From NCBI RefSeq assembly GCF_025751515.1, contig NZ_JAOWLE010000002.1:248001-312000 (forward strand): 64,000 nt of DNA, written 5' to 3'. A program made the position numbers and the translations under genes. The DNA is from Actibacterium sp. XHP0104. Lineage in GTDB: Bacteria > Pseudomonadota > Alphaproteobacteria > Rhodobacterales > Rhodobacteraceae. The notes beneath the pieces are model-generated. The model saw only the letters and a program-made list of their open reading frames with translations, ran no database searches and was not told the origin of the DNA. Below, piece by piece: positions 1 through 64,000 of the stretch (the stretch's first letter is position 1; every line of letters starts with the position of its first letter).

Positions 1-411
1 ATCCTGCATCGCGCGCGACACCTGCGCGGCGCTGAGATGCAGGCTGTCGGGCGGCAGGGGCGGCAGGGGGCGCAGCGCCTGGTCCAGGCTGTCGATCCCG
101 CATAAGCCACAGCCCACCGGCCCGGCCATGAACCGCCGCCGGCGCGACAGGCGGTCCTGCGCGTCGTCCTTCAGCCAGATCGCCAGCTCGATGCCCATGG
201 GGTGGTGCAGGGTCTCGGTCCGCTCGATTTCGCTGATATCGCGGATGATCTCTTCGCTCAGCGAAAACCCCACGGCCAGATCCGTCAGATCGGCCGGGGT
301 CGCCATCATCACCGCCTGCGTGCTGCCATTGTAGGACAGCGCCACGGGCACCTCTTCGGGCACGGCACGGGTGCCGCCGCCGGGCAGTTCTATGTCGCGC
401 GCACCCGTCAT
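1..411 (-). CDS. fdhD: FdhD/FdsC, formate dehydrogenase sulfurtransferase (3' part beyond window)
   Basis: FdhD takes sulfur from the cysteine desulfurase IscS and passes it to the bis-MGD cofactor of formate dehydrogenase before the cofactor is inserted; in Rhodobacter the homologue is called FdsC. About 137 N-terminal residues are visible. They include the family segment SYNGSTQAVMM at about 26-36, LAVGFSLSEEI at about 46-55, and the paired-cysteine loop CGLCG at 101-105 that carries the sulfur. The ATG overlaps the fdsA stop by four bases (ATGA), so it is translated with the enzyme genes. The C-terminal half lies off the left edge, as would the small fdsD that usually follows. Identity is from the motifs and the position. 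Confidence 0.93.
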   Translation of the reverse strand, partial: MTGARDIELPGGGTRAVPEEVPVALSYNGSTQAVMMATPADLTDLAVGFSLSEEIIRDISEIERTETLHHPMGIELAIWLKDDAQDRLSRRRRFMAGPVGCGLCGIDSLDQALRPLPPLPPDSLHLSAAQVSRAMQD

Positions 412-3281
412 TCGGCCGCGGGCAGGATGCGGCGCGACCGGGAGGCCTGATCGGCGTAATCCTCTTGCCAGTCGCTGGGCCCGTTCGAGGGGCTGACCTG
501 CACCGCCGTCACCTTGTATTCGGGGCAGTTCGTAGCCCAGTCGGAATAGTCCGACGTCACCACATTGGCCTGCGTGTCGGGGTGGTGGAAGGTGGTGTAG
601 ACCACCCCCGGCGCGACCCGGTCGGTGATCACGGCGCGCAGCGTGGTCTCGCCCGAGCGCGACGCCAGCCGCACCCAGTCGCCCTCACGCACGCCGCGTT
701 GTTCGGCGTCATGCGGATGGATTTCCAGCACGTCCTGATCATGCCACACCACGTTGTCGGTGCGGCGGGTCTGCGCGCCGACGTTATATTGCGACAGGAT
801 GCGCCCCGTGGTCAGCAACAGCGGGAAACGCGGACCGGTGCGCTCGTCGGTGGCGACATATTCGGTGATGACGAAATTGCCCTTGCCCCGGACGAACCCG
901 TCGACATGCATGATCGGCGTGCCTTGCGGGGCCGCGTCGTCACAGGGCCATTGCACCGAGCCATCACGATCAATCAAATCGTAATTCACGTTTTTGAATG
1001 AAGGCGTTGTGGCCGATACTTCATCCATGATCTGCGACGGGTGCGTATAGGTCCAACCCGCGCCCAAGGCATTGGCCAGCGCCTGCGTGACCTCCCAGTC
1101 GGCCATGCCGTTTCGGGGTGCCATCACCTGGCGCACCATGTTGATCCGGCGCTCGGCATTGGTAAAGGTGCCGTCCTTTTCCAGGAAGGTCGAGCCGGGC
1201 AGGAAGACATGCGCATAGTTTGCGGTCTCGTTCAGGAAGAGATCATGCACGATGACACAGTCCATTGCTTTAAGACCGGCGGCTACATGCTTGGTATTAG
1301 GGTCAGATTGTAGAATGTCCTCGCCCTGGATGTAGATCCCTCTGAAGGTGCCGTCGACGGCGGCATCCAGCATGTTGGGGATGCGCAGGCCCGGCTCGGG
1401 GCTGATCGCCACGCCCCACATGGTCTGAAAGATCTCGCGCGTGGCGTCGTCATGCACATGGCGATAGCCGGGCAGCTCGTGCGGGAAGCTGCCCATGTCG
1501 CAGGATCCCTGAACGTTGTTTTGACCGCGCAGCGGGTTCACGCCCACGCCGGGCCGGCCGATATTGCCGGTGGCCATGGCAAGGTTCGCAATCGCCATCA
1601 CGGTGGTCGAGCCCTGGCTGTGCTCGGTCACGCCCAGCCCGTAATAGATCGCGCCGTTGCCGCCGGTGGCATAAAGCCGTGCCGCGCCGCGCAGCTCTTG
1701 CGCGGGCACGCCGGTCAGGATCTCGGTGGCCTCGGGGCTGTGGCGCGGGTCAGAGACAAACGCCGCCCATTCGTTGAACGCATCAATATCGCAGCGCTGG
1801 GTCACGAAGTCGGTGTTCACCAGCCCCTCGGTCACGATCACATGTGCCAGGGCGGTCAGAACGGCCACGTTGGTGCCCGGCGTCAGCGCCAGGTGATGCG
1901 CGGCCTCGATATGGGGGCTGCGCACCAGGTCGATGCGGCGCGGGTCGATCACGATCAGCTTGGCGCCCGCGCGCAGGCGCTTTTTCAGACGGCTGGCAAA
2001 GACCGGATGCCCATCGGTGGGGTTGGCGCCGATGATCACGGCCACGTCGGTATCTTCGACGCTGTCGAAATCCTGGGTGCCGGCCGAGGTGCCGAAAGTG
2101 GTCTTCAGCCCATAGCCGGTGGGCGAGTGGCACACCCGCGCACAGGTATCGACGTTGTTGTTGCCAAACACCGCGCGGATCAGTTTTTGCACCAGGAAGG
2201 TTTCCTCATTGGTGCAGCGCGACGAGGTGATGCCGCCAATCGCGCTGACGCCGTACCGCGCCTGGATGTCGCGCAGGCGGGTGGCGGTGAAACTCAGCGC
2301 CTCGTCCCACGAGACCTCGCGCCAGGGCTGGTCGATCGTGTCGCGGATCATCGGGTTCAGGATGCGGTCGGTGTGGTTGGCATAGCCATAGGCAAAGCGG
2401 CCCTTGACGCAGCTATGCCCCCGGTTGGCCTTGCCATCCTTGTAGGGCACCATGCGCACCAGCTGATCGCCCTTCATCTCGGCCTTGAAGCTGCACCCGA
2501 CGCCGCAATAGGCGCAGGTGGTCACGACCGAATGATCGGGCTGGCCCATCTCGTGGATGGATTTTTCCTGCAAGGTGGCGGTCGGGCAGGCCTGCACGCA
2601 GGCGCCGCAGGACACGCATTCCGAGGACAGGAAATCCTCGCCCATGCCGCTGGCCACGCGGCTGTCGAAACCGCGCCCCTCGATCGTCAGGGCAAAGGTG
2701 CCCTGAACCTCTTCGCAGGCGCGCACACAACGCGAGCAGACGATGCATTTCTCGGGGTCGTAGATGAAATAGGGGTTGCTGGTATCGGCCTTGATGTATC
2801 GCGGATTTGCCTCGCCATTCTGGCGGGTTACAAAGTGATTTTCACCCTGTTCATAGCGCACATCGCGCAGGCCGACGGTGCCGGCCATATCCTGCAATTC
2901 GCAATCGCCATTGGCGGCGCAGGTCAGGCAATCCAGCGGGTGGTCCGAGATATACAGCTCCATCACACCGCGGCGCAGCTTGGCCAGTTTCGCGGTCTGG
3001 GTCTGAACCGACATGCCCGGCGCCACGGGGGTGGTGCAGGACGCGGGCGTGCCCTTGCGGCCCTCGATTTCCACCAGGCACAGACGGCACGACCCGAATG
3101 CCTGAACACTGTCTGTGGCGCATAGCTTGGGCACCTTGACCCCGGCCTCGGCGGCGGCGCGCATGACCGACGTGCCCTCGGGCACGGTGACGCGGTGGCC
3201 GTCGATGGTCAGGCTGACCATCGCCTTGGACCGGCTGGCGGGCGTGCCGAAATCGGCGTCGGGGATGATGAAGTCTTTCAT
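408..3281 (-). CDS. fdsA: NAD-dependent formate dehydrogenase, molybdenum catalytic subunit alpha
   Basis: Oxidises formate to CO2 at a molybdenum bis-MGD centre and passes electrons through an iron-sulfur chain to FdsB. The start is set at the ATG that overlaps the fdsB stop (957 residues); an upstream frame extension lies inside fdsB and is ignored. Visible in order: a NuoG-like 2Fe-2S domain (C54, C65, C68, C82), a His-Cys3 site (H114, C118, C121, C127), two ferredoxin-type 4Fe-4S clusters (about C179-C189 and C222-C232), the CxxCxxxC cluster of the Mo domain (C256, C259, C263, C291), and VCHSPT with C384-H385, matching the Mo-ligand cysteine and catalytic histidine of Rhodobacter FdsA. 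It is a cysteine, not selenocysteine, enzyme. Cytoplasmic. Confidence 0.96.
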   Translation of the reverse strand: MKDFIIPDADFGTPASRSKAMVSLTIDGHRVTVPEGTSVMRAAAEAGVKVPKLCATDSVQAFGSCRLCLVEIEGRKGTPASCTTPVAPGMSVQTQTAKLAKLRRGVMELYISDHPLDCLTCAANGDCELQDMAGTVGLRDVRYEQGENHFVTRQNGEANPRYIKADTSNPYFIYDPEKCIVCSRCVRACEEVQGTFALTIEGRGFDSRVASGMGEDFLSSECVSCGACVQACPTATLQEKSIHEMGQPDHSVVTTCAYCGVGCSFKAEMKGDQLVRMVPYKDGKANRGHSCVKGRFAYGYANHTDRILNPMIRDTIDQPWREVSWDEALSFTATRLRDIQARYGVSAIGGITSSRCTNEETFLVQKLIRAVFGNNNVDTCARVCHSPTGYGLKTTFGTSAGTQDFDSVEDTDVAVIIGANPTDGHPVFASRLKKRLRAGAKLIVIDPRRIDLVRSPHIEAAHHLALTPGTNVAVLTALAHVIVTEGLVNTDFVTQRCDIDAFNEWAAFVSDPRHSPEATEILTGVPAQELRGAARLYATGGNGAIYYGLGVTEHSQGSTTVMAIANLAMATGNIGRPGVGVNPLRGQNNVQGSCDMGSFPHELPGYRHVHDDATREIFQTMWGVAISPEPGLRIPNMLDAAVDGTFRGIYIQGEDILQSDPNTKHVAAGLKAMDCVIVHDLFLNETANYAHVFLPGSTFLEKDGTFTNAERRINMVRQVMAPRNGMADWEVTQALANALGAGWTYTHPSQIMDEVSATTPSFKNVNYDLIDRDGSVQWPCDDAAPQGTPIMHVDGFVRGKGNFVITEYVATDERTGPRFPLLLTTGRILSQYNVGAQTRRTDNVVWHDQDVLEIHPHDAEQRGVREGDWVRLASRSGETTLRAVITDRVAPGVVYTTFHHPDTQANVVTSDYSDWATNCPEYKVTAVQVSPSNGPSDWQEDYADQASRSRRILPAAE

Positions 3282-4804
3282 TCGGCGGCCTCCTTGGTGG
3301 CGGCGAAATCGTCCGGGAAATGCGTCAGGGCGCTGAGCACCGGATAGGGCGTAAAGCCCCCAAGGGCGCAAAGCGAACCCTCGCGCATTGTATCACAAAG
3401 GTCGGTCAATATCTCGGGCGCGTCCGGGTCACCCCGCGCGATGCGGTCGATGGTTTCCACCCCGCGCACCGCGCCGATGCGGCAAGGCGTGCATTTCCCG
3501 CAGCTTTCCACCGCGCAGAATTCCATCGCGAACCGCGCCTGCGCCAGCATGTCGGCGCTGTCGTCAAAGATCACGATGCCCGCGTGTCCGATCAGCCCGC
3601 CTGCGCCGTCGAATTCCTCGTATCCGAACGGCGTGTCGAACAGGTCGCGCGGGAAATAGGCGCCCAGCGGGCCGCCGACCTGCACCGCCTTGACCGGCCG
3701 CCCGGTGGCGGTGCCGCCCGCAATGTCATCGACCAGCGCGCCCAGCGTCATGCCGAAACCGGCCTCGAACAGGCCCGCATAGCGCGCATTGCCCGCGATC
3801 TGGATCGGGATCGTGCCGCGCGACCGGCCCAGGCCAAAGCCGGCGTAATGCGCGGCCCCCTTGGCCAGGATCACTGGCACCGAGGCCAGGCTGATCACGT
3901 TGTTGACCACCGTGGGGCGGTTCAGAAAGCCCTGGTGCGCAGGCAGGGGTGGCTTGGCGCGCACCACGCCGCGCTTGCCTTCCAGGCTGTTAAGCAGGCT
4001 GGTTTCCTCGCCGCAGACATAGGCGCCCGCACCGACGCGCACCTCGATGTCAAAGGCCGGGCCCTTGCCCATGACCGCGCGATCCAGCAGCCCGGCCACC
4101 CGCGCCACCTCGATCGCGGCGTTCATCACGCGGATGGCCTGCGGATATTCCGAGCGCAGGTAGACATAGCCCTGCGTCGCGCCGGTGGCGATGCCGGCGA
4201 TGATCATGCCCTCGATCAGGGTGAAGGGGTCGCCCTCCATCAGCATCCGGTCGGCGAATGTGCCGCTGTCGCCCTCGTCGGCGTTGCAGATGATGTATTT
4301 CTGCGCCCCGGCCGCATCGGCCACGGTTTTCCATTTGATCCCCGTGGGGAAACCGGCCCCGCCACGCCCGCGCAGCCCGCTGTCGGTGACGGCCTGCACG
4401 ATAGCCTCGGGCGTCATGTTCAGCGCGGTCTTGAGGCCCGACAGCCCGCCATGGGCGCGGTAATCATCCAGCGACAACGGGTCGGTCACGCCGCAGCGGG
4501 CAAAGGTGAGACGGGTTTGCTGGGCAAAGAACGGCATGTCCTCGACCCGGCCCACGGCCTTGGGGTGGGTGTCGGGCGCGTCGAACAGCGCCGGCACGTC
4601 AGAGGGCGTCACGGGGCCAAACCCGGTGCGCCCGTCGCCCGCGTCGATCTCGACCAGCGGTTCCAGCCAGGTCATGCCCCGGCTGCCGTTGCGGATTATT
4701 TCAATGGCCACGCCGCGCCGGTCGGCCTCGGCCCGGATGGCGGTGACGACCTGTTCGGCGCCCAGTGCAAGCGCCGCGCTGTCGAGGGGAACCCAGATCT
4801 TCAT
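3278..4804 (-). CDS. fdsB: NAD-dependent formate dehydrogenase, FMN/NAD-binding subunit beta
   Basis: Diaphorase subunit that collects electrons from FdsA and FdsG and reduces NAD+. It combines a thioredoxin-like N-terminal domain (about 1-90) with a NuoF-like core. The NADH/FMN glycine-rich loop GRGGAGFPTG is at 146-155, NADEGDSGTF at 174-183, and the N3-type 4Fe-4S motif ESCGKCTPC at about 433-441 with its last ligand near C479. At 508 residues it is the normal fds length, and longer than NuoF because of the fused N-terminal domain. It overlaps fdsG and fdsA by four bases on each side, consistent with one fdsGBA-fdhD operon. Confidence 0.96.
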   Translation of the reverse strand: MKIWVPLDSAALALGAEQVVTAIRAEADRRGVAIEIIRNGSRGMTWLEPLVEIDAGDGRTGFGPVTPSDVPALFDAPDTHPKAVGRVEDMPFFAQQTRLTFARCGVTDPLSLDDYRAHGGLSGLKTALNMTPEAIVQAVTDSGLRGRGGAGFPTGIKWKTVADAAGAQKYIICNADEGDSGTFADRMLMEGDPFTLIEGMIIAGIATGATQGYVYLRSEYPQAIRVMNAAIEVARVAGLLDRAVMGKGPAFDIEVRVGAGAYVCGEETSLLNSLEGKRGVVRAKPPLPAHQGFLNRPTVVNNVISLASVPVILAKGAAHYAGFGLGRSRGTIPIQIAGNARYAGLFEAGFGMTLGALVDDIAGGTATGRPVKAVQVGGPLGAYFPRDLFDTPFGYEEFDGAGGLIGHAGIVIFDDSADMLAQARFAMEFCAVESCGKCTPCRIGAVRGVETIDRIARGDPDAPEILTDLCDTMREGSLCALGGFTPYPVLSALTHFPDDFAATKEAAE

Positions 4805-5277
4805 GGCCGCACCTCGGCAATCAGGTCATCCATGGCCTGCTCATCCAGGCGGGCGCGCAACTGTCCGTCGACCATCGCCGCGGGCGCGCAAGAGCACAGC
4901 CCCAGGCAATAGACCGGCTCCAGCGTCACGGCGCCATCAGTGGATGTTTCGCCCCAGTCCAGCCCCAGCGCCGCGCGGGCGCGTTCCGAGAGCGCGTCGC
5001 CGCCCTTGGCCTGGCAAGCCTCGGCGCGGCAGATCTTGACCACGTGCCGGCCGGCGGGCGCGTCGCGGAAGTCGTGATAAAAGCTCATGACGCCGTAAAC
5101 CTCGGCGCGGCTGAGATTCAGCACATCGGCGATTTCAGGCAGGGCCTCTTGGGGCACATGGCCAAAGCTGGCCTGAACCTCGTGCAGGATCGGCAAAAGC
5201 GGCCCTTCGCGATGCGCGTGCGCATTGGCAATGGCGCGGCTGCGGGCCGCGATCTCGGTCGTGTTGGGGGCTGGCAT
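4801..5277 (-). CDS. fdsG: NAD-dependent formate dehydrogenase, 2Fe-2S subunit gamma
   Basis: NuoE-like thioredoxin-fold subunit carrying one 2Fe-2S cluster. The ligands are C83, C88, C124 and C128 in the motifs CRAEAC and CLGLC. The chosen ATG (158 residues) has a clear Shine-Dalgarno AAGGAG about 8 bases upstream. The longer in-frame start at 5331 adds an Arg-rich leader with no homology signature and would remove most of the promoter. It is the first gene of the fds operon and lies 81 bp downstream of the LysR gene on the same strand. Confidence 0.95.
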   Translation of the reverse strand: MPAPNTTEIAARSRAIANAHAHREGPLLPILHEVQASFGHVPQEALPEIADVLNLSRAEVYGVMSFYHDFRDAPAGRHVVKICRAEACQAKGGDALSERARAALGLDWGETSTDGAVTLEPVYCLGLCSCAPAAMVDGQLRARLDEQAMDDLIAEVRP

Positions 5278-5348
5278 ACGGCGTCTCCTTGCTAGCCTTC
5301 TGATTTGACCGGTCATTGGGCCGTGAATCAATGGCGTATTTCCGTTGC

Positions 5349-5369
5349 TTGATAGAAATTATCTATCAA
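5349..5369. promoter_or_regulatory. LysR-type palindrome upstream of fdsG
   Basis: A perfect 8-bp inverted repeat, TTGATAGA-N5-TCTATCAA. It contains ATAG-N7-CTAT, the half-site geometry (T-N11-A) used by LysR-family regulators such as OxyR. It overlaps the stop codon of the upstream lysR gene (5359-5361) and lies about 70-90 bp before the fdsG start, where a LysR activator would be expected to bind. The repeat is seen directly; that the adjacent LysR protein binds it is inference. Confidence 0.65.
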
Positions 5370-6249
5370 CAGGCCAGCGCCGCGCCGCGTTCAGCAATGC
5401 ATCCAGCACCGGGGTATGCGGCTCGCGGTGGGGCGCGACCAGCCCGACCTTGTGCTGCGCCTTGGGGCCGGTCAGCGGCACTGCCGCCAGGTTGCCCGAG
5501 CGCAGGAACAGCTCTGCCGTCTGCATCGGCAGGATCGTGGCCCAGTCGCCATGCAGCACATGCGAGATCAGCGTCACGACCGAGTTCGACTCGATCCGCG
5601 GGGCGGGGCGTTCACCGCTGGAGACCGAAAGGTGGTGGTTGATGATGCGGCGGTTCTGCATGTCGGGGGTCAGCAGACACAGCGGCAGGGCTGCGGCCTC
5701 TTGCCAGCTGATGCCCGCCCGCGCGGCCAGATCAGACCCAAGCCGCACCACAAGATGATAATCCTCGTCGTAAAGCGGCACGGTGGTCACGCGGCCCAGG
5801 GGCTCGTGTTCCAGATAGGTCAGCCCGGCGTCGATCTCGAGATTGTCGAGCAGTTGCAATATCTCGGCCGAGTTGCGCGACAGGATGGTGAAATGCAGAT
5901 TGGGATGGGCCGAGGCCAGCGGCGCCGTCAGCCGCGGCAGCATCGCCAGCGCGGTGGGGATCACCGCCAGCCGCAGCCGCCCCGACAGCTTTTTCTTCAC
6001 CGCGCGCATTTCCTCGCGCATGGTGCGCGCATCGCCCACGATCTGGCGCGCCCATTGCAGGACCCGCTGGCCCTCGGGCGTCAGGCCCTGAAACCGCGAT
6101 CCGCGCCAGACCAGCATCACGCCCAGCTGTTCCTCGAGCTGCTTGATCGCCGCCGACAATGTCGGCTGGGTCACGCCGCATTCCTCGGCGGCGCGGCCGA
6201 AATGCTCTTCGTTGGCGAGGGCTATGAACATTTCCAGCTTGTCGATCAT
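5359..6249 (-). CDS. LysR-family regulator, probable activator of the formate dehydrogenase operon
   Basis: A 296-residue protein starting MIDKLEMFIALA, with the LysR winged helix-turn-helix in residues 1-60 (EEHFGRAAEECGVTQPTLS) followed by a periplasmic-binding-fold effector domain (about 90-290). LysR regulators of this type sit beside fds operons in several proteobacteria. An in-frame ATG four codons upstream (6261) is equally possible; neither has a strong ribosome site. Longer starts add low-complexity sequence and are unlikely. Its stop codon lies inside the palindrome that is its likely binding site. Formate or a related metabolite as inducer is a guess from context. Confidence 0.88.
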   Translation of the reverse strand: MIDKLEMFIALANEEHFGRAAEECGVTQPTLSAAIKQLEEQLGVMLVWRGSRFQGLTPEGQRVLQWARQIVGDARTMREEMRAVKKKLSGRLRLAVIPTALAMLPRLTAPLASAHPNLHFTILSRNSAEILQLLDNLEIDAGLTYLEHEPLGRVTTVPLYDEDYHLVVRLGSDLAARAGISWQEAAALPLCLLTPDMQNRRIINHHLSVSSGERPAPRIESNSVVTLISHVLHGDWATILPMQTAELFLRSGNLAAVPLTGPKAQHKVGLVAPHREPHTPVLDALLNAARRWPVDR

Positions 6250-6520
6250 GCGAGGGATCATGGCAGGGCCGGGGGCAGGGTGGCAATGCATGTTTTCGCC
6301 GCGACAGCTGCGGGCGGCGTGGCCCGTTTCGCGAAGCGCGCGCAATTTGATAAAACTGGTGGCGCGAATTGGAACAGCCGTGCTAGTCCATGAGTGGAAT
6401 TCGCACCAGAATCCTGCGACCCCGGTTCGCGAGGCGCTCGATATCTGTGGCATCCCGCGGGGCACGACACCTGCGACAGGGGCGAGGCTGCTTGAGGAGG
6501 GCGGCCTCGCCCGATTGTTT

Positions 6521-7663
6521 TCAGGCCACACGCAGGCCGCGGCTCCAGACGCCGCGCAGCAGGGGCGTCTGACCGGCGGTTCGCACCCGGATCACGTCAC
6601 CGCGCAGGCCGACCTCTAGCCGACCGCGATCGTTCAGCCCGGCGGCCTGGGCAGGGTTGTGCGTGACGCAGGCGACGGCGGCGGGCAGGTCGTCCCAGAT
6701 GTCGGCCAGGTGAAAGGCCGACAGCAGCAGCGCCGCCGGCACGTAATCCGACGAGATGATGTTCAGCAGACCGGCCTCGGCCAGCTCGCGCGCGGCCACA
6801 TTGCCCGAATGCGACCCGCCGCGGATCAGGTTCGGCGCCCCCATCATCACCGCCAGCCCATGCGCGCGACAGGCGGCGGCCGCCTCGCGGGTGGTCGGAA
6901 ACTCGGCAAAGCCGACGCCGTTCGCGGCCGAGGTCTGAACCTGTTCGGCGGTCGTGTCGTCATGGCTGGCCAGCACGGCCCCAAAGCGCCGCGCCTCGGC
7001 CACCGCGCCCTGTTCGTGCTGCGCGCCCAGCCGGGCCTGCAACTCTTTGAGGTTGGCGACATGTTCGGCGAATTCGGCATCCGACATGTTGCGTTTCTTG
7101 GACACATAGGTCTTGAGCGCGCTCAGATCCCTGAACTGCCGCTGGCCCGGCGTGTGATCCATCAGGCTGACGATCCCGACCCGGTCTTCGGGCCCGAACG
7201 CGGCCAGTTCCTCTAGCAGCGTTTCAGAGCAGATCTCGGCACGCAGGTGCAGGAAATGGCTGATCTTGAAATGCCCGGCCGCGCGCGCGCCAAGCAACTC
7301 GTCGGCCAGATTGCGGGCATAGGCGCCATAGCCGGCCTTGCCGGTGTGGATGGACCCCACGCGCAGCGCGTCGAAAACGGTGGTGATGCCGGTCGAGGCC
7401 AGCTCGGCATCATGGGCCAGCAGGGCGGGCAGATGCGGCCAATCGACCTTGGGGCGCGGCTCGATATGACGTTCCAGATTGTCGGTGTGCAGCTCGATCA
7501 GGCCGGGCATGACATAATCGCCCTGGCAGTCGATGGCGCCGGGGGGCACGTTGCCGTCCTCAGCGATCTCGGTAATCTGGTCGCCGGTGATGACGACCCG
7601 GCCCATCGCGATGCGATCGGGCAGCACAAGGCGGGCATTGGCGAGATGCACGACATCTGACAT
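6521..7663 (-). CDS. phnM: alpha-D-ribose 1-methylphosphonate 5-triphosphate diphosphatase PhnM
   Basis: Amidohydrolase-superfamily enzyme of the C-P lyase pathway. It removes pyrophosphate from the triphosphate made by PhnGHI(L), giving ribose 1-methylphosphonate 5-phosphate, the substrate of PhnJ. At 380 residues from MSDVVHLANA it has the usual length. Metal-site motifs are HTDNLERH (59-66), SHDDTT and GGSHSGN, with SSDY toward the C-terminus. The frame could open earlier at 7714, but that start falls inside the divergent DUF1045 gene; the MSDVV start is preferred. It is separated from phnN by DUF1045 on the other strand. Confidence 0.95.
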   Translation of the reverse strand: MSDVVHLANARLVLPDRIAMGRVVITGDQITEIAEDGNVPPGAIDCQGDYVMPGLIELHTDNLERHIEPRPKVDWPHLPALLAHDAELASTGITTVFDALRVGSIHTGKAGYGAYARNLADELLGARAAGHFKISHFLHLRAEICSETLLEELAAFGPEDRVGIVSLMDHTPGQRQFRDLSALKTYVSKKRNMSDAEFAEHVANLKELQARLGAQHEQGAVAEARRFGAVLASHDDTTAEQVQTSAANGVGFAEFPTTREAAAACRAHGLAVMMGAPNLIRGGSHSGNVAARELAEAGLLNIISSDYVPAALLLSAFHLADIWDDLPAAVACVTHNPAQAAGLNDRGRLEVGLRGDVIRVRTAGQTPLLRGVWSRGLRVA

Positions 7664-7712
7664 GGAACCGTCACGGTCCTGTGCGAGGTGGCTCGAAACG
7701 AAAGGAGAGTTC

Positions 7713-8384
7713 ATGTCATTTACCCGTTTTGCAATCTATTATCTGCCGCCGGTGGGGGCGATGGCTGATTTCGGAGCGGCGTGGCTGGGATGGGACGTGG
7801 TGTCGGGCAGGGCCGTCGATCACCCCGATGTGCCCGGTCTTGATGACGTGACGATGACACCCCGCAAATACGGGTTTCACGCCACGCTCAAGCCGCCGTT
7901 CCGGCTGGCGGATGGCACCGATCTGGCGGGGCTGAGGGCGGCCGTGGCCGGGATGGCGGCGGCTTGCGCACCGGCCAGGGCCCAGGGGCTGGGCCTGTCG
8001 CGGCTGGGCCGCTTTCTGGCGCTGACGCCGCTGGGCGACACGTCCGAGATCGCGCGGGTCGCGGCCCATTGCGTTCGGGCGATCGACGGGTTTCGCGCGC
8101 CGCCCGGCGCGGCAGAGCTGGCCCGCCGCCGGCAAAGCCCCCTGACCGACCGGCACGAGGCGCTTTTGCAGCGCTGGGGCTATCCTTACGTGATGGAGGA
8201 GTTCCGCTTTCACATGACCCTGACCGGGCGGCTGTCCGATGCCGAGATCGACCATTGGGCCCGGCAGGCCAGGGCGCATCTGCCCGCCATGCCCACGCCC
8301 TTTGTGCTGGACGAGGTCGCCTTGGTGGGCGAGCGGCCGGATGGCAGGTTCGAGCAGATCCACCGCTACGCCCTCGCCGGCTGA
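7713..8384 (+). CDS. DUF1045 phosphonate-operon protein, 2H phosphoesterase fold
   Basis: A 223-residue protein of the DUF1045 family, known from phn operons. It carries two HxT motifs, FHATLKPPF (H56, T58) and FHMTLTG (H167, T169), the signature of 2H phosphoesterases that open or close cyclic phosphates. The start has an excellent Shine-Dalgarno AAGGAG. It runs opposite to its neighbours: divergent from phnM and overlapping the 3' end of phnN by 19 bp. The family's activity is not established by anything I can see. By analogy it may hydrolyse 5-phosphoribosyl 1,2-cyclic phosphate, the step done by PhnP, which is absent here. Confidence 0.9.
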   Translation: MSFTRFAIYYLPPVGAMADFGAAWLGWDVVSGRAVDHPDVPGLDDVTMTPRKYGFHATLKPPFRLADGTDLAGLRAAVAGMAAACAPARAQGLGLSRLGRFLALTPLGDTSEIARVAAHCVRAIDGFRAPPGAAELARRRQSPLTDRHEALLQRWGYPYVMEEFRFHMTLTGRLSDAEIDHWARQARAHLPAMPTPFVLDEVALVGERPDGRFEQIHRYALAG

Positions 8385-8911
8385 AGCGCATTCAGCGCGC
8401 GGCAGACCGTATCGGCCAGGGCGCCGTCATTGGTGATGCTGACCACCTGCAAGCCCTCGGGCAGGGGCGAGCCGGCCCGCGCCAGGCGGGCGGTAATCTC
8501 GGCCACGCTTTCGCGCCCGCGCCCGGCCAGGCGCCGGGCAAGCGTTTCCGGCGATGCGGTGATGTTCAGAACGATCATGTTGGGAAACACCGTTTGCGCC
8601 TGCCCCAGCGCCCCGCGCGAGAAATTGGCAAGGCAGTCGATGCCGCGCCGGGTATCCGTCAGCACATCGGCGGGAATGCCATAGTTCAGCCCATGCGCCG
8701 ACCAGTGGACACAGAACATCCCCGCGCGGGCCGCCGCGCGAAAGGCCTCTGGCGTGACGGCGTCATGGTCCTCGCCGCCCAGGTCGCGTGCGCGGGTGAT
8801 GGTCCGGCGCACAAGGCGCAGACCGGGCAGGGCGGCCTTCAGGCCGGCCATCACGCTGTCCTTGCCCGCGCCCGAAGGGCCGACCACCGCGATCAGACGC
8901 CCCGCGCTCAT
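8366..8911 (-). CDS. phnN: ribose 1,5-bisphosphate phosphokinase PhnN
   Basis: Converts ribose 1,5-bisphosphate to PRPP with ATP, returning the sugar left by C-P lyase to nucleotide metabolism. It has 181 residues and a guanylate-kinase-like fold with P-loop GPSGAGKDS at 11-19 and the substrate-side motif RRTITRAR near residue 35-42. Its ATG overlaps the phnL stop by four bases. Its presence implies that ribose 1,5-bisphosphate is made in this cell, which requires PhnP or a substitute. Confidence 0.94.
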   Translation of the reverse strand: MSAGRLIAVVGPSGAGKDSVMAGLKAALPGLRLVRRTITRARDLGGEDHDAVTPEAFRAAARAGMFCVHWSAHGLNYGIPADVLTDTRRGIDCLANFSRGALGQAQTVFPNMIVLNITASPETLARRLAGRGRESVAEITARLARAGSPLPEGLQVVSITNDGALADTVCRALNALQPARA

Positions 8912-9591
8912 GCCGCGCGCTCCGGGGTAAAGTCGCTGACGTTGACCTCGCGGTCACAGACGCGGGCACGGGCGGCCTCGTCGTGAAAGATGCCGATAAT
9001 GGCCGCGCCCCGTGCCTTGGCAGCCTCGATCAGCCCCAGCACCACCTCGCGATTGGCCGCGTCCAGACTGGCCGTCGGCTCGTCCAGCAGCATGGCCGGA
9101 TAGGGATGGGCAAAGCCGCGCGCAATGTTGACGCGTTGCTGCTCGCCGCCCGAAAAGGTCGTCGGCGACAGCGGCCACAGCCCTTGGGGTATGTTCAGCC
9201 GGGTCAGCAGCGCCCGGGCGGTGGCACGGGCCTCGTCCTGGCCGACCCCGACCGCGCGCAGCGGTTCGGCCACCACATCCAGCGTGGGCACACGGGGCAC
9301 CACGCGCAGGAACTGGCTGACATAGCCCAGCTGGCGCCGGCGAATACGGATGATGTCGCGCGGCTCGGCCCGGGTCAGGTCGATATCGCCCACCCGGATC
9401 ACCCCGGACTGGGCGCGATAGTTGCCATAGATCATCCGCATCAGCGTCGATTTCCCCGCACCCGACGCCCCGGTCAGCGCGATACATTCGCCGGGCGCCA
9501 CGCGCAGGTTGACGCCACGAAGCACCTCGATCACCGCGCTGCCCTGGTTGTGCAGGGTGAAGGTTTTGGAAACATTGGAAAGTTCGATCAT
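8908..9591 (-). CDS. phnL: C-P lyase ABC-type ATPase PhnL
   Basis: Nucleotide-binding protein of the C-P lyase machinery, related to transporter ATPases but needed together with PhnGHI for attaching phosphonate to the ribose of ATP. Walker A GASGAGKST is at 41-49, signature SGGEQQ at 147-152 and Walker B LLDEPT at 168-173. The start MIELSNVSKTF (227 residues) aligns with the family; ten further in-frame residues upstream are not needed. Four bases separate it from phnK. Confidence 0.94.
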   Translation of the reverse strand: MIELSNVSKTFTLHNQGSAVIEVLRGVNLRVAPGECIALTGASGAGKSTLMRMIYGNYRAQSGVIRVGDIDLTRAEPRDIIRIRRRQLGYVSQFLRVVPRVPTLDVVAEPLRAVGVGQDEARATARALLTRLNIPQGLWPLSPTTFSGGEQQRVNIARGFAHPYPAMLLDEPTASLDAANREVVLGLIEAAKARGAAIIGIFHDEAARARVCDREVNVSDFTPERAA

Positions 9592-9595
9592 CGGG

Positions 9596-10366
9596 TCACA
9601 CCTGCAAAACAGAGCTGACAAGAAGCTGGGTATAGGCGTGCTGAGGGTCGTCCAGCACCTGATCGGTCAGGCCGGCCTCGACCACATGGCCCGATTTCAT
9701 CACCATCAGGCGGTCGGCAAGCAGGCGGACCACGGCCAGGTCATGGGTGACGATGATCGCCGACAGCCCCATGTCGCGCACCAGCCCGCGCAACAGGTCC
9801 AAGAGGCGGGCCTGAACGCTGACATCCAGCCCTCCGGTGGGTTCGTCCATGAAGATCAGGCGCGGCCCGGTCACCAGGTTTCGGGCGATTTGCAGACGCT
9901 GCTGCATGCCGCCGGAAAAGGTCGACGGGCGGTCGTCGATCCGGGCGGCGTCAATCTCGACCCGCGCCAGCCAGTCGGTGGCCTTGTCGCGGATATCGCC
10001 ATAATGGCGCGCCCCCACAGCCATCAGCCGTTCGCCCACATTGCCGCCCGCCGAGACCCCCATGCGCAGCCCGTCACGGGCGTGCTGATGCACAAAGGCC
10101 CAGTCGGTGCGCGAAAGCATGCGGCGCTCGGGTTCGCTCATGGTGACGGTGTCGCGCGGGCCGTCGGCGCGGGTGTCAAAGACCACGGCACCGGTATCCG
10201 GCACCAGATGCCCGGCCATGCAGTTCAGCAGGGTCGACTTGCCAGAGCCGCTTTCGCCGACGATGCCCATGACCTCGCCCGGCCACAGGTCAAAGGACAC
10301 ATCCGCACAGCCGATATGCGTGCCATAGCGCTTGCTGACGCCTTGCACCGAAAGAAGGGGGGTCAT
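9596..10366 (-). CDS. phnK: C-P lyase ABC-type ATPase PhnK
   Basis: ATPase that docks on the PhnGHIJ core complex near PhnJ. It has 256 residues, with Walker A GESGSGKST at 37-45, signature FSGGMQQR and Walker B LIFMDEPTGGLD. The start is the ATG overlapping the phnJ stop (ATGA). It resembles oligopeptide-type transporter ATPases, but the phnJ-phnK-phnL order makes the C-P lyase role secure. Confidence 0.94.
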   Translation of the reverse strand: MTPLLSVQGVSKRYGTHIGCADVSFDLWPGEVMGIVGESGSGKSTLLNCMAGHLVPDTGAVVFDTRADGPRDTVTMSEPERRMLSRTDWAFVHQHARDGLRMGVSAGGNVGERLMAVGARHYGDIRDKATDWLARVEIDAARIDDRPSTFSGGMQQRLQIARNLVTGPRLIFMDEPTGGLDVSVQARLLDLLRGLVRDMGLSAIIVTHDLAVVRLLADRLMVMKSGHVVEAGLTDQVLDDPQHAYTQLLVSSVLQV

Positions 10367-11223
10367 GCTGCATCCTTTCCGCGATGGCCCTGCGCCTGGC
10401 GGGCGTCGCAATAATCGGTGTCAGAACACACGAACATCCGGCCGCCGGCATCATCGATGATCACCTCGTCGAGATAGCTGCTGTCCGACCCGCACAGACC
10501 GCAGGGGTGATCGGCCTTGCTGGCCTCGAACGGGTGATCCTCGAAATCGAGGCTGACCACCTGCGTATAGGGCGGCAGCGCGTAAATGCGCTGTTCGCGA
10601 CCGGCGCCGAACAGCTGCACGGCGGGGCAATCGCCCAGTTTGGGATTGTCGAATTTCGGGATGGGCGAAGGGTCCATCACATAGCGCCCTTCGACCTTGA
10701 CCGGATAGGCATAGGACGTGGCGATATGGCCGTGGCGGCTGATATCCTCGTAAAGCTTGACATGCATCAGCCCGTATTCCTCGAGGCTGTGCATCTTGCG
10801 CGTCTCGCTTTCACGCGGTTCGAGAAAGCGCAGCGGTTCGGGGATCGGCACCTGATAGACCAGAACCTGGCCCTCGCGCAGCGGCAGTTCGGGAATGCGG
10901 TGGCGGGTCTGGATCACCGTCGCCTCGGCGGTGGCGGTCGTGGTCGCCACGCCCGCCGTGTGCTCAAAGAAGCTGCGGATCGACACGGCATTGGTGGTGT
11001 CATCCGCGCCCTGGTCGATCACCTTGAACCGGTCATCCGGCGTTAGCACCGCGGCCGAGACCTGCACCCCGCCCGTGCCCCAGCCATAGGGCATCGGCAT
11101 CTCGCGGCTGGCAAAGGGCACCTGATACCCCGGGATCGCCAGCCCCTTGAGAATGGCGCGGCGGATCATCCGCTTGGTCTGTTCGTCGAGATAGGCGAAG
11201 TTGTATTCCGATGTCCGTGTCAC
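10363..11223 (-). CDS. phnJ: C-P lyase catalytic subunit PhnJ (radical SAM)
   Basis: Breaks the carbon-phosphorus bond of ribose 1-methylphosphonate 5-phosphate, releasing methane (or another alkane) and a 1,2-cyclic phosphate. Key residues fall at the Escherichia coli positions: glycine G32 in IPGYQV (radical site), C241, C244 and C266 (iron-sulfur ligands) in CGLCG and FVCSD, and C272 (thiyl radical). Length is 286 residues. All catalytic residues are intact, so the enzyme should work. A 329-bp gap precedes it, unusual in this otherwise overlapping operon. Confidence 0.97.
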   Translation of the reverse strand: MTRTSEYNFAYLDEQTKRMIRRAILKGLAIPGYQVPFASREMPMPYGWGTGGVQVSAAVLTPDDRFKVIDQGADDTTNAVSIRSFFEHTAGVATTTATAEATVIQTRHRIPELPLREGQVLVYQVPIPEPLRFLEPRESETRKMHSLEEYGLMHVKLYEDISRHGHIATSYAYPVKVEGRYVMDPSPIPKFDNPKLGDCPAVQLFGAGREQRIYALPPYTQVVSLDFEDHPFEASKADHPCGLCGSDSSYLDEVIIDDAGGRMFVCSDTDYCDARQAQGHRGKDAA

Positions 11224-11289
11224 AAGACTGTCTCACTGCTGTGGTTAATGCGGCGCAAAGACACGCAGTCCGCAAACCTGGGGGATGTC

Positions 11290-11493
11290 ATGGCCGCGCT
11301 GATGCTTGATGTTGTTATTGGGGGCGGGATCGCCCTGTTGGTTTGGATCGTGACCGAGCAGATCCTGTTCCTGATCCTGCCGCGTCTGGAACGGCTTTTG
11401 CCGGACGATATCGTCGGGCCCGACGGTTGGTTTTCGGACACCGCGAACAAGACCGGAATCTTCGACTTTCCGCTGCGGCGCCGCCAAGGCTAG
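11290..11493 (+). CDS. small membrane protein, hypothetical, in the phnI-phnJ gap
   Basis: A 67-residue frame starting MAALMLDVVIGGG, with one strong hydrophobic segment (about residues 1-33) followed by a charged, Pro-rich tail ending RRRQG. A purine-rich stretch (GGGGGAT) precedes the ATG. Codons look normal for this genome. It lies antisense to and between phnI and phnJ and accounts for most of the 329 bp there. I do not recognise the family. It could be a real single-pass inner-membrane protein or a chance frame; expression is unknown. Confidence 0.5.
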   Translation: MAALMLDVVIGGGIALLVWIVTEQILFLILPRLERLLPDDIVGPDGWFSDTANKTGIFDFPLRRRQG

Positions 11494-11552
11494 GCCCGCC
11501 CGATCGGACAGCGGCCGGGGCGCGGCCCCGCCGGTATCGCGGCCCGCGGGTC

Positions 11553-12641
11553 TCATTCCGCCGCCACCTTGCACTGGTCCGTGCCCGCGTCGCGGCGCAG
11601 CTTTCGCACCAGTTCCAGCTCGGACTGGAAATCCACGTAATGCGGCAGCTTGATGTGCTCGAGGAACCCGGTCGCCTGGATGTTGTCGGCGTGGTAGAGC
11701 ACGAACTCGGCATCCTGCGCAGGCGCGCCGACATTGTCTTCGCCCAGCTCTTGCCAGCGCAGCGCCCGGTCCACCAGGGCCATTGAAATCGCCTTGCGCT
11801 CGGTCTGACCAAAGACCAGCCCGTAACCGCGCGTGAACTGCGGCGGTTCGGTTTTCGAGCCCTTGAACTGGTTCACCGTTTCGCATTCGGTCACCGTGAT
11901 CTCGGCGATCTCGATGGCAAAACCCAGCTCGGGGATCTCGACCTCGACCGGCACGGTGCCGATCCGCAGCTCGCCCACAAAGGCGTGGTTGCGCGCATAG
12001 CCGCGCTGGGTCGAATAGGCCATGGACAGGGTAAAGCCCTCATCCGCCCGCGTCAGCGCCTGCAACCGCAGCGCCCGCCCGGCGGGCAGTTCCAGCGGCT
12101 CGCGGGTCAGGTCGGGGGGCGGGGTGTCGTCAGAGGGCGCATCCTCGATCAGCCCCTCGCGGTTGAGAAACGCCGTGACATGGGGCACGGCCTCATTGCT
12201 GGCCTCGCGCGCGGGGGCCTCGGGCAACTCGCCCTCGGCGGCCAGTTTGAAATCAAGCAGACGGTGCGTGTAATCGAAGGTCGGCCCCAGGATCTGCCCG
12301 CCCGGCAGGTCCTTGAAGGTTGCCGAAATGCGCCGGTCGCAGGCCATCGCGCCCGTATCCACCGGCGCAGAGGCGCCGAACCGGGGCAGGGTGGTGCGAT
12401 AGGCGCGGATCAGGAAGATCGCCTCGATCAGATCCCCGCGCGCCTGCTTGATCGCAAGCGCCGCCAGATCCGGATCATAGAGCGAGCCCTCGGCCATCAC
12501 CCGGTTCACCGCCAGGCTCAGCTGCTCGCGGATCTGGGCGACGGACAGTTCGGCCACCGACCGGTCGCCTCGCCGCTCTTCGGCCAGCCAGGCGTGGGCG
12601 TTGCGGATGGCGCGTTCACCGCCTTTGACTGCGACATACAT
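11553..12641 (-). CDS. phnI: C-P lyase core subunit PhnI
   Basis: Core subunit of the PhnGHIJ complex; with PhnG, PhnH and PhnL it transfers the phosphonate to the C1 of ATP ribose, displacing adenine. The start MYVAVKGGERAI is the standard N-terminus and gives 362 residues. Conserved blocks seen include LYDPDLAALAIKQARGD and the C-terminal FLEHIKLPHYVDFQ. Its ATG shares one base with the phnH stop. A longer in-frame opening upstream is the phnH coding region in another frame. Confidence 0.96.
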   Translation of the reverse strand: MYVAVKGGERAIRNAHAWLAEERRGDRSVAELSVAQIREQLSLAVNRVMAEGSLYDPDLAALAIKQARGDLIEAIFLIRAYRTTLPRFGASAPVDTGAMACDRRISATFKDLPGGQILGPTFDYTHRLLDFKLAAEGELPEAPAREASNEAVPHVTAFLNREGLIEDAPSDDTPPPDLTREPLELPAGRALRLQALTRADEGFTLSMAYSTQRGYARNHAFVGELRIGTVPVEVEIPELGFAIEIAEITVTECETVNQFKGSKTEPPQFTRGYGLVFGQTERKAISMALVDRALRWQELGEDNVGAPAQDAEFVLYHADNIQATGFLEHIKLPHYVDFQSELELVRKLRRDAGTDQCKVAAE

Positions 12642-13204
12642 CAGCGCACCTCGGTCGATCGGGGCAGCGCCGCAAGCCGGTCGCCGCTGGTGAAAATGAA
12701 GTCGAGCCCAAGCGGAAACAGCGCCCGGTTTTCCTGAAAGGCCCGCGTTTCGGGCAGCGACAGCGCCGCCTGATCGCGGATGCCCGGCCCGGTCAGGGTG
12801 GCGCCCGCGGGATGCAGGTCGGGGCATTCCACGATCAACGTGGCCGAGCGGTCGGGATAATCCGGCGTGCCCGTGGCATAGGCCGACAGCGGGCCAAGTG
12901 CCTGCCAGCTGCCCACCGCGAACATCGCCTGCGACGGGCCGACAACCGGTGCGCCAGTGTGAAATGCCAGCCAGGCACGCACGGCCTCGCAATCGGCCTC
13001 GCCGGCCAGGTGAACCGGCGTATCGCCGTCACAAAGCGTCAACAGCACGGTGCCCGCCGCAACGGAAAGGGGTGCCGGCGCCCTGGCCCCTGCGATCGGG
13101 CGGATTGTGCCTGGGCGAGCCATGGCCTCCATCACGATGCGAAAGGCATGAGAGGACTGGGTGGCCGGCTCTGAAAAACCGCCGGCAAGTCGTTCGGCCT
13201 GCAT
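12641..13204 (-). CDS. phnH: C-P lyase core subunit PhnH
   Basis: PLP-transferase-like fold subunit, without PLP, of the PhnGHIJ complex. It has 187 residues, with the family opening GGFSEPATQSSHAFRIVMEA and the internal ALTGPGI-like turn (here LTGPGI). It overlaps phnG and phnI by one base on each side. No unusual features. Confidence 0.95.
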   Translation of the reverse strand: MQAERLAGGFSEPATQSSHAFRIVMEAMARPGTIRPIAGARAPAPLSVAAGTVLLTLCDGDTPVHLAGEADCEAVRAWLAFHTGAPVVGPSQAMFAVGSWQALGPLSAYATGTPDYPDRSATLIVECPDLHPAGATLTGPGIRDQAALSLPETRAFQENRALFPLGLDFIFTSGDRLAALPRSTEVR

Positions 13205-13659
13205 CAGTCTTCCCCCCGGACCATGGTGAAAAAATCGACCTTCGTGGCGGCGGCGCGGGCGGCGCGGTGGGCCTTGTGCGCCGTGAGTTCAGCCTCGAGA
13301 GGGTCAAGAACCTGGCGCCGCAGCGCGTCGGCGGCATCGGTCTGCATCAGGGCGTCGATCAGCGCGGCCGCCTCGGCATCCGCCTTATTGCGGCCCTGAA
13401 TATAGGCATGGCCGATCTCTCCGCCGGGCAGGGTCAGCGCACAGCGCGTCACGGTGACTTCGCCGATATTGAAGGGCGCGCCCGTGCCACCGGCGCGGCC
13501 CCGCACCATGACGGTCCCCACCTCGGGGGCGCGCAGCCAGGTAAAGGCGGGGCGCTGTGTCGCCTGATCCAGCAGGGCAGCGACCCGGCCCTCTGGCGCC
13601 TTTGCCATCAGCCCCATCCAGCCTTTGCGGGGCGCGTTCTGGTCGATCATGTCTTTCAT
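13204..13659 (-). CDS. phnG: C-P lyase core subunit PhnG
   Basis: Smallest subunit of the C-P lyase core, 151 residues. Family features are RKGWMGLMAKA near the N-terminus, MVRGRAGGTGAPFNIGE in the middle and VDFFTMVRG at the C-terminus. It is the first gene of the phnGHIJKLN operon and divergent from phnF, with an 82-bp shared control region. Confidence 0.95.
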   Translation of the reverse strand: MKDMIDQNAPRKGWMGLMAKAPEGRVAALLDQATQRPAFTWLRAPEVGTVMVRGRAGGTGAPFNIGEVTVTRCALTLPGGEIGHAYIQGRNKADAEAAALIDALMQTDAADALRRQVLDPLEAELTAHKAHRAARAAATKVDFFTMVRGED

Positions 13660-13680
13660 CTCGACAACTTTGCAATTTCC

Positions 13681-13701
13681 TATACAACTAGACAGATTAT
13701 A
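13681..13701. promoter_or_regulatory. probable PhnF operator and divergent promoter between phnG and phnF
   Basis: An AT-rich imperfect palindrome framed by TATA at both ends, with centre CTGTCTAGTTG on the minus strand. It resembles the TGTCTAGACA-like sites bound by HutC/GntR regulators. It lies about 40 bp from the phnF start codon and about 22 bp from the phnG start codon, the only sizeable control region for the C-P lyase operon. Binding by PhnF is inferred from position. Confidence 0.5.
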
Positions 13702-13741
13702 CCCGATTCATCGGCTCAAGGCAGCGGGGATAGTGTGAATT

Positions 13742-14473
13742 TTGAGTGACAATGCGCCCACCCAACCCCTGCGCACCCCGGTCTGGCAGGCCATCGCAAC
13801 GACCCTGCGCGCCGAGATATCCGAGGGCCGATACCTGCCCGGTGACCGGCTGCCGACCGAGGCGCAGATGGCGGCCCGCTTTGGTGTCAATCGCCATACG
13901 GTGCGCCATGCGCTCTCGGCCCTGATCGACGACGGGCTGGTGCGCACACGGCGCGGGGCCGGCGCCTTTGTCGCCGCGCGGCCCACGGATTACCCGATCG
14001 GCGCGCGGGTGCGGTTTCACGAAAACCTGCTGGCGGCGGGCCGAAAGCCCGAAAAGCGCCGCCTGAGTATCGAATGCCGGGCCGCAACCCCGGGCGAGGC
14101 GCGGGCCTTGTCGATCGCGCCGGGTGACCCCGTCTGCGCCTATCACGGGCTGTCACTGGCCGACGGGTCGCCGATCGCCGTGTTCGAGAGCGTCTTTCCC
14201 CTGGACCGCACGCCCCGGATCGACGGGTTCCTGGCCGAGACCAGCAGCGTGACCGAGGCGCTGGCCCGCGCCGGGCTGGCGGATTACACCCGCGCCTCGA
14301 CCCGCCTGACGGCGGTCAGGGCCGATGTCACCCAGGCCCTGCATCTGCATCTGCGCGAGGGCGACCCGCTGTTGCGCTCTACCGGGGTCAATGTCGACAT
14401 GGGCGGTCATCCGGTCGAATACGGGCGGACCTGGTTCGCAGGCGACAGGGTGACCCTGACGCTAGAGATGTGA
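13742..14473 (+). CDS. phnF: PhnF, GntR/HutC-family regulator of phosphonate metabolism
   Basis: A 243-residue transcription factor. The N-terminal winged helix (about 12-78) holds ISEGRYLPGDRLPTEAQ and FGVNRHTVRHAL, and a C-terminal UTRA ligand-binding domain covers about 95-240. The reading frame begins with TTG; a GTG three codons earlier is followed at once by a stop, and the next ATG would cut into the helix-turn-helix, so TTG is the likely start. Divergent from phnG. In known cases PhnF represses phn genes. Confidence 0.92.
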   Translation: MSDNAPTQPLRTPVWQAIATTLRAEISEGRYLPGDRLPTEAQMAARFGVNRHTVRHALSALIDDGLVRTRRGAGAFVAARPTDYPIGARVRFHENLLAAGRKPEKRRLSIECRAATPGEARALSIAPGDPVCAYHGLSLADGSPIAVFESVFPLDRTPRIDGFLAETSSVTEALARAGLADYTRASTRLTAVRADVTQALHLHLREGDPLLRSTGVNVDMGGHPVEYGRTWFAGDRVTLTLEM

Positions 14474-14483
14474 CCCCCCGGAG

Positions 14484-15101
14484 CTATCGCTCATAGCGAT
14501 CGAGAAAGGCCCCGGCGCTGAGGCTGCGGAAATCGTCGAGCGCCGCGCGCAGCGCGTCATGCGGCCAGTCCCACCAGGCAAGCCGGATCATTCGCTCGGC
14601 GATCTCGGGCGGCTGGCGATCGCGCAGCGGGCGCGCCGGGTTGCCCGCGACGATGGTGTAGGGCGCCACGTCCTTTGTCACCACCGCCCCCGAGGCAACC
14701 ACCACCCCGTGGCCAAGGGTGATGCCGGGTTTGATCATCGCGGCATGCCCGATCCAGGTGTCGTGGCCGATATGGGCGCGGCGGGCCTTGCGGCGCGCGA
14801 AAAAGGCATCGTCGGCCTCGGCATCATCCCAGTAATATTCGGAACGATAGAGAAAATGGTGGCAAGACGCGGTCTCGAGCGGGTGATCGGTGGCCCCGAT
14901 CCGCACATGGCTGGCGATATTGGAGAACTTGCCGATGCTGGCATTGGCGATATCGGCGTAGCGGTCGCAATAGCTGTAATCATCGACCGAGCTATGCGCG
15001 ATCCGGCTGCCTGCGCCGATCTCGCAATAGGTGCCGAACTGGCTGTCGGTGATGGTGCAGCCGTCATGGATGAACGGGGTATCGGGGGACAGGCGCGGCA
15101 T
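14484..15101 (-). CDS. phosphonate-cluster hexapeptide-repeat acyltransferase
   Basis: A 205-residue left-handed beta-helix acetyltransferase of the chloramphenicol-acetyltransferase/DapH-like type found in phn operons. Hexapeptide repeats run through residues 15-65 and 110-160 ([32 protein letters not shown]). It is the last gene of the phnCDE operon, one base after phnE2. It may acetylate aminophosphonates, the role PhnO has in other clusters, but PhnO belongs to a different (GNAT) family and the substrate is not known from the sequence. Confidence 0.9.
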
Positions 15102-15102
15102 C

Positions 15103-16416
15103 TTAATCTTTGCGCCCGATAAGCTTGCCGCGCAGCCAGCCCGAGAAGCTGTCCATGGCCATCACCACGCCGACGATCAGGATGATGTAATAGACCACCT
15201 CTTCCCAATCCTTTTGGGTCTGGATCGCCTGTGTCAGCAACAGGCCGATCCCGCCGCCGGTGATGGCGCCGATGATGGTGGCCGAGCGGGTGTTGGATTC
15301 GAGGAAATAGAGGATCTGCGCCAGCAGGATCGGCACGACCTGCGGGATCACGCCAAAGCGATAGCGCTGCAACGGCTTGGCGCCGGTCGAGGCCACGCCC
15401 TCGATCTGCTTTGCATCGACATTTTCCAGCGCCTCGGAGAAGATTTTGCCAAATGTGCCGGTATCGGTGATCAGGATCGCCAGCGCCCCGGTCAGGGGCC
15501 CCGGGCCAAAGGCGCGCGACAGGACCACCGTCCAGATCAGTGCATCCACCCCGCGCAGAAAGTCGAACAGCCGGCGCGAGGCGGCCCGGATGATCATCAC
15601 CGGGGCAAACCGCCTGGCCGCCATGAAGGCCAGCGGCAGCGCGACCAGTGCCGCGCCCATCGTGCCCAAAAAGGCCATCAGGATCGTCTCGCCGATGGCC
15701 CAGACCACGTTCTTGTGCAGCCACATCGGATTGTTCCACCAGTCCGACACGGCCCCCACGATATTGGCGCGCGCGGGGTCGATGCGCGGGCCGAACACGA
15801 TCTCGGTCAGGCCATGGCCGTAATAGGGGCTGTCGAAGGTGAACCAGAACAGCTCCCACCCCGGGAAATAGTTGAACACTTCGGTCTTTGAGCCGGTGAT
15901 GGCCACCCGGCCCTCGGGCAGTGTGATCGCCACGCGGCGGTCCGAGGCGTTGATCCAGTCGGGAATGTCGGCGGGCAGGTTGCTGGTGATCTGGCGGCCG
16001 TTGGCCTGCGCCTCGATCATGCCGAAACCCGGAATGTCGATCTCTGTGCGCCGGTCGGGCAAGAGCCTGACAAAGGTGTCGCCGCCAAGGTCGACGGTGA
16101 TGATGTCGTCGCCGGTGACCCAGTCGGGGCGCTGGCCTTCGGGATAGGCGCCTTTGCGTTCCCCCTCGATCACGACATCGGTCTCGCCGGTGCGGTTGTC
16201 GCGCGTCACATGGGTCTTGTACGACCAACTGTCCGAGGCCAGCGTCACCGCGTTATCCCAGTTCGCGCGCTTGATCAGGCCCGGAATGTCGAAAGCGAAG
16301 AAGATATAGACGAAATAGGCCAGAACCAGCGCGGGCAGGGCAAAGGCAAAGATCCGCTTGCGCCGGAAAAGCGCATCCGCGTCAGATTTCATCTGGCTCA
16401 GCTCGGCGGTGCTCAT
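15103..16416 (-). CDS. phnE: phosphonate ABC transporter permease PhnE2
   Basis: Second permease of the phosphonate importer, 437 residues. A first hydrophobic helix (about 21-45) is followed by a large periplasmic insertion (about 50-185). A BPD_transp_1 core of five to six helices then carries the coupling loop [18 protein letters not shown] near residue 315-333. The large insertion is common in the second PhnE of alphaproteobacteria. The ATG overlaps the phnE1 stop (ATGA). Confidence 0.94.
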
Positions 16417-17294
16417 TTGGCATGCCCCTCGGTCAGACGGTTGCGATAGCGGCTCGAGACCTGGTCAAACAGGACGATCGTGCCGAAAAGCAGGAGAAAG
16501 ATCGCCGCCGCCTCGTCGAACCGGCCCAGGCCCCAGGACATGGAATTGCGCAGCTCGTAGCCCAGGCCGCCGGCGCCCACAAAGCCCAGAATGGCCGAGG
16601 CGCGGATGTTGATCTCAAAGCGCAGCAGGCTGTAGCTGATATAGTTGGGCGCCACTTGCGGCAGGACGCCCAGCCACATCTTTTGCGCCCAGGTGGCCCC
16701 GGTAGAGGTCAGCCCCTCGACCGGCTTGAGATCGGCATTCTCGGCCACCTCGGAATACATCTTGCCCAGGGCGCCGGCCGTATGGATGGCAATGGCGATC
16801 ATGGCGGGCACCGGGCCGCCGCCCAGCACGAAGATCAGCACCAGCGCGATCACGATTTCGGGCATGGCGCGCATGATATCCATCAGTCGCCGAAAGAGCG
16901 GGGTCAGACGCGGCCAGCGCGCCAGCCCGCGGGTCGACAGCAGCGACAGCACCAGCCCCGCCCCCGCACCCACAAGGGTGGAAACGGCCGCGATATTGAC
17001 CGTTTCGATCAGCGCGGGCAGGAACCTGACGATCAGCGCGGGCAGATTGGCCCGGTTCGCCCAGGCCTCGGCCAGAACCTCGCCCGGGTAATCGCCCAGC
17101 TGGTTCAGCCCGTCCCAAAAGCCACCCGCATTGCGGCTGTCGGCGACCGTAAAGCCCGAGACCATCAGGATGACAAAGATCATCAGTGTCAGCCCGCCAT
17201 ACAGCCGGCGGCGCTGTACCTGCGCCATGTAATCGGCACGTATGCCTTCGACGGTGTGCCCGGCCGGTGTCGCGCCGAATGTCGCGTCAGTCAT
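16413..17294 (-). CDS. phnE: phosphonate ABC transporter permease PhnE1
   Basis: First permease of the phosphonate importer, 293 residues from MTDATFGATPAGHT. About six membrane helices, with the first at residues 32-50 and the coupling loop SEVAENADLKPVEGLTSTG. The start is chosen 20 bp after the hairpin that follows phnD; the ribosome site GGAGG is well placed. It pairs with PhnE2 as a heterodimeric channel. Confidence 0.94.
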   Translation of the reverse strand: MTDATFGATPAGHTVEGIRADYMAQVQRRRLYGGLTLMIFVILMVSGFTVADSRNAGGFWDGLNQLGDYPGEVLAEAWANRANLPALIVRFLPALIETVNIAAVSTLVGAGAGLVLSLLSTRGLARWPRLTPLFRRLMDIMRAMPEIVIALVLIFVLGGGPVPAMIAIAIHTAGALGKMYSEVAENADLKPVEGLTSTGATWAQKMWLGVLPQVAPNYISYSLLRFEINIRASAILGFVGAGGLGYELRNSMSWGLGRFDEAAAIFLLLFGTIVLFDQVSSRYRNRLTEGHAK

Positions 17295-17313
17295 CTGCTG
17301 CCTCCAATAGAAA

Positions 17314-17340
17314 TCGGCAGCCCGTTGAAGGGGCTGCCGA
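17314..17340 (-). other. intercistronic stem-loop between phnD and phnE1
   Basis: A perfect 10-bp stem (TCGGCAGCCC / GGGCTGCCGA) with a 7-base loop. It has only a weak T-rich tail on the minus strand before the phnE1 ribosome site. Such hairpins after binding-protein genes usually stabilise upstream mRNA or attenuate readthrough, so PhnD is made in excess over the permeases. Not a full intrinsic terminator. Confidence 0.7.
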
Positions 17341-17356
17341 CAATGTGTGGATCGGA

Positions 17357-18268
17357 TCAGCTGCCGATCTTGGCCTTGCGGGCCTCGACGATCGAGATAT
17401 AGGCCTCGTGGGTGATCGGGTCGAAACCGCGCACCTCGCCACCGGCCACGCCGTAGGCGCATTCGGGGTCGGTCTCGCCGAGGGTGTCCAGCACTTCGGT
17501 CACCTTGGCGCGCACGTCGGCGGGCAGCGCGTTGCGCACCACGATCGGCTCGCCGGGGATCAGCTTCGAGCGCCAGATCTCGACCAGATCGTTCATGTCG
17601 ACCAGACCGGCATCCACCGCCTTGCGCAGGGCGCCAAAGTTGTAGCCGTCTTCCCAGTTGCCCTGGCCATCGGCCCAGGTGACGCCGGCATCGATATCGC
17701 CGTTGCTGACCGCGATGATGGTCTGCTCGTGGCCGCCGGTAAAGCGGACCTCGCCGAAATAGTCACCCGATTCCATCGAGGCGCCGGTGATCTGGGGAAT
17801 CTCGATCGAGGGGATCAGGTAGCCCGAGGTCGAGTTGGGATCGCCAAAGCCAAAGACCTTGCCCTTGACATCTTCGAGCTTGGTCAGGCCGCTGTCGACA
17901 CGGGCGAAACCGATCGAGTAATAGCCGATCGAGCCGTCGGTGTTGACCTTGACCACCACCGGCGACACCGCGTTCGGGTCGGCGATATGCACGGCGGCAT
18001 AGCCCGACGGGCCCAGCAGCGCCAGGTCGAGGGTGCCGCCCAGAAGGCCCTGAATGACACCGTTGTAATCGGCCGGGGCATACAGTTTGACCGGAACGTG
18101 CAGCGTCTCGGTGATCTTGTCGGCCAGGCATTCGTTGTTGTTCAGACGGTCCTGGGCGTTCTCGCCACCAAGAATGCCTATGCGGAATTCGGTGATCTTT
18201 TCTTCGGCAAAAGCAGCCGAGCAAAGGGCGGTCGAGGCAGCCAGGGCCAGCGCAATGGTCTTTTTCAT
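17357..18268 (-). CDS. phnD: phosphonate-binding periplasmic protein PhnD
   Basis: Solute-binding protein for 2-aminoethylphosphonate and other phosphonates, 303 residues. A Sec signal peptide covers 1-21 (MKKTIALALAASTALCSAAFA, cleaved before EEK). Family motifs are LALLGPSGYAAVH and FGFGDPNSTSGYLIP, the second forming part of the phosphonate pocket. It is the second gene of phnCDE1E2, 60 bp after phnC, and is followed by a strong hairpin. Confidence 0.95.
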   Translation of the reverse strand: MKKTIALALAASTALCSAAFAEEKITEFRIGILGGENAQDRLNNNECLADKITETLHVPVKLYAPADYNGVIQGLLGGTLDLALLGPSGYAAVHIADPNAVSPVVVKVNTDGSIGYYSIGFARVDSGLTKLEDVKGKVFGFGDPNSTSGYLIPSIEIPQITGASMESGDYFGEVRFTGGHEQTIIAVSNGDIDAGVTWADGQGNWEDGYNFGALRKAVDAGLVDMNDLVEIWRSKLIPGEPIVVRNALPADVRAKVTEVLDTLGETDPECAYGVAGGEVRGFDPITHEAYISIVEARKAKIGS

Positions 18269-18328
18269 CAGTCTCTCCGTAGGGTTCGGTGATAAGTTGA
18301 AGTCCCGCCGGGGCGGGGGGTGTCTGGC

Positions 18329-19150
18329 TCAGACAAGCGCAACGGCCGGGGCCGCCTTGTGCGGTTGCCTGTCCAGCATCTCGATGGCGGTGGATGTGGC
18401 CGCTTCGGAAAAGTCGGCCCCCGCGCCATAGATGTCTCGGGCGACGCCGGTGGTCAGCTGCTCGGGCGTGCCATCGAAAACGATGCGCCCGTCGCGCATC
18501 CCGATCACGCGGTCGCAATAGCGCCGCGCGGTATCAAGCGTGTGCAGGTTCGCGATGACCATGCGTCCGTCTTCCTCGTGGATGCGGCGCAGGGCCTCCA
18601 TCACGATCTGGGCGTTCATCGGGTCAAGCGAGGCAATGGGTTCGTCCGCAAGAATGATGCTTGGGTCTTGCATCAGCGCGCGGGCAATCGCGACGCGCTG
18701 CTGCTGCCCGCCGGAAAGCGCCTCGGCGCGTTTGGGCGCCTGCTCGGCGATGCCCAGCCGGTCAAGGATCTCGATCGCCTTGTGAATGTCATCCTGCGGG
18801 TAGAGGTTGAACATCGTCGCCAGCGTCGAGCGGCGGTTCAGCGTGCCATGCAGCACGTTCGATACCACATCCATGCGGGGAACCAGGTTGAACTGTTGAA
18901 AGATCATCGCACAGCGCGACTGCCATTGCCGCCGCTGCCGGCCACGCAGCGCCGTGACCTCTGTTCCCTCGAACCAGATCTCGCCCTCGCTGGCATCACT
19001 GAGACGGTTCAGCATCCGCAGCAGCGTCGACTTGCCCGCGCCCGAGCGACCGATGATGCCGATCATCTTGGGCCTGTCGACCGAGAAGCTTGCATTTCCG
19101 ACGGCGATGTTCTCGCCAAAGCGCTTTGTCAAAGCCTTCACTTCAAGCAT
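18329..19150 (-). CDS. phnC: phosphonate ABC transporter ATPase PhnC
   Basis: ATPase of the phosphonate importer, 273 residues. Walker [10 protein letters not shown] is at 34-42, signature LSGGQQQR follows about residue 145, and Walker B is [11 protein letters not shown]. The C-terminus carries an extra 25-30 residues rich in Ala and Thr. First gene of the phnCDE1E2 operon. Possible Pho-box half-sites lie 50-70 bp upstream. Confidence 0.95.
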
Positions 19151-19200
19151 CGGATCCCCCTGTGCTGAAGAGGCAGATACGGGCGGGATGCAACGGGGAC

Positions 19201-19218
19201 ACGACAGTTTTGAAACGG
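19201..19218 (-). promoter_or_regulatory. candidate degenerate Pho box for phnC
   Basis: Read on the minus strand the site is CCGTTTC-AAAA-CTGTCGT, compared with the alphaproteobacterial PhoB consensus CTGTCAT-N4-CTGTCAT. The right heptamer matches 6 of 7 and the left only 3 of 7. Distance to the phnC start (about 50-70 bp) is suitable. Phosphate-starvation control of phnCDE is well known in relatives; this specific site is a tentative reading. Confidence 0.4.
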
Positions 19219-19269
19219 GTTTACGAAGTCACGCTACGGCAAACCGCCCCGACGAAACTGATCTGCGGG

Positions 19270-19287
19270 CCGTCATAAAACTGTTGC
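19270..19287 (+). promoter_or_regulatory. candidate Pho box facing the small secreted protein gene
   Basis: CCGTCAT-AAAA-CTGTTGC on the plus strand: the left heptamer matches 6 of 7 and the right 4 to 5 of 7 of the PhoB consensus CTGTCAT-N4-CTGTCAT. It lies 30 bp before the ATG at 19317, so it might control that gene, or act from a distance on divergent phnC. Confidence 0.4.
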
Positions 19288-19316
19288 AATGTGGGTTTGG
19301 ATGCTAGGATGCGCGT

Positions 19317-19616
19317 ATGAAACCGCTTGTAAGTCTTTCGATTTGTGCGGCTTTGACCGTGCCGTTGCCCGCCGGGGCGACGATCTCGGACTTGTTCTGC
19401 GATGACACGGCGCGGCTGGAGCAGCAGCTTTTGCGCGCGCAGGGCGCAACAAGGGTCGGCCAGGGCATGCGCGGGCCAGATGCGCTGTTGACCGTGTGGA
19501 TCACCCCGTCGAACGGCGAATGGACACTGGTTCAGAACTACGCCAACGGCACGTCCTGCGTGGTTGCCATGGGTGAGAACTGGCAAGCCGTCGATCCGCC
19601 CCAAGATCCGGCCTGA
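19317..19616 (+). CDS. small secreted protein, hypothetical
   Basis: A 99-residue protein with a Sec signal peptide (about 1-21, ending PAGATIS). The mature part has two cysteines (in LFCDDTARL and TSCVVAMG) that could form a disulfide, and a W-T-L-V-Q-N-Y strand-like stretch. Short exported proteins of this form, ending around a GTSCVVA-like motif, are common in Rhodobacteraceae with no assigned role. Divergent from phnC. Confidence 0.75.
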   Translation: MKPLVSLSICAALTVPLPAGATISDLFCDDTARLEQQLLRAQGATRVGQGMRGPDALLTVWITPSNGEWTLVQNYANGTSCVVAMGENWQAVDPPQDPA

Positions 19617-19759
19617 TGCCCCCCGATCACCGGTCAGCATCCTCGGGCCATGCCAGGCGCCGGGTGGTTTCCCTCAGCCATATATATCCGCTATAGGGGG
19701 GCCGAATGCATCGCCCGCGCGGCGGACACGCATCTCGCCGATACTGGAAGACACGGAAA

Positions 19760-20743
19760 ATGCATATCCATCAGCATGCCAAACTCTCCATCGCCCCGAT
19801 GATGGACTGGACCGACCGCCATTGCCGCTATCTGCACCGGCTGATGTCGTCGCAGGCGCTGCTGTATACGGAAATGGTGACATCCCCCGCGCTGGTACGT
19901 GGCGGGGCGCGGCATTTGCTGCGGTTCGATCCGTCTGAACATCCGGTCGCGGTGCAGTTGGGCGGATCGGACCCGGCCGAGCTGGCGCAGGCGGCGATGA
20001 TGTGCTGTGACGAAGGCTATGACGAGGTGAACCTGAATGTCGGTTGCCCGTCCGACCGGGTGCAATCGGGCACGTTCGGCGCGGTGCTGATGAAAACGCC
20101 CGAGCTGGTCGCCGAATGCGCGGCGGCAATGATCGCGGCCTCAAGCGTCGAGGTGACGGTGAAATGCCGCATCGGTGTTGACGAGCAAGACCCGCAAGAG
20201 GTGCTGCCGCGCTTTCTTGAAACCGTCCGCGCCGCCGGTGTCAGCCGCTTTGCCATCCATGCGCGCAAGGCCTGGCTGCAAGGGCTCAGCCCCAAGGAAA
20301 ACCGCGATATCCCCCCGCTGGATTACGATCTTGTGCATCAGATGAAGCGTGACTTTCCTGATCTGCATATCTCGATCAACGGCGGGATCGAGAGCCTGGC
20401 CCAGGCGCGCGCGCTGCTGGATGCCGGACTGGACGGCGTCATGATCGGGCGCGCCGCCTATCACAGCCCCAGCGACATCCTGTTGGGCGCAGACGAAGAG
20501 ATTTTCGGCATCCCCGGTCGCAAGACCCCCGACCAGGTGGTGCATGAGATGCGGCCTTATATCGCCACCCATCTGGACGAGGGCGGCAAGCTGCATCAGG
20601 TGACGCGGCATATGCTGGGCCTGTTCGCAGGTCGCCCCGGCGCGCGGCAATGGCGGCGCATCCTGTCGGAAAAAGGCCATGGCGCGGATGCCGGGCTGCA
20701 TGTGCTGGACGAGGCGCTAGAGGCCGTCACCCGCGCCGCCGCC
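19760..20743 (+). CDS. dusA: tRNA-dihydrouridine synthase A
   Basis: FMN- and NADPH-dependent enzyme that reduces uridines 20/20a in the tRNA D-loop. About 328 residues, TIM barrel, with the signature LSIAPMMDWTDRHCRYL at the start, LNVGCPSDRVQ in the middle with its catalytic cysteine, and INGGIES and GLDGVMIGRAAY for phosphate binding. The start MHIHQHAKLS fits the family best; an in-frame ATG 18 codons upstream (19706) has a G-rich ribosome site and cannot be excluded. Confidence 0.94.
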
Positions 20744-20813
20744 TGAATTTTTCATGGCCAACCGCACCGAACCGGGCTAATTGGCAAGAAACCCTGACCA
20801 GACGGAGCCGGCA

Positions 20814-21638
20814 ATGCCCGATATCACCACACTCGTTACGCTGGCCGTCATCTTGATGGGGATCGGGGCCTTTGCGGGTGTCCTGGCCGGGCTCTTGGGC
20901 GTGGGCGGAGGCATCGTGTTGGTGCCGGCCTTTCTCTATACCTTCAGCGCGCTGGGCTATGACGGGCCGCAGCTGATGCAGATCTGTCTGGCGACCTCGC
21001 TGGCGACGATCATCGTGACCTCGATCCGCTCGGTCCTGAGCCACAACCGCAAGGGCGCGGTGGATTGGGGCATTCTGAAAACCTGGGCGCCGGGCATCAT
21101 GGTGGGCGCGCTGGTGGGGGTGCTGGTCGCGTCGAACCTGCGCTCGACGGTGTTGCAGGGCATCTTTGGCGTGCTGGGCATGTGCATCGCGCTGTATCTG
21201 GCCTTTGGCCGCCAAAGCTGGAAGATCGCCGAGCAGATGCCGGGCCGCGCCGTCAGCGCGCCGGTCTCGGCGGTGATTGGCTTTCTGTCGGTGCTGATGG
21301 GCATTGGCGGCGGGTCGTTCGCGGTGCCGACGATGACTCTGTATGGCCAGCCCATTCACCGCGCCGTGGCGACGGCGGCGGGGTTCGGGCTATGCATCGC
21401 GCTGCCCTCGGCGATTGCGTTCTTTTTCGTGAGTATCCCCACCGAGGCCAAGCCCCCGCTGACGCTGGGCGCGGTCAATATCCCGGCCTTCCTGATCGTG
21501 ATCGCGATGACCATGATCACCGCGCCCTTGGGCGCGAAACTGGCGCATAAGATGAACCCCAAGCCGCTGAAGCGGGTGTTCGCGCTGTTCCTGATGGTGG
21601 TGGCCGGGCGGATGCTGCTGCGGACGCTGGGCGTCTAG
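20814..21638 (+). CDS. TauE/SafE (TSUP) family membrane permease
   Basis: A 274-residue integral membrane protein with about eight hydrophobic helices and the two family repeats GVLAGLLGVGGGIVLVP (about 20-36) and GFLSVLMGIGGGSFAVP (about 160-176). TSUP proteins export or import sulfonates, sulfite or related anions; the substrate here is unknown. The start has a GGAG ribosome site. It ends by overlapping the 3' end of the convergent DUF1289 gene by four bases. Confidence 0.9.
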   Translation: MPDITTLVTLAVILMGIGAFAGVLAGLLGVGGGIVLVPAFLYTFSALGYDGPQLMQICLATSLATIIVTSIRSVLSHNRKGAVDWGILKTWAPGIMVGALVGVLVASNLRSTVLQGIFGVLGMCIALYLAFGRQSWKIAEQMPGRAVSAPVSAVIGFLSVLMGIGGGSFAVPTMTLYGQPIHRAVATAAGFGLCIALPSAIAFFFVSIPTEAKPPLTLGAVNIPAFLIVIAMTMITAPLGAKLAHKMNPKPLKRVFALFLMVVAGRMLLRTLGV

Positions 21639-21871
21639 TCGGTCTGACCCAACCGGCCCGCGCGACCGCCCCGGCGCTGGGTCAACAGCGGTTTGCGGGC
21701 GGGCAGCTCGGCCATCACGGCGCGGCGGGCATCGGGTGTCATCCGGCCCCAGGCAGCGATTTCATCCAGGCTGCGTAGGCAACCGGTGCACAGACGCGAT
21801 TTCGGCTCGATCACGCAGATCTTGACGCAGGGGCTTTCCACCTCGTCGCGCTTCCAGACCTCGTCGCTCAT
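21635..21871 (-). CDS. DUF1289 family small cysteine protein
   Basis: A 78-residue protein with the DUF1289 pattern SPCVKICVIEP (C15, C19) and CTGCLRSLDEIAAW (C28, C31). The four closely spaced cysteines suggest a metal or iron-sulfur site. The C-terminus is basic. Function is not established. It overlaps ruvX by four bases at its start, in the order ccmI-ruvX-DUF1289. Confidence 0.9.
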   Translation of the reverse strand: MSDEVWKRDEVESPCVKICVIEPKSRLCTGCLRSLDEIAAWGRMTPDARRAVMAELPARKPLLTQRRGGRAGRLGQTD

Positions 21872-22347
21872 GCCGCCCCCCGGATATGGCGCAGCCGGTC
21901 CAGCACGCCTTGCAGGATATAGCCCGCGGCCACGTGGTCGATCACCTCGGCCCGACGGCGGCGCGATGTGTCGGCTTCGAGCAGCGCGCGTTCGGCGGCA
22001 ACCGTCGACAAGCGTTCATCCCAAAAGGTGATCGGCAGGTCGGTCATCCGGCTGATATTGCGGGCAAAAGCGCGGGTCGACTGGCAGCGCGCGCCCTCGG
22101 TCCCGTCCATGTTGCGCGGCAGGCCCAGGATCAGCCCGCCCAGCTCGCGCTCGGCAGCGATTTCCAGCACGCGCGCCGCGTCGAGCGAGAATTTCTTGCG
22201 CCGGATGGTTTCCAGCGGGGTCGCGACCGACAGCATCCGGTCGGATACCGCAACGCCCACGGTCTTTTCGCCCAGATCCAGCCCCGCCAAAGCCCGCATC
22301 GGGGGCAGGGCGGCGGCGAACTCGGCGATATCCTCGTAAACGCTCAT
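21868..22347 (-). CDS. ruvX: RuvX/YqgF, putative Holliday junction resolvase / pre-16S rRNA nuclease
   Basis: A 159-residue RNase-H-fold protein. Motifs are LAGLDLGEKTVGVAVSD (catalytic Asp near residue 24), GLILGLPRNMDGTEG and FWDERLSTVAAER, with the C-terminal acidic residue in EVIDHVAAGYILQ. The family is essential in many bacteria, with roles proposed in 16S rRNA 5'-end processing and recombination. It overlaps both ccmI and DUF1289 by four bases. Confidence 0.94.
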   Translation of the reverse strand: MSVYEDIAEFAAALPPMRALAGLDLGEKTVGVAVSDRMLSVATPLETIRRKKFSLDAARVLEIAAERELGGLILGLPRNMDGTEGARCQSTRAFARNISRMTDLPITFWDERLSTVAAERALLEADTSRRRRAEVIDHVAAGYILQGVLDRLRHIRGAA

Positions 22348-23558
22348 TGCGCGACGCCTGCGGCCTGGGCGGCGGCGCGCACGGTGTCCAGCGCGTCAGT
22401 ACGGGTGGCGAAGACGGTCTGTGCCTCGGCCCAGATCGCGGCGGCGCGATCGGTGTCGCCCAGCACGCCAAGGGCGCCGATCAGCTGCGCCCATTCCTCG
22501 GGGCTGCCGCCCTGGTTGGCCAGACGGTCGCTAAGCCGGTCGACCATGCCGCGGATCATGTCCTGGCGGTCGGCCTCGGACATCTCGCCCGCGGCCTCGA
22601 TATCCTCGGCAGAGGGGCCGCGCGGGGCGGGGGGCGTGTAATCGACGCCGGCCAGAAAGGCCAGTTCCTCGATCCCCTGGCGCACGATAGGCTCCCACGG
22701 GTCGTCGGGCCTGCTTTGTTCCAGCAGGGCGCGCCAGACGTTGAAGGCAATATCGGGCCGCCCGGTGCGCGCATAAAGCAGCCCGGCATAGAACAGCGCC
22801 GTGTCATTGCCCCGATCCCGGGTCAGCGCCTGGTTCAGCGCGGCCTCGGCCTGGGGCGAGATATAGCCGTCTGCGGCCAGGATCAGCAGCTCGGCCAGCG
22901 CGGCGAAATCCTGGGCCTCGGCGGCGTCGCCCTTCAGCCCGATCAGTTTCGACTGGGCGGCGTAGGCATCGCGGTAATTGCCCAGAGTGGCCTCGCTCTT
23001 GGCCAGCATCTGCAGGCCCTGCATGTCCTCGGGGCGCTCGGCCACGACGCGGCGCAGCTCGGCCACCAGCTCGGCATAGCGCGGGTCGGTTTGGGTGGTC
23101 GGGTCGGGCGGGATCTGGGCCTCGGCCTCGGTCTGGCTGATGCGGGACGCGCGGGCCTCGTCGGCGGCGGCCTTGCGGTCGGCCAGCGGCATGTCGGGAT
23201 AGCCCGGCGCGCCGAGGTTTTTGTAAAGCAGCATCGTGCCGGCCAGAACCGCCGCGACGACCAGAACGCCCGCAAGCCGGTTCACCGATCGCGGCGCGTT
23301 CCCGACACCAGTGTCCGCCCGCATCGCCTTGTCGGCCTCGAGAATACGGCGCGACACTTCGATGCGCGCGCGCTCGGCCTCGGCCTCGGACAAGACACCG
23401 CGCGCCAGATCCTTTTCGACCTCGCGCAGCTGGTCCTGATAGACCTTCAGGTCATAGGCCGCGGCCGGCGCCTGACCTGACCGCCCACGCACCATCGCAG
23501 CCCGCAGCGAGAAAGCCACCAGCGCGGCCAGAAATGCGGCGATCAGCCAGAACCCCAT
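22344..23558 (-). CDS. ccmI: cytochrome c maturation protein CcmI
   Basis: Membrane-anchored chaperone that holds apocytochrome c for heme ligation by CcmF and CcmH. About 404 residues from MGFWLIAAF, with a good GGAGG ribosome site. Two N-terminal membrane helices (about 2-22 and 93-113) flank a cytoplasmic loop with a leucine-zipper-like heptad region, followed by a large periplasmic TPR domain (about 160-330). No other ccm genes are in the window. Confidence 0.92.
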   Translation of the reverse strand: MGFWLIAAFLAALVAFSLRAAMVRGRSGQAPAAAYDLKVYQDQLREVEKDLARGVLSEAEAERARIEVSRRILEADKAMRADTGVGNAPRSVNRLAGVLVVAAVLAGTMLLYKNLGAPGYPDMPLADRKAAADEARASRISQTEAEAQIPPDPTTQTDPRYAELVAELRRVVAERPEDMQGLQMLAKSEATLGNYRDAYAAQSKLIGLKGDAAEAQDFAALAELLILAADGYISPQAEAALNQALTRDRGNDTALFYAGLLYARTGRPDIAFNVWRALLEQSRPDDPWEPIVRQGIEELAFLAGVDYTPPAPRGPSAEDIEAAGEMSEADRQDMIRGMVDRLSDRLANQGGSPEEWAQLIGALGVLGDTDRAAAIWAEAQTVFATRTDALDTVRAAAQAAGVAQ

Positions 23559-23703
23559 GGAACCTCCCGTTTTTGTCACAGGGGGATGTAGGCGTTTCGG
23601 ACCGCAACGGAAAGGGGCAATCCCGTCGTGGCCCGTTTTCGGCCCATATGTCGCAAATTTTTTCCCAAGTGCCGCTGGCAGTCATGGGGCATTCGGGGCA
23701 GCA

Positions 23704-23717
23704 TCCCATTACTGGGA
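23704..23717. promoter_or_regulatory. short palindrome before soxB
   Basis: Inverted repeat TCCCA-N4-TGGGA centred about 35 bp before the soxB start, inside the divergent ccmI-soxB region. Its spacing would suit an operator covering the transcription start. No regulator gene is adjacent, so its meaning is unknown. Confidence 0.3.
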
Positions 23718-23745
23718 CAAGAACCGCGGCAAGAGGAATCGCACC

Positions 23746-24999
23746 ATGGCCAGACGGCGCTATTCGGTATTTGCACTGGCGCGCGAGGCATTGCGCTATC
23801 ACGCCGGCTGGGAACGGGCCTGGAACAGCCCGGCGCCGAAATCCCGCTATGACGTGATCATCATCGGGGCCGGCGGGCACGGGCTGGCGACGGCCTATTA
23901 CTTGGGCAAGAATTTCGGCATCACCAATGTGGCGGTGCTGGAAAAGGGCTGGCTGGGCGGCGGCAACACCGGGCGCAACACCACGATCATCCGCTCGAAC
24001 TATCTGCAAGACCCCTCTGCCGCGATCTATGAAAAGGCGCGCAGCCTGTATGAAACCATGAGCCAGGACCTGAACATGAACGTCATGTTCAGCCCGCGCG
24101 GCGTGATCATGCTGGCCCAGACCGAACACGAGGTCCGCGGCTACCAACGCACCGCCCATGCCAACAGCCTGCAAGGCGTGCAGACCGAGTTCATCAGCCC
24201 CGCGCGGGTGAAACAGCTGGTACCGATCATGAATATCGACGGGCCGCGCTATCCGGTGCTGGGTGGCCTCTGGCAGGAGCGCGGCGGCACCGCGCGCCAT
24301 GACGCGGTGGCCTGGGGCTATGCGCGGGCGTGCTCGGGCATGGGGATGGACATCATCCAGCAATGCGAGGTCACCGGCATCCGCCGCGAGGGCGGCAAGG
24401 TCACTGGCGTCACCACCACCAGGGGCGATATCGGCTGTTCGAAGCTGGGCATCGTGGTGGCGGGGCATTCGGGCGTCATGGCCGAAAAGGCCGGGTTCCG
24501 CCTGCCGATCGAAAGCCTGGCGCTGCAGGCGCTGGTCTCAGAGCCGATCAAGCCCTGCATGGATGTGGTGGTGATGGCCAACACCGTGCATGGCTATATG
24601 TCGCAATCCGACAAGGGCGAGATGGTGATCGGCGGCGGCACCGACGGGTTCAACAACTACACCCAGCGCGGCAGCTTTCATCACATCGAGGAAACCCTGC
24701 GCGCCCTGGTCGAGACCTTCCCGGTGATCTCGCGGCTGAAGATGCTGCGGCAATGGGGCGGGATCGTCGACATGACCGGCGACCGCTCGCCCATCATCTC
24801 GAAAACGCCGCTGGGCGGGTGCTTTGTCAATTGCGGCTGGGGCACGGGGGGCTTCAAGGCCATCCCCGGATCGGGCTGGGCCATGGCCGAGCTGATCGCC
24901 AAGGGCGAACCGGGGCCTCTGGCGGCAGAGTTCGGCCTGAACCGTTTCGCCGAAGGCCGGTTCATCGACGAAAGCGTAGCAGCGGGGGTGGCGCATTGA
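23746..24999 (+). CDS. soxB: sarcosine oxidase subunit beta
   Basis: FAD/FMN subunit of heterotetrameric sarcosine oxidase, which oxidatively demethylates sarcosine to glycine, giving H2O2 and 5,10-methylene-tetrahydrofolate. It has 417 residues, the normal length. The dinucleotide-binding loop VIIIGAGGHGLATAYYLG is at about 35-52, followed by RNTTIIRSNY, and the C-terminal FAD contact is NCGWGTGGFKAIPGSG. The start MARRRYSVFALAREA has an AGAGGA ribosome site. First gene of soxBDAG. Confidence 0.96.
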   Translation: MARRRYSVFALAREALRYHAGWERAWNSPAPKSRYDVIIIGAGGHGLATAYYLGKNFGITNVAVLEKGWLGGGNTGRNTTIIRSNYLQDPSAAIYEKARSLYETMSQDLNMNVMFSPRGVIMLAQTEHEVRGYQRTAHANSLQGVQTEFISPARVKQLVPIMNIDGPRYPVLGGLWQERGGTARHDAVAWGYARACSGMGMDIIQQCEVTGIRREGGKVTGVTTTRGDIGCSKLGIVVAGHSGVMAEKAGFRLPIESLALQALVSEPIKPCMDVVVMANTVHGYMSQSDKGEMVIGGGTDGFNNYTQRGSFHHIEETLRALVETFPVISRLKMLRQWGGIVDMTGDRSPIISKTPLGGCFVNCGWGTGGFKAIPGSGWAMAELIAKGEPGPLAAEFGLNRFAEGRFIDESVAAGVAH

Positions 25000-25001
25000 T
25001 G

Positions 25002-25148
25002 TCAGTCGCGCCAGTAATCCCATTTCGGGCCGCCACCCTTGGCGCGATTGTTGGTGTCATCGGGGGGCGTGCGAAAGCCGTTCCAGACCATCACGCTTGC
25101 CAGCACGATCAATCCGCCCAAAATTGCGATACCGCCCAAGAACCCCAT
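25002..25148 (-). CDS. small single-pass membrane protein, hypothetical, antisense between soxB and soxD
   Basis: A 48-residue frame: MGFLGGIAILGGLIVLASVMVWNG gives one membrane helix (2-22), followed by a polar tail ending KWDYWRD. The ATG has AGAGGTTAGG upstream. It fills most of the 253-bp soxB-soxD gap on the opposite strand and starts its 3' end two bases after the soxB stop. I do not recognise the family; the amphipathic layout and ribosome site favour a real gene. Confidence 0.5.
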   Translation of the reverse strand: MGFLGGIAILGGLIVLASVMVWNGFRTPPDDTNNRAKGGGPKWDYWRD

Positions 25149-25252
25149 AGGCCTAACCTCTGTGTTTCCTTCAAGATGGGGGCAGGGCAGGGCTTGCGCA
25201 AGGCAGGGGCGATGCCAGACCAACAGCCGATCCATTCCGCAGGAGCCGTGAC

Positions 25253-25582
25253 ATGCTGATACTTCGTTGCCCCTATTGCGGTGTCTCGGGCGAAGAGACT
25301 GAATTTCACGCCGGCGGCGAGGCGCATCTGAAACGCTTTGGCCCCGGATCATCCGACGCCGAATTCGAGGCCTATCTGTTCCAGCGCGAAAACCCCAAGG
25401 GCGTGCATTTCGAACGCTGGCGCCATGTGAATGGCTGCGGCAAGTGGTTCCACGCCGCCCGCTGCACCGCGACCCTAGAGGTATTCGGCACCTATCCCGC
25501 GCAAAGCACCGAGCCGCCCGCCGATCTGCGCAAGGCGATTTCCGCAAAACGACCCGGCTGGAAGTGGAGAGAATTCTCATGA
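25253..25582 (+). CDS. soxD: sarcosine oxidase subunit delta
   Basis: Zinc-binding small subunit of heterotetrameric sarcosine oxidase, 109 residues. The Zn ligands are in CPYCG (C6, C9), a histidine in GKWFHAARC and the cysteine that follows. It holds the complex together. It overlaps soxA by four bases (ATGA). Confidence 0.96.
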   Translation: MLILRCPYCGVSGEETEFHAGGEAHLKRFGPGSSDAEFEAYLFQRENPKGVHFERWRHVNGCGKWFHAARCTATLEVFGTYPAQSTEPPADLRKAISAKRPGWKWREFS

Positions 25583-28500
25583 GCAGACGCATCCAACAGG
25601 GTGGCCGCCTGATCGACCGCGCCCAACGCGAAAGCTTTGCCTTCAATGGCCGTCAGATGTCGGGCTTTGCCGGTGACACGCTGGCCTCGGCCCTGCTGGC
25701 CAATGACCAGATGATGATGGGGCGGTCGTTCAAATATCACCGCCCGCGCGGCCCCGTGGCCTCGGGCGCCGAAGAACCCAACGCGCTGGTCGGTCTCAGC
25801 GCAGGCGCCCGGTTTGAGCCCAACCAGCGCACCACCACAACCGAGATCTATACCGGCCTGACGGCGCGCAGCCAGAACCACTGGCCCAGCCTCGACTATG
25901 ACATCGGCGCGCTGAACGGCTTCCTGTCGCCCTTCCTGCCGGCGGGGTTCTATTACAAGACCTTCATGCATCCGCGCCCGTTGTGGAAAGCGCTGTTCGA
26001 GCCGGTCATCCGCCACAGCGCCGGCCTGGGCAAGGCCCCGACCGAGGGCGATGCCGACCGCTATGAACATTTCTATTTCTTCGCCGATGTGATGATCGTG
26101 GGCGGTGGCATTGCCGGGCTTCAGGCCGCGCTGGCTGCCGGGCGGGCCGGGGCCAAGGTGCTGCTGATCGAACAGACCGCCCATTGGGGCGGCCGCGCGC
26201 CGGTTGATGGTGTGATGATCGGCGGCAAGCCCGCGGACGAATGGATCGCCGCCACGCTGGACACGCTGAACGCGATGGACAACGTCACCCTGCGTAGCCG
26301 CACCATGGGGGCAGGGGTCTATGACCACGGCTATGCGCTGGCCTATGAGCGTTGCGAGGATGCCGTGCCCCAGGCCCGCGGCCCGCGTCACCGCCTGTGG
26401 CGCGTGCGGGCCGGGCAGATCATCACCGCCACCGGCGCGATTGAGCGGCCTTTGTCCTTCCCGGGCAATGATGTGCCGGGGGTGATGCTGGCCTCGGCCG
26501 TGCGCGACTATCTGGTCAACTGGGCCGTTGCTGTCGGCAAGCGTACCGTGATCGTCACCAATAATGACGATGCCTATCGCACCGCGATCGCGCTGCACGA
26601 TGCGGGCGAGGCCGTGCCCGTCATCGTCGATGCGCGCCCTGACGCCAAAGGCCCCTTGCCAGAACGCGCCCGCGCGCTGGGTATCCGCATCGAACAGGGC
26701 TGCGGCCTGTCGGGCGTCAAGGGCGGCAAACGCGTCACCGGCGCGCAGATCTGCCGCCAAAGCGGCGCCGGGGCCGTGATCGAAGAGGTGCCCTGCGACG
26801 CCATCGCCATGTCGGGGGGCTGGTCTCCGGTTGTGCACCTGTGGTCGCATTGCGGCGGCAAGCTGACCTGGGACGACGCCCAGGCCCATTTCCGCCCCGA
26901 TCCCAGCCGCCCGCCCATCGGCCATGACGGCGCTGGCTTTGTCATCGCGGCCGGGTCGGCCAATGGCGAAATGCTGGCGGGCGCCTGCCTGCAAGACGGC
27001 GACGCGGCGGGCAAGGCCGCGATCAAGGCGCTGGGCCTCAAGGCCAAGGGCGGGGCAATCGCCCAGGCCGAGGCCGAGGGTGAACACCCGATGATGCCCG
27101 TCTGGCTGATGCCGGCGGACGCCACGCCCGAGCTGAAGATGAAAATCTTCCTCGATTACCAGAACGACGTGAAGCTGAGCGACGTGCAACTGGCCGCGCG
27201 CGAAGGCTATGAAAGCGTCGAACACACCAAGCGCTATACCACGCTGGGCATGGCGACGGATCAGGGCAAGCTGAGCAATATCAATGGCTTGGCGGCGCTG
27301 TCGCAGGCGCTGGGCGCCGATATTCCCGATGTCGGCACCACCACCTTCCGCCCGCCCTATACGCCGATCTCGATCGGCTCGATCGCGGGCGAGGCGCGCG
27401 GCCCGATCTTTCAACCCATCCGCCAGACGCCCATGCATGCCTGGCACAGCGAAAACGGCGCCGATTTCGAACCGGTCGGCCAATGGCGGCGGCCCTATTG
27501 CTATCTGCGCGACGGTGAAACCCGCGCCGATGCGGTGACCCGTGAGGTCAGAAATACCCGTCAGGCGGTTGGGTTGCTGGATGCCTCGACGCTGGGTAAG
27601 CTGGTGGTCAAGGGGCCGGACGCGGGCAAGCTGCTGGATCTGGTCTATACCAACATGATGTCGACGCTGAAGCCCGGCAATTGCCGCTATGGGTTGATGT
27701 GCAACGACAACGGGTTCCTGATCGACGATGGCGTCGTGGCGCGGATCGATGATCAGACCTTCCTGTGCCACACCACCACCGGCGGGGCCGAGCGCATTCA
27801 TGCGCATCTCGAGGAATGGCTGCAAACCGAATGGTGGGACATGCAGGCTTATGTCGCCAACCTGACCGAGCAATACGCCCAGATCGCCGTGGTCGGCCCC
27901 AAGGCGCGCACGGTTCTGGAAAAGCTGGGCGGCATGGATGTCGGGCGCGACACGCTGCCCTTCATGGGCTGGGCCGAGGGCGAACTGGCCGGAATCCCGG
28001 CGCGGGTTTACCGGATCTCGTTTTCGGGCGAGCTTAGCTTTGAGGTCGCCGTGCCGGCCAGCCGCGGGCAGGAGTTCTGGAACAAATGCCTGGCCGCGGG
28101 GGCCGAGTTCGGCATCATGCCCTATGGCACCGAGGCCCTGCACGTGCTGCGCGCCGAAAAGGGCTTTATCATGATCGGGGATGAAACCGACGGCACCGTG
28201 ATCCCGCAGGATCTGGGGCTGAACTGGGCGATCTCGAAAAAGAAGGACGATTTTATCGGCAAACGCGCCCAGCAGCGCAGCCATATGACCGACCCGAACC
28301 GCTGGAAGCTGGTCGGGCTGGAAACGCTGGACGGCACCCCGCTGGAAGATGGCGCCTATGCGATTGCCGAGGGCACGAACGCCAATGGCCAGCGCAAGAC
28401 GCAAGGCCGCGTGACCTCGACCTATTACTCGCCGACACTGGATCGCGGCATCGCCATGGGGCTGGTGCTGAATGGGCCGGATCGCATGGGCGAGGTGCTG

Positions 28501-28590
28501 GAATTCACCCGCACCGACCGCCCGCCGCAACATGCGCGCATCGTCGATGCGGTGTTCTATGACAAGGAAGGGGAGAAACAGAATGTCTGA
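25579..28590 (+). CDS. soxA: sarcosine oxidase subunit alpha
   Basis: NAD- and folate-binding large subunit, 1003 residues. The N-terminal ferredoxin-like region (about 1-110) includes FAFNGRQMSGFAGDTLASALLAND. The Rossmann NAD site IVGGGIAGLQ is at about 173-182. The C-terminal 400 residues form a glycine-cleavage T-protein-like aminomethyltransferase domain (from about DGETRADAVTREVRNTRQAVG) that transfers the methyl carbon to tetrahydrofolate. Ends overlapping soxG by eight bases. Confidence 0.96.
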   Translation: MSRRIQQGGRLIDRAQRESFAFNGRQMSGFAGDTLASALLANDQMMMGRSFKYHRPRGPVASGAEEPNALVGLSAGARFEPNQRTTTTEIYTGLTARSQNHWPSLDYDIGALNGFLSPFLPAGFYYKTFMHPRPLWKALFEPVIRHSAGLGKAPTEGDADRYEHFYFFADVMIVGGGIAGLQAALAAGRAGAKVLLIEQTAHWGGRAPVDGVMIGGKPADEWIAATLDTLNAMDNVTLRSRTMGAGVYDHGYALAYERCEDAVPQARGPRHRLWRVRAGQIITATGAIERPLSFPGNDVPGVMLASAVRDYLVNWAVAVGKRTVIVTNNDDAYRTAIALHDAGEAVPVIVDARPDAKGPLPERARALGIRIEQGCGLSGVKGGKRVTGAQICRQSGAGAVIEEVPCDAIAMSGGWSPVVHLWSHCGGKLTWDDAQAHFRPDPSRPPIGHDGAGFVIAAGSANGEMLAGACLQDGDAAGKAAIKALGLKAKGGAIAQAEAEGEHPMMPVWLMPADATPELKMKIFLDYQNDVKLSDVQLAAREGYESVEHTKRYTTLGMATDQGKLSNINGLAALSQALGADIPDVGTTTFRPPYTPISIGSIAGEARGPIFQPIRQTPMHAWHSENGADFEPVGQWRRPYCYLRDGETRADAVTREVRNTRQAVGLLDASTLGKLVVKGPDAGKLLDLVYTNMMSTLKPGNCRYGLMCNDNGFLIDDGVVARIDDQTFLCHTTTGGAERIHAHLEEWLQTEWWDMQAYVANLTEQYAQIAVVGPKARTVLEKLGGMDVGRDTLPFMGWAEGELAGIPARVYRISFSGELSFEVAVPASRGQEFWNKCLAAGAEFGIMPYGTEALHVLRAEKGFIMIGDETDGTVIPQDLGLNWAISKKKDDFIGKRAQQRSHMTDPNRWKLVGLETLDGTPLEDGAYAIAEGTNANGQRKTQGRVTSTYYSPTLDRGIAMGLVLNGPDRMGEVLEFTRTDRPPQHARIVDAVFYDKEGEKQNV

Positions 28591-29149
28591 TCCCGCCACC
28601 CCCCTGAACGGCGCGCATTACGCGGGCTATGTCACCATCGCCGAGGCCGCCCCGCGCGGCATGATCACCCTGCGCGGCGATCTGGGCGACAAGGGTTTTG
28701 CCAAGGTGGTGAAAGCCGTGACCGGGCTGGCCCTGCCGGGCCAACGCGAGTTTGCCGCCAAGGGTGATTTCGCCGTCGCCTGGATGTCGCCCGACGAGTT
28801 GCTGGTGCTTTGCACCTATGACCGCGCGAATGCGGTGGTGGCCGATCTGACCGCGCAACTGGGCGATTTGCACAGTCTTGCGGTGAACGTGTCGGACGCC
28901 CGCGCCCTGATCGAGATCACCGGCGATGACGCGCGCGAGGTGTTGGCCAAGCTGGCCCCGGTCGATCTGTCGCCCGGCGCATTCGGCCCCGGACAGATCC
29001 GCCGCAGCCGTCTGGCGCAGGTGCCGGCCGCTTTCTGGATGACCGACACCGGGTTTCAGCTGGTCTGCTTCCGCTCGGTCGCGGACTATGTGTTCGAGGC
29101 GCTTTCAACCGTCGCACAGCCCGGATCAAGGGTCGGGGCCCTTGTCTGA
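28583..29149 (+). CDS. soxG: sarcosine oxidase subunit gamma
   Basis: Structural subunit of the heterotetramer, 188 residues, with the T-protein-like fold but no catalytic role. Family segments are RGMITLRGDLG, WMSPDELLVL and CFRSVADYVFEAL. Start overlaps the soxA end (ATGTCTGA). Last gene of soxBDAG. A weak inverted repeat follows the stop but has no T-tract. Confidence 0.95.
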   Translation: MSDPATPLNGAHYAGYVTIAEAAPRGMITLRGDLGDKGFAKVVKAVTGLALPGQREFAAKGDFAVAWMSPDELLVLCTYDRANAVVADLTAQLGDLHSLAVNVSDARALIEITGDDAREVLAKLAPVDLSPGAFGPGQIRRSRLAQVPAAFWMTDTGFQLVCFRSVADYVFEALSTVAQPGSRVGALV

Positions 29150-29257
29150 GGGCTGTAGAATTTCTGCAATAGCCCGGGATAATCGGGCGAATTGGCCCAA
29201 TTGTGGTCACATTTCGAACATAATCTGCCATAACGCCTGAAAACGAAGGGGCAGAGG

Positions 29258-30307
29258 ATGCGTGAGTTTCACGAGCAGGCTTTTTACAACAAACGCACCC
29301 GCGAAGAGATGAAGGATGGTTTCGTCAAGGAATACATCCGCGATTTCTGGGACTGGTATACCGATAATCTTAAGACCGCGCCGCGCTTGCCGGGCGAGCG
29401 GTGGATGACCGGCTATTCGGAACTGGGCGCGCGCAAGATGCGCAACGCCGCCCGGCGCGGTATCGGCGCCTATTACCGGGCGCGGGGCAGGTTCCCCGAT
29501 TTCCTGGCGCCGCGCGACTATACCCAGATGACCCTGCTCAACAGCATCATCGCGCCCATGCCGCGGGTCATCCCCGCCGACAAGCTGAATGTAGGCGAGT
29601 TCATCCCCGAGCCCTTGCGCGACCAGGTGCGCCCGGCCAAGGTGCACCGCGTTTTCGACAGCGCCGAGGCGCTGAGCGACGACGGGCTGGAACCGGGCAG
29701 CTATTACCTCAAGTCCAATCACGGCAGCAGCCATGTGCTGCCCATCACCGCCCCCTTTGCGCCCGAGGCGCTGAAGGCCGCGCGCGAGGCCGCCGATGGC
29801 TGGCTGTCCAAGCCCTTTGGCACCCATTCCTCGCAATGGTGGTACCGGCTGATCGACCGCAAGATTTACCTCGAAGAAGACCTGCGCGAGACGCCCGATC
29901 AGCCCATCCCCGATTTCCGCTTTCACGTCATTAACGGGCGCGTGGCGCTGTTGCAGCTGGATCTGGGCCTGGGCACCGACAATCGCAACAACCCCGTCTT
30001 TGACGGCGATCTGAACTATCTGCCCCACAACTTCCTGCGCGATAACCTGGGCGAGGTCGATCTGCCCGCCCAAGCCGGGTTTGCCCGTGACGCCGCGCGC
30101 GAGATCGGGGCGCAGTTCCCCTATGTGCGGGTCGATTTCTACCTGCGCGGCGATGACCTGTTCCTGGGCGAGCTGACATTCCTGCCCAATTCGGGCCGGC
30201 GGCGCATCCGCTCGAACGAGTTGAACGAGATGCTGTGCAGTTATTGGAATCCGATGCCGCAGGTGGTCGCGATCGAAGCTGTCGCAGAGCAGCAGGCGGC
30301 CGAGTAA
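29258..30307 (+). CDS. TupA-like ATP-grasp protein
   Basis: A 349-residue protein resembling the TupA-like ATP-grasp family, named after a teichuronopeptide biosynthesis protein of Bacillus. Typical segments are YYLKSNHGSSHVLPI (about 148-162), the dipole KPFGTHSSQWWYRLIDRKIYLEEDL, and the C-terminal PYVRVDFYLRGDDLFLGELTFLPNSG that supplies acidic Mg ligands. These enzymes are thought to form amide bonds on surface polymers. Its neighbours (sulfotransferase, glycosyltransferases) support a role in surface glycan modification. Substrate unknown. Ends adjacent to the convergent sulfotransferase gene. Confidence 0.82.
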   Translation: MREFHEQAFYNKRTREEMKDGFVKEYIRDFWDWYTDNLKTAPRLPGERWMTGYSELGARKMRNAARRGIGAYYRARGRFPDFLAPRDYTQMTLLNSIIAPMPRVIPADKLNVGEFIPEPLRDQVRPAKVHRVFDSAEALSDDGLEPGSYYLKSNHGSSHVLPITAPFAPEALKAAREAADGWLSKPFGTHSSQWWYRLIDRKIYLEEDLRETPDQPIPDFRFHVINGRVALLQLDLGLGTDNRNNPVFDGDLNYLPHNFLRDNLGEVDLPAQAGFARDAAREIGAQFPYVRVDFYLRGDDLFLGELTFLPNSGRRRIRSNELNEMLCSYWNPMPQVVAIEAVAEQQAAE

Positions 30308-31114
30308 TCAGGCGGCCTGCAATTCGGCCGCGGTGGGGCACTGATCCACCCAATCGTCATTCTCGGCATAGCCCAGCGTTTTCAGCGCCGCGCCATAGCG
30401 GGGCGCATAGATCTGCGCGATCTCGCGCGGCAGTTTCCGCATCCACTGCGCGGCCTTGCCCGAATTGACATGCAGCGCCACGCGATCAGAGCGGTTGCCC
30501 TGATCGGCCAGCCCGCCAAACAGGCTGTTCTGCCAATAGGCGCTGACCGCGCCGTCGATATCCAGCCCCTCGATGGCAAACCGTTCCAGCACGCCGCGAA
30601 ACAGCGCGCAATCGGTGTCGTTGATCAGATCCTCATAGCGGATCTCGGCGGTGTTTGGCTGTCCATAGGTCCAGCGCAGCATTTCCTGCACGGTGGTGTC
30701 GTGCTTGTGCGCCATCTCGAACAGCAGTCGGGCGTGATCGTCGGGCAGGGCGTTCAGGTGGTCCTGATAGTTCAGCCCGTTCCACTCGTCGCGTGTCTCG
30801 CGCAGGAATTTCTCGTTCCCCAGACCCGCCACGCGGTGATAGCGCATGCCCGACAACAACACATCGCGCGGGTCGCGGATGATATGGATGAACCGCGCCG
30901 CCGGGTTGTCGATCAGCTGTCGCGGAAAGGTTGAGGACCAGTTGAACAGGATCGCCGGGCCGGTTTCGGGCAGATCGGCCAGCCGTTTCGGGCGATAGAC
31001 CTGCATGGCATGAATGCCCTGTTCATTGGCGATCTGGCGCCAGACCTTGCGCATCCAGACCGTGCCGGTCTTGTGATGGGTGCCGATGCAGATGAAACGG
31101 GCAGGGGTGGTCAT
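30308..31114 (-). CDS. sulfotransferase domain protein
   Basis: A 268-residue protein with a PAPS-dependent sulfotransferase signature. The 5'-phosphosulfate loop is HHKTGTVWMRKVW (about 13-25) and the 3'-phosphate site is HIIRDPRDVLLSGMRYHR (about 77-94). It may sulfate a glycan or lipid headgroup made by the two glycosyltransferases upstream on the same strand. The start MTTPARFICIGTHH is preferred; an upstream in-frame ATG overlaps the neighbouring gene. Confidence 0.87.
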   Translation of the reverse strand: MTTPARFICIGTHHKTGTVWMRKVWRQIANEQGIHAMQVYRPKRLADLPETGPAILFNWSSTFPRQLIDNPAARFIHIIRDPRDVLLSGMRYHRVAGLGNEKFLRETRDEWNGLNYQDHLNALPDDHARLLFEMAHKHDTTVQEMLRWTYGQPNTAEIRYEDLINDTDCALFRGVLERFAIEGLDIDGAVSAYWQNSLFGGLADQGNRSDRVALHVNSGKAAQWMRKLPREIAQIYAPRYGAALKTLGYAENDDWVDQCPTAAELQAA

Positions 31115-31121
31115 AGGGGCC

Positions 31122-32129
31122 TCAGGCGGTCTCGGTGGCTTGGGCGACCTCGTCGCCAAAGCTGCCGGTTTCGACAAAGCGGCGCCAGGTGTCGTCTTGC
31201 AGCTGATAGTCGATCACCTTGCGCGAGATATCCAGCGTGGCCTCGTGCAGCACCCGCAGCGCGGTGTCCTGCAACAGCGCGTCCATGCCGGGCTGGATGC
31301 CCTCGGTGCGGATCGAGCTGTCGGCACAGGCGTTCAGGTCATACCGGTCCCAATAGTCGGTATCGATACGATCCTTGTTCTTGGAATTGGCGGTGCCGCG
31401 CAGACGTTTCAGCAAAAACTCTTCGCGCGACTTGATCGCATAGTGGTTGATCTGGCCGAAATCATAGGCGTATTGGCCCGAATTGCTGCGCCAGCCCTTT
31501 TTGTGAAAGGCGTCGCCTATGTCTTGCCCCGCGCCATTGACCCATTTGGCCAGGTTGGGGGTCAAGTCACGGTCTTTGAAGAACTTGGGCCGGTGCACGC
31601 CGAAATAGTCAAAGACCCGCGGGCGGAACATGGTTTTAAACCCCCAGACCAGCCCGTTTTCGGGCTGATCGTTGGTCGAGCCCTGGGTAAAACGCTCGGT
31701 CACCGGCTCGGGCCGCATATGGGCCTCGCCGTTCGAGCCCATGATCTTCCAGTTCAGCGAGATCGCATCGGCATCGCCGCAGGCATCCAGCAAGTTGCCG
31801 ATATGGCCGTCGCCCAGGTGGATATTCACGAACTCATCGGCATCGACGATCATCACCCAATCGGCATCGCGCACCGGCGCCATCTTGCCCGCGCGGCTAT
31901 AGGCGGCGCGCTGCGGATCCATGCGCGGGCCCAGCGGGTTGTCGAAATGCTGAACGATGCCCATCTGGTCCAGCCGGTTCAGGATCAGGTTGGTGCCGTC
32001 AGTGCAATCGTTTGAAAACAATACGAAATCGTCAAAACCGATGGCGCGGTGATAGGCGATCCATTCCAGGATATAGGGGCCTTCGTTCTTCATCGTCGAC
32101 ACGATGATCTTGCGGCCGTGGCGGCTCAT
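31122..32129 (-). CDS. glycosyltransferase family 2 type protein (PF13704-like)
   Basis: A 335-residue protein starting MSRHGRKIIVSTMKNEGPYI. It has the motifs MKNEGPYILEWIAYHRAIGFD, SNDCTDGTN and VDADEFVNIHLGDG (a DxD motif for metal and nucleotide sugar). This GT2 subset is often found in capsule and exopolysaccharide loci. It overlaps the next glycosyltransferase by four bases and is eight bases from the sulfotransferase, so the three likely form one operon. Confidence 0.87.
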   Translation of the reverse strand: MSRHGRKIIVSTMKNEGPYILEWIAYHRAIGFDDFVLFSNDCTDGTNLILNRLDQMGIVQHFDNPLGPRMDPQRAAYSRAGKMAPVRDADWVMIVDADEFVNIHLGDGHIGNLLDACGDADAISLNWKIMGSNGEAHMRPEPVTERFTQGSTNDQPENGLVWGFKTMFRPRVFDYFGVHRPKFFKDRDLTPNLAKWVNGAGQDIGDAFHKKGWRSNSGQYAYDFGQINHYAIKSREEFLLKRLRGTANSKNKDRIDTDYWDRYDLNACADSSIRTEGIQPGMDALLQDTALRVLHEATLDISRKVIDYQLQDDTWRRFVETGSFGDEVAQATETA

Positions 32130-33532
32130 GATGACTTTCCAATCTTTGTGTCGCCATCCTGGGCCGAGGCCCATTCGGGGCGCGCGGCCTTGCCTTCTTC
32201 GCGCAGGGCCTTTCGACGTTCGCGGCGGGCCTCGCGTTCGGCCTTGCGGGCGGCGCGGGCGGCCTCTTTTTCGGCGTCTTCGGGTGCGGGATCGGATTGC
32301 ACCGGCTTTAGCGGAACGACCTTGCCGTCATCGCTGGGCGCCGCGCCATCATCGACGCCGGCCGCCTCGCGCAGCGCGGCGCGGGTCTCGGCCTTGCGGG
32401 CGGTCTGGCTGCGCGCGATCATCAGCGCGATCTCGCGATCCGGCACGCCGGACTGGCGCCATTCCTCGACCTTGTCCTGCCATTGCTTGGGCAGATGCTG
32501 GGTAAAGAGGATCTCGTCCAGCTTGTCGATCGGCACCTTTGACGCCTCTTTCAGCGAGCCCAGCCATTCGTCATATTCGCCCGTCGCCCTTAGCCGTGCG
32601 ACCTGGGCCTCGTGAAAGGCGTGGGCCTCTTCCTGCAGGCGGCGCAATTCGGGGTCGGCCAGCATCTTTTCCATCAGACGCCGCACCACGCCCGCATGGC
32701 GCGCGGCATTGGGGGCTTCGATCTCGTTGCGGTCGAAAATGGCGAAATAGTTGGCGTTATACTTGTCGGCCTTGTTGTTCACATTGCCGCGCATCCGGCG
32801 CAGCAGATAGGCCTCATAGCTTTTGACCGCGTAATGGTTCATCTCGACCAGGTCATAGCCCAGCGTCGGCTTGGTCGAGCGCCATCCCGACAGGTTGAAA
32901 TCGGTCGGCATCGGCTGGCCCGAGCCGTTGACCCATTTCTGATCCATGAGCTTTTGCAGCTTTTCGGGCTGTTGCTTGGCCTTGCGGATATGCGGGCGGT
33001 GAATGCCCAGTTTCAGATCCTCGTAGGGCCGGAACAGTGTCTTGACGCCCCAGCCCTTTTTGAACGCATCCGGCGCGGCGCGGGTGAAACTTTCGGTCAC
33101 CAGGCCGGGGTTCCAGTCGGTCAGCTCGCCAGAGCCGAAAAACCGCCAGGTAATGGCCAGCGCATCGGTGCCCTCGGGCAGGGCGGCCATCAGATCGGGC
33201 AGACGCCCGTCACCGACCTTGATCGACAGAAATTCGTCGGCATCCATGGTCAGCACCCAGTCGCTGTCGGTGACAACGGGGTTCTTGGACGCCAGTTGCA
33301 GCGCATGCGGCTGGGGTTTCTTGTCGGCGGGCACCTCGTTGCGGAAATGGTGGCAATAGCCCATTTCCTCTAGCCGGATCAGCATCTTGTCGGTGCCGTC
33401 GGTGCAGTTGTTGGTGTAGACGCAGATATTGTCGAAGCCCAGATAGTGGTGATAGGCCACCCATTCGACAAGGCAGTGCCCCTCGTCCTTCATCATGGAC
33501 AAGATGGTATATGAATGGGCCTTATCGCTCAT
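32126..33532 (-). CDS. glycosyltransferase family 2 type protein with charged C-terminal tail
   Basis: A 468-residue paralogue of the neighbouring glycosyltransferase. It shares MMKDEGHCLVEWVAYHHYLGFD, TNNCTDGTD and MDADEFLSIKVGDGRLPD (DxD). Beyond the catalytic part (about 1-300) it has an extension with a helical region and then a lysine/arginine/alanine-rich tail (about 415-468) ending DTKIGKSS. Such tails are common on secreted or membrane-associated proteins in alphaproteobacteria, but the purpose here is unclear. The start MSDKAHSYTILSMM was chosen because the longer frame is antisense to the sodB region. Confidence 0.86.
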   Translation of the reverse strand: MSDKAHSYTILSMMKDEGHCLVEWVAYHHYLGFDNICVYTNNCTDGTDKMLIRLEEMGYCHHFRNEVPADKKPQPHALQLASKNPVVTDSDWVLTMDADEFLSIKVGDGRLPDLMAALPEGTDALAITWRFFGSGELTDWNPGLVTESFTRAAPDAFKKGWGVKTLFRPYEDLKLGIHRPHIRKAKQQPEKLQKLMDQKWVNGSGQPMPTDFNLSGWRSTKPTLGYDLVEMNHYAVKSYEAYLLRRMRGNVNNKADKYNANYFAIFDRNEIEAPNAARHAGVVRRLMEKMLADPELRRLQEEAHAFHEAQVARLRATGEYDEWLGSLKEASKVPIDKLDEILFTQHLPKQWQDKVEEWRQSGVPDREIALMIARSQTARKAETRAALREAAGVDDGAAPSDDGKVVPLKPVQSDPAPEDAEKEAARAARKAEREARRERRKALREEGKAARPEWASAQDGDTKIGKSS

Positions 33533-33742
33533 CTGGTGCCTGCTGTGCTCGGGGCCATTCTGCGCGGCCTTGGCTTTGGTTCCCGAAAGGATACAGGGCC
33601 AGCGCGATATGTCGAGGGCCGCACGGGCAAACCGGCAAAAAATGCGCCGCTTTCGCGGGCATATGGGCCGCGGGGGTTGACCTTTCCCGGTGCTGCCCTC
33701 CATCTAGTGGCAACGCAACGCACGAACCTACAGGGGGCTAAA

Positions 33743-34342
33743 ATGGCTTTTGAACTTCCCGATCTTCCCTATGCCCATGACGCGCTGGCCGGTCTGGGCA
33801 TGTCCGCCGAAACGCTGGAATACCACCACGACCTGCACCACAAGGCCTATGTCGACAACGGCAACAAGCTGATCGCCGGTACCGAGTGGGAAGGCAAGTC
33901 GCTCGAAGACATCATCACCGGCACCTATGCCGCCGGCGCGGTCGCCCAGAACGGCATCTTCAACAACGCCTCGCAGCACTGGAACCACATGCAGTTCTGG
34001 GAAATGATGGGCCCCGGCGGCAACGCCATGCCCGGCGAGCTGGAAAAGGCGATCACCGAAAGCTTTGGCTCGGTCGACGCGTTCAAGGAACAGTTCTCGG
34101 CCGCAGGCGCGGGTCAGTTCGGCTCGGGCTGGTGCTGGCTGGTGAAAGACACCGATGGCGGCCTCAAGGTCACCAAGACCGAAAACGGCGTCAACCCGCT
34201 GTGCTTTGGCCAGACCGCTCTGCTCGGCTGCGACGTGTGGGAACATTCCTACTACATCGACTTCCGCAACAAGCGTCCGGCCTACCTGACCAACTTCCTC
34301 GACAAGCTGGTCAACTGGGAAAACGTGGCCTCGCGCCTCTGA
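33743..34342 (+). CDS. sodB: superoxide dismutase, iron type
   Basis: Detoxifies superoxide in the cytoplasm, 199 residues. Metal ligands are H28 in EYHHDLHH, the histidine in WNHMQFW, and Asp and His in DVWEHSYY. Glutamine in NNASQHWNH marks the iron (FeSOD) subtype rather than Mn. The ATG at 33743 has a G-rich ribosome site; codon use is stronger and cleaner than neighbours, as expected of a highly expressed gene. Followed by a strong terminator. Confidence 0.95.
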   Translation: MAFELPDLPYAHDALAGLGMSAETLEYHHDLHHKAYVDNGNKLIAGTEWEGKSLEDIITGTYAAGAVAQNGIFNNASQHWNHMQFWEMMGPGGNAMPGELEKAITESFGSVDAFKEQFSAAGAGQFGSGWCWLVKDTDGGLKVTKTENGVNPLCFGQTALLGCDVWEHSYYIDFRNKRPAYLTNFLDKLVNWENVASRL

Positions 34343-34366
34343 TCACACGGCGCCACCGCGACATTC

Positions 34367-34399
34367 AAGGCCGGCCTCCGCGCAAGGGGCCGGCCTTTT
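34367..34399 (+). terminator. intrinsic terminator after sodB
   Basis: A perfect 10-bp stem, AAGGCCGGCC / GGCCGGCCTT, with an 11-base loop followed by TT. It starts 25 bp after the sodB stop. A second palindromic repeat follows immediately. Confidence 0.85.
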
Positions 34400-34410
34400 C
34401 CGTTCTGATT

Positions 34411-34455
34411 TCTTCTTCGTGAAAATATCCCGGGGTCCGGGGCAGAGCCCCGGCG
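34411..34455. repeat. convergent-gap palindromic repeat, copy A
   Basis: Lies between sodB (+) and the LOG gene (-). Contains CTTCTTCGTGAAAATATCC and a GC-rich arm, CCGGGGC-TCT-GCCCCGG in the opposite orientation. Positions 34423-34455 match a 33-base stretch of copy B (50997-51029) exactly when reverse-complemented. Probably a bidirectional transcription terminator or REP-like element. Confidence 0.75.
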
Positions 34456-34474
34456 CGCGCAAAGGGCCGGGCCC

Positions 34475-35035
34475 TCAGCCCGACAGAGCAGCCTTCAGCC
34501 GCGCAGCCAGACCCGGTACATCGTCGACGAACTCTGCAAAATCATAAAGGTTGGCCTCGGCAAAGCCCTGCCCAACCACATTCTCGATCAGCGCCTTGAG
34601 CGGATCCCAATAGCCGTTGGTGTTCAGCACCAGGATCGGCTTGCGGTGCAGCGAGAGTTGCCGCCAGGTGACCACCTCGAAAAACTCGTCCAGCGAACCC
34701 GCGCCGCCGGGCAGCACCACGATCGCGTCCGAGTTCATGAACATCACCTTTTTGCGCTCATGCATGTTCTCGGTGACGATGAATGTCGACAGGTCGCGTT
34801 TGCCCACCTCGCGTTCGAACAGGTGCACCGGGATGACGCCAAAGGTTTCGCCACCCGCCGCCTGGGCCGTGCGCGCCACCCGGCCCATCAGCCCGACATC
34901 ACCCGCCCCATAGACCAGACGCCAGCCGTTTTCCGCGATCTGGCGGCCCAACTCCTCGGCCGCGGCGCCAAAGGCGGGGTCGGCCCCGTCGCGCGAACCA
35001 CAGAATACACAGATCGAATGGGGGGGACGGGTCAT
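34475..35035 (-). CDS. LOG-family (TIGR00730) phosphoribohydrolase
   Basis: A 186-residue Rossmann-fold protein with the pattern VFCGSRDG at about 9-16, [10 protein letters not shown] at about 42-51 and [16 protein letters not shown] (PGGxGTxxE region). The family cleaves nucleoside 5'-monophosphates and is best known for cytokinin activation. In most bacteria the role is unclear, with AMP or similar nucleotides as likely substrates. The start [14 protein letters not shown] is preferred over longer frames that run into the LysM gene promoter. Confidence 0.9.
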
Positions 35036-35129
35036 GGGCGCTCCGGTTACAGCAAACTGGATTCGTGATATCGGGGTTGCTAAGGTCTCGCAAGCGGCAT
35101 GGGGAACTCGCCGCAGGGGAGACGGAGAC

Positions 35130-36260
35130 ATGGCAGTTTTGAATAATCTGGGCACGGGCGGCCGTGCCGCGGTTGCGGCGGGGCTGGTTCTGGTGATTGC
35201 GGGGGCGGGCTGGCTGGCCCTGCGGTCTGATCAGGGATCCGTGCCCGAGCCCGTGCCAGTGGCCCAGCCCGCACCCGAACCCGCGCCGCAACCGGTTGCC
35301 GAACCCGCCTCCGAGCCCGCGCCCGAGCCGACCCCCGAACCCGTGGCCCAGCCCGAGCCGCCCCAGCCGCCGGTCTTTGACCTGGTGCGGGTCGAGCCGG
35401 GCGGCGCCGCCACCGTTGCCGGCCGGGCCGAGGCCGGATCGGCGATCGAATTGCTGCTGGACCAGACGCAGGTGGCCGCCACCACGACCGACCCGGCCGG
35501 CAAGTTCGCCGCGCTGTTTGACGTGCCCCCCAGCGACGAGGCCCGCCTGCTGGGTCTGGTGATGGTGCTTGAGGATGGCACCCGCATCGCGGCGGTCGAG
35601 ACCGTGATCCTGGCCCCTGTGCCCGCCATCCCGGCCGACGAACAACCCGCCCAGGCCGATGCCACCCCGCAAGAACCCGCCGCGCCTGCGGTACTTTTAG
35701 CCGATGATACGGGCGTCGAGGTTCTGCAACCCGCTGGCCCCGCCGCCGACATGCCCGAACTGGCCGTCGATGCCGTCGCCTATCCGCCCTCGGGCGGGGT
35801 GCAGTTCGACGGCCGCGCCGCGCCGGGCAGCTATGTGCGGCTTTATCTCGACAACGACCAGATTGCCGGCGCCCAGGTGGACGAGGCCGGGAAATGGGCC
35901 GCCGAGGCCCAGGGCATCGCAGCCGGCAGCTATATGCTGCGCGTCGATCAGATCGCCCCGGATGGGACGGCCGCCGCCCGGATCGAGCTGCCCTTCCTGC
36001 GCGAGGCCATCGAGCAGCTGGCCGAGGTCGCGCCCGAGCCCGAGCCTGAACCCCAGCCCGCCGCGCAACAGCCCGCCCCCGAGACCCCCAAGGTCAGACG
36101 GGTGACGGTCGAAAAGGGCTTTACCCTGTGGCAGATCGCCAACGAGGCCTATGGCGACGGGGTGCTCTACGTCAAAGTCTATGACGCCAACCGCAACCTG
36201 ATCCGCGATCCTGACCTGATTTATCCCGGCCAGGTGTTCGAGGTGCCGCTGCCGCAATAA
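35130..36260 (+). CDS. LysM domain envelope protein with Pro/Glu spacer
   Basis: A 376-residue protein. An N-terminal membrane anchor (about 12-31) is followed by a Pro/Glu/Ala-rich spacer (about 38-81) and two internally related Ig-like repeats. These repeats, about 95-130 and 240-280, share [14 protein letters not shown] and [15 protein letters not shown] LysM domain (about 321-376, [15 protein letters not shown] and [11 protein letters not shown]) should bind peptidoglycan. Probably tethers the inner membrane to the cell wall. Divergent from the LOG gene; ribosome site GGAGACGGAG. Confidence 0.88.
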
Positions 36261-36326
36261 CGCCCGCTCTGGCCTTTCGGCCTGCGCGCCCCTATCTGTT
36301 GCTGCAAGGCAGAACAGGGCAACGAC

Positions 36327-38156
36327 ATGGCGCGCAGACCAACCACCAGCGAGATCTCAAGGCTTGAACGCGCCAGCGCGCTGCGCACCATGGCGCGGGT
36401 CGGGCCCTATCTGTGGCCCGAGGGGCAGCCCTGGGTCAAACGCCGCGTGGTGCTGGCGTTGGCGCTGCTGGCTCTGGCCAAGGTCATCGCCGTGGCTACC
36501 CCGTTTCTCTACAAGGCCGCCGTCGACACCCTGGCGGGCGAGGCGACCGACCCGGCCTGGGCGCTGGGGGCGGGGGCCGTTGGCCTGACCGTCGCCTATG
36601 GCATGGCCCGCGCCATGACCGTTGGTTTTCAGCAATTGCGCGACGGCATCTTTGCCCGCGTCACCCAGCGCGCCCTGCGCAGCCTGGCCCTGGAAACCTT
36701 TCAGCATATCCACGCGCTGTCGCTGCGCTATCACATCACCCGCAAGACCGGCGGGCTTAGCCGGATCATCGAGCGTGGCGTGAAAGGCGTTGAGTTCCTG
36801 CTGCGCTTCATGCTGTTCAGCGTCGGGCCGCTGATCCTGGAGCTGACCCTGGTCGCGATCATTTTCTACACCGTGTTCGATGTGTGGTACCTGGCCATCG
36901 TGGTCGGCACGATTCTGCTTTACGTGCAGTTCACCTTCAAGGTGACCGAATGGCGGGTGAAGATCCGCAAGCAGATGAATGACCAGGACACCGATGCCAA
37001 CCAAAAGGCCATCGACAGCCTGCTGAACTTTGAAACCGTGAAATATTTCGGGGCCGAGGCGCGCGAGGCCGAACGCTATGACGCGGCCATGGCAGGCTAT
37101 GAAGAGGCGGCGATCAAGACCTCGCAGTCGCTGGCCATCCTGAACTTTGGCCAGTCCGTGCTGATCACCGCCGGCCTGGTGGGCGTGATGATCCTGGCGG
37201 CAATGGGCGTGCAGGCGGGCGAGCTGACCGTGGGCGATTTCGTCATGGTCAACGCCTATATGATGCAGATCACCCAGCCGCTGAACTTCCTTGGCACGGT
37301 CTACCGCGAGATCCGCCAAAGCCTGGTCGATATGGGCGAGATGTTCGACCTCTTGGAACAGCCCGCCGAAGTCACCGACAAGCCCGACGCCCCGGCGCTG
37401 CGCGTCAATGGCGGCGCGGTGCAGCTGGACAATGTCGTGTTCGGCTATGAGGCCGCGCGGCCGATCCTCAAGGGCGTGTCGATCGACGTGCCGGCCGGCG
37501 GGTCGGTGGCGCTGGTCGGGCCGTCGGGCTCTGGCAAATCGACCATCGGGCGGCTGTTGTTCCGCTTTTATGACGTGAACGGCGGCGCGCTGCGCATCGA
37601 CGGGCAGGATGTGCGCGATGTGACCCAGACCAGCCTGCATGACGCCATCGGCGTGGTGCCGCAGGATACGGTGCTGTTCAACGACACGGTATTCTACAAC
37701 ATCGCCTATGGCCGCCCCGAGGCCACCCGCGCCGAGATCGAGGCCGCCGCCCGTGCCGCCAAGATCCACGATTTCATCGTCAGCCTGCCCGAAGGCTATG
37801 ACACCAAGGTGGGCGAGCGCGGCCTGAAACTGTCGGGCGGCGAGAAACAGCGCGTGGGCATTGCGCGCACCCTGCTCAAGAACCCGCCGATCCTGCTGTT
37901 GGACGAGGCCACCAGCGCGCTGGACAGCGAGACCGAGCGCGAGATCCAGGCCGAGCTCAAGGCCATGGGGCAGGGGCGCACCGTGCTGACCATCGCCCAC
38001 CGCCTGTCGACCATCGTCGATGCCGACGAGATTGTCGTGCTGGAAAACGGCGAAGTGGCCGAGCGCGGCCGCCATGACGACCTGCTGGCCCGTGGCGGGC
38101 GCTATGCCAGCATGTGGACGCGCCAGCAATCCGAAGAAGAGGACGACGCGGCCTAA
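36327..38156 (+). CDS. Atm1/HMT-type ABC exporter
   Basis: A 609-residue half-transporter: about six membrane helices (45-330) followed by an ATPase domain. Walker A GPSGSGKST, signature KLSGGEKQRVGIARTLL and Walker B ILLLDEATSALD are intact. It resembles the mitochondrial Atm1/ABCB7 group of alphaproteobacteria, which exports glutathione-conjugated metal or sulfur compounds for iron-sulfur assembly outside the compartment or for metal detoxification. Ends three bases before the convergent RND gene. Confidence 0.9.
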   Translation: MARRPTTSEISRLERASALRTMARVGPYLWPEGQPWVKRRVVLALALLALAKVIAVATPFLYKAAVDTLAGEATDPAWALGAGAVGLTVAYGMARAMTVGFQQLRDGIFARVTQRALRSLALETFQHIHALSLRYHITRKTGGLSRIIERGVKGVEFLLRFMLFSVGPLILELTLVAIIFYTVFDVWYLAIVVGTILLYVQFTFKVTEWRVKIRKQMNDQDTDANQKAIDSLLNFETVKYFGAEAREAERYDAAMAGYEEAAIKTSQSLAILNFGQSVLITAGLVGVMILAAMGVQAGELTVGDFVMVNAYMMQITQPLNFLGTVYREIRQSLVDMGEMFDLLEQPAEVTDKPDAPALRVNGGAVQLDNVVFGYEAARPILKGVSIDVPAGGSVALVGPSGSGKSTIGRLLFRFYDVNGGALRIDGQDVRDVTQTSLHDAIGVVPQDTVLFNDTVFYNIAYGRPEATRAEIEAAARAAKIHDFIVSLPEGYDTKVGERGLKLSGGEKQRVGIARTLLKNPPILLLDEATSALDSETEREIQAELKAMGQGRTVLTIAHRLSTIVDADEIVVLENGEVAERGRHDDLLARGGRYASMWTRQQSEEEDDAA

Positions 38157-38159
38157 GCC

Positions 38160-41100
38160 TTACTCGGCCGCGCGCACGTTGGAACCGTCCTTGCCCTGCG
38201 CATCATCGGCCTCGATGGCGGAACGCAGCGCCGCGATCTGTTGCGACTGATCCTCCGAGGGCGGCACGTCGGGATCCTCGATCCAGACCAGTTCGGGCGA
38301 CTCCAGTTTCCGAGCCGCGCGGTTCAGCGCCAGATCGCGCGCCGCCTGGCTGTCGGGGCCGCGCGACAGGGCGCTCAGCCGCCGGGTCGAGCTATAGACC
38401 CCCGTCCAGAACCACACCCGCAGCGCCAGCATCGACGGAGTAAAGACCAGCGTCAGAACCGTCGAGATCCCCAGCCCGAACACAACCGCCGTGGCCAGCT
38501 GTTTCCACCACAGCGCCGTGGGGCTGTCGATCGAATAGCCGCCGTTGAAGAAATCGAAACTCAGCCCGAACATCATCGAGGCCAGGCCGGCCATCGTGGT
38601 GACCGTGGTCAGCAGCACCGGGCGGATCCGCGCCTCGGCGGTGCGGGTGATCGCCTCGATCCGGGGCATGTATTGGCTGAATTCCTGATAGGTGTCGATC
38701 AGCACGATGTTGTTGTTCACCACGATCCCCGCCAGCGCCACGATGCCGGTGCCGGTCATGATGATGCTGAAGGTCTGGTCCATCACCAGCATGCCGATCA
38801 GCACGCCCGTGGTCGACAGCACCACCGCCATCAGCACCAGCGTGGCGTTGTAGAAACTGTTGAACTGCGCCAGCAGGACGATGAACATCAGCCCCAGCGC
38901 CCCGGCAAAGGCCTGGGTGAGGAAGGCCTGGCTTTCGGCCTGGTCTTCCTGGTCGCCGGTCCATTCCCAGTCGATGCCCGCGGGCAGGGGTTTCTCGGTC
39001 TCCAGCCATTCGGTCAGCAGGGCGATGCGCTCGGTCGGGTTCAGCGGCTGGCCCGCGTCATTGGTCAGGCTGGCATCCACCCCCGCCTTGACGTCGAAAA
39101 AGCGCGCGCCGTCGACGCGGGTGATCTGGCCCAGCTTGGCGACCGGGGTGCGGGTGATGAAATTCGCCAGCGGCACAAGGCCGTCATTGGTGCCCACCTT
39201 CAGGCTGTCGAGCGTCGAGAGCACCCGGTCCTCTTCGGGCAGGCGCACGCGGATGTCGATTTCCTCGTCCGAGCTGGGCACCCGCATCGTATCCAGCAAG
39301 ATGCCGCGCGTGACCAGCTGCACCATGCCGCCCACCGTGGCCACATCGGCGCCATAGCGCCCGGCCTTTTCCACATCGACATCGATCTGCCAGTCGATGC
39401 CGGGCAGGGGCAGCGTGTCTTCGATATCGGTCAGGCCGGGGGTGTCCTCGAACCTGGCGCGCACGATTGCGGTGGCGGCCAGCAGGTCGTCCCAGTCGTC
39501 GCCCTTGACCCGCAGATGCACAGGCTTGGGCGAGGCCGGACCCATCGACAGATCAAGGATCTCTGTCCGAACGCCGGGGATCCTTTCCAGCCCGGCGCGG
39601 ATTTCGTTCAGCACCAGGTTGCCGTCCAGCGCGGGGTCGTCCTTGCGGTCTTCCCAGCGCACCAGCTCGATCTGCACCTGGCCGACTGTGTCCAGCGGCG
39701 GCTGCGCGCCGCCCGTATTGGCATCCAGCCCGCCACTGCCGGCAAAGGCAAAGGCGTTCATCACGCCCGGATGCGCAAGGGCGATGGCCTCGGCCTGGGC
39801 GACCAGCGCATCCTGCTGTTCCAGCGACAGGTTGCCCCGCGCGCGGACATAGACAATCGCCTGTTCGGGCTCGGACTCGACAAAGAACTCGATGCCCTTG
39901 CTGTTCTGGCCATAGGCAATGAACACCCCTACCACAAAGGCGATGACGGCGGCGATGGTGATCAGCGGCATCACCGGGTTGCCCGAGATGAAATGGATCA
40001 TGTGCCCGAACCAGCTGCGGCGATAGCCGGCGGCCACGCGGGTGCGGTGATGGTCGGGCTTGACGGCGGTCATCGCGATCGAGACCCCGGCCGCGCCAAT
40101 GGCAAACAGCACCCCGCCAAGCGCCACGCCGCCCGCGCCGCCCGACCCGATATAGGTCGGGTTCAGCATCTGCATGCAGCCCACGAACACCACGAACAGC
40201 GTGATCGGCACCAGCGCGATACGCAGCCACAGCGGGCGCGGATGCACATGCGCCGCGATCCGGTCCAGCGTGCGCGACCAGCGCCCCGCAACCCCGCCCA
40301 TGACCGGCAGATAGATCAGCGCAACCACCAGGCTGGCCGACAGAACAAAGATCAGCGTGACCGGCAGCATGCCCATGAATTCGCCCGGCACGCCCGGCCA
40401 GAACAGCATCGGCAGAAAGGCGCAAAGCGTCGTCGCGGTCGAGCTGACGATCGGCCAGAACATCCGCTTGGCCGCGTCGGTAAACGCATGCATCGGCCCG
40501 GCGCCCTCGGAGATGCGGCGGTCGGCATATTCGACCACCACGATGGCGCCATCGACCAGCATCCCCACCGCCAGGATCAGACCGAACATCACGATGTTCG
40601 AGATCGGCACCCCGATCAGCCCCAGCAGCACGAAACACAACAGGAAAGATGTCGGGATCGCAAAACCCACCAGCAGCGCCGAGCGCGAGCCAAGGAAGGC
40701 CAGCACCACGATCATCACCAGCGCGATCGCCGTCAGGACCGAGCCTTCGAGCTGTTGCACCATCGAGGCGATCGTATGCGACTGATCCATCGAGGTGCCG
40801 ACCTTGACCGCGCGTTGCAGTTCGGGCGGCCAGCTGGCGCGCTCGGCCTCGACCTCGGCGCGGATCAGCGCGGCGGTGTCGATGATGTTGAAGCCCTTGC
40901 GCTTGACCACCTGCAAGGCAACCGTGGTTTCGCCGTTGAACCGGGCCGTGCCCTCGCGATCCTGGAAGGTCAGGCGGATCTCGGCCAGATCGCCCATCGT
41001 GACCACCCGGTCGCCATTGATCTTGATCGGCAGGTTATAGACATCCTGCGGATCGTCGAAAGACGACGGGATCTTGACCGAAAACGCGCCGCCCGCGGTT

Positions 41101-41756
41101 TCGACCTCGCCCGCGGCGATCAGCTGGTTGTTGTTCACAACGACGCGGATCAGCTCGTCTGCGGTGACGTTATAGGCCTCCAGCCGCAGCGGGTCGATCA
41201 CCACCTCAAGCATCTCGTCGCGCTGCCCGGCCAGCCCGGCCTCCAGCACCGCGTCCAGCCCTTCCAGGCGGTCCTGCAAATCCTTGGCCACACGCAATAG
41301 CGTGCGCTCGGGCACATTGCCCGACAGGTTCACGATCAGGATCGGGAATTCGGAAAAGTTGATTTCCGTCAGTGAGTATTTCTCGGCCCCCGCCGGAAAC
41401 TCGGCCTCGGCGGTGTTCATCGCGTCGCGGATATCGGCGATGATCTTGGTCTTGTCCCAGCCGAATTCAAACTCGAGCGCCACGCCGGCATAGCCCTCTG
41501 CCGCCGTGGCCGACATGCTTTTCAGCCCGTCGAGATCCGATAGTTCGGTCTCCATCGGCTTGACCAACAGCTTTTCGGCATCCTCGGCCGAGATGCCGGG
41601 GAAGGGGACAGACACGAAAATCGCCGGGATCTCGATATCCGGCTCGCCCTCTTTGGGCAGGTTCGCATAGGCCAGCGCCCCCGCCACGATCGAGAGCACG
41701 ATGAACGCGATCACCATGCGGGCGTGTTTGGCCGCCCAGTCGACAAGTCCGGTCAT
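38160..41756 (-). CDS. RND efflux transporter, AcrB/HAE1 type, enlarged
   Basis: A 1198-residue inner-membrane proton antiporter for drugs or other compounds. Membrane helices lie at both ends of two periplasmic porter domains (about 40-330 and 700-990), with NIVMFGLILAVGMLVDGAIVVVEYADRR and IVALAGIVVNNNIVLIDTY carrying the proton-relay acidic and asparagine residues. It is longer than the usual 1020-1050: the region between helices 6 and 7 has an extra hydrophobic stretch (about 510-640), and the C-terminus has a hydrophilic tail of some 80 residues. No outer-membrane channel is in the window. Confidence 0.9.
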   Translation of the reverse strand: MTGLVDWAAKHARMVIAFIVLSIVAGALAYANLPKEGEPDIEIPAIFVSVPFPGISAEDAEKLLVKPMETELSDLDGLKSMSATAAEGYAGVALEFEFGWDKTKIIADIRDAMNTAEAEFPAGAEKYSLTEINFSEFPILIVNLSGNVPERTLLRVAKDLQDRLEGLDAVLEAGLAGQRDEMLEVVIDPLRLEAYNVTADELIRVVVNNNQLIAAGEVETAGGAFSVKIPSSFDDPQDVYNLPIKINGDRVVTMGDLAEIRLTFQDREGTARFNGETTVALQVVKRKGFNIIDTAALIRAEVEAERASWPPELQRAVKVGTSMDQSHTIASMVQQLEGSVLTAIALVMIVVLAFLGSRSALLVGFAIPTSFLLCFVLLGLIGVPISNIVMFGLILAVGMLVDGAIVVVEYADRRISEGAGPMHAFTDAAKRMFWPIVSSTATTLCAFLPMLFWPGVPGEFMGMLPVTLIFVLSASLVVALIYLPVMGGVAGRWSRTLDRIAAHVHPRPLWLRIALVPITLFVVFVGCMQMLNPTYIGSGGAGGVALGGVLFAIGAAGVSIAMTAVKPDHHRTRVAAGYRRSWFGHMIHFISGNPVMPLITIAAVIAFVVGVFIAYGQNSKGIEFFVESEPEQAIVYVRARGNLSLEQQDALVAQAEAIALAHPGVMNAFAFAGSGGLDANTGGAQPPLDTVGQVQIELVRWEDRKDDPALDGNLVLNEIRAGLERIPGVRTEILDLSMGPASPKPVHLRVKGDDWDDLLAATAIVRARFEDTPGLTDIEDTLPLPGIDWQIDVDVEKAGRYGADVATVGGMVQLVTRGILLDTMRVPSSDEEIDIRVRLPEEDRVLSTLDSLKVGTNDGLVPLANFITRTPVAKLGQITRVDGARFFDVKAGVDASLTNDAGQPLNPTERIALLTEWLETEKPLPAGIDWEWTGDQEDQAESQAFLTQAFAGALGLMFIVLLAQFNSFYNATLVLMAVVLSTTGVLIGMLVMDQTFSIIMTGTGIVALAGIVVNNNIVLIDTYQEFSQYMPRIEAITRTAEARIRPVLLTTVTTMAGLASMMFGLSFDFFNGGYSIDSPTALWWKQLATAVVFGLGISTVLTLVFTPSMLALRVWFWTGVYSSTRRLSALSRGPDSQAARDLALNRAARKLESPELVWIEDPDVPPSEDQSQQIAALRSAIEADDAQGKDGSNVRAAE

Positions 41757-42844
41757 TGCGCGGCCCCGTTAAAGCTGGGCTGCACCGGCACGCCGTCGGA
41801 CACGTATTCTTGGCCGATGGTGATGATGTCGGCGGTTTCGGGCAGGCCTGCCAGCCAGACACCCTGAATGCTGTCGCGAAGCACGGTGACCGGCACGAAC
41901 AGGGCCTGGTTGCCGTCGCCCACGATCCGCACGCCGATCTCGCCCGCGTCATTCAGCGTCAGTGCCGATTGCGGCACCAGATGCGCCGAACGGTCGCCCG
42001 AGGCCAGAACCATTTCCACGGTCTGGCCATCGCGGATCGACATGTCGGCATTGGGAATTTCCACTTCGACGCGGAAGGTGCGCGTCGCCGGGTCGGCCGA
42101 GCGGCCAATGAAGGTCACGTTGCCTGTGACCTCGGCGCCGGTGGCCAGACGGGCCCCGGCCCGGGCGTTGGCTTCGACCTTGGCCACCTCGGTTTCGGGC
42201 AGAAAGCCCACCAGCTTGATCGGGTCAAGCTGGATCACTGTGGCGCAAAGGCTGCCCGGTTGCAGCAGCGCGCCCAGCTCGGCCGCGTCGGTTTCCAAAA
42301 GGCCGGCAAAGGGCGCGCGGATGCTCAGGCGTTCGATCTCGCGCTCGGCGGCGGCGACGCCGGCCCGGGCGGCCTCGATCGCTGCACCGGCCGAGGCGGC
42401 GCGACTTTCCGAGGCATAGCCTTCCTGGCGCAGGCGCTGCGCGGCATTGTCGTTGATTTCGGCCTCGGCCAGGCGGGCGCGAGCCTCGGCCAGGGCGGCC
42501 TCGCGGGTGCCCGGGTCAAGCTCGCACAGCATATCGCCCGCATCCACACGCGCGCCCTTGCGCAGCGGCTCGGAAATCACCCGGCCGGCGGTTTCCGCCA
42601 TGACGCTGACCTGCCGCGCGGCCTCGGTCCGGCCCCGCACCAGCACCAGGTCGCTGACCGCGACGGCCTGCGAATGGACGGCCACGACGGGCACGGTCTC
42701 TGCCAGATCGGTTCCGGCCTCTTCGGTGGCGGTCTCGGCGCTTGGTTCCACCCCGGCAACGGCCAAGACGGTGCCGCGCTCCATGATCAGAAGATACAGG
42801 CCAAGGGCAACCGCAACAGCGATGACAAACGAAACGATACGCAT
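41753..42844 (-). CDS. RND periplasmic adaptor (membrane fusion protein)
   Basis: A 363-residue adaptor that links the RND pump to an outer-membrane channel. An N-terminal anchor (1-20) is followed by barrel-sandwich and hairpin domains, with coiled-coil-like EARARLAEAEINDNAAQRL (about 118-136). The lipoyl-like motif RVISEPLRKGARVDAGDML is at about 88-106. It overlaps the transporter start by four bases, forming a two-gene operon. Start MRIVSFVIAVAV is clear. Confidence 0.92.
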   Translation of the reverse strand: MRIVSFVIAVAVALGLYLLIMERGTVLAVAGVEPSAETATEEAGTDLAETVPVVAVHSQAVAVSDLVLVRGRTEAARQVSVMAETAGRVISEPLRKGARVDAGDMLCELDPGTREAALAEARARLAEAEINDNAAQRLRQEGYASESRAASAGAAIEAARAGVAAAEREIERLSIRAPFAGLLETDAAELGALLQPGSLCATVIQLDPIKLVGFLPETEVAKVEANARAGARLATGAEVTGNVTFIGRSADPATRTFRVEVEIPNADMSIRDGQTVEMVLASGDRSAHLVPQSALTLNDAGEIGVRIVGDGNQALFVPVTVLRDSIQGVWLAGLPETADIITIGQEYVSDGVPVQPSFNGAAQ

Positions 42845-42895
42845 GAAAACCTCAAACGCTTTGACGCACTAATATGATTAGGTCCGTGCATACTA

Positions 42896-42907
42896 AACCG
42901 ACCAGTT
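42896..42907. promoter_or_regulatory. possible TetR-type operator before the RND operon
   Basis: AACCGACCAGTT is a near-palindrome (AAC-N-G--C-N-GTT) about 50 bp before the adaptor start, similar in style to TetR-family operators of efflux genes. No tetR gene lies nearby, so this is a weak call. Confidence 0.28.
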
Positions 42908-43031
42908 CAAAATACGTCTTCCCGCCGCCAGAGGCAAGCATCCGGGCAATAACCTTGGCGCAGGGCTTGGCAAGCAAAGCCGCGCTGGGGTAAGACCACG
43001 GCATATGTCCCGGTCCGCGCGGAGAGAGCCG

Positions 43032-43676
43032 ATGCACCATCCTGACAGTTTCATCGACGAGGTGACCGAAGAGGTTCGCCGCGACAAGTTGTTCGCAACA
43101 TTCCGAAAATACGGCTGGATCGGCCTTGTGGCGGTGGTTGCCATCGTCGGCGGGGCGTCGTGGATCGAGTACCAGAAGGCAAGCGATCGCGCCGCCGCGC
43201 AGGATCTGGGCGACACTCTGGTCGCCGCGATGGCCCAAGATGACGCTGCGGCACGTGTGGCCGCGCTGGATGGCGCCGGGGCCGCGGGCGATGCCGGGGC
43301 GATTGCCGCGCTGCTGGCGGCAGGCGAATCCGACGGGGCCGAGGCCGCGGCCCGCTATCAGGCCGTTGCCGAAAACATGGCGCTGCCCGACAGTTATCGC
43401 CAGCTGGCCACCATCCGCATGGTCGTGGCCCAGGGCGCCGATGCCCCCGCCGCCACCCGCCGCGCCGCGCTGGAACCGCTGGCCGCGCCCGGACAGCCCT
43501 TTCGCCCGATCGTGCTGGAACAGCTGGCTCTGATCGCCACCGAAGAGGGTGACACGGATACCGCCATCGCCCATCTGCGCGAGGCCATTGCCGCCAGCGA
43601 TGCCACAGCGGGCTTGCGTCAGCGCGCCAGTCAGTTGATTGTGGCCCTGGGCGGCTCGCTGGACGATCCGTCCTGA
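43032..43676 (+). CDS. YfgM-like membrane-anchored TPR protein
   Basis: A 214-residue protein starting MHHPDSFIDEVTEEV, with an N-terminal cytoplasmic segment, one membrane helix (YGWIGLVAVVAIVGGASWIEY, about 30-50) and a periplasmic tetratricopeptide-like domain. The order with bamB and der matches the yfgM-bamB-der cluster of Escherichia coli, where YfgM is an ancillary subunit of the Sec translocon. Clear GGAGAG ribosome site. Confidence 0.88.
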   Translation: MHHPDSFIDEVTEEVRRDKLFATFRKYGWIGLVAVVAIVGGASWIEYQKASDRAAAQDLGDTLVAAMAQDDAAARVAALDGAGAAGDAGAIAALLAAGESDGAEAAARYQAVAENMALPDSYRQLATIRMVVAQGADAPAATRRAALEPLAAPGQPFRPIVLEQLALIATEEGDTDTAIAHLREAIAASDATAGLRQRASQLIVALGGSLDDPS

Positions 43677-43720
43677 AACAAATTGCGCCCGCAAGCGGGG
43701 CAAAGACGAGGGGCAGGGCC

Positions 43721-45046
43721 GTGAAACTGAGCCAAACCATCGCATTACTGGCAGCGCTTGGCGTGCTGGGCGCCTGCGACCGCGAAGTCATTCTCGAGGG
43801 TGAACGCATCGACGTGCGCGACTCGTTCCTGGCCGACGCCACCGACGCGCCCGCCGAGCAAGACGCAGCCCCCGTGGCTCGCGCCCTCAGCCTGCCGGCC
43901 GCGCAAGCGCTGAGCGAATGGACCCAGACCAATGGCGGCCCCGCCCATGCACCGCTGCACCACGATTACGCCGGTAACGGCACGCTGATCTGGTCGGCCA
44001 ATATCGGCGAGGGCAACAGCCGCCGCTATCGCATCGCCAGCGACCCGGTCGTGGCCGATGGCCGGATCTTTACCATCGACGCCCAGAACCGCGTGATGGC
44101 GCATTCGTCCGATGGTGCCGCGCTGTGGAGCACCGACCTCGTTCCCGCAACCGACAATGCCAAGGACGCCAATGGCGGCGCGCTGGCCTATGGCGATGGG
44201 CAGCTGTTCGTGACCAGCGGCTTTGGCCAGCTGTCGGCGCTTGACCCCGCCACCGGCGCCGTGACCTGGGTGCAGGATACCGATGCCGCCATGAGCGGCG
44301 CCCCCGCCTACAAGGACGGGCTGGTCTATGTGGTGGCTCGTGACAATTCTGCCTGGGCGATCCGCGCGCAGGATGGCCGCGTGCAGTGGCAACTGCCCGG
44401 TACGCCGTCGCCCTCGGGCCTGCTGGGCGCCGCCGCACCCGCCGTGTCCGAGCGTGTCGTGATCTTTCCGTTTGGCGCCTCCGAGCTGACCGCCACCCTG
44501 CGCAAGGGCGGCATCCGGGTCTGGGGCAGCTCTGTCTCGGGCCAGCGCCGCGGCCGCGTCTATTCGACCATCAGCGACGTGACCGGCGACCCGGTCATGG
44601 TCGGCGATACGGTCTATGTCGCCACCCAGTCGGGCCGCACCGTGGCCCTGACCGCCGCTGGCGGCGACCGGATCTGGACCGCCGAAGAGGGCAGCTATAG
44701 CCCCGTTCTGCCCATCGGTGGCGCGGTGTTCCTGACCTCGGATGCCGGGCAGCTGATCCGCCTTGACGCCGAGACCGGCGAAACCGTCTGGGCCGTCGAT
44801 CTGCCCTATTTCACCAAGGAAAAGATCAAGCGCCGCAAGGCCGTGCATGCCCATTACGGGCCGGTCATGGCCAATGGCCGGCTGATCGTGGCCTCGGATG
44901 ACGGGCTGATCCGGTTCTTCTCGCCCGAGGATGGCAGCCTGATCTCGACCGCGCCCATCCCCGGCGGTGCCGCGTCCGAGCCGGTGATCGTCGGCGGGGT
45001 GATGTATATCCTTGGCGCCAAGGGGCAACTCCACGCTTTCCGCTGA
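43721..45046 (+). CDS. bamB: outer membrane protein assembly lipoprotein BamB
   Basis: BAM complex lipoprotein that helps deliver beta-barrel proteins to BamA. 441 residues with a lipoprotein signal (LGVLGAC, lipid Cys at 19) and PQQ-like beta-propeller repeats carrying WT/W-D motifs (GTLIWSANIGEGN, GAVTWVQDTD, GRVQWQLPG, RIWTAEEG, TVWAVDL). The reading frame opens with GTG. Between yfgM-like and der genes. Confidence 0.93.
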   Translation: MKLSQTIALLAALGVLGACDREVILEGERIDVRDSFLADATDAPAEQDAAPVARALSLPAAQALSEWTQTNGGPAHAPLHHDYAGNGTLIWSANIGEGNSRRYRIASDPVVADGRIFTIDAQNRVMAHSSDGAALWSTDLVPATDNAKDANGGALAYGDGQLFVTSGFGQLSALDPATGAVTWVQDTDAAMSGAPAYKDGLVYVVARDNSAWAIRAQDGRVQWQLPGTPSPSGLLGAAAPAVSERVVIFPFGASELTATLRKGGIRVWGSSVSGQRRGRVYSTISDVTGDPVMVGDTVYVATQSGRTVALTAAGGDRIWTAEEGSYSPVLPIGGAVFLTSDAGQLIRLDAETGETVWAVDLPYFTKEKIKRRKAVHAHYGPVMANGRLIVASDDGLIRFFSPEDGSLISTAPIPGGAASEPVIVGGVMYILGAKGQLHAFR

Positions 45047-45093
45047 CGCGGGAATGGTATATGCGGGCGCCCTGACATCTGCAGGAGCCTGAG

Positions 45094-46554
45094 ATGAGCT
45101 TTACCCTTGCCATTGTGGGCCGGCCCAATGTGGGCAAGTCCACCCTGTTCAACCGCCTGGTTGGCAAACGCCTGGCGCTGGTCGATGACCAGCCCGGCGT
45201 GACGCGCGACCTGCGCGAGGGCGAGGCGCGCCTGGGCGACCTGAAATTCACCGTGATCGACACCGCCGGCCTGGAAGAGGTCACCGACGAAAGCCTTCAG
45301 GGCCGTATGCGCCGCCTGACCGAACGCGCCGTCGAAATGGCCGATATCTGCCTGTTCCTGATCGACGCCCGCGCCGGGGTACTGCCCTCGGACGAGGTGT
45401 TCGCCGACATCCTGCGCCGCAAGAACGCCCATGTGATCCTGGCCGCCAACAAGGCCGAAGGCTCTGCCGCCGATGCCGGCGTGATCGAGGCCTATGGCCT
45501 GGGTCTGGGCGAACCGATCCGCCTCTCGGCCGAGCATGGCGAGGGTCTGAACGATCTCTATTCGCAGCTGTTGCCCCTGGCGGACGAATTCGAAAAACGC
45601 GCCGCCGAAATTGCGCCCGAGACCGATGTCGATGTCTCGGATGACGACGACGATGACGGCCCGCGCAAAATCACCCAAGCCAACCCGATGCAGGTTGCGG
45701 TTGTCGGGCGTCCGAATGCCGGAAAATCGACCCTTATCAACGCTTTGCTTGGCGAAGATAAGATGTTGACCGGCCCCGAGGCCGGCATCACCCGCGACGC
45801 GATCTCGACCCAGTTCAACTGGTCTGGCACGCCGGTGCGCATCTGGGATACGGCCGGGATGCGCAAGAAGGCCAAGGTGCAGGAAAAGCTGGAAAAGCTG
45901 TCCGTGTCCGACGGCCTGCGCGCGGTGAAATTTGCCGAAGTCGTGGTGGTGCTGCTGGACGTGGAAATCCCGTTCGAGCAGCAGGACCTGCGCATCGCCG
46001 ACCTGGCCGAGCGTGAAGGCCGCGCCGTGGTCATCGCGGTCAACAAATGGGATCTCGAGGACGAGAAACAGGACAAGCTGAAAGAGCTGAAAGAGGAATT
46101 CGCGCGCTTGCTGCCCCAGCTCAAGGGCGCGCCGCTGATCACCGTGTCGGCCAAGACCGGTCGCGGCCTCGATCGCCTGCATGACGCCGTGATCCGCGCC
46201 TATGACATCTGGAACCGCCGTGTTTCGACCGCGCGCCTGAACCGCTGGCTTACGGGTATGCTCGAGGTGCACCCGCCTCCGGCGCCGGGCGGCAAGCGGA
46301 TCAAGCTGCGTTATATGACGCAGGTGAAAACCCGTCCGCCCGCGTTTGTCGTGATGTGTTCGCATCCCGACAAGATGCCCGACAGCTATAAACGCTATCT
46401 GGTCAACGGGTTGCGGCAGGATTTTGACATGCCCGGCACGCCGATCCGGCTGACGCTGCGCGGCCAGGGTGACAAGAACCCCTATAAGGGCAAGACGAAA
46501 TCGACGCCGTCGCGCCTGCGCAAGCACCTGGGCAAGGGCCCGGCGGGCGGCTAG
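45094..46554 (+). CDS. der: ribosome biogenesis GTPase Der (EngA)
   Basis: Double-GTPase that assembles the 50S ribosomal subunit, 486 residues. First G domain: GRPNVGKS (9-16), DTAGLEE and NKAE. An acidic linker [11 protein letters not shown] (about 178-188) leads to a second G domain with [16 protein letters not shown] and NKWDL. The C-terminal KH-like domain contains [15 protein letters not shown]. All GTP-binding motifs are intact. Confidence 0.96.
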
Positions 46555-46556
46555 GC

Positions 46557-48362
46557 CTAGACCACGACCGAGGCCCCGCTGGTGGCGGGGCCGACGGTCT
46601 GACGGAACATCTCGAACAATTCGCGCCCGATGCCGTGGCGGTTGGCCGACAGGTCTGCCGTAACCGGCGTGCGACTGTCGAAACCATCGGCCAGCACCTG
46701 CAACGTGCCCGCATCGGCATCCAGCCGCACCATGTCGCCGTCACGCAGGCGCGCGATCGGGCCGCCCTCGGCCGCTTCGGGGCTGACATGGATCGCAGAG
46801 GGCACCTTGCCGCTGGCACCCGACATGCGGCCATCGGTAACCAGCGCCACCCGCAGCCCGCGCTGTTGCAGCACCGACAGGGTGGGGGTCAGACCGTGCA
46901 GCTCGGGCATGCCATTGGCGCGCGGCCCCTGAAACCGCACCACGACCACGGTGTCAGAGGTGAATTCGCCCGCCTTGAAGGCCGCCTTGACCGCATCCTG
47001 ATCATGAAACACCCGCGCCGGGGCCTCGATCACGTGGCGATCATCGGCCACGGCCGAGACCTTGATGATCGCACGCCCCAGATTGCCGGTCAGGCTTTTC
47101 AGCCCGCCCGTCGGCTGGAACGGGTCGCGCGCGGGGCGCAGGATCTTGTCGTTCTGGCTGATCCGCGGGGCAGGGGCCCAGGTCAGGTGGCCGCCCTTTA
47201 GCTGCGGGTCAGTGCAATAGTCGCGCAGCCCACCGCCGGTCACGGTCATCGTGTCGTCATGCAGCAGGCCCGCGTCCAACAGCTCGCCGATCAGATAGGC
47301 CAGCCCGCCCGCCGCGTGGAAATGGTTCACATCGGCCAGCCCGTTGGGATAGACCCGCGCCATCAGCGGCACCACCGCCGACAGATCGGCGAAATCGTCG
47401 ATATCGATGTGAATGCCCGCCGCCCGCGCCATGGCCGGCAGGTGCAGCGCCAGGTTGGTTGACCCGCCCGTGGCCATCAGCCCGACAATGCCGTTCACAA
47501 AAGCCTTTTCATCCAACACCTTGCCCGCCGGACGATAGTCATTGCCAAGTGCGGTGATCTCGATCGCGCGGCGGGTTCCCGCCACGGTCAGCGCCTTGCG
47601 CAAAGGCGTGTTCGGGTTGACGAAAGACGCGCCCGGCAGGTGCAGGCCCATGATCTCCATCAGCATCTGGTTGCTGTTGGCAGTGCCGTAGAATGTGCAG
47701 GTTCCGGGGCCGTGATAGCTGGCCATCTCGGCCGCCATCAGGGCGTCACGCCCGACCTCGCCAGTGGCGAACTGCTGACGCACCCGGGCCTTTTCGTCAT
47801 TGGGCAGCCCGCTGGTCATCGGCCCCGCGGGCAGGAACACCGCCGGGATATGCCCGAAGGTCGCCGCCGCCATCACCAGCCCCGGCACGATCTTGTCGCA
47901 CATGCCCAGATAGATCGCGGCATCATAGCAGTTATGGCTCAGCGCCACCCCCGCCGACAGGGCGATCACATCGCGCGAAAAGAGGCTCAGCTCCATCCCA
48001 GGCTGGCTTTGCGTCACCCCGTCGCACATCGCCGGCACGCCGCCCGCCACCTGCGCCGTGGCGCCTGCGCGGCGTGCGGTGTCGCGAATGAGGGCGGGGT
48101 AGGTCTCGAACGGCTGATGCGACGACAGCATGTCGTTATAGGCCGTCACGATTCCGATATTGGGGGCGCGGCCCTCGGCCAGTGCTGCCTGATCGTCGCC
48201 CATCGCGGCATAGGCATGGGCCTGGTTGCTGCATCCCAGATGGGCGCGCACGGGGCCGGTTTCGGCGGCGCGGGCAATGCGATCGAGATAGGCGGCGCGG
48301 CTGTCGGCCGAGCGGCGGATGATGCGTTCGGTGACCTCTAGCAGGGCGGCGTTCAGGGCCAT
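46557..48362 (-). CDS. edd: 6-phosphogluconate dehydratase Edd
   Basis: Converts 6-phosphogluconate to KDPG in the Entner-Doudoroff pathway, the main sugar route in this family. 601 residues. Its 4Fe-4S ligand cysteines are in [22 protein letters not shown] and [14 protein letters not shown]. The C-terminal segment is [21 protein letters not shown]. Start [15 protein letters not shown] matches the family. The partner eda is not adjacent here. Confidence 0.96.
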
Positions 48363-48541
48363 CTTGGTCCTTTGTTGGAAGATACTGCGGCAATGGCCCA
48401 GCTATACCCGGTAGCGATAACATTGCCAAGCGCGCAGGCCGCCGCCCCGGAAACGCATAAAGTTTTCCGCAAATTCGCCCGATTTGCCCGTCAGGCTTGA
48501 CCCTGAGCAGAAGGGCCGAAAAGCGCCCGAAGGAGATGGAC

Positions 48542-49213
48542 ATGAAACCCACGCGCCTGATCTTGGGCCTGATTGCCGCCCTGGGGCTGTCGGCCTGCAT
48601 GAGCGTCGATACCGCCTCGCGCGATCGGCTGTTGCCCGCGCCGCAACCCGCGGTCAGCGAGACCCCGGCCGGTGATTACCTGCATTCGTTGCAGTTCCCC
48701 TATCACGTCACCCGCGTCGATGTGCGCGTGCCCGAGACCCTCAAGGTGTCCGAGGCCAACAGCTATAAGCCCATCGCCGATATCGTCTGGCGCGAAGACC
48801 CGTTCGGCAACCGGTACGATCAGGTGCAGACCATCGTGCAGGGCGCCGCCGATCAGGCGCTGGCGAACATGACCATGGGCTATCCGGTGACGGTCGATAT
48901 CCAGATCGCGCGGTTCCACGCCCTGACCGAGCGCACCCGTTACAGCGTCGGTGGCCGCCACGAGATCAGCTATTTCATCGCCATCTATGACGCCAACAGC
49001 GGCGCGGTGATCGAACCGCCGCGCCTGATCTCGCTGAATTTTCAGGCCTATGGCGGCGCCCGCGCGCTTGAGGCGATGAGCCGGGGCGAAACCCAGAAAG
49101 TGCGCATCACCAGCCATATGATCGACTCGATCCGCCACGAGATCGACTATCGCAGCCTGCCTGCACCCTTCCTGCCGCTCGGGCTGGCATCTTACGGCTC
49201 GCGAGGGCTCTGA
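48542..49213 (+). CDS. DUF6778-like lipoprotein, hypothetical
   Basis: A 223-residue exported protein. The lipoprotein signal MKPTRLILGLIAALGLSAC gives a lipid cysteine at 19. The ATG at 48542 has AAGGAG six bases upstream; the frame could open 15 codons earlier but that lacks a ribosome site. Mature region: YHVTRVDVRVPETLKVSEANS and a beta-rich domain with YSVGGRHEISYFIAIYD. Conserved in Rhodobacteraceae, function unknown. Confidence 0.75.
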   Translation: MKPTRLILGLIAALGLSACMSVDTASRDRLLPAPQPAVSETPAGDYLHSLQFPYHVTRVDVRVPETLKVSEANSYKPIADIVWREDPFGNRYDQVQTIVQGAADQALANMTMGYPVTVDIQIARFHALTERTRYSVGGRHEISYFIAIYDANSGAVIEPPRLISLNFQAYGGARALEAMSRGETQKVRITSHMIDSIRHEIDYRSLPAPFLPLGLASYGSRGL

Positions 49214-49254
49214 TCCCTCTTTCGCAACGCCCGCGAAGGCAGTAGGAGGAAGGC

Positions 49255-50454
49255 ATGACAGCCTCCTCTTATCCCATCGTGCGCCTGCGCCCCAAGGCAA
49301 ACGCGCGCGCCATCCGCCACGGCTTTCCGTGGGTCTATGACAACGAACTGGTCACCGACCGCCGCACTAAGGCGCTGTCGCCGGGCACGATTGCCGTGCT
49401 CGAGGACGACGCGCGCCACGAAATCGGGCTGGTGACGGTCAACCCCAACTCGAAAATCATCTGCCGGATGCTGGATCGCGACACCGGTGCGAGCATCGAC
49501 GAGGCCTGGCTGGAAGCCCGCCTGCGCGCCGCGTTCGAGATGCGCGAACGCCTGTTCGACGCGCCGTTCTATCGTCTGATCCATGCCGAGGCCGACGGCC
49601 TGCCCGGCGTGGTGATCGACCGCTTTGGCGATGTCGCGGTGATCCAGCCCAACGCCGCCTGGGCCGATGTGCTGATCGAACCGCTGGCCGCCGCATTGGC
49701 ACGCGTCGCCGGGGTCAGCACTATCGTCATGAACGGCACTGGCCGCGCGCGCGGGCTTGAGGGCCTGTCCGACGAGACCCGCGTAATGCAAGGCGCCATT
49801 GACGCGCCCGTGCCCGTGCCGATGAACGGCGCCACCTATATGGCCGATATCATGGGCGGGCAGAAAACCGGCCTGTTCTACGACCAGCGCCCCAACCACG
49901 CCTTCGCCGCCCGCCTGTCGCGCGGCGCGCGGGTGCTGGATGTATTCTCGCATGTCGGGGGCTTTTCGCTGGCCGCGCTGGCCGGGGGCGCCGAACAGGC
50001 GCTAGCGGTTGACGGCTCTGCCGCCGCGCTGGACCTGGCCGAACAGGGCGCCGCCGCCATGGGCATGTCGGGCCGCTTTGCCACCCGCAAGGGCGATGCC
50101 TTTGCCGTGATGACCTCCCTGGCCGAAGAAGGCGCCCAGTTCGACGTGGTGATCTGCGATCCGCCGGCCTTTGCCCCGTCGAAAAATGCGCTCGAGGCCG
50201 GCCTGCGCGCCTATGAACGCGTTGCCCGCCTGGCCGCGCCGCTGGTTGCGCCGGGGGGCTATCTGGGGCTTTGTTCGTGCTCTCATGCCGCCGACCTGGC
50301 GAAATTCCGCGGCGCCAGCACCCGTGGCATCGGCCGCGCCGGACGCACCGCGCAACTTCTGCACACCGGCTTTGCCGGGCCCGACCACCCGCTGATGCCG
50401 CAACTGGCGGAATCGGGCTACCTCAAGGCGCTGTTCTACCGCCTGCTGCCATGA
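49255..50454 (+). CDS. RlmI/RlmK-like class I rRNA methyltransferase
   Basis: A 399-residue SAM-dependent methyltransferase of the RlmI type (23S rRNA m5C1962). N-terminal PUA-like domain (about 1-85, RLRPKANARAIRHGFPWVY) and a C-terminal Rossmann domain: LDVFSHVGGFSLAAL (SAM loop), DVVICDPPAFAPSK (catalytic DPPAF) and a cysteine in YLGLCSCSH near residue 345. Target nucleotide is inferred from family. Overlaps the PIN gene by four bases. Confidence 0.88.
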   Translation: MTASSYPIVRLRPKANARAIRHGFPWVYDNELVTDRRTKALSPGTIAVLEDDARHEIGLVTVNPNSKIICRMLDRDTGASIDEAWLEARLRAAFEMRERLFDAPFYRLIHAEADGLPGVVIDRFGDVAVIQPNAAWADVLIEPLAAALARVAGVSTIVMNGTGRARGLEGLSDETRVMQGAIDAPVPVPMNGATYMADIMGGQKTGLFYDQRPNHAFAARLSRGARVLDVFSHVGGFSLAALAGGAEQALAVDGSAAALDLAEQGAAAMGMSGRFATRKGDAFAVMTSLAEEGAQFDVVICDPPAFAPSKNALEAGLRAYERVARLAAPLVAPGGYLGLCSCSHAADLAKFRGASTRGIGRAGRTAQLLHTGFAGPDHPLMPQLAESGYLKALFYRLLP

Positions 50455-50996
50455 AGGTGCTGCTCGACGCCTGCGTGCTCTACCCGACGGTCCTACGCGA
50501 GATCCTGCTCTGCGCGGCCGGGCAGGGGTTGTTCACCCCGCTATGGTCGGATCGCATCCTCGAAGAATGGGCTCGCGCCGCCCGCAAGATCGGTCCCACC
50601 GGCGAGGCCCAGGCCCGCGCCGAGATCGCCCTGGTGCAGCTGGCCTGGTCCAACGCCATTGTGCAGCCCGCCCCCGGCACCGAGGCCCGCCTCTGGTTGC
50701 CCGACCCGGCCGATATTCATGTCCTGTCCGCGGCCATCACCGGCTCGGCCGATATCCTGCTGACCTTCAACGCCAAGGACTTCCCGCGCCACACGATGAC
50801 CGAGGAAGGGCTGGAACGTCTCGACCCCGACCAGTTCCTGATGCGCCTGAAAGCGGAAAACCCCAACGTGATCGCCCGATGCGTGGCCAAGGTGCACGAC
50901 GAGGCCTGCCGCCTGTCGGGCGAAGACCTGGACCTGCGCGCGCTGATGAAGCGGGCGCGGTTGCCCAGGTTGGGCAAGGCAATAAGCCGCCTCTAG
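50451..50996 (+). CDS. PIN-domain protein, putative ribonuclease
   Basis: A 181-residue PIN-fold protein. Acidic metal ligands appear at MKVLLDACVLYP (D6), near ARAEIALVQLA, and in DIHVLSAAITGSADILLTFNAKDF. Start codon overlaps the methyltransferase stop (ATGA), so the pair is cotranslated. No antitoxin gene neighbours it, which argues against a classical VapBC pair. Possible role: RNA processing or quality control with the methyltransferase. Function not known. Confidence 0.72.
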   Translation: MKVLLDACVLYPTVLREILLCAAGQGLFTPLWSDRILEEWARAARKIGPTGEAQARAEIALVQLAWSNAIVQPAPGTEARLWLPDPADIHVLSAAITGSADILLTFNAKDFPRHTMTEEGLERLDPDQFLMRLKAENPNVIARCVAKVHDEACRLSGEDLDLRALMKRARLPRLGKAISRL

Positions 50997-51070
50997 CGCC
51001 GGGGCTCTGCCCCGGACCCCGGGATATTTATGCGAAAAAGAAGGGGAATTCTTCTTCGGAAAAATATCCC
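50997..51070. repeat. convergent-gap palindromic repeat, copy B
   Basis: Between the PIN gene (+) and eno (-). A GC-rich hairpin CCGGGGC-TCT-GCCCCGG (50999-51015) precedes a long imperfect palindrome with arms GGATATTTATGCGAAAAAG and CTTCTTCGGAAAAATATCC (51022-51069). The first 33 bases recur exactly, inverted, in copy A. Likely a bidirectional terminator of the REP/RSA type. Confidence 0.8.
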
Positions 51071-51115
51071 CGCCGGAGGCCCCTGAGCGGCCCAGCGGCC
51101 CAACGGGCCGCGAGG

Positions 51116-51147
51116 CAAAAGAAATGACCGGCCCCGAAGGGCCGGTC
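51116..51147 (-). terminator. intrinsic terminator after eno
   Basis: 9-bp stem GACCGGCCC / GGGCCGGTC with a CGAA loop, followed on the minus strand by ATTTCTTTT. About 16 bp after the eno stop. Independent of, and next to, the palindromic repeat copy B. Confidence 0.85.
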
Positions 51148-51163
51148 TCAATTTGGCAAAGCC

Positions 51164-52450
<1,287 letters not shown>

Positions 52451-52537
52451 TCAAAGGGTCAGATTTGCCGGCTGTTTAGCAGCCCTCCGGGGGATGGGAA
52501 ACGGCCGTTACCGTTAACTTTCCGCTTTTTCCGCCTG

Positions 52538-53404
52538 TTAGCGCTGTCGCAACAGGCGGCGTTCGCGCAGGAAGGTGTAAAGCCCCGAGGTGATGATGAT
52601 CGCGGCCCCGGTCAGGGTCAACACGTCGGGCGTTTCGCTGAAGACGGTGACGCCGACGATCATCGCGAACAGCAGGCGGAAATAGCGAAACGGCGTCACG
52701 ACGGCCACATCGCCGATGCGCGTCGCCTCGACCACGGCATAGTATCCGGCCGGGCCCATGACCGAGGCGCCCAACAGGTAAAGCGCCGACTGCCCGGTCA
52801 CGGGCGTGGCCCCGCCGCTGATCGCCAGCATCACCGCGCCCACCGGCACCAGCACTGCGAATCCCCAGGCGGCCAGTTGCAGCGAGCTGAGCGTTGCCGG
52901 CACGCGGCGTACCGACAGGTCGCGCAGCGCCAGCCCGGCGACGGCGATCACCGCGAACAGCGATGCCGGCTGAAACCCGTCCAGCCCCGGCTGCACCACC
53001 ATCAGAACGCCGATCATCCCGATGCCGATCGCCAGCCAGCGCCGCCACCCGACCTGCGCCTTGAAGACGATCGCAGCCCCCAGCGTCACCGCCAGCGGTG
53101 TGGCCTGCAGGATCGCGCTGGCCGAGGAGATCGGTGTCAGGGCGATGGCGGTGATAAACCCCACTCCGGCAACAATTTCGCCCAGGTTGCGCAGCAGCAC
53201 CGGCGCGGTGAACAGATCACGCGCGAACAGCGACAGCCCGTGCCGGCGGGCAAAGAGGAAAAAGATGAACGCCCCCGCCGCCCCCAGGATCATCATGATC
53301 TGGCCCACGGGCATATGTTCGCTGGCGAGCTTGATGAACATGTCCTCAAGCGCGAATCCCGCCATCGAGACGGTCATCATGATTATGCCACGCAGGTTTT
53401 CCAT
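52538..53404 (-). CDS. DMT-family (EamA) membrane permease
   Basis: A 288-residue protein of about ten membrane helices in two five-helix EamA repeats, e.g. LLRNLGEIVAGVGFITAIALTPISSASAILQATPL and YYAVVEATRIGDVAVVTPFRY. Members export amino acids or metabolites. Substrate unknown; a lone gene on the minus strand between eno and fda. Confidence 0.87.
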   Translation of the reverse strand: MENLRGIIMMTVSMAGFALEDMFIKLASEHMPVGQIMMILGAAGAFIFFLFARRHGLSLFARDLFTAPVLLRNLGEIVAGVGFITAIALTPISSASAILQATPLAVTLGAAIVFKAQVGWRRWLAIGIGMIGVLMVVQPGLDGFQPASLFAVIAVAGLALRDLSVRRVPATLSSLQLAAWGFAVLVPVGAVMLAISGGATPVTGQSALYLLGASVMGPAGYYAVVEATRIGDVAVVTPFRYFRLLFAMIVGVTVFSETPDVLTLTGAAIIITSGLYTFLRERRLLRQR

Positions 53405-53468
53405 TCTTCCGCCCTAGCGTGGATCTGTTGGCGGTAACAGGAAAAAAGATGCAAGGCAGATATGCAAT

Positions 53469-53493
53469 GAAAAGGGGGGCTGAAGGCCCCCCT
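53469..53493 (-). terminator. intrinsic terminator after fda
   Basis: Perfect 8-bp GC-rich stem AGGGGGGC / GCCCCCCT with a five-base loop, followed on the minus strand by TTTTC. It is 25 bp after the fda stop codon. Confidence 0.85.
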
Positions 53494-53517
53494 GGTGCAA
53501 GCGCGTTCGGCCGGTGA

Positions 53518-54411
53518 TCAGCCCGCGACCGAGGCCGCGTAGATGCTGTCGATCGCGGCGCCCAGCATGGCGTCGAATTCGGCGTCCGACTGCTGGGCCG
53601 ACAGGCCCTCGGTCAGGCCGCGCGAAAAGCTGGCGATCATGCCGGTGTTTTGCGACAGCTTGTCGTTGGCCTCGTCGCGGCTATAGCCGCCCGACAGGGC
53701 GACGACGCGCAGCACGCGCGGGTGGTTGATCAGCGGCGCATAGAGGTTGGCCTTGGTCGGCAGGGTCAGCTTCAGCATCACCTGCTTGTCCTCGGGCAGC
53801 GCGTCGAGCTGGGCCTTGATCTCGGCCAGCAGGATGTCTTCGGCCTGCGGCTTGTCGGCGATGCTGATGGTCACCTCGGGCTCGATGATCGGCATCAGCC
53901 CGTGGCTCAGGATCTGTTTGCCGATCTCGAACTGCTGGGCGACGACGGCCTTGATGCCCGTCGCATTGGCGGCATCGATCACCGAGCGCATCTTGGTGCC
54001 GAAAATGCCTGCCTTGACCGCACGTTCCAGCAGGGCATCCAGATCGGGCATGGCTTTCATCAGCTTGACGCCGTTGGCGGCGTCATCAAGGCCCTTGTCG
54101 ACCTTGAGAAACGGCACGACGCGGCGCTTGTCCCACAGGTAGGTGGCGGTGGGGATGCCGTCGATCGCGCGGTCCATGGTCATCTCGAACAGGATGGCGC
54201 CGATGATCTTGTCGCCGGTAAAGGCGGGCGACTTGATGATGCGCGAACGCATCTCGTGGATCAGGCCATACATTTCCTCGTCGCCCGAATAGGCGTTTTC
54301 CTCGATGCCATAAAGGCGCAGCGCCTTGGGGGTCGAGCCGCCGCTCTGGTCAAGCGCGGCGATGAAACCGTCGCCGGTGCGGATCTGTTCAAGCTGGGCC
54401 TGGTTGGTCAT
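53518..54411 (-). CDS. fda: class I fructose-bisphosphate aldolase
   Basis: Cleaves fructose 1,6-bisphosphate (or forms it in gluconeogenesis) through a lysine Schiff base. 297 residues, close in pattern to bacterial PF00274 class I enzymes such as staphylococcal Fda: [39 protein letters not shown] (Schiff-base region), IIEPEVTIS and [14 protein letters not shown]. Follows pgk on the same strand; intergenic 101 bp. Confidence 0.94.
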
Positions 54412-54512
54412 GATATCACTCTTATGCTGAAATCGCGGAACTTGGCCGCTTGATAGGCGAGGGGGGGCGGGGTTGCAATTCTGGTGGCGCTAACTGGCGC
54501 GCTGCCGGGGCG

Positions 54513-55706
54513 TCAGCTTTCCAGAACCGCCACACCGGGCAGGGTTTTGCCCTCCATCCATTCCAGGAATGCGCCGCCCGCGGTCGAGATATAGGTAAAG
54601 TCGTCCGAGGCATTCGCCACGTTCAGCGCCGCGACCGTGTCGCCGCCGCCCGCGACCGAGATCAGGCTGCCCTCGCGGGTCAGCGCCGCCGCGCGCGCGG
54701 CAGCGGCCTTGGTGGCGGCATCAAACGGGACCAGCTCGAACGCGCCCAGCGGGCCGTTCCAGATCAGCGTCTTGCACTTGTCGAACACTTCGCAGATGCG
54801 CGCCACGGTATCGGGGCCGGCATCCAGGATCATCGCATCGGCCGGGCAGCAATCGGCGGGCAGAACCTCATGCGCGGCGCCGGCGGCGAATTCGCGCGCC
54901 ACGACGATGTCGTCGGGCAGCACGATCTGGCAGCCGGTGCGGTCGGCCTTTTCCATGATCTCGCGGGCGGTTTCGGCCATTTCCAGCTCGGCCAGCGAAA
55001 TGCCGATGGTCAGCCCGCGCGCGGCCAGAAACGTGTTCGCCATGCCGCCGCCGATCACCAGGTAATCGACCTTGCGCACCAGGTTGCCCAAGAGGTCAAG
55101 CTTGGTCGAGACCTTGGCCCCGCCCACAACAGCCACCAGCGGCCGCTCGGGCGCCGACAGCGCGGCCTCGAGCGCGTTCAGCTCGGCCTCCATCAGGCGA
55201 CCGGCGGCATGGGGCAACAGCCGCGCCACGCCCTCGGTCGAGGAATGCGCCCGGTGCGCGACCGAAAACGCATCGCTGACATAGATATCGCCCAGTGACG
55301 CCAGCGCGGCCGACATCTGGGGGTCGTTCTTTTCCTCGCCCTTGTGAAAGCGGGTGTTCTCCAACACCAGAACCGCGCCGGGCTGCAACGCGTCCACCGC
55401 CGCGCGGGCCACGTCGCCGATGCAATCTTCGGCAAAGATCACCGGGCTGTCGCCCATGGCGGTCTCAAGCGCGGGCAGAACCTGGCGCAGGCTCATCTCG
55501 GGCACATACTTGCCTTTGGGGCGATCGAAATGCGCCAGAAGAACCGGCTTGCCGCCCTTGTCCATGATGTCGCGCAGGGTGGGCACGATACGTTCGATGC
55601 GGGTCGCATCGGTCACGCGGCCATTGTCGACAGGCACGTTGATATCCACCCGGACCAGAACGACCTTGCCGGCCATGTCCATGTCGTCGAGCGTTTTCCA
55701 AGCCAT
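54513..55706 (-). CDS. pgk: phosphoglycerate kinase
   Basis: Interconverts 1,3-bisphosphoglycerate plus ADP and 3-phosphoglycerate plus ATP. 397 residues. N-terminal substrate domain [11 protein letters not shown] (about 15-25) and [13 protein letters not shown]-terminal nucleotide domain with [20 protein letters not shown] and GGGDTVAAL. Start [14 protein letters not shown]. Likely cotranscribed with fda. Confidence 0.97.
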
Positions 55707-55848
55707 GTCTCATCCCTCCTGATCGGCAGCGTGCCGCCTATACACCCGGAACCGCCCCGGGCGTCAACCGTCCGCGCGGTGTTGGGCCTTTTCTTCCTGC
55801 CCGCAGCACACTAGGCTCCGCCCGGATTTCAGACAGGAGGACCGGCGC

Positions 55849-56355
55849 ATGGCCGAGATCAAAGACCCCGAAAACACCATCCTGATGGAGCTTAAAGACG
55901 GCACCGTCGTTATCGAGCTGCTGCCCGACGTGGCCCCCCAGCACTGCGCCCGCATCAAGGACCTGGCTCGCGCCGGTGCCTATGACAACGTGGTGTTTCA
56001 CCGTGTGATCGACGGTTTCATGGCCCAGTCGGGCGACGTCGAGAACGGCAATACCGAAAAGAACTACAACCCCTCGCGCGCCGGCACCGGTGGCTCGGAC
56101 CTGCCCGATCTGCCGGCCGAGTTCTCGAAACTGCCGCATGACCGCGGCACCCTGGGCGCGGCGCGCTCGATGAACCCGAACTCGGCCAACAGCCAGTTCT
56201 TCATCAATTTCAAGGACAACCACTTCCTCAACGGCCAATACACCGTCTATGGCCGCGTTGTTTCCGGGATGGAACATGTCGATGCGATCACCCGCGGCGA
56301 GCCGCCCGCGAATCCCGACAAGATGCTCAGCGTCAAGGTGGCTGCCGATGCGTAA
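55849..56355 (+). CDS. ppiB: cytoplasmic cyclophilin (peptidyl-prolyl isomerase B)
   Basis: Peptidyl-prolyl cis-trans isomerase without a signal peptide, 168 residues. Core motifs: VVFHRVIDGFMAQSGD (catalytic Arg/Phe region), SANSQFFINF and FLNGQYTVYGRVVSGM. It is divergent from pgk. The stop overlaps the start of the next cyclophilin by eight bases. Confidence 0.95.
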   Translation: MAEIKDPENTILMELKDGTVVIELLPDVAPQHCARIKDLARAGAYDNVVFHRVIDGFMAQSGDVENGNTEKNYNPSRAGTGGSDLPDLPAEFSKLPHDRGTLGAARSMNPNSANSQFFINFKDNHFLNGQYTVYGRVVSGMEHVDAITRGEPPANPDKMLSVKVAADA

Positions 56356-56896
56356 GCTTGCGCTGGCCCTGTCGCTGCTGGCGGCCGGCCCGGCGCTGGC
56401 CACGGGCATCCAGATCGAGGTCGAGGGCCAGGCCAACGGCGTGATCACCATCGACCTCTTTGAAGACATCGCCCCTCAGCATGCCGAGCGCATCGCCACC
56501 CTGGCCGCCGAAGGCGCCTATGACGGCGTGGTGTTCCACCGTGTGATCGACGGCTTCATGGCCCAGACCGGCGACGTGGAATTCGGCCTGATGGGCCGCG
56601 ACATGCGTGACGCGGGCAAGGGCGGATCGAAACTGCCCGACCTGCCGGCCGAGTTTTCGGACGTTCCCTATGACCGGGGAATCGTCGGCATGGCCCGTTC
56701 GCGCGACCCTGATTCCGCCAACAGCCAGTTCTTCATCATGTTCGCACCGGTCTACCAGCTGAACGGCGACTATACCGTTGTCGGCAAGGTGACCAAGGGC
56801 ATGGACGTGGTCGACGCCATCAAGCGCGGCCAGGGCCGCAACGGCGAGGTCATGGGCAAACCCGACGTGATGACCCACGTCACCGTGACCGAGTAA
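56348..56896 (+). CDS. ppiA: periplasmic cyclophilin (peptidyl-prolyl isomerase A type)
   Basis: 182 residues with a Sec signal (MRKLALALSLLAAGPALA) and a cyclophilin core, VVFHRVIDGFMAQTGD and SANSQFFIMFAPVYQLNGDYTVVGKVTKGMD. Its core closely parallels the cytoplasmic ppiB just upstream, suggesting local duplication followed by signal-peptide gain. Start overlaps the ppiB end (ATGCGTAA). Confidence 0.94.
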   Translation: MRKLALALSLLAAGPALATGIQIEVEGQANGVITIDLFEDIAPQHAERIATLAAEGAYDGVVFHRVIDGFMAQTGDVEFGLMGRDMRDAGKGGSKLPDLPAEFSDVPYDRGIVGMARSRDPDSANSQFFIMFAPVYQLNGDYTVVGKVTKGMDVVDAIKRGQGRNGEVMGKPDVMTHVTVTE

Positions 56897-56986
56897 CCAT
56901 TCCTCAATCCCGCGTGAGCGGGGCTGGGACCGGGCGGCCCGTTCTGCCATCCTCTGAGACAGAGGACCGGCAGGGAGGGCCGCCCG

Positions 56987-57946
56987 ATGCGTTTCATACT
57001 ATTGCTTTGCACCATGCTCTGGGCCGCCGCCGCCCAGGCCAACCCCGATTTCTGGCGCAACGAATGGCCCCGAACCGACTTTGCCACCACCAATGTCGAC
57101 AGCTGGGTCGAGATCCTGTCCGGCGGCCCCGGCAAGGACGGCATCCCCGCGCTCAGCGACCCGGCCTTCATCCCCGTCGCGGATGAAACCCGCCTGCAAG
57201 GGCGCGAGCCGGTGATCACCCTGGTGATGGGCGCCACCGCGCGCGCCTATCCGCTGCGATACCTCACTTGGCATGAAATCGTGAATGACAGCGTCGAGGG
57301 CGTGCCCGTCGCGGTGACCTTCTGCCCGCTGTGCAACTCCGCCCTGGTCTTCGATCGGCGCGTGGACGAGGGCGTGCTCGATTTCGGCGTCACCGGCAAG
57401 CTGCGCAATTCCGACATGGTGATGTATGACCGCCAAACCGAAAGCTGGTGGCAACAAGCCGTGGGGCAGGGGATCGTCGGCCATTTCACCAACCGCGATC
57501 TGACCCAGATCCCCAGCTGGCTGGAAAGCTGGGACAGCTTCCGCGCCGCCCATCCCCAGGGCCTCGTCATGGATCAACCCGAATGGCCGCGCCGCTACGG
57601 CATGAACCCCTATGTCGGCTATGACAGCACCCACCGCCCGTTCCTTTACAGCGGCGAACTGCCCCCCCACGACGTGCCCGCCCTGATGCGCGTGGTGCGG
57701 GTCGACAACCGCGCCTGGACCATGGACCGCCTCGCCGCTGAAGGCGAGATCCGCGAGGCGGGGGTGGTGATCTCGTGGGCCGAGGGCCAGGCCTCGGCGC
57801 TCGACAGCGGCATCATCGGCAAGGGCCGAGAGGTCGGCAATATCCGTGTGCGCGATGCACAGGGGCGCGATGTCGCCCATGATGTGATGTTCGCCTTCGC
57901 CTTCCACGCCTTCTGGCCAGACGGTATCTGGATGCTGCCCGAATGA
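56987..57946 (+). CDS. DUF3179 exported protein
   Basis: A 319-residue protein with a signal peptide (1-18, ending QA before NPDFW). The DUF3179 core shows TFCPLCNSALVFDR with paired cysteines, TLVMGATARAYPLRYLTWHEIVND and ESWWQQAVGQGIVG. The role of the family is unknown; the CPLC motif could bind metal or undergo redox. Convergent with tyrS. Confidence 0.85.
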   Translation: MRFILLLCTMLWAAAAQANPDFWRNEWPRTDFATTNVDSWVEILSGGPGKDGIPALSDPAFIPVADETRLQGREPVITLVMGATARAYPLRYLTWHEIVNDSVEGVPVAVTFCPLCNSALVFDRRVDEGVLDFGVTGKLRNSDMVMYDRQTESWWQQAVGQGIVGHFTNRDLTQIPSWLESWDSFRAAHPQGLVMDQPEWPRRYGMNPYVGYDSTHRPFLYSGELPPHDVPALMRVVRVDNRAWTMDRLAAEGEIREAGVVISWAEGQASALDSGIIGKGREVGNIRVRDAQGRDVAHDVMFAFAFHAFWPDGIWMLPE

Positions 57947-57970
57947 GCGCCCTGTCGGGCGCAAGCTGAC

Positions 57971-57997
57971 AAAAGAATGGGGGGCTGTTTGCCCCCC
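57971..57997 (-). terminator. GC hairpin in the DUF3179-tyrS gap
   Basis: GGGGGGC-TGTTT-GCCCCCC, followed on the minus strand by ATTCTTTT. It lies after the palindromic repeat copy C as read from tyrS, so it could stop tyrS transcription that passes the repeat. Confidence 0.6.
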
Positions 57998-58008
57998 AAA
58001 CCCCCCAA

Positions 58009-58055
58009 GGATATTTGTGCGAAAAAGAAGCCCCTTCTTCTTTGCCGAAATATCC
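58009..58055. repeat. convergent-gap palindromic repeat, copy C
   Basis: Long imperfect palindrome with arms GGATATTTGTGCGAAAAAG and CTTCTTTGCCGAAATATCC, the same family as copies A and B. It lies between DUF3179 (+) and tyrS (-). It lacks the exact GC-rich 33-base block shared by A and B, but is flanked by its own G-run hairpins. Confidence 0.78.
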
Positions 58056-58102
58056 CCGGGGGTGAATGCCGCGTTAGCGGCAGAGGGGGCAGGCAGCCCC
58101 CT

Positions 58103-59353
58103 TTAGCTCAGGGTGACCAGCGCGTGGCGCTTCTTGCCGGCGCTCAGCTTGAGGGGCTCGACCAAGGCGGCGGCGTCGATCATCAGGCCGGCATCGGTCA
58201 GGGGCTCGTCATTGAGGCGGGCGCCGTTCTCGGCAATCAGGCGTTTGGCCTCTTTGCCGGATTTCGCCAGGCCCGTTCTCACGATCAGCTGCACGATCGA
58301 GATGCCGTCGCCCAGCTCGTCGGCGGTCAGCGCGACGGTGGGCAGGTCGTCGCCCACGCCGCCTTTTTCGAACACTTCGCGCGCGGTGGCCTCGGCCGTG
58401 GCGGCGGCCTCGGCCCCGTGGCAGAGCGTCGTGACCTCGTTGGCGAGGATGATCTTGGCCTGGTTGATCTCCGACCCTTCCAGCGCGCCCAGCCGGTCGC
58501 AGTCCTCGATCGGCAGTTCGGTATAGAGTTTCAGGAACCGGCCCACATCGGCATCGGTAGTGTTGCGCCAGAATTGCCAGAACTCGTAGGGGCTGCGCAT
58601 TTCGGCGTTCAGCCAGACCGCTCCATCGGCGGATTTACCCATCTTCTTGCCGTCCGACGTGGTCAGCAGCGGCGAGGTCAGGCCAAACACGGTGTTGTCG
58701 ATCACCCGGCGCGTCAGGTCGATGCCGTTGACGATATTGCCCCACTGGTCCGAGCCGCCCATCTGCAGAAGGCAGCCATAGCGCTTGTTCAGCTCCAGGA
58801 AGTCATAGGCCTGGAGGATCATGTAGTTGAATTCGAGGAAGGACAGCGACTGTTCGCGATCAAGGCGCGATTTTACCGATTCAAAGCTGAGCATCCGGTT
58901 GACGCTGAAATGGCGGCCGATGTCGCGCAGGAATTCCAGATAGTTCAGCCCGTCCAGCCATTCGGCATTGTTCAGCATCAGCGCATCCGACGCGCCATCG
59001 CCAAAGCTCACGTATTTCGAGAACACCTGGCGGATACCGGCGATGTTGTCGTCGATCTGGTCTGGCGTCAGCAGCGGGCGCTCGTCGGCGCGGAAGGACG
59101 GGTCACCCACCTTGGTGGTGCCGCCGCCCATCAGGACCAGCGGCTTGTGCCCGGTCTTTTGCAGCCAGCGCAACATCATGATCTGGATCAGGCTGCCCAC
59201 GTGCAGCGATTTCGCCGTGGCGTCGAACCCGATATAGCCCGGCACGACCCCCGCCATCAGGGCATCGTCAAGCGCCTGATAATCGGTGCAGTCGGCCAGA
59301 AAGCCGCGTTCGATCATCACGCGCAGAAAGTCGGATTTGGGCTGAAAGGTCAT
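58103..59353 (-). CDS. tyrS: tyrosyl-tRNA synthetase
   Basis: Charges tRNA-Tyr, 416 residues. Class I signature [14 protein letters not shown] (HIGH-like, His-Val-Gly) near residue 41-54, [14 protein letters not shown] (KMSKS-like) near 230, and a C-terminal S4 RNA-binding domain (about 345-416) with [24 protein letters not shown]. Divergent from anmK. Confidence 0.96.
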
Positions 59354-59424
59354 TGGGTCTCTTGTCCATGGCTCGCGTTTCGGCCACTCATATATCGGGC
59401 TGTGGTATGAAGGGGAAGGCCATC

Positions 59425-60522
59425 ATGAAATCGGGCGTTCTGCGCGCGGTGGGCGCGATGTCGGGCACCTCGCTGGATGGGGTCGATGCAGCGGTGCTGG
59501 AAACCGACGGGCATGTGATCACCGGGTTCGGCGACAGTGCCTATCGGCCTTACACGGATGCCGAGCGCGCCGTGCTGCGCGCCGCGCTTGGGCGCTGGCC
59601 CGGTGATGCGGGGGTCGAAGAGGCAGCAGAGGTGGTCGAGACCGCCCATGCCGCCCTGTTGGCCGGGTTTGGCGATTGCGCGCTGGTGGGGTTTCATGGC
59701 CAGACCCTGGCCCATGATCCGGCCGGGCGGGGCACGCACCAGGTGGGCGACGGCCGCATCCTGGCCGAGGTTCTGGGCGCGCCGGTCGTGTGGGATTTTC
59801 GCAGCAGCGATGTCGAGATGGGCGGGCAGGGCGCGCCGCTGGCGCCCTTTTATCATTTCGCCTGCGCCAAGTGGATCGGCGCGACCGAGCCGCAGGTGTT
59901 CGTCAACCTGGGCGGGGTGGGCAACATTACCTGGGTCGATCCGGGCAAAGACCGCCCCGAAGAGGCGGGCGCTTTGCTGGCGTTCGACACCGGCCCGGCC
60001 AATGCGCCGCTGAATGACCTTATGCAGACCCGCCTTGGCAAGGCGCTGGACGAGGGCGGGGCGCTGGCCGCGCAGGGCACCCCCGACGAGGGGATCATCG
60101 CGCAGGTGCTGAAGGGAGGGTATTTCCTGAAAGTGCCACCCAAATCGCTGGACCGGAACGATTTCCCCGATCTGCCCGCCCGCGTGGCGGATCTGTCGGA
60201 TGCGGATGCGGCGGCGACCTTGACCGCCGTTGTGGCAGCCTCGGTCGCGCGCGGGTTGGAGCATTGCCCGGCCCGGCCCGAACGCTTGTTGGTCACGGGC
60301 GGCGGGCGCCACAACCCGGTGATGATGGCGATGCTGGCCGATCGCAGCGGGTTGCCCGCCGTGCCGGTCGAGGATGTCGGGCTGGACGGCGACATGCTCG
60401 AGGCGCAGGCCTTCGCCTATCTGGCGGTGCGGGTGCTGCGCGGATTGCCGACATCCTGCCCCTCGACCACGGGCGTTGCAGCGGCCGTCGGCGGGGGCCG
60501 CGTCAGCCGCCCGCGCGCCTGA
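59425..60522 (+). CDS. anmK: anhydro-N-acetylmuramic acid kinase
   Basis: Phosphorylates and opens 1,6-anhydro-MurNAc recovered from peptidoglycan. 365 residues from [10 protein letters not shown], with the ATP loop [15 protein letters not shown] at the start and the family segments [24 protein letters not shown] and [12 protein letters not shown]. An ATG six codons upstream (59407) is possible; the chosen one aligns best. It is followed by tRNA-Val. Confidence 0.94.
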
Positions 60523-60577
60523 TGCATTTCTGGGGTTGCGAGGGGCACATGCCTTGGGCTAGAAGGCGCGCCGGAAC

Positions 60578-60653
<76 letters not shown>

Positions 60654-60794
60654 TATTTCCAACGACTTACGCGAAATCTGCGAACGGCGCGCTGGTTCAA
60701 TGAACTGAAGGCGTCAGATCACAACATCCCGACCTGTTTTGATCGGGGATCGGCTGTGAACTGTTCCCCAATGGATGACATACAAGGCGCCGCG

Positions 60795-61505
60795 TCAGGC
60801 GGCGAAATCGTCGATCAGCCGGCTGGGCTTGGCAAAGCGCTCGAGGTCGGCCTGATCGCGGATCGTGACCGTGCTGCCGTCGATTTTCACGCCGTAGGGT
60901 TGCAGCCCCTTGATGGCCCGGCTGAGGTTTTCGGGGGTCATGCCCAGGAACGAGGCCAGCCGGCGCTTTTCGGTTTCCAGCTCGAATGTGCCCGCGCCGC
61001 CATTGCGTTTTTGCAGGCGCAGCAGGTAATTGGCCAGCCGTTCCAACGAGGTGCGCAGTTTCAGATCCTTGGTGTTCTTGATCACCGCCCGGTAGCACTG
61101 CGCCAGCTCGGTCACGATCGCGCGGGCGAAATGGGCGTCCTTGTCGAAAACCGCGCGCACGTCCTGGCTGGGGATCAGCGCAATGCGGCATTTTTCCAGC
61201 GTTCGCGCCGACATCAGATAGGGCGCGTCCCTGATCGTGGCCGCCAGGATGAAGGTCGAGATCGGTCGCACCGTGGCTATGCTGGTTTCGCGCCCGTTCC
61301 AGCGCGAGAACAGATCTACCTTTCCCGACAAGATGATATGCAGGAAATCGCTGGGATCGCCTTCCTCGATCAGTTCGATCTGGGGCGGAAAGTTCTGCAC
61401 ATAGGACCCACGCATGAGCTCCATGAAATGGTCGTGCTCCATCTCGCGAAACAGATGAAGTTCGCGGATGTCCGGGTAATGCGACTCAGGCATGTTCAGT
61501 TGCAC
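60795..61505 (-). CDS. narR: NarR-type Crp/Fnr regulator of nitrate respiration
   Basis: A 236-residue Crp/Fnr protein without the N-terminal cysteine cluster of FNR, as in the NarR/DNR group that senses nitrite or nitrogen oxides. A cyclic-nucleotide-type beta-roll (about 20-140) is followed by a winged helix whose recognition segment TPENLSRAIKGLQPYG holds the E--SR residues that read TTGAT-N4-ATCAA. Position next to narK matches narR-narK loci of Paracoccus and relatives. A start four codons downstream (MPESHYPDIR) is also possible. Confidence 0.9.
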   Translation of the reverse strand: MQLNMPESHYPDIRELHLFREMEHDHFMELMRGSYVQNFPPQIELIEEGDPSDFLHIILSGKVDLFSRWNGRETSIATVRPISTFILAATIRDAPYLMSARTLEKCRIALIPSQDVRAVFDKDAHFARAIVTELAQCYRAVIKNTKDLKLRTSLERLANYLLRLQKRNGGAGTFELETEKRRLASFLGMTPENLSRAIKGLQPYGVKIDGSTVTIRDQADLERFAKPSRLIDDFAA

Positions 61506-61519
61506 CTGTCAATGAGTGG

Positions 61520-61533
61520 TTGATAATTATCAA
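61520..61533. promoter_or_regulatory. FNR/NNR box near narR
   Basis: TTGATAATTATCAA is a perfect 14-bp match to TTGAT-N4-ATCAA. Its centre is only about 21 bp upstream of the narR start codon. That is too close for class II activation of narR from this codon, so it may block narR (negative self-control) or act at a distance on narK1. Confidence 0.85.
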
Positions 61534-61656
61534 GTGAATTGATCGGTGCTGTCAATACTATGCTTGCTTACTGTGGCGTGACGTTTTGATAAGTGGCGGA
61601 GACGTTCATAACAATTGTTTGTAAATTATTTATTTTAAACGGTAATTCCGCATCTC

Positions 61657-61670
61657 TTGATCTGAATCAA
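61657..61670. promoter_or_regulatory. FNR/NNR box upstream of narK1
   Basis: TTGATCTGAATCAA exactly matches TTGAT-N4-ATCAA. The centre lies 92 bp before the narK1 ATG; activation at -41.5 would place the transcript start near 61705, leaving a leader of about 50 bases. This is the expected geometry for oxygen- or nitrite-regulated nar expression. Confidence 0.9.
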
Positions 61671-61754
61671 TCAAACATGGGCGCGTAAGGGCGCTTTGTC
61701 CCGCCAGACAGAACGGTTCGCCGTTCGCAGACTGCACGTTCGGAGGGACAGTCA

Positions 61755-63170
61755 ATGGAGCTACAAAACAAGGCCACAGCACTGTGGTCGAATTTCTTTA
61801 ACGTGAAGATGCCGCAGATCAGAACCTTCCACATGACGTGGTTTGCGTTCTTCTCGTGCTTCTTCGCCTGGTTCGGGATCGCGCCGCTGATGAGCGTTGT
61901 GCGCGACGAACTGCAACTGACGAAAGACCAGATCGGCTGGGCCATCATCGGGTCGGTCGCGATCACGGTGTTCGCCCGGTTCTTTATCGGCTGGCTGTGT
62001 GACCGCATCGGGCCGCGCAAGGCCTATACCTGGCTGCTGATCCTGGGCTCCTTCCCGGTGATGGGCATCGGCCTCAGCTGGAACTTTGAATCCTTCCTGC
62101 TGTTCCGCGTCATGATCGGCGGTATCGGGGCGGCCTTCGTCATCACCCAGTACCACACGACGGTGATGTTCGCCCCCAACGTGGTCGGCCAGGCCAACGC
62201 CACCTCGGCGGGCTGGGGCAACCTGGGTGGCGGTGTTACCCAGTTCGTCATGCCGCTGCTGTTCTCGGTGTTTGTCGTGGGCTTCGGCTTCTCTGACGCC
62301 ATGGGCTGGCGCCTGGCGATGGTCGTGGTCGGCGTGATCATCTTCCTGGTGGGTATCGCTTACTACTTCCTCACGCAGGACGCCCCCGACGGCAACTTTG
62401 ATGCGCTGCGCGAGCAGGGCCGCATGGAAGAGAAGAAGAACGTCACCGCCAATTACCTGCAGGCCCTCAAAGACCCGCGCGTCTGGGTTCTGTTCGTGAT
62501 CTACGGTGCCTGCTTCGGCATCGAGCTGACGGTCAACAACGTCGCCGCGCTCTACTTCTTCGACTACTTCGACCTCAGCCTCGTGACCGCGGGCTTCGTC
62601 GCGGCATCGTTCGGCCTGATGAACATCTTCGCGCGCACGCTGGGCGGCCTGTTTGGCGACAACTTCGGGTCGCTCTGGGGCCTCAAGGGGCGGGCCTTCT
62701 GGCTGTTCCTGTGCATCCTGTTCGAAGGCTTCGCCCTGATGGTCTTCAGCCAGATGCAGGTGCTGTTCCTGGCCCTGCCGGCGCTGATCGTGTTCTCGCT
62801 GTTCACCCAGATGGCCGAAGGCGCGACCTATTCCGTCGTTCCCTTCGTCAACAAGAAAGCCCTGGGCGCCGTTGCCGGCGTGGTGGGTGCGGGCGGTAAC
62901 GCCGGTGCGGTTCTGGCAGGCTTCCTGTTCAAGAACATGATCGACTGGTCCGAAGCCTTCTTCATCCTGGGCATCGTGGTGACCTGTGCCTCGTTCCTGG
63001 CCTTCTTCGTGCGCTTCTCGACGCGCCAGGAAGACGAAGAACGCGCCAACTTTGCCGCGGCCAACATCGATACGCTGCGCCGCAAGGCCGAAAAGGCCAA
63101 TGCCGACCTCGAAGCCGGGCTTGAGGCCATCGCGCGCAAGAACGGCGGCGACGCCCAACCGGCGCAATAA
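61755..63170 (+). CDS. narK: nitrate/nitrite transporter NarK1-type (MFS)
   Basis: A 471-residue MFS protein with about twelve membrane helices. Class NarK1 members are thought to import nitrate with protons. Starts MELQNKATALWSNFFNVK; the family loop RFFIGWLCDRIGPRKAYTWLL (about 75-95) and the nitrate-signature-like GGIGAAFVITQYHTTVMFAP and GGGVTQFVMPLLFS are visible. A C-terminal hydrophilic tail with many charged residues closes the protein. Ribosome site GGAGGG. Separate from, not fused to, the NarK2 gene. Confidence 0.94.
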   Translation: MELQNKATALWSNFFNVKMPQIRTFHMTWFAFFSCFFAWFGIAPLMSVVRDELQLTKDQIGWAIIGSVAITVFARFFIGWLCDRIGPRKAYTWLLILGSFPVMGIGLSWNFESFLLFRVMIGGIGAAFVITQYHTTVMFAPNVVGQANATSAGWGNLGGGVTQFVMPLLFSVFVVGFGFSDAMGWRLAMVVVGVIIFLVGIAYYFLTQDAPDGNFDALREQGRMEEKKNVTANYLQALKDPRVWVLFVIYGACFGIELTVNNVAALYFFDYFDLSLVTAGFVAASFGLMNIFARTLGGLFGDNFGSLWGLKGRAFWLFLCILFEGFALMVFSQMQVLFLALPALIVFSLFTQMAEGATYSVVPFVNKKALGAVAGVVGAGGNAGAVLAGFLFKNMIDWSEAFFILGIVVTCASFLAFFVRFSTRQEDEERANFAAANIDTLRRKAEKANADLEAGLEAIARKNGGDAQPAQ

Positions 63171-63183
63171 CATTCGACGGCGC

Positions 63184-63200
63184 GGCGGGCCATGCCCGCC
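63184..63200 (+). other. stem-loop between narK1 and narK2
   Basis: GGCGGGC-CAT-GCCCGCC, a perfect 7-bp stem in the 60-bp intercistronic space, with no T-tract. Probably an mRNA stabiliser or processing site rather than a terminator. Confidence 0.55.
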
Positions 63201-63230
63201 CGCCATCCCAACACCATCAAAGGATCTGAC

Positions 63231-64000
63231 ATGGGACAAGACCTTAGAAACTGGACACCCGATGACGAGGCCTTTTGGGCCTCGAAGGGCAAGTCCATAG
63301 CAACCCGCAACCTGTGGATTTCCATCCCGTCTCTGCTTTGCGGTTTCGCCGTGTGGCTCTACTGGGGGATCATCACCGTTCAGATGATCAACCTGGGCTT
63401 TGCTTTCGAACAATCGCAGCTGTTCACCCTGGGCGCCATCGCCGGCCTGACCGGGGCCACGCTGCGTATTCCCTCGACCTTCTTCATCCGCATCGCGGGC
63501 GGTCGAAACACGATCGTCTTTACAACCGCGCTGCTGATGATCCCCGCCATCGGCGCGGGCATGGCCCTGCAGAACCCGGATACGCCGCTGTGGCACTTCC
63601 AGATCCTGGCCTTCCTCAGCGGCATCGGCGGCGGTAACTTCTCGAGCTCGATGTCGAACATCAGCTTCTTCTATCCCAAGAAGATCCAGGGTTACGCACT
63701 GGGCATGAACGCCGGCCTGGGCAACTTTGGCGTGACCACGATGCAGATCGTCATTCCGCTGGTCATGACCTTCGGCCTGTTCGGTGGTGAAAGCCGCACG
63801 CTGGTCAACACCTCGGGCACGCTGATCGGCAAGATCCCCGCCGGGACCGAGACCTACATCCACAACGCGGGCTTCGTCTGGCTGCTGGCCCTGGTGCCGC
63901 TGGCCGTTCTCGGCTGGTGGGGCATGAACAACATCCGCGACGAACACGTGTCGCCCGACATCCCGAACCCGATCGGATCGTTCTCGATCATCACCGGCAT
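63231..64000 (+). CDS. narK2: nitrate/nitrite antiporter NarK2-type (MFS), 5' part
   Basis: About 256 residues visible, running off the right edge. Starts MGQDLRNWTPDDEAFWAS with the ribosome site AAGGAT. The family nitrate-signature region GGGNFSSSMSNISFFYPKK, then GYALGMNAGLGNFGV, is intact. NarK2 proteins exchange nitrate and nitrite. Cotranscribed with narK1; narGHJI would be expected downstream but is outside the window. Confidence 0.95.
   Translation, partial: MGQDLRNWTPDDEAFWASKGKSIATRNLWISIPSLLCGFAVWLYWGIITVQMINLGFAFEQSQLFTLGAIAGLTGATLRIPSTFFIRIAGGRNTIVFTTALLMIPAIGAGMALQNPDTPLWHFQILAFLSGIGGGNFSSSMSNISFFYPKKIQGYALGMNAGLGNFGVTTMQIVIPLVMTFGLFGGESRTLVNTSGTLIGKIPAGTETYIHNAGFVWLLALVPLAVLGWWGMNNIRDEHVSPDIPNPIGSFSIITG

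Follow-up and report, generated by a model that had tools for sequence, protein, structure and literature searches.

Which enzyme links PhnJ to PhnN in a C-P lyase pathway that has no PhnP is the question raised by the phn cluster of Actibacterium sp. XHP0104, which lies in the 64,000-nucleotide stretch of DNA analysed here (the window). A preliminary description of the locus, made from the letters alone, held that PhnJ and PhnN are intact, that PhnP is missing from the cluster, and that a DUF1045 protein with two HxT motifs stands in its place as a possible non-homologous substitute. The genome is 2.69 Mb in size and 99.7% complete. Its C-P lyase cluster is complete, with the DUF1045 gene between phnM and phnN, and the family scores of PhnJ and PhnN agree with the description (Table 1). 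No protein scoring over the cut-off of the PhnP model (TIGR03307, 272.25 bits) was found by profile search, either in the cluster or in the whole genome, so that the description also holds on this point.

Table 1. Features of the phn cluster in the window.
Feature	Position	Strand	Evidence
phnM	6521–7663	−	NF011984, 544.7 bits; TIGR02318, 437.7 bits
DUF1045 (PF06299) 2H phosphoesterase, candidate 5-phosphoribosyl 1,2-cyclic phosphate phosphodiesterase	7713–8384	+	PF06299; TIGR03223; AF2 model; PDB folds
First HxT motif, H56-A57-T58 (HAT)	7878–7886	+	H56 and T58 in 170/170 aligned copies
Second HxT motif, H167-M168-T169 (HMT)	8211–8219	+	H167 in 167/167 copies reaching the column
phnN, ribose 1,5-bisphosphate kinase	8366–8911	−	TIGR02322, 180.8 bits (cut-off 156)
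phnL	8908–9621	−	TIGR02324, 313.6 bits
phnK	9596–10411	−	TIGR02323, 394.9 bits
phnJ, C-P lyase	10363–11223	−	PF06007, 477 bits
phnI	11553–12641	−	PF05861, 547.7 bits
phnH	12641–13204	−	TIGR03292, 161.1 bits; PF05845, 194.9 bits
phnG	13204–13659	−	TIGR03293, 173.9 bits
phnF regulator	13742–14473	+	TIGR02325, 216.5 bits
Hexapeptide-repeat transferase of phn clusters	14484–15101	−	TIGR03308, 299.7 bits
Two phnE permeases	15103–16416, 16413–17462 (15103–17462)	−	TIGR01097, 222.4 and 242.3 bits
phnD	17357–18268	−	TIGR03431, 312.1 bits
phnC	18329–19150	−	TIGR02315, 320.2 bits

On the minus strand, the genes follow one another as phnG, phnH, phnI, phnJ, phnK, phnL, phnN and, past DUF1045, phnM. The phnF gene is on the plus strand, and phnC, phnD, both phnE and the hexapeptide transferase gene lie on its far side. 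The DUF1045 gene has the opposite orientation to its two neighbours: it diverges from phnM and converges with phnN, sharing 19 bp with the 3′ end of the latter. With the phnM start placed at the methionine closest to the start of the family model, 49 bp separate the starts of phnM and DUF1045, and phnM must be reached either through DUF1045 or from this gap. A search with a Pho-box consensus was uninformative, as it returned 11 matches in 16 kb when up to 4 mismatches were allowed. Out of 331 DUF1045 relatives found, 80 named loci were kept (L023–L102); the same order and orientations of phnM, DUF1045 and phnN occur in 69 of them, and all but 3 of these 69 (66 loci) also have an overlap of exactly 19 bp. 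In the remaining 11 loci, some of which are short pieces, at least one of the two neighbours was not found. Five loci (L039, L068, L081, L091 and L098) extend about 10 kb on each side and have neither phnM nor phnN adjoining DUF1045.

The DUF1045 open reading frame encodes 223 residues and is a real gene by its family score. The protein matches PF06299 over residues 58–213 with 182.3 bits (gathering threshold 24.3). It also aligns with positions 2–227 of the 228 of TIGR03223 (Phn_opern_protn, 'putative phosphonate metabolism protein'); the score of 243 bits is 6 bits short of the curated cut-off of 248.95, and the protein is therefore named a DUF1045 protein here and not formally a member of TIGR03223. 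This was the only family returned by the NCBIfam scan, in which PhnP gave no match. The genome holds one copy, and its closest named relatives are found in Rhodobacteraceae, for example in Marivita, with 70–75% identity.

The two HxT motifs of the preliminary description were found at residues 56 and 167. Their conservation was examined in an alignment of the window protein with 169 other copies, of which 3 are truncated before the H167 column. Both histidines are invariant in complete copies, and T169 is a threonine in 163 copies and a serine in 4. The protein thus has the two HxT/S motifs that mark the 2H phosphoesterase superfamily. Residues R5, Y53, K60, P62, R128, R139, G156 and Y157 are also strongly conserved. 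Residue 148 (8154–8156 of the window) is a histidine in the window protein and a glutamine in 108 of 117 phn-linked copies.

Sequence searches returned no solved structure at a convincing E-value. An AF2 model built with 105 sequences has a pLDDT of 97.3 and a pTM of 0.92. Its best matches in the PDB (VIA) are 2H phosphoesterases, namely YjcG (Z 15.4), the Arabidopsis cyclic phosphodiesterase CPDase (1jh6, Z 13.4), LigT (Z 13.1) and Usb1 (Z 12.3), and Foldseek matched it to 2d4g with an E-value of 2.4e-8. The protein is thus predicted to adopt the 2H fold, which by itself does not prove the substrate.

The sole genome-wide match to the PhnP model is a metallo-beta-lactamase (MBL) with 57 bits, whose gene follows others resembling holB and tatD. 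The preliminary description had proposed to look for phnP in the rest of the genome, and a hidden copy was rejected on this ground.

The distribution of the two families was surveyed in genomes that encode PhnJ. Among 387 genomes of the class of the window, Alphaproteobacteria, PhnJ occurs in 74 and DUF1045 in 91 (89 over the cut-off). Both are present in 72, PhnJ without DUF1045 in 2 and DUF1045 without PhnJ in 19. DUF1045 is therefore found in 72 of 74 genomes with PhnJ, as against 19 of 313 without (2 of the 19 below the cut-off), which gives an odds ratio of 557 (Fisher p 1.5e-57, uncorrected for phylogeny). The 72 include a distant 50-bit match on a contig other than that of phnJ (G216) and a partial match at a contig end (G376). 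PhnP over the cut-off was found in none of the 74 genomes, the best score being 94 bits.

A sample of the phylum (396 genomes) yielded 109 genomes with PhnJ, 108 of them over the cut-off. Thirteen had already been tested and one was below the cut-off; of the 95 left, 80 were tested. These comprised every genome from outside the class (33) and 47 from inside it, where a further 15 were left out. DUF1045 is present in 52 of the 80 (47/47 inside the class and 5/33 outside); PhnP scores over the cut-off in 26, none of which belongs to the class. No genome has both, and 2 have neither. One family outside the class holds both states and was sampled more deeply. PhnJ was found in 13 of 150 genomes, 11 of which were new; 10 of these encode DUF1045, 1 encodes PhnP and none encodes both. 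Overall, DUF1045 occurs in 12 and PhnP in 2 of the 14 PhnJ genomes of this family, again without overlap.

Taken together, 165 PhnJ genomes of a single phylum, 121 of them alphaproteobacterial, were searched for both families. DUF1045 alone was found in 134, PhnP over the cut-off alone in 27, both in none and neither in 4, and the anti-correlation that the preliminary description had suggested looking for is thus observed. Among the 121 alphaproteobacterial genomes, 119 have DUF1045 and none has PhnP over the cut-off. That the exclusion merely separates Alphaproteobacteria from the rest was considered and rejected, as the 44 PhnJ genomes outside the class comprise 15 with DUF1045, 27 with PhnP, 2 with neither and none with both. 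The hypergeometric probability of no overlap among these genomes is 5.9e-10, ignoring relatedness.

A quick maximum-likelihood tree, built from the concatenated PhnI and PhnJ sequences of 83 chosen clusters, served to estimate the number of exchanges; 2 further chosen loci lacked the genes. The count of state changes leaves out 8 rows with neither DUF1045 nor PhnP in the fetched cluster. At least two changes between DUF1045 and PhnP are required, and two switches suffice. The PhnP clusters form two separate groups, one of which is placed among DUF1045 clusters. The swap is therefore recurrent, but it does not amount to 165 independent events; the large counts reflect inheritance and the exclusion rests on few evolutionary events. 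One genome in the set (G784, loci L195 and L196) carries two phn clusters about 32 kb apart, with PhnP in each and identical rows of PhnI and PhnJ.

Of the 72 class genomes with both genes, 56 have DUF1045 no more than 15 kb from phnJ. In the 16 others it is far off on the same contig (2 genomes) or on another contig (14 genomes). Its place in the gene order shifts repeatedly: it may follow phnM or phnN, separate phnL from phnN or adjoin phnF, and it occurs on either strand. Several of the copies distant from phnJ adjoin a phnM or phnN homologue (L163, L164, L167, L170, L172, L174–L176), and others stand alone. Five sampled genomes, belonging to the family of the window and to another family of its class, have a second, divergent C-P lyase cluster (L109, L112, L114, L115 and L117). 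The PhnJ of these clusters scores 379–397 bits, compared with 451–507 in most others, and the clusters form a group of their own in the tree of PhnI and PhnJ. Two of them contain a DUF1045 copy, intact in L109 and fragmented in L115.

The copies from genomes without PhnJ do not form a separate clade. The 16 that were aligned keep the conserved residues, which indicates that DUF1045 may have another substrate too. A search for recurrent partners covered 14 of the 19 genomes without PhnJ (L003, L004, L006, L007, L009–L016, L018, L019) and four loci with DUF1045 distant from phnJ (L113, L119–L121). It returned phnM in 4 loci; other neighbour groups are common to few loci, several being shared by the pair L009/L013 and an NDUS4-like gene by L007/L011. 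In L006, L009, L012 and L013, all from genomes without phnJ, phnM adjoins DUF1045, and two of these loci also have phnF. Such pairs may be residual cassettes or part of a different pathway. A distant DUF1045 relative of 205 residues is encoded directly after a Gate protein (PF07670, nucleoside recognition) in L017 (8618–9235) and L022 (8677–9294), in 1.4-Mb genomes with or without phnJ.

Four PhnJ genomes have neither gene. In L104, phnN and phnC are separated by a repeat-like sequence of about 490 bp (5930–6416) without similarity to PhnP; the congener L183 has phnP at this place. In L103, the 5′ part of phnN is in another frame and the fetched stretch holds no phnP. The assembly of L105 is 91% complete, and in its three sampled congeners DUF1045 and phnJ are on different contigs. 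L020 comes from a 1.6-Mb genome with phnG to phnM and with neither DUF1045 nor PhnP over the cut-off genome-wide; phnN was not found by BLAST in the fetched stretch. A calcineurin-like phosphoesterase is encoded directly upstream of phnG in this locus (7160–8011) and is a possible third solution. According to a review, Trichodesmium can use methylphosphonate for growth although it lacks PhnN, PhnO and PhnP (PMC10574752). Together with the four genomes, this indicates that other ways through the step exist.

The preliminary description had presented a substitute for PhnP as a discovery if not already shown. Here it must be corrected, as the replacement is a known proposal, already in print (PMC3840354, PMC8235418, PMC10574752) and backed by published in vivo work on a cluster as a whole. 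Martinez et al. (2013) wrote that a 2H protein termed RcsF likely plays the role of PhnP (PMC3840354). A Rhodobacteraceae fosmid that contains rcsF and lacks phnP complemented E. coli deleted for phnHIJKLMNOP on methylphosphonate, and also on ethylphosphonate, 2-aminoethylphosphonate, 3-phosphonopropionate and 3-aminopropylphosphonate, according to the same report; the effect could come from a different gene of the insert. Mutation of phnP in E. coli is described as causing ribosyl 1,2-cyclic phosphate to accumulate and as leaving phosphonate phosphorus unusable (PMC3463581). The review cited above, with reference to Podzelinska 2009, counts 54 operons, of which 27 have phnP, and gives rcsF for 16 that lack it (PMC10574752). 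DUF1045 was itself proposed to be a phosphoribosyl cyclic phosphodiesterase, as reported in PMC8235418, and it appears with PhnI, PhnJ, PhnL and PhnM in a phosphate-stress table for Phaeobacter (PMC10132767). An enzyme assay of DUF1045 or RcsF on 5-phosphoribosyl 1,2-cyclic phosphate was not found among the matches listed by a search that subscription journals mostly lay outside. The gene order phnM-rcsF-phnNL and the 2H assignment suggest that RcsF and DUF1045 are one family, and the window protein is probably what some papers call RcsF. What is new here is the survey, which extends the replacement proposal from operons to whole genomes.

The exclusion of PhnP, the tracking of PhnJ, the linkage to the phn genes, the conserved active site, the predicted fold and the rescue by a fosmid without phnP all point the same way. 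The window DUF1045 protein is very probably a 2H phosphodiesterase that does the job of PhnP in the C-P lyase pathway, as the preliminary description had suggested. PhnJ would leave 5-phospho-α-D-ribosyl 1,2-cyclic phosphate, which we infer to be the exact substrate of DUF1045. The pairs H56/T58 and H167/T169 would both hold the cyclic phosphate in place and serve in general acid and base catalysis, and water would open the ring on the O2 side to give α-D-ribose 1,5-bisphosphate, which PhnN would phosphorylate to PRPP. By analogy with 2H cyclic phosphodiesterases, this regiochemistry and these residue roles are the expected ones, and no metal should be needed.

It is improbable that DUF1045 acts in phosphonate catabolism on some other cyclic or phosphodiester compound, such as dephosphorylated ribosyl 1,2-cyclic phosphate or a side product, instead of at the step of PhnP. 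The varied substrates of 2H enzymes would suit such a role, as would the copies in genomes without PhnJ, four of them beside phnM, but the step after PhnJ would then be left without a known enzyme in 134 of the 165 genomes, and growth of a phnP-deleted host was supported by the fosmid without phnP. Still less probable is hydrolysis of the cyclic phosphate by the tatD-linked housekeeping MBL, as a distant relative of PhnP, with DUF1045 doing something else. This MBL scores 57–59 bits with the PhnP model, weak matches to which occur in all 74 of the class genomes searched, and PhnP is structurally the nearest protein (1.7 Å) to a crystallised Brucella relative, encoded in a metG-tatD neighbourhood and suggested to be a nucleotide hydrolase (PMC3169410). 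The best NCBIfam match of the MBL is, however, another MBL family (NF038231, 249.8 bits, under the cut-off of 360 of that family). Of 14 control genomes, 11 also gave matches to the PhnP model, 1 of them over the cut-off, although PhnJ is present only in E. coli, so that weak matches do not track C-P lyase. An active MBL would moreover leave unexplained why DUF1045 tracks PhnJ and excludes PhnP.

A neighbourhood due to chance or hitchhiking, with no role of DUF1045 in the C-P lyase pathway, is scarcely credible. It would fit with the 16 class genomes, out of 72 with both, in which DUF1045 is away from phnJ, and with several of the 80 named loci (e.g. L039, L068, L081 and L098), where no adjoining phnM or phnN was found. 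Against this stand the association with PhnJ (odds ratio 557, p 1.5e-57, phylogeny uncorrected) and the persistence of DUF1045 in the cluster through many rearrangements.

A broader version of the replacement reading combines several statements: DUF1045 would be a non-homologous, isofunctional and metal-free replacement of PhnP, exchanged at least twice, usual in Alphaproteobacteria and some other families, with an extra role on ribose 1,2-cyclic phosphates outside the C-P lyase pathway. The extra role would account for the presence of intact copies where phnJ is missing. The combination as a whole is tentative and rather unlikely to be correct in every part. If it is true, a metal-free DUF1045 would be an advantage in metal-poor sea water. 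As 119 of 121 alphaproteobacterial C-P lyase genomes have DUF1045 and none has a PhnP over the cut-off of the E. coli-type family, gene catalogues in which phnP marks a complete pathway will overlook these genomes. Estimates of methylphosphonate use and of marine methane release are affected by such gaps.

The structural relatives of the window protein share its predicted fold with little sequence identity. B. subtilis YjcG and E. coli LigT have the 2H fold and are 16% and 13% identical to it, respectively. E. coli has LigT (PMC5283653) and its phnP mutant nevertheless fails on phosphonate phosphorus, so that a 2H fold is not enough. The Arabidopsis CPDase (1fsi/1jh6) superimposes with an r.m.s.d. 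of 3.9 over 169 residues, with 14% identity; enzymes of the Arabidopsis and yeast type open ribose 1″,2″-cyclic phosphate to the 1″-phosphate. E. coli PhnP (TIGR03307) has the same proposed reaction and place in the pathway as DUF1045, and the two are mutually exclusive. PhnP is described as containing metal ions and as structurally close to a protein with the metallo-beta-lactamase fold (PMC3169410), whereas DUF1045 has a predicted 2H fold with two HxT motifs. The proposed substitution is an easily assayed case of one reaction with two unrelated enzyme folds. The closest known systems are the C-P lyase clusters with RcsF/DUF1045. The window protein scores just under the TIGR03223 cut-off, and the RcsF of the Rhodobacteraceae fosmid B3_TF_MPn_2 is likened to it by description: it is described as a 2H protein in a cluster without phnP, as in the window. 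In Roseovarius, phnM, rcsF and phnNL are found together (PMC5649143), again as in the window.
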